Shown one piece after another: positions 1-12,400 of a stretch of DNA of 12,400 bases. A program made the translations under genes and the position numbers. This stretch comes from Coleofasciculus sp. S288 (GTDB taxonomy: Bacteria > Cyanobacteriota > Cyanobacteriia > Cyanobacteriales > Coleofasciculaceae). The stretch spans positions 1 through 12,400 of the forward strand of contig JAIUYC010000022.1 in NCBI GenBank assembly GCA_020216575.1. The letters run 5' to 3'. Under the pieces are notes generated by a model. That model saw only the letters and a list, made by a program, of their open reading frames with translations, searched no databases and was not told where the DNA came from. Numbering within the stretch: the stretch's first letter is position 1; each line of letters opens with the position of its first letter.

Positions 1-1099
1 TTGCTAAGACCTGGTCAACCCAACTGCGATCAAAAACAGTCTGATAAATGGGGTTGTAAACTCTTAAGTTACTATTGTGCTGGACTACCAATCCCGATAG
101 CTGCAATTTTACTTGCTCTGAACTGCGATCGGCTAACACTTCTCCTCGTTGCAAAATTTGCTGATATAACCCTAGCAGCCGACCAGTATGCTGCTCGCTA
201 CACAGAAGGCGATCGCGTATTGTCTTTAAATGCTCTGGTTCATCTTGAGCTTCCCAGTTCTCAATTACCCGTTTCCTCACCAAGTCTTCTACTAACGCCG
301 CTTCACCACCTGGGGGAATCCCAAAGGGAGACATCAGTACCAATTGACAAATCTTTTGAGTGAGAAAAGGTTGCCCTCCTGTCCAGCTTAAGATTTCTTT
401 AAGCACTTCGGTAGGGTTGTTAGTCTTTAGTGCTAACCCTTGAGCTAAGGGCATCGCTTCGTGCAGCTCAAAACCACTTAGATGAATCGCCCGCCCAATA
501 TTAAACGGCGTCCGCTTCTTGTCTTGAATTAAATCGGATGGCGTTGCCACTCCCAACAAGGCAAAGGTAAGTCGATTGTATTGTGACTTTTGTGCCCGTT
601 TGTTATAGCAAGCTCTAATTAGGGCAAAGAAATCATCCAGAGGCTCTTTTAAGCTGAGAACGCTATCGATTTCATCGACAAAAATCACAAGATTTTCACT
701 CAAGTGCGTCAGCAGCACTCCTTCAATCAACTCCCCCAAGCGCTGCACTGGCGGCATAAACTCGCGTTCGCGCCACCATCTCATAAACTCAACCGCCTCC
801 AAGAGATGGAAACTGCTTGCCAGCTTGTAGGCAATACCCCCATACCACTTCTCGCCTGACACCTGCTGGGAGCCAATATCGGAAATATCGATGCTGGCAC
901 AGGCGATGCCTTCTGATTGCAACCTTCGCATTGTTCGTACCTGCAAACTGGACTTCCCCATCTGCCGAGAATTGAGGACATAGCAGAACTCTCCAGCCTT
1001 CAGTCCTTCATAGAGGTCAGAGTCAGCTTGTCGCACCACATAAGTAGGCGCATCCTCTGGTAAGCTGCCACCGACTTGATATTGGTAGACTTGCGTCAT
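1..1099 (-). CDS. AAA_35-type ATPase (AAA-like domain protein), C-terminus beyond window
   Basis: The minus-strand frame is open for 366 codons from the ATG at 1099 and runs off the left edge without a stop, so the gene is partial. The protein opens [20 protein letters not shown]. It has a Walker A-like SRQMGKSS at residues 44-51, Walker B VIFVDEID at 138-145 and a GGQPFLTQ motif at 241-248. This is the layout of cyanobacterial AAA_35 (AAA-like) domains, which act as STAND-type NTPase switches in signalling or conflict proteins. In that family the ATPase is often followed by WD40 repeats, CHASE2 or other modules; none of that can be seen here. A GGAGGT site 6 nt upstream supports the start. 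It lies head-to-head with another AAA_35 gene starting at 1366. The substrate or trigger is unknown. Family call is firm, cellular role is not. Confidence 0.88.
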
Positions 1100-1365
1100 C
1101 TCTTAACCTCCACTTCAACCCTAGCGGCAAACAGCGCTTCTAACGGGTTTCGACACAAAGCTGGCTCTTGCCGCCTACACATAAAACTAAATCTCTACGA
1201 AAAGATAAAAATTACTACCAGATGGAAGCCCATCTCGTTACATTCTCATCAAATCCTGAGGCTACCTCAGATTATCACTGAGAAATTTGAGTACCGATTG
1301 ACTTTTCATCGACTTTGTCAAAACTGGCGTTTAAGATAATCCTTGTACCTCTTCCAGGATGCGCT
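1100..1365. promoter_or_regulatory. Divergent intergenic region between two AAA_35 genes
   Basis: This 266-bp gap separates the two head-to-head ATPase genes and must hold both promoters. The clearest structure is a perfect hairpin-type repeat at 1256-1270, CTGAGG-CTA-CCTCAG. A second weak dyad, TTGAC at 1298 and GTCAA ending at 1320, lies closer to the right-hand gene. I could not place convincing -35/-10 pairs for either gene. Open frames crossing this gap look like chance. Confidence 0.4.
1106..1111 (-). promoter_or_regulatory. Ribosome binding site of the left AAA_35 gene
   Basis: The minus strand reads GGAGGT, 6 nt before the ATG at 1099. It is a strong Shine-Dalgarno match and fixes the start of the leftmost gene. 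Confidence 0.75.
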
Positions 1366-3132
1366 ATGCCCCGATCGCTGAGGGTGCGTGAAGATTACAT
1401 TGCCAAAGTCAAATCCTCTCTCCTACGCAATGGCTTTCCCAACCAGAGACTATTAGCGGAACATTTAGAGATAGCTCAATCCACTGTTAGCAACTTCCTC
1501 AATGGCATACCCGTCGATTTGAGGAATTTTCTGGAAATTTGTCGGGTTTTGGGTCAGGAATGGCGAGATATCGCCAATTTTGACCAGGAACCGCCATTAG
1601 AGGAACCCCCTAATGTTAGAGCCAAAGTTGCGATCGGCGATTGCTGCCCACACCTCAACCTCGCTGCCATGTTGCAACAAAGCCTAAGAGACACTGGTCA
1701 TGAAGTCTTCATGGCGGAGAAAAACTCTTCCTTGGGAGCCTACTTAAAGCAGTGTGACTACCTGGTGCTGCTGATATCTCAGCAATCTGCCGTCAGTGAA
1801 ATGGTTTTAGAGGTGGTACAACAGGTCAAGGAGTTGCACAACACCACCCCTCAAAAGCCAGCACTTTTTCCAATTTGTGTAGACTTATCTCCAGATTCAC
1901 CCCTGAGTTTTGACTTGCTGGGCTATTTGCAGGGGGTTCAGGCATGGCAGTGGCGTTCTTGTGACGACAGTTCAACTCTGCTGAATGAAGTTACTAGCGT
2001 ACTCAAAGAAGGTCGTATCTCCTTACCTGCTAACCATAAATTGGCAGTGAACCTGCAAACTCTTACCCTCCAAACGGGGAACAAACCCCTACCAGTAGCT
2101 CGACCAGAATTACCTTCAGGGCAAGTGGACTTGGCTTCTCCCTTTTATATCGAGCGTCCCCCCATTGAGGAACGCTGTTATGAGACGATAACACAGCCAG
2201 GAGCCCTTATCCGCATCAAAGCCCCCAGGCAGATGGGCAAAACTTCCCTAATGGCCAGAATTCTCCATCACGCCGAACAGCAAGGCTCTCGTACAGTTGC
2301 CTTGAGCTTGCAGTTAGCCAATCAGAGGGTTTTCGCCAATTCGGATAAATTCTTACAGTGGTTTTGTGCCATTGTCGGTCTAGAGCTAGGAGTACCCGAC
2401 CAATTAGCCAAGTATTGGGAGATGGCTGAAATTGCTGGTAGTAATATCAGTTGCAGGGCTTACTTTGAGCAATATCTCTTGCCACAACTTGACCGTCCTT
2501 TAACTCTCGGCTTGGACGAAATTGATTGTGTTTTCCCTTACCAAGAAATCGCCGATGACTTTTTTGGGTTGTTGCGAGCGTTGCATGAAGAAGCCAAACG
2601 GCGCGATATTTGGAAAAAGTTTCGCTTGGTCGTTGTACATTCCACGGAAGTTTATGTTCCCCTGGATATGAATAAATCCCCCTTTAATGTGGGGCTACCA
2701 ATTGAATTACCCGAGTTTACCTCACAACAGGTGCAAGATTTAGCGAGACGGCACGGACTCGATTGGAATACAGGTGAAGTCGAAAAGCTGATGGCTCTTG
2801 TGGGAGGGCATCCCTATTTATTGCGACTAGCGATGTATGCGATCGCACGTCAAGACGTTACCCTTGACACTGTACTGCTTTCTGCTCCCACAGAAGCAGG
2901 ACTTTACAGTGACCATCTGCGACGCCACCTATGGAATCTGGAAAAGCATCCAGAGTTGCTGGAGGCGATGCGAGAGGTGGCAATCGCTTCCAGCCCGGTG
3001 CGATTACCAGCAGTGCAAGCGTTTAAGTTAAACAGCATGGGGCTAGTGCGGCTGTGTGGCAATGAAGTGACTCCCCGATGCCAATTGTACGAGCAATATT
3101 TCCGCGAACGACTAGGGGATAAAGCGCTTTAG
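1366..3132 (+). CDS. HTH / TIR-like / AAA_35 STAND-type ATPase
   Basis: A 588-residue, apparently complete protein. The ATG at 1366 is preferred over a TTG at 1315 because AGGA lies 6 nt upstream and the family usually begins MPRSLRVRE. Residues 24-66 form a helix-turn-helix (QRLLAEHLEIAQSTVSNFLNG). Residues 85-215 resemble the TIR-like domain found in cyanobacterial AAA_35 proteins: GHEVFMA, DYLVLLIS and SEMVLEVV are visible. Residues 250-585 are AAA_35, with Walker A KAPRQMGKTS at 285-294, Walker B LGLDEID at 381-387 and GGHPYLLR at 480-487. The plan suggests a sensor or effector switch, possibly DNA-bound, of the STAND/NLR-like type. The TIR-like part is shorter than usual around its expected catalytic glutamate, so NADase activity is doubtful. 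It is divergent from a second AAA_35 gene. Confidence 0.88.
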   Translation: MPRSLRVREDYIAKVKSSLLRNGFPNQRLLAEHLEIAQSTVSNFLNGIPVDLRNFLEICRVLGQEWRDIANFDQEPPLEEPPNVRAKVAIGDCCPHLNLAAMLQQSLRDTGHEVFMAEKNSSLGAYLKQCDYLVLLISQQSAVSEMVLEVVQQVKELHNTTPQKPALFPICVDLSPDSPLSFDLLGYLQGVQAWQWRSCDDSSTLLNEVTSVLKEGRISLPANHKLAVNLQTLTLQTGNKPLPVARPELPSGQVDLASPFYIERPPIEERCYETITQPGALIRIKAPRQMGKTSLMARILHHAEQQGSRTVALSLQLANQRVFANSDKFLQWFCAIVGLELGVPDQLAKYWEMAEIAGSNISCRAYFEQYLLPQLDRPLTLGLDEIDCVFPYQEIADDFFGLLRALHEEAKRRDIWKKFRLVVVHSTEVYVPLDMNKSPFNVGLPIELPEFTSQQVQDLARRHGLDWNTGEVEKLMALVGGHPYLLRLAMYAIARQDVTLDTVLLSAPTEAGLYSDHLRRHLWNLEKHPELLEAMREVAIASSPVRLPAVQAFKLNSMGLVRLCGNEVTPRCQLYEQYFRERLGDKAL

Positions 3133-3222
3133 CATACTCAATTTAAGTCAATCAAAAATCAGCTTTCAACTCGATTAAGGCTCAAAGTTCTCAGCCTTGT
3201 TCTCAGTTAGCCTCCTTGTTTG

Positions 3223-3254
3223 ATGGGATTGTTGAATTCAGTAAGCAATCCCAT
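3223..3254. repeat. 9-bp perfect inverted repeat overlapping a start codon
   Basis: ATGGGATTG at 3223-3231 is exactly complementary to CAATCCCAT at 3246-3254, with a 14-nt loop. The right arm covers the first two bases of the ATG at 3253. As RNA it could form a stem hiding that start; as DNA it could be an operator. No clear Shine-Dalgarno sequence is visible nearby. Confidence 0.55.
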
Positions 3255-3537
3255 GAAACGTATTTTCTCTTTACTAACTCCCACCGCTACTGCCGCTGCA
3301 ATTTTAATGAGTGGGATACCACCCGCTCAAGCCCAAGAGCTTGTATTGACTCCAATGTTCAACTCGGTGGTCGCGCAACACTCCCCAGAAATCCCTAGCC
3401 GACAACTAGAGTTGTCTCCACCACTACCAGGTAATGGCAGACCTGACGAGAGAACAGATGCGGGAACCCGTGCTGCACAACCACCTGTGGCGCTACCCGA
3501 AAAAGCCTTTTCAAAAGTTTTGAATTTTGAGTTTTGA
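3253..3537 (+). CDS. Short secreted protein, possible N-terminal DUF928 remnant
   Basis: Ninety-four residues from the ATG at 3253. It begins MKRIFSLLTP, followed by a hydrophobic stretch and PPAQAQE, a classic Sec signal peptide with likely cleavage after AQA. The mature part contains LPGNGRPDERTDAGTRAA, which resembles the opening of cyanobacterial DUF928 proteins (usually more than 200 residues). The ORF ends KVLNFEF because it reads into a 3516-3575 inverted repeat, so the protein looks cut short and is probably a relic. An in-frame ATG at 3223 would add ten residues. No ribosome binding site is evident. DUF928 assignment is tentative; function is unknown. Confidence 0.45.
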   Translation: MKRIFSLLTPTATAAAILMSGIPPAQAQELVLTPMFNSVVAQHSPEIPSRQLELSPPLPGNGRPDERTDAGTRAAQPPVALPEKAFSKVLNFEF

Positions 3538-3575
3538 ATTAACAATCTTTAACTCATAACTCAAAATTCATAACT
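3516..3575. repeat. Imperfect 25-bp inverted repeat of the AT-rich cyanobacterial intergenic type
   Basis: The arms at 3516-3540 and 3551-3575 are complementary at 22 of 25 positions around a 10-nt loop. Each arm is built from TTGAATTTTGAGTT-like units. It is followed by CCGC-GTTA-GCGG at 3583-3594, a small second stem. Repeats of this look are scattered between genes in filamentous cyanobacteria. Here the left arm supplies the stop and last codons of the secreted-protein ORF, suggesting it truncated that gene. Confidence 0.65.
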
Positions 3576-3673
3576 CATAACTCCGCGTTAGCGGTGAGCG
3601 TGTCGGGTCTGTCATTAAACCGCAATAGCACACAAGTTGAACATCAAGTTACAGCACTTTTGAGGAGTTCCAA

Positions 3674-3919
3674 ATGCTTTTAATTCGCGACCTAGTCCAA
3701 CAGGCTTTGGCAACAGGTTATCTAACAATAGCTGCTCAAGAGCAACTGCGGCAGCTTTTACAGACAACCAAATACGAAAAGGAAGACATCAATGCCTTTA
3801 TGGCATTACAAAAAGCCGCAATGGATGGGCATGTGAAACAAGAAATTAGAGCTGACGCTAAAGGGAAAGCATCTCGTTGCCAATCTCTACGCCAATGTGT
3901 TTCGCATAGAACACTCTAA
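3674..3919 (+). CDS. Small cyanobacterial protein of unknown function
   Basis: An 81-residue ORF beginning MLLIRDLVQQALATGYLT, with GAGG 8 nt upstream of the ATG. The first 55 residues (helical, Q-, L- and E-rich, ending AAMDGHVKQEIRA) match my memory of a small conserved cyanobacterial family often found near regulators and repeats. The last 20 residues, KASRCQSLRQCVSHRTL, are compositionally odd. In the +1 frame the same DNA reads KHLVANLYANVFRIEHSN before a stop at 3918, which looks more protein-like, so the end may be frameshifted. It lies 55 bp before the PAS/LuxR gene on the same strand and could be cotranscribed. No function is known to me. Confidence 0.6.
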   Translation: MLLIRDLVQQALATGYLTIAAQEQLRQLLQTTKYEKEDINAFMALQKAAMDGHVKQEIRADAKGKASRCQSLRQCVSHRTL

Positions 3920-3974
3920 TTAGGTTTGCCCTTCAACCACAACAATAACAACGATACAATCTTCTGTCGAAATC

Positions 3975-4589
3975 ATGATACTTGCTCAACGTCTTAAACC
4001 ACACAGTTTCACTAATACTTCAGAAATACCAAATCCTCAAGCCAGTCAATTAGATAATACTCTCTTACAAGGAGTAATTGAAAGTTTCATTGATGGCATC
4101 TTGGTTTTGACAGAGCAAGGAGAGTGTATCCAAGCCAACAACTTGGCTCGTCAAATTTGCTCCCAATTTACCCCAACTAAATCACAGCTTAACTCAGTGC
4201 CTAAAAAAATTTGGGACTTTTGCCAAGCTTTGATTGAAAGCCGTGGTTTTTTTCCCACTGGGTCAATGATTATTGAGTCTGAGATTGCGTCGAATCCGGC
4301 AACTCCTTTACGAATCCGGGTTCGATGCTTCAAGTTAAACGCATTTCCTCATCCTTGCCTGTTAGTGATACTGGAAGATCGATGTCAATCTATCCAAAAC
4401 CTAGCACTTGCTGAAATTGATAGATATGGACTAACTCCTCGCGAAGCAGAAGTTTGGTTGCGTCGTCGCGCTAACTACACTTATAAGGAAATTGCCACTG
4501 ACCTGTATATTTCCATCAACACGGTGAAGAAGCACTTGAAAAATATTCAAGTTAAGCGAGAAACCGTTCTTGGCATGGAAAGATGCTAA
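3975..4589 (+). CDS. PAS-like / LuxR-type HTH transcriptional regulator
   Basis: A 204-residue protein. Residues 28-136 look like a PAS-type sensor (VIESFIDGILVLTEQGECIQ, then a closing strand CLLVILEDR). Residues 150-196 are a LuxR/GerE helix-turn-helix: LTPREAEV, KEIATDLYIS and INTVKKHLKN are the canonical segments. There is no receiver domain with phospho-acceptor Asp, so it is not a classic two-component regulator; the ligand is unknown. Length fits a known cyanobacterial group of PAS-LuxR proteins. The ATG at 3975 has no good Shine-Dalgarno sequence, which is common in cyanobacteria. Targets cannot be inferred; the preceding small ORF is a possible partner. Confidence 0.8.
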   Translation: MILAQRLKPHSFTNTSEIPNPQASQLDNTLLQGVIESFIDGILVLTEQGECIQANNLARQICSQFTPTKSQLNSVPKKIWDFCQALIESRGFFPTGSMIIESEIASNPATPLRIRVRCFKLNAFPHPCLLVILEDRCQSIQNLALAEIDRYGLTPREAEVWLRRRANYTYKEIATDLYISINTVKKHLKNIQVKRETVLGMERC

Positions 4590-4712
4590 CGAATGAAGCC
4601 AACATACCGAGCGCTAGCTTGTGTCATTTTTAGAAGAGGACTTCATCACAGTCCGCGAAAAATAGGGCTTTCCAAGCCGTGATGAACAGAAGTTTTTTAC
4701 CCGAAGAGGAGT
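4590..4712. other. Non-coding gap after the LuxR gene
   Basis: No gene is seen. It holds a near-direct repeat, AGAAGAGGACTTCAT near 4633 and CGAAGAGGAGTTCAT near 4702, of unknown meaning. Confidence 0.3.
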
Positions 4713-5003
4713 TCATTTGCCAATCAGAATGAAAGGTGCCCAGTAATAGGGATGAGAAAAACCAGGAGCTATTCTATTAGTTGAGGCGGCTAGCGAATCC
4801 AGTATAGGTCTAACCTCAATGCTCCTTCTAGGGTCAGCATTTCTTGTAGTTACAGCCTCACCCCGTAGCATACTCAGTTGAGCTTGACGCAAGGCTGCGG
4901 CTTTAGTTACGGGTACTGTAGGCGTTTCTGCTGCTAAGTTGCTGTAGAACTGCTGCATAAGTTGGCTCGTACTCGCGTCGTTGACTAACCAAAGGCAGCA
5001 GCT
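4713..5003 (-). pseudogene. C-terminal remnant of a CHAT-domain protein
   Basis: The minus-strand frame reads LWLVNDASTSQLM, then QQFYSNLAAETPTV, ALRQAQLSMLRGEA, and closes FSHPYYWAPFILIGK with a stop. These are the signature end motifs of CHAT (caspase-like) domains, which normally finish APFILIGNWL. The His/Cys catalytic part and any TPR repeats are missing: an in-frame TGA lies at 5006-5004. Just upstream another frame reads VGTVKLLPL, where CHAT proteins have AGVGTVVASLW, consistent with a one-base frameshift. About 96 residues survive of a protein usually over 700 residues. CHAT proteins act as proteases or partners in conflict and death-like systems; this copy is dead. Confidence 0.75.
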
Positions 5004-5193
5004 TCACGGTTCCTACATCCTTGGCATCACCGTTCATGGGTTTTGGCAGTGCAACACGATGCCAAACATCGACTCTGTGTCATCCCCCCTTTTTTTGGGA
5101 CTGTCACATCGAGTCAGAGTGCCTGACTCAGTGGGGATTCATAACTTTATTTGTTGAGCACTGGCTGAGAGGCGAGTACTTTCATAAAGCTGC
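5004..5193. other. Degenerate left flank of the mobile element with two small inverted repeats
   Basis: No convincing gene is present; the plus-strand open frame here has no family-like features. Two perfect inverted repeats are visible. One is TTTGGCA/TGCCAAA around 5041-5066. The other is GAGTCAG-AGTGC-CTGACTC at 5111-5129. A T7 run at 5090-5099 precedes the second rather than following it, so it is not a plus-strand intrinsic terminator. Confidence 0.35.
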
Positions 5194-5225
5194 CGGCTAC
5201 CAACTTAAGGCCGGACAAAACTAAG
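5194..5225 (+). repeat. Left terminal inverted repeat
   Basis: It begins CGGCTACCAACTTAAGGC. The first 18 bases are identical to the inverted right end, and 29 of 32 match overall; differences are at offsets 19, 26 and 28. The outer boundary could be off by a few bases. Confidence 0.85.
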
Positions 5226-5240
5226 GAGGTTTGCGGAACA

Positions 5241-5263
5241 GTTCGCGGCATTTCAACGCGAAC
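5241..5263. promoter_or_regulatory. Dyad GTTCGCG-N9-CGCGAAC, left copy
   Basis: The 7-bp arms are perfect with a 9-nt spacer (GCATTTCAA). It lies 15 bp inside the left terminal repeat and 20 bp past the stop of the minus-strand partner gene. Same arms and same spacing as two other copies in the element. Probably a protein-binding site; a hairpin role cannot be excluded. Confidence 0.75.
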
Positions 5264-5283
5264 AGAATCACCTAACCAATTGT

Positions 5284-5748
5284 TTACCCCTGATTTTTAC
5301 TCTTATGCTGATTTTTATTGTTTTTGGTTTCTGGATATAAGTCCGACCAACTTTGCTTGAGAAAGTCAATGGCTTTGGTTAATTCATCAATTTGAACTCT
5401 TCTGACCACCTGGACAACCCCATCAACATGAGCTGCACTTCCCGCAGGGCCAAGATGTTTGTAGCGAGAGCAGGCTCTGCGGTCTGATGCTTTGGGGAAA
5501 ATTGGCGTTTTGGCTTGTAACTTATAGTACCAGTAAGTTTGGCGTTGCCCTCGTGCTTGGTAACGAGCCACATAACATCCTGATGGGGCAACTTCGCCCT
5601 CCGACTCAAGTTGGCTCTTACGGGCTTCCAGAAGTGTGATCGCCGATTGTAATCGCTCAGCTCTAGCAAGGGTGTCGTGTTCCTTATTAGTTTGGGTTTG
5701 GGGTGGCATGGTTGAAGGATTCAAGAGAACTGAATAAAATTTTCGCAT
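5284..5748 (-). CDS. Element-encoded partner protein of the transposase, unknown function
   Basis: A 154-residue protein with three parts. Residues 22-50 are a charged helix (ERLQSAITLLEARKSQLE). Residues 52-105 are a beta-rich, aromatic core (SGCYVARYQARGQRQTYWYY, then IFPK and KYKHLGPAG-like SRYKHLGPAG). Residues 108-140 are a second helix ending SWSDLY, and the tail is lysine/asparagine-rich. The helix, aromatic core, helix plan recalls DUF6788-type small proteins and a cyanobacterial family usually left hypothetical; that link is tentative. Divergent pairing with the transposase and the shared dyad suggest a DNA-binding accessory or regulator, which is inference. The ATG at 5748 lies in the central dyad; an in-frame ATG at 5709 is an equally good start. 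No catalytic motif is seen. Confidence 0.7.
   Translation of the reverse strand: MRKFYSVLLNPSTMPPQTQTNKEHDTLARAERLQSAITLLEARKSQLESEGEVAPSGCYVARYQARGQRQTYWYYKLQAKTPIFPKASDRRACSRYKHLGPAGSAAHVDGVVQVVRRVQIDELTKAIDFLKQSWSDLYPETKNNKNQHKSKNQG
5712..5740 (+). promoter_or_regulatory. Sigma70-type promoter for the transposase gene
   Basis: TTGAAG at 5712-5717 and TAAAAT at 5735-5740 are separated by exactly 17 nt. The predicted start, around 5747, falls at the edge of the central dyad at 5750-5772, an ideal place for a repressor. The promoter overlaps the first codons of the partner gene if that starts at 5748, but not if it starts at 5709. Confidence 0.5.
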
Positions 5749-5749
5749 T

Positions 5750-5772
5750 GTTCTCGATTAATTACCGCGAAC
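5750..5772. promoter_or_regulatory. Dyad GTTCTCG-N9-CGCGAAC, central copy between divergent starts
   Basis: Same layout as the terminal copies, with one mismatch in the left arm. Symmetry extends outward through both start codons: CATT before and AATG after, so the ATGs at 5748 and 5774 are mirror images around position 5761. It is a likely operator for both genes or a transposase-binding site. Confidence 0.75.
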
Positions 5773-5773
5773 A

Positions 5774-7366
5774 ATGCCGTTACTCCCACTCTCAATGAAC
5801 CTCAGACAACGTTGTCAAGCCGTCTTTCAGGCAGGCTACAAATTCGGTGAACAATCATTCCGTAGTCTTGCTGCTGCTACCAAATTATCCAAAAGTAGTG
5901 TCCATCGGCTGTATCATCGACTCCAAAAAAGAAATCAATATCCTGAATCTCAATTGTGGGAAACACAAGCCGGACAACAATGGCTGCGTTTGTTAGTGTT
6001 TGCGGCATTATTTGTGTTTGCCCTGGAAGGAGGCGTTGGCTGTGAGAGATTATCGGAATTTTTTCATCTGTTGCGTCTGCAACAACATATTGGCGTATCT
6101 CCCAGTGCCTTACGTCAGTTAAGAACCCACATGGAAGAGAAAATTCTAGAGTATCAACTACATGTTCAATCTCAATTGAAACAAGACGGTCGCGAAGTAG
6201 AACTTTGTGCGGCAGCCGATGAAAAGTTTTTCGATCAAGTTGTTCTAGTGATGCTGGATTTACCTTCCGGCTATATTTTAGTTGAGGAGTTAACAGAAAA
6301 TCGACAGTATTCGACTTGGCAGCTTTCTGCTCAACAAGTTCTAAAAGAGTTTGGATTCAAGGTCAAGTATTTCGTGAGCGACCGAGCCAAAGCTTTAGTA
6401 AAACTCGCTCTAAATGACCTAGGATGTCCCAGTATTGCTGACTTGTTCCATGCTCTGTTTGAATTAAGTAAGAGTCTGGGATGGGAACTCAATTGTTTAG
6501 CTAGTCGAATTGAAAAGCAACTCCAACTTGCTCGCTCTAATCACCAGTCAGCCGAGCTAATTAAACAATTAGAAACTGAACAATCTCTGTTGCAAAACTC
6601 AAACCGAATTTACCAGGATTGTTCTCATCGTATCAGTACTTCTTTACATCCTTTTGATATAGCTGATAGTTCTCCTCAAAGCAGCCTTCAAGTTAAAACC
6701 CTTCTGTTGAGAGAGGTTCATCAGCTTAAAGCTTTAAAGCAAGCTCACCGCTTGAAAGACCAGCGCGATAGTATTAATAAATTCGCACGCCAAGTTCAAG
6801 AGCTAGCCGCCGTGGTAGATATTTGGTGGTCATGGATTGATGGCTGTTTAGGGTCATACCAATTTGAATCTTCTCGTTTAGATTGGATTAAACAGCAGTT
6901 ACTGCCTGCTGTTTACTGGCAACAACAGGTGCGACGAACTAAAACTGAAACTCTTAAAAGAACCTATCAGCTTGCTTATCAACAGGCATGGGATGCTTTG
7001 ATGCATCATCCAGCTACAGCAACCGTCAGTCATACTAATTTACAGCAATGGTTAAATTGGGCGAGTTGGATGGCAAGTAAATTCCAACGCAGTTCTTCTC
7101 CTGTGGAAGGTCGCAATGGTTATTTGTCTCAGGTTTATCACAATCGTCGTGGCTTATCCTCAAGACGGCTAAAAGTCATGACACTCATCCATAATTTTCA
7201 CATCAAGCGTTGTGATGGCACGACAGCAGCCGAGCGTTTATTTGCCCAAAAATTTCCCGATCTATTCCAATGGGTTGTCTCCCAAATGGGAGAGCTGCCA
7301 ACACCTAGAAAGCCAAGAAAAAAACCTCTGGAAACAATGGTTGGTTCACCTACTGTCCCCTCTTAA
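5774..7366 (+). CDS. DDE-type transposase-like protein (DUF6399-like)
   Basis: A 530-residue intact ORF. Residues 24-52 form a helix-turn-helix (SLAAATKLSKSSVHRLYHRL). An RNase H-like core follows with candidate catalytic acids D149 in AAADEKFF, D203 in VSDRAKAL and E445 in SPVEGRNGYLSQ. About 110 residues of charged, coiled-coil-like sequence (240-350) sit between the second D and the E, as in transposases with an insertion domain. The tail, PRKPRKKPLE, is basic. I recall cyanobacterial proteins of this kind annotated as DUF6399 hypotheticals; the transposase role is inferred from the D-D-E pattern and from the terminal repeats around the gene. The ATG at 5774 overlaps the central dyad; an in-frame ATG at 5795 is an alternative. 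Neither has a good ribosome binding site. Confidence 0.8.
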   Translation: MPLLPLSMNLRQRCQAVFQAGYKFGEQSFRSLAAATKLSKSSVHRLYHRLQKRNQYPESQLWETQAGQQWLRLLVFAALFVFALEGGVGCERLSEFFHLLRLQQHIGVSPSALRQLRTHMEEKILEYQLHVQSQLKQDGREVELCAAADEKFFDQVVLVMLDLPSGYILVEELTENRQYSTWQLSAQQVLKEFGFKVKYFVSDRAKALVKLALNDLGCPSIADLFHALFELSKSLGWELNCLASRIEKQLQLARSNHQSAELIKQLETEQSLLQNSNRIYQDCSHRISTSLHPFDIADSSPQSSLQVKTLLLREVHQLKALKQAHRLKDQRDSINKFARQVQELAAVVDIWWSWIDGCLGSYQFESSRLDWIKQQLLPAVYWQQQVRRTKTETLKRTYQLAYQQAWDALMHHPATATVSHTNLQQWLNWASWMASKFQRSSSPVEGRNGYLSQVYHNRRGLSSRRLKVMTLIHNFHIKRCDGTTAAERLFAQKFPDLFQWVVSQMGELPTPRKPRKKPLETMVGSPTVPS

Positions 7367-7513
7367 TTTCAGCTTAGTTAGCTTTAAAATCCTTTCAATG
7401 TATGAACGAATTTCCAGTTCCCGGTTCTACCTGATGTAGAGGAAGGCTCTACTGGTTTCCCGCCTTTGATGGCATCACAATATCTTAATTTCTAGGGTCT
7501 TTCTGGTTCCTTG

Positions 7514-7536
7514 GTTCGCGACACATGGTCGCGAAC
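7514..7536. promoter_or_regulatory. Dyad GTTCGCG-N9-CGCGAAC, right copy
   Basis: Perfect 7-bp arms with spacer ACACATGGT; pairing extends inward to 9 bp (GTTCGCGAC/GTCGCGAAC). It lies 28 bp inside the right terminal repeat and 147 bp after the transposase stop. Same arms and spacing as the two other copies. The stretch 7367-7513 contains no gene. Confidence 0.75.
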
Positions 7537-7564
7537 TAAGCCCTCACTCCTTCTCTGCTTTTTT

Positions 7565-7596
7565 CTTAATCTTGTCCCGCCTTAAGTTGGTAGCCG
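7565..7596 (-). repeat. Right terminal inverted repeat
   Basis: Read on the minus strand it begins CGGCTACCAACTTAAGGC, matching the left end. Its outer edge abuts TAATCCC of the right flank, and its inner edge is a T-rich tract at 7558-7564. Confidence 0.85.
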
Positions 7597-7653
7597 TAAT
7601 CCCATCTATTAAATCATTGATTAACCAGGATATTCTCCCACCCCTGGTTTTGA

Positions 7654-7761
7654 CTCGACAAAATGGGCAGTTGGACATTTTGGAATCATGTTCGGACAAT
7701 CGCCGCCTTCGTGGCAGCAACGTTGTTCACGTTAGCGATCGGTACTCCACCAAAAGTGTAG
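7654..7761 (+). pseudogene. C-terminal relic resembling a DUF1772 (anthrone oxygenase-like) membrane protein
   Basis: After a TGA at 7651 the frame reads LDKMGSWTFWNHVRTIAAF, then a hydrophobic helix VAATLFTLAIG and a stop at 7759. W..WNHVRT followed by one last membrane helix is how DUF1772-type small membrane proteins end. Only about 35 residues remain of an expected 150. It lies 57 bp from the right end of the element; the missing part is not seen on the other side of the element, so the element did not simply split it. Confidence 0.45.
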
Positions 7762-7820
7762 AGTTCAATATTGATAGATCCATTGAATGAATACTAATTT
7801 TATAAACAGGAGATGAACTC

Positions 7821-8225
7821 ATGGAGAAAACATACCAGGGAGGCTGTCACTGTGGTAAAGTGCGGTTTGAAGCCGATATCGATTTGAGTACAGGAACGGG
7901 CAGGTGTAACTGTTCAATCTGTTCAAAGATTAGGCTTTGGGGAGTTGTTCTCACACCTGATGCCTTTCGTCTGCTAGCGGGCGAAGCAGATTTAAATGAC
8001 TATCAATTTGGTGCCCATAGTATCCATCATCGATTTTGCCAGCACTGCGGAGTACACCTCTTTTGGCATGGCTATTCTGCTAGGAAGGGTAGAGCGTTTT
8101 ACACTGTTAATATTGCCTGCTTGGACAATATAAGTGATGTGGAATTGGCAAATCTTCCCGTCCGTTATTTTGATGGACGCAACGACAACTGGGAGTTACC
8201 TCCTGCTGAAACCAGGCACTTTTGA
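7821..8225 (+). CDS. GFA-family zinc-binding protein (formaldehyde-activating-enzyme fold)
   Basis: A complete 134-residue protein with AGGAGA 7 nt before the ATG. The zinc pattern of the GFA/CENP-V family is fully present: C9 and C11 in GGCHCGKVRFE, C29, C31 and C34 in GRCNCSICSK, and C73 and C76 in FCQHCGVHLFW. Length matches the family. Members bind structural and catalytic zinc; some were described as glutathione-dependent formaldehyde-activating enzymes, but most have no proven substrate, so no reaction should be assumed. It is the only intact gene between 7600 and 9360, with relics on both sides. Expression appears independent of the downstream pseudogene, which starts 125 bp later. Confidence 0.88.
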   Translation: MEKTYQGGCHCGKVRFEADIDLSTGTGRCNCSICSKIRLWGVVLTPDAFRLLAGEADLNDYQFGAHSIHHRFCQHCGVHLFWHGYSARKGRAFYTVNIACLDNISDVELANLPVRYFDGRNDNWELPPAETRHF

Positions 8226-8350
8226 GAGTGGTGCAGCGAGGTTCAGGTGGGGATTTAAGCGGCAGTTAGTTTGGCTTTCTCCCTGTTTGGCTGACAAACG
8301 TGCTGGAGCTTGAAACGATAGCAACCTCTACCGAACATTCATCATACGCC

Positions 8351-8976
8351 ATGAAAATTCTTGCAATTGGCGCAACAGGTTTTGTTGGCTTGCATGTAAT
8401 TCGCCAATTAATGATGCAGGGGCATCAAATTGCCCTTTTCCATCGAGGTAGCACCGCTGCAAGCGAACTGGACTCGCTCGTACATTTCTATGGCACGCGC
8501 AATCAGTTACCCAACTTTAAAGCTGAATTTGAACGATTTGCCCCCGATGTTGTTCTCGACATCATCCCTTATACAGAAGCACAAGCACGAGATGTTGTTA
8601 TGTGGAAAATGTTGCAGCAGCGATCGCACTAGCCGTCACAGACAATCGTGCAGCGGGACAAATTTACAACCTGGGTGAGCCAGTAACACCAACTCTATCT
8701 GAACGAATTCAGCGGCTTGGAAATTTGGTTGGTTGGGGTGGCAAGATAGTCATCCTTCCAAAGGAGCAACTGCCGCCTCATCTCCCGATGAATTTACAGT
8801 GGCAGTATCATTTGGCAACCGATACAGCCCGTTTTCGAGAAGAGTTAGGGTATGTTGAACCAATTGCTGAACAGGAAGCATTGCGGCAAACGATCGTCTG
8901 GGAGCAACAAAATCTGACCGCAACTAGTACCGAACAGTTGAATGATTATTTAGCAGAGGATAAAGCGATGGAATGA
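8351..8976 (+). pseudogene. NAD-dependent epimerase/SDR family gene with internal frameshifting deletion
   Basis: The N-terminal half starts MKILAIGATGFVGLHVIRQL, with the Rossmann motif G7xxG10xxG13, and continues FERFAPDVVLDIIPYTEAQA up to about 8597. The reading then jumps frame: the C-terminal half reads YVENVAAAIALAV from 8599, then GQIYNLGEP and VILPKEQLPPHL, ending at 8976. Both halves belong to the same extended/atypical SDR family, whose members have about 330 residues; 209 remain, so roughly 120 codons including the YxxxK active-site region are gone. The first frame ends early at 8632. The precise join suggests one clean deletion rather than slow decay. The product would be inactive. 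Confidence 0.85.
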
Positions 8977-9065
8977 TAGGTGGATACTCTGGCTACTTTG
9001 CTGACCCAGATGGCTACTTGTGGGAAATCGCCTGGAATCCACATTTTGATTTGACAAATGGTTAA
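8973..9065 (+). pseudogene. C-terminal relic of a VOC-family (glyoxalase-fold) protein
   Basis: The frame reads MIGGYSGYFADPDGYLWEI followed by AWNPHFDLTNG and a stop at 9063. GGYSGYFxDPDGxLWE is the typical last beta unit of VOC proteins and contains the metal-ligand glutamate position. Only 30 residues remain of about 130. It overlaps the stop of the deleted SDR gene, so a second break joined two unrelated genes here. Confidence 0.7.
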
Positions 9066-9067
9066 TG

Positions 9068-9328
9068 TCATCGGTATCCAGTCACATCAGCCGGTTTCCC
9101 AGCTTCCTGCACCTCCCAAATGTAGCGAAACGCATCGGGTTGAGAACCATCCAGGTCGGTAAAACCATACACATTCGCCAACTGACCACTGGATAGCGAT
9201 CGCCCATTCCAGCGGGCTACATCCGGATCGCTTGCCAGGTGAGCCACTGCCCGACCAACATATCGAGGCGTTAGAACCATTGGAGTTGCGCGATAGCATT
9301 GTGCAAACGGCAAAAGAGGCGATCGCAA
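9068..9328 (-). pseudogene. C-terminal relic of a short-chain dehydrogenase/reductase
   Basis: The minus-strand frame contains LTPRYVGRAVAHLASDPDVA, RWNGRSLSSGQLANVYGFTD and DGSQPDAFRYI. This is the C-terminal region of classical SDR oxidoreductases (ESPRFVGRAV, then GR-L-S-LA-YGFTDxDG). The Rossmann motif and the YxxxK site are absent, and the only start is a TTG at 9328. About 86 residues remain of roughly 280. It lies directly downstream of the LysR gene on the same strand, 35 bp after its stop, and may once have been controlled by it. Confidence 0.7.
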
Positions 9329-9363
9329 CCCGATGAACGTGAATTCTTTGCCTTTATAAATCG

Positions 9364-10230
9364 CTACAAGTGTTTGAGAAATTCGTGTATAACTGGTGAC
9401 GTCTCATTCTGTCGCCACGCTAAAGCCAATTTCAGTGTTGGAAACTCTCCAATAATTGATCGATAAATGACTCCTTTTGTATGCAGACTTTGCATATTCG
9501 AAAGCACAAAGGTAATTCCTACGCCAGCCGCTGCCAAGCCTAAACGAGTTTGAGCGAGTTCAGCTTCTTGGACTACATTAGGCACAAATCCAGCTTGCTC
9601 ACAACATTTGATGAAATTGGCATAGAGTACAGGTGCCAGCGATCGCGGATAAAAAATAAGCGGTTCATTTGCCAGGGATGAGAGTGCAATTTGTTTCTGA
9701 CGAGCCAGCCGATGGGATGCGGGTAACGCCGCAATATACGCCTCTTCAAAGAGTGGACGAATGGCAAGAGATGGCTCACGAATCGGCAAATAGACAAAAC
9801 CGACATCAATTTGGTGAGTGCGGAGTGCTTCCACATGGGCTTCTGTTCCACCACTCGTAATAATCAATTCAACCTGAGGATAGCGTTCTTGATACGTTCT
9901 GATAATGTCTGGGGCGAGGTTAAACAGGGTGGCTTCAGTAAATCCAATCTTGAGCCTCCCCATTTTTCCGTCTGCAATTTGGCGGGTTGCCTGGATACCC
10001 TGTTCAAACTCCTGCAAAATTCGATGGGCAGTTTCAAGAAATTTTTGTCCGGCGATTGTCAATTTCACCCAATGTCTTGTCCGCTCAAACAGTTGTACAT
10101 CCAGGCTGTCTTCTAAAACTTGTATTTGTTTGCTGAGTGCAGGTTGACTCAAGTGCAGTGCTTCAGCCGCTCGACTGAAGTGCAGTGTCTCAGCGACCGT
10201 AATGAAATATTTAAGCTGGCGGAGTTCCAT
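9364..10230 (-). CDS. LysR-family transcriptional regulator
   Basis: A complete 288-residue protein of standard LysR length. The N-terminal winged helix-turn-helix is canonical: MELRQLKYFITVAETLHFSR, then AAEALHLSQPALSKQI at 21-36 and LFERTRHWVKLTIAG at 48-61. Residues 92-288 form the periplasmic-binding-protein-like effector domain, starting GRLKIGFTEA. It is divergent from the aldo/keto reductase gene with 156 bp between the starts, the classic LysR arrangement, and a perfect dyad lies 25 bp upstream of its ATG. It therefore probably controls itself and the reductase. The sequence is closest in feel to the BenM/CatM-like group of aromatic or small-acid sensors, but the inducer cannot be read from sequence. 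Confidence 0.92.
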   Translation of the reverse strand: MELRQLKYFITVAETLHFSRAAEALHLSQPALSKQIQVLEDSLDVQLFERTRHWVKLTIAGQKFLETAHRILQEFEQGIQATRQIADGKMGRLKIGFTEATLFNLAPDIIRTYQERYPQVELIITSGGTEAHVEALRTHQIDVGFVYLPIREPSLAIRPLFEEAYIAALPASHRLARQKQIALSSLANEPLIFYPRSLAPVLYANFIKCCEQAGFVPNVVQEAELAQTRLGLAAAGVGITFVLSNMQSLHTKGVIYRSIIGEFPTLKLALAWRQNETSPVIHEFLKHL

Positions 10231-10254
10231 GAAACTAGCTTCTTAATAACTTTT

Positions 10255-10275
10255 AATTATTACGCCATAATAATT
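10255..10275. promoter_or_regulatory. LysR-type operator candidate, perfect 8-bp dyad
   Basis: AATTATTA at 10255-10262 and TAATAATT at 10268-10275 are perfect complements around CGCCA. The site fits the T-N11-A form of LysR recognition sites and lies in the LysR/aldo-keto reductase divergent gap, 25 bp from the LysR start and 112 bp from the reductase start. Confidence 0.65.
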
Positions 10276-10373
10276 TGGAAATAGCAACTCTGTATTTTGC
10301 TTTTATGATGAATTTCAGTAGTTCGTAATAGTTATCAATTTGCAGCTACGCGAAAAATAATCTGAATATTATG

Positions 10374-10379
10374 AGGAGG
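10374..10379 (+). promoter_or_regulatory. Ribosome binding site of the aldo/keto reductase gene
   Basis: AGGAGG lies 7 nt before the ATG at 10387 and only 4 nt before a GTG at 10384. The spacing favours the ATG as the true start. Confidence 0.7.
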
Positions 10380-10386
10380 TGCAGTG

Positions 10387-11505
10387 ATGAATTTTGAGCA
10401 GTCTCGTCCAAGTCCTGAGCGATCGCTTTCTCGTCGTACAATTTTGCGATTGATGGGATTAGGTGCTGCGAGTGCAATAATCCCCAGCGTGATTAATGGG
10501 TGTGGAACTGAAGCCGCACAAGGACAGGCATCTTCGCCCGTGCTAACTCAAGTGTCAGACGTACTGATGAAAGAAATTCCACGAACTAACGAGAGAGTGC
10601 CTGCAATTGGACTAGGAACGTTCCTCACATTTGACGTGTTACAGAACCAGCCACGCAACAATATTCAGCAGGTCATGCGCCGCTTTTGGGAGAGTGGTGG
10701 ACGGATAATTGATGTTTCACCGCTTTATGGAATGTCAGAGGTGAATGTGGGCGAGGTTGCTGAAGCACTCGGGTTGACCAATGATGTGTTCATTGCAAAT
10801 AAGATCTGGGCAACAGGTGACTATTTAGGAGACAGGAGCCATGCACAGCGCCAGTTTGAGCAATCGTTGCAGCGGCTGTCGCGCGATCGCCTCGACCTAT
10901 TGCAAGTGCATAGTTTAGTCAATGTAGAAATGATGGTGCCGTTACTAAGGGAATGGAAGCAGGAGAACAAAACCCGCTACATCGGAGTGACCCATCATGA
11001 TTTACCCTTATATGCTGCACCGATAGAACGGTGGATCGAAAATGGGGATTTAGACTTTGTTCAAATACACTACTCAATCTTTGAACGTGGAGTTGAGGAC
11101 AGAATTCTGCCTGCGGCAGCAGAACGAGGAACAGCCGTTTTGGTGAATATGCCCTTTGAGAAGGCACGAATGTTCGAGATTGTTCGGGGACGACCGCTTC
11201 CTGATTTTGTTAGGGAAATTGGCTGTGAGAATTGGGCACAGTTCTTTCTGAAATACGTAATCTCCCATCCAGCAGTCACGGCTGCCATTCCTGCAACTAC
11301 GAATCCCGATCACGTTGTTGAGAATATGGGTGCATTGAGAGGTTCCCTTCCCGATAATCAAATGCGAACTCGCATGGTGCAGCATATGCAAAGTCTTCCT
11401 GGTTTTGATCGCATAGCTCAAATGCCCTGGTATCGAGGTAAGCAGTTCGCTGGACTAGTTCGCCTACCTGGTTTGGCTGCGACCCAAAATGCTGGACGCA
11501 GTTAA
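10387..11505 (+). CDS. Tat-exported aldo/keto reductase
   Basis: A complete 372-residue protein from the ATG at 10387. Residues 14-38 are a twin-arginine signal (SRRTILRLMGLGAASAII, RR at 16-17). It ends INGCG, so C39 may be lipidated; the lipobox is non-standard. The reductase domain follows (VPAIGLGTF at 71-79) with the whole catalytic tetrad: D109 and Y114 in IIDVSPLYG, K139 in VFIANKIW and H175 in LDLLQVHSL. The TIM-barrel family uses NADPH to reduce carbonyls. Tat export implies it folds with its cofactor before crossing the membrane, acting in the periplasm or thylakoid lumen. Divergent from a LysR gene that probably regulates it. Substrate unknown. Confidence 0.9.
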   Translation: MNFEQSRPSPERSLSRRTILRLMGLGAASAIIPSVINGCGTEAAQGQASSPVLTQVSDVLMKEIPRTNERVPAIGLGTFLTFDVLQNQPRNNIQQVMRRFWESGGRIIDVSPLYGMSEVNVGEVAEALGLTNDVFIANKIWATGDYLGDRSHAQRQFEQSLQRLSRDRLDLLQVHSLVNVEMMVPLLREWKQENKTRYIGVTHHDLPLYAAPIERWIENGDLDFVQIHYSIFERGVEDRILPAAAERGTAVLVNMPFEKARMFEIVRGRPLPDFVREIGCENWAQFFLKYVISHPAVTAAIPATTNPDHVVENMGALRGSLPDNQMRTRMVQHMQSLPGFDRIAQMPWYRGKQFAGLVRLPGLAATQNAGRS

Positions 11506-11510
11506 GCTGT

Positions 11511-11522
11511 TGATCGCGATCA
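11511..11522. repeat. 12-bp perfect palindrome after the reductase gene
   Basis: TGATCGCGATCA lies 5 bp after the reductase stop and has no loop, so it is not a terminator. It contains two GATC sites and a TCGCGA core and could be a protein-binding or methylation site, or chance. Confidence 0.4.
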
Positions 11523-11593
11523 TTGCAAAACTCATCTCAAGAATGGGATAGTGCCGCAAGAATTAGATAGCACGAGGATGAAGCGTTCTCTAA

Positions 11594-11767
11594 TCTAAAT
11601 GGAACCAGGCATTTGAAGCTGCCTTACTCAAGCTTCTGGCAACCCTACCCGCCGCTAACCGTCAGCAGGCAGAATTGGTGAGCCAGCGTTTCTTCCGATT
11701 CAGAATGAAGGAGTTTGAGCATTGGCTTGTAAATGCATGGACAGGTTTCTTTAGTTTACACTCATGA
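11594..11767 (+). other. Unidentified short open frame, possible gene relic
   Basis: Between TAA at 11591 and TGA at 11765 the frame is open for 57 codons. It reads KWNQAFEAALLKLLATLPAA, NRQQAELVSQRFF and FEHWLVNAWTGFFSLHS. The composition is protein-like (amphipathic helix, no low complexity), but there is no start codon with a ribosome binding site and I do not recognise a family. The rest of 11506-11805 shows no gene. It is probably one more relic. Confidence 0.3.
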
Positions 11768-11805
11768 ACTGATGCCACTTGCCATCATCGCGAAGTACTC
11801 TATAG

Positions 11806-12177
11806 TTATTTAGGCTTACGTGCAGCGATAAACAGGAATAGCGGAATGCGTAAGCGCCGCTTATATTCTTCCTCGCTCAAAAAATTGTCTTTTTTGGGAC
11901 GTGATTCTCGCAGGTGTTCTAGCTCAAATCCAGCCTCTGTGACCCGTTCAAAATACTCTTCTAAGGTGTGGTGATACTTCGTCACCTCATGTCCAAGCCA
12001 TTTGTGTACCCTTGCGCCTGGCTTAAAGTAGTTGTCCACCAACCATGTAGTGCGGCGACCTTCAGCTAAACTGGCAAAGTTCGATGTAATGACAGGATGC
12101 TCGACCGATACAATTACTCGCCCACCAGGACGAAGCGCTTTGAAAATTTCTTGAAATACGGGTTTGAGGTTTTCAAC
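11806..12177 (-). pseudogene. C-terminal half of a class I SAM-dependent methyltransferase
   Basis: The minus-strand frame is open from 12177: VENLKPVFQEIFKALRPGGR, VIVSVEHPVITS, TTWLVDNYFKPG, HKWLGHEVTKYHHTLEEYF, EAGFELEHLRES and a tail IPLFLFIAARKPK. ALRPGGR is the post-motif strand of class I methyltransferases, and the remainder is their usual C-terminal lobe. The SAM-binding GxGxG part is missing. A TAA at 12180-12178 falls where relatives have the tyrosine of HYVENL, so a nonsense change may mark the break; upstream the reading VHLN is faintly family-like, then similarity ends. About 123 of some 250 residues remain. A TTG at 12042 is the only in-frame start-like codon suggested for a shorter product. 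Confidence 0.75.
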
Positions 12178-12189
12178 TTAGTTCAAATG

Positions 12190-12215
12190 TACTATACCGG
12201 ATCGGTTGACCGGTA
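12190..12215 (+). promoter_or_regulatory. TetR-type operator-like dyad with adjacent -10 element
   Basis: TACCGG at 12195-12200 and CCGGTA at 12210-12215 are perfect complements with a 9-nt spacer. A second nested dyad, CGGT-TG-ACCG, lies at 12203-12212. Repeated CGGT half-sites are the look of TetR-family operators. TACTAT at 12190-12195 could be a -10 box directly upstream; no good -35 at 17 nt is seen. It lies 39 bp before a possible ATG at 12254. Confidence 0.45.
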
Positions 12216-12253
12216 AAATCTGTCTTCAGAAAGATGCCAAAGGGAGTTGTCTT

Positions 12254-12400
12254 ATGAGGTGCGACGCTGCGAGTTCGATCGCGGCTATAGAGGCATCAAG
12301 CCATTATGGCGACGAAGGACGTGATGGCATCTGCTACCGATCGCTCGCCGACAACCTGCATTTGGCGGCTGGCTTCCCCTCGATCTATGCTTTTCGTCCA
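12254..12400 (+). CDS. Possible gene start, unidentified, truncated by window edge
   Basis: An ATG at 12254 with GGGAG 7 nt upstream opens a frame of 49 codons that is still open at the edge: MRCDAASSIAAIEASSHYGD, then GICYRSLADNLHLAAGFPSI. I do not recognise a family. A minus-strand frame across the same DNA is also open for about 35 codons, so coding on this strand is not certain. The operator-like dyad just upstream is the main contextual support. Confidence 0.3.
   Translation, partial: MRCDAASSIAAIEASSHYGDEGRDGICYRSLADNLHLAAGFPSIYAFRP

Follow-up and report, generated by a model that had tools for sequence, protein, structure and literature searches.

Introduction

The usual description of a bacterial insertion sequence is a transposase together with its ends. 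Some elements encode regulators of their own, such as InsA of IS1 and TnpR of Tn3 at res, which bind transposon ends or control sites as well as their own promoter, and IS200/IS605 elements have secondary structures just inside the ends that are read by the IS200-type transposase. In the 12,400-nucleotide stretch of Coleofasciculus sp. S288 DNA analysed here (the window), we found an insertion sequence in which a small partner gene accompanies the transposase gene. Like InsA and TnpR, its product is a small, element-encoded, predicted DNA-binding protein with sites at the ends and in the control region and with expected autoregulation, and the site positions would fit an end-binding repressor of the InsA type. 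Unlike those regulators, which are not known outside a single transposase family each, the partner family occurs with several. Element-encoded end-binding regulators are thus already known, and it is the sharing across transposase families that is unusual here.

Accessory genes have been described in other elements. Toxin-antitoxin gene pairs in Tn3-family transposons form an accessory module thought to be regulatory in transposition (PMC7157771); unlike the partner, these pairs belong to one transposon family and involve a toxin, and the abstract describes them without matched end sites. TnpB of IS605 and IS607 is an accessory gene common to elements with unrelated recombinases (PMC9956272), and in this the partner resembles it. 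TnpB, however, is an RNA-guided nuclease, and the partner is a small protein predicted to bind DNA at dyads of its own. Four ISKra4 elements, each with a different additional gene of unknown function, are reported in passages of PMC3942029; in the present set it is the partner that ISKra4 elements carry, whereas those passages neither identify the additional genes with this protein nor link them to dyads or to sharing between families. The subterminal hairpins of IS200/IS605 (compare PMC6006769) are likewise palindromes just inside both ends, but they are read by an IS200-type transposase, whereas the dyads here go with a DDE transposase and a half-site logic. In titles and abstract openings, a search with subscription papers and ISfinder entries outside its range, such a protein-dyad module was not found; DUF6399, the domain of the window transposase, was mentioned in no paper of the literature searched.

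Results

An insertion sequence with two divergent genes

The element is bounded, as an insertion sequence should be, by terminal inverted repeats, which are 32 nt long (5194-5225 and 7565-7596) with 91% complementarity, and within it the small partner gene and the transposase gene are divergent (Table 1). The tips are placed as tabulated from relatives that share the terminal sequence GGCTACCAACTTAAGG and are flanked by target duplications of 7 bp, CCCTACC at L060 and GAAATAG at L065. The window copy itself has no target duplication, its flanks reading AGCTGCC (5188-5194) and GTAATCC (7596-7602), and the element may therefore have been rearranged after insertion.

Table 1. Positions of the insertion sequence and its parts within the window
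Feature	Position	Strand	Remarks
Whole insertion sequence, tip to tip (GGCTACC...GGTAGCC)	5195..7595		2.4 kb; set from terminal inverted repeats and relatives' tips
Left terminal inverted repeat	5195..5225	+	Inverted-repeat pairing; tip common to relatives
Left-end dyad, GTTCGCG-N9-CGCGAAC	5241..5263		Exact; starts 46 bp inside the tip, past the partner's 3' end
Partner gene, 154 aa	5284..5748	-	Predicted dyad-binding protein; probable start Met14, 5709; helix, three strands, helix
Middle dyad, GTTCTCG-N9-CGCGAAC (proposed operator)	5750..5772		Between the divergent genes
DDE transposase, 530 aa	5774..7366	+	PF19936/DUF6399; probable start Met8, 5795; many homologs 523 aa
Right-end dyad, GTTCGCG-N9-CGCGAAC	7514..7536		Exact; 59 bp from the tip
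Right terminal inverted repeat	7565..7595	-	Inverted-repeat pairing; tip common to relatives

The transposase scored 212.8 bits against PF19936 (DUF6399; gathering cut-off 35.4) and has the conserved D, D and E residues on an RNase H-like fold, which places it among DDE enzymes. It is not a Y1 HuH transposase of the IS200/IS605 group, and no NCBIfam model matched up to E=1, so it was given no named insertion sequence family. Transposases of this type were present in 4 of 57 related genomes, the window's own included, with identities of 91-93% in G014 (broken), 45% in G042:C366 and 33-54% in pieces in G017 (broken). As a query on the genome contig collection, the transposase gave zero confirmed relatives.

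Three dyads near the ends and between the genes

The initial annotation had described three GTTCGCG-N9-CGCGAAC dyads with 9-nt spacers and a single arm deviation among them, one near each end and one in the control region. All three were confirmed at their positions, and their arrangement is supported by the element map and by relatives, in which the counterpart of the left-end dyad lies downstream of the partner, that of the middle dyad upstream of the partner start and that of the right-end dyad at the far end. Three exact dyads with a 9-nt spacer were present in G014 and likewise in G042:C166, two exact and one with two mismatches in G042:C366, and one exact and one with a single mismatch in G017. 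The sole deviation in the window, G to T at arm position 5 of the middle dyad, is the usual form in IS4-type copies. CATT/AATG extends this dyad at 5746-5776, and the first ATG of both listed open reading frames falls inside the palindrome. Promoter-like and terminator-like sites showed no excess over shuffled sequence.

The pattern is rare outside the element, as the initial annotation had required. With up to three mismatches allowed, seven matches were found in the window against 0.29 in dinucleotide shuffles (maximum 3), and the best three (two exact, one single-mismatch) all lie within the element. The only exact dyads in the source genome assembly (5.57 Mb, 67% complete) are the two copies in the element, and single-mismatch dyads occur at three places, the middle site among them. 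Across 386 cyanobacterial genomes, nine contain the exact pattern. At least two exact sites occur in four of the 386 (the source genome, G113, G165 and G410), all with a partner match; the other five have one site each, about as frequent as a reversed control (seven genomes, once each), and two of these (G039 and G416) have weak or partial partner matches.

The broader pattern RTTCKCG-N9-CGMGAAY gave 138 sites, counted genome-wide and not each traced to a partner, in 17 of 23 partner-match genomes, and its reverse gave 9. Among 23 genomes from a single family, none with a partner match, it gave 11 sites in four genomes, and its reverse gave 1. Among these 11, six sites in G167 and two in G236 are no more than about 95 bases from a contig end, where collapsed repeats would be expected, and one in G143 is near IS4-type remnants; for one site in G236 and one in G335, neither the partner nor a reference transposase was found within the stretch examined. 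In viral contigs the exact dyad occurred in at least 120 stretches, but a single dyad is not diagnostic, because the 80 matches listed all have one dyad each and never a set.

A small partner protein with a predicted three-stranded sheet

The partner of the window had no Pfam or NCBIfam match above cut-off, and 35 of its relatives, compared with Pfam, gave only weak coiled-coil-like matches. In its AlphaFold2 model (pLDDT 86), three strands (59-66, 71-78 and 96-101, full numbering) lie between two long helices. Fold searches returned helical look-alikes only, and none of the solved structures (PDB) was clearly similar.

A profile of the partner matched 25 of 386 cyanobacterial genomes, several of the weakest matches being distant proteins or relics, and 36 plasmid records, of which 15 were examined. 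Searching the genome contig collection gave 165 stretches; 80 were kept, about 56 of them Crocosphaera watsonii copies. Partner relatives were not found in viral contigs. Distant stand-alone cyanobacterial proteins (L238, L239, L240, L241 and L242) have the partner's VAP...YYKL...LG...RR pattern without such dyads, and the module may have originated from proteins of this kind. The distant partner-like proteins of G169, G324, G107, G206:C1 and G182:C3 were accompanied by no exact palindromes that combine these arms with a 9-nt spacer.

The dyads accompany the partner across transposase families

The transposases adjoining the partner were DUF6399, IS4 (NF033592), IS1182 (NF033551), ISKra4 (NF033572) and NF041680 proteins, together with IS701-like and ISKra4-like ones whose assignments lie below the NCBIfam cut-off. 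Plasmid annotations at the same place name an ISKra4-like ISMic1 element, a DUF6399 protein, IS4 transposases and an ISKra4 transposase. Target duplications vary with transposase family (for example, 8 bp at L224 and 9 bp at L229), as do the tips. The middle dyad precedes the partner both where the transposase is divergent and where it runs in the same direction (ISKra4). Different transposases have arms in common, ATTCGCG being found with IS1182 and ISKra4 and TTAGCG with NF041680 and ISKra4-like enzymes. At L175, L176 and L181 the partner and dyads are present and none of 12 reference transposases matched within 2.5 kb, and in G113 spacer-9 dyads (one exact, one single-mismatch) flank a partner homolog that has no DUF6399 neighbour. 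The constant companion of the dyads is the small partner gene, not the transposase.

G113 also contains a 2-kb NF041680 element in two copies (L045, G113:C1 2138-4190, and L046) with GTTCGCG dyads at both ends and no partner, and the partner is on another contig; this arrangement hints that the element may use the partner in trans. DUF6399 pieces without a partner in G172 were fragments and uninformative as a test of the link between dyad and partner.

The spacer was counted around 52 partner loci, which include near-identical copies and represent a few Crocosphaera copies by one each. With the motif NTTMKCK, a spacer of 9 accounted for 108 sites, and spacers of 8, 5, 10, 14, 6, 11, 12, 4, 13 and 7 for 4, 3, 3, 3, 2, 2, 2, 1, 1 and 0. 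When the halves differed by at most one base, the counts were 104 for spacer 9, 4 for 8, 2 for 10 and one each for 5, 6, 11 and 12. Four dyads with other spacers look like true sites, because they have full identical arms and lie close to the partner: L070 and L077 (8), L129 (10) and L186 (11). A strictly 9-nt spacer is ruled out by these four, and the preference for 9 nt is strong, not absolute.

Dyads usually lie about 45-100 bp before the partner, about 380-485 bp after its start and at the far end beyond the transposase. Where a locus has both end sites and its inverted repeat is clear, which is not so at L136, the end dyads lie about 26-95 bp in from the tips. When the loci were grouped at 80% identity into 32 clusters, spacer-9 sites were found at all three places in 13 clusters, upstream and downstream in 12, downstream and at the far end in 3 and at one place only in 4. 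Some absent sites reflect decayed elements or contig ends, and 12 of the 32 clusters have no far-end site in the DNA covered; no such dyads were found at L071 and L131. In IS4-type copies (L177-L180, L184 and L185) the two halves are unlike and mirrored, the outer half at either end being GTTCGCG and the inner half GTTCTCG.

Arm bases change together with partner residues

The arms vary symmetrically, with pairs such as ATTCGCG/CGCGAAT, CTTCGCG/CGCGAAG, GTTCTCT/AGAGAAC and GTTAGCG/CGCTAAC. Positions 1, 4, 5 and 7 alone are informative, because the collecting motif fixes 2, 3 and 6. We compared arms and partner sequences at the 60 of 71 partner loci with a spacer-9 site (32 clusters); L070, L071, L077, L078, L131, L165, L167, L190, L192, L210 and L211 were dropped for want of one. 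The best-scoring partner columns were 98 for arm position 4, 76 for position 7, 78 for position 5, and 65 and 67 for position 1. At position 4, the three clusters with A all have Tyr98 (the third read in a shifted frame) and the 29 with C all have His98. At position 7, Gln76 occurs in all six clusters with T and in none of the 26 with G; L070 and L077, which lie outside this set and have GTTCTCT arms with a spacer of 8, also have Gln76. The pairing at position 1 is looser, with Gln67 in six of eight A clusters and His67 in the single C cluster; the exceptions are L226 (Gly67 with A1), L225 (Ser67, mixed) and Crocosphaera (Gly67, mixed).

These statistics ignore descent, and the independent events number two for position 4 and one for position 7, so few that sign tests were not significant. 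On a tree built without columns 67, 76, 78 and 98, Tyr98 with A4 has two origins, and a single clade was rejected (p-AU 0.0136, tested with an earlier tree already known). The Tyr98-like relics L243 and L244 have kept no clear dyad in which the predicted TTAGCG arms would show. In the model, residues 65, 76, 78 and 98 fall within predicted strands and residue 67 immediately after the first, so that the co-varying residues would all lie on or beside the three-stranded sheet.

The partner is the likely reader of the dyads, because they follow its gene and their arms change with its residues, and the sequence comparisons strongly support this reading. The initial annotation had taken the dyad for a protein-binding site and not a copied repeat, a view that is supported here. 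It had named the partner product or the transposase helix-turn-helix as the binder. Co-variation and the association of dyad and partner favour the former; the latter is unsupported, since dyads are kept beside transposases that are unrelated to one another and their arms vary with the partner. The idea that the dyads always come in threes around this gene pair proved too narrow: what is constant is the small gene, with all three spacer-9 sites in 13 of 32 clusters. Copies without dyads or with variable spacers were to count against the proposal, and on this point relatives do carry dyads, with spacers of 9 save for the two of 8, one of 10 and one of 11.

Discussion

From the architecture of the element, the preferred spacing, the subterminal position of the sites, their association with the small gene and the joint change of arms and protein, we infer a partner that binds DNA as a dimer, represses transcription and affects transposition. 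We consider it probable that this dimeric protein marks both ends and controls the promoter region, as a kit common to insertion sequences with different transposases. Alongside its DDE transposase the element would encode a small reader protein for the 23-bp dyad, with one subunit on each 7-bp half-site, contact probably being made through the predicted three-stranded beta sheet, one sheet per half-site. The long helices would join the two subunits across the 9-nt spacer, a span that seems feasible with half-site centres 16 bp apart. Occupancy of the middle site would place the protein between the starts of the two divergent genes and hold down the transcription of each; occupancy of the subterminal pair of sites would mark the ends of the element or bring them together, and would in this way govern the manner or timing of transposase action. 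Protein and sites would then be portable among elements. Four odd-spacer sites against 104 with a spacer of 9 leave our confidence in this explanation unchanged. With somewhat more doubt than conviction, we also propose that the module is a transposase-agnostic plug-in, an unrecognised beta-sheet protein family with dyads of its own at its operator and at both ends, which would pair or license the ends whatever the transposase and would have been exchanged among several unrelated cyanobacterial insertion sequence families, with residues 67/76/78/98 as a code for arm positions 1/7/5/4 and with possible use in trans by elements like that of G113.

Pure autoregulation, in which the protein represses its own promoter region only and the end sites are spare operators or a block to read-through, would suit a small element-encoded protein with a site between divergent starts. 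We judge it unlikely, though deserving of some weight: both ends have a site at similar depth across families, even beyond the 3' side of the partner, which operators alone would not need. It is improbable that the transposase reads the dyads as an internal part of end recognition while the small protein has another role. The dyads do adjoin the terminal inverted repeats, of which they form a continuation in IS4 copies, where the outer and inner halves are disposed alike at both ends, and in G113 they occur with an NF041680 transposase in an element that has no partner. Identical arms nevertheless occur with different transposase families and follow partner residues, and ISKra4-type elements alone have ATTCGCG, CTTCGCG, GTTCGCG and GTTAGCG arms (one assigned by tip only, two below the NCBIfam cut-off); moreover, the loci without a match to any reference transposase keep their dyads.

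That the dyads act as RNA or single-strand hairpins, with a 7-bp stem and a 9-nt loop guarding ends or capping transcripts, would agree with arms that are complementary and change symmetrically. Yet in 32 of 142 sites, mostly IS4-type, the halves differ at base 5 and would mispair in mid-stem (the motif admits no G-T pair there); such sites speak against a hairpin, because each half fits the motif while the two mispair. As the arm bases also change with partner residues, we find this reading very improbable. Use of the dyads by a host DNA-binding protein is harder still to credit: similar arms do occur across several cyanobacterial families, but few sites occur where a genome has no partner match, and the arms differ by element within one genome (G266, with GTTCKCG and ATTCGCG elements).

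On the preferred reading, in which the partner marks the ends and acts on the promoter region, several transposase families share a second protein that has end sites of its own, and this points to control of transposition independent of the catalytic enzyme. The natural variation suggests a protein-DNA code open to single swaps, and the dyad triplet is a simple signature with which to find and delimit such elements.

Other features of the window

Elsewhere in the window, the product of the gene at 1315-3132 has an AAA_35 domain and weakly matches TIR and, at its N terminus, a helix-turn-helix, and the open reading frame at 2-1099 lies on the opposite strand to it. Two overlapping open reading frames at 8300-8976 look by eye like one epimerase-like gene that is not continuous. 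A long imperfect inverted repeat with 52-nt arms and a 6-nt loop occupies 3491-3600.
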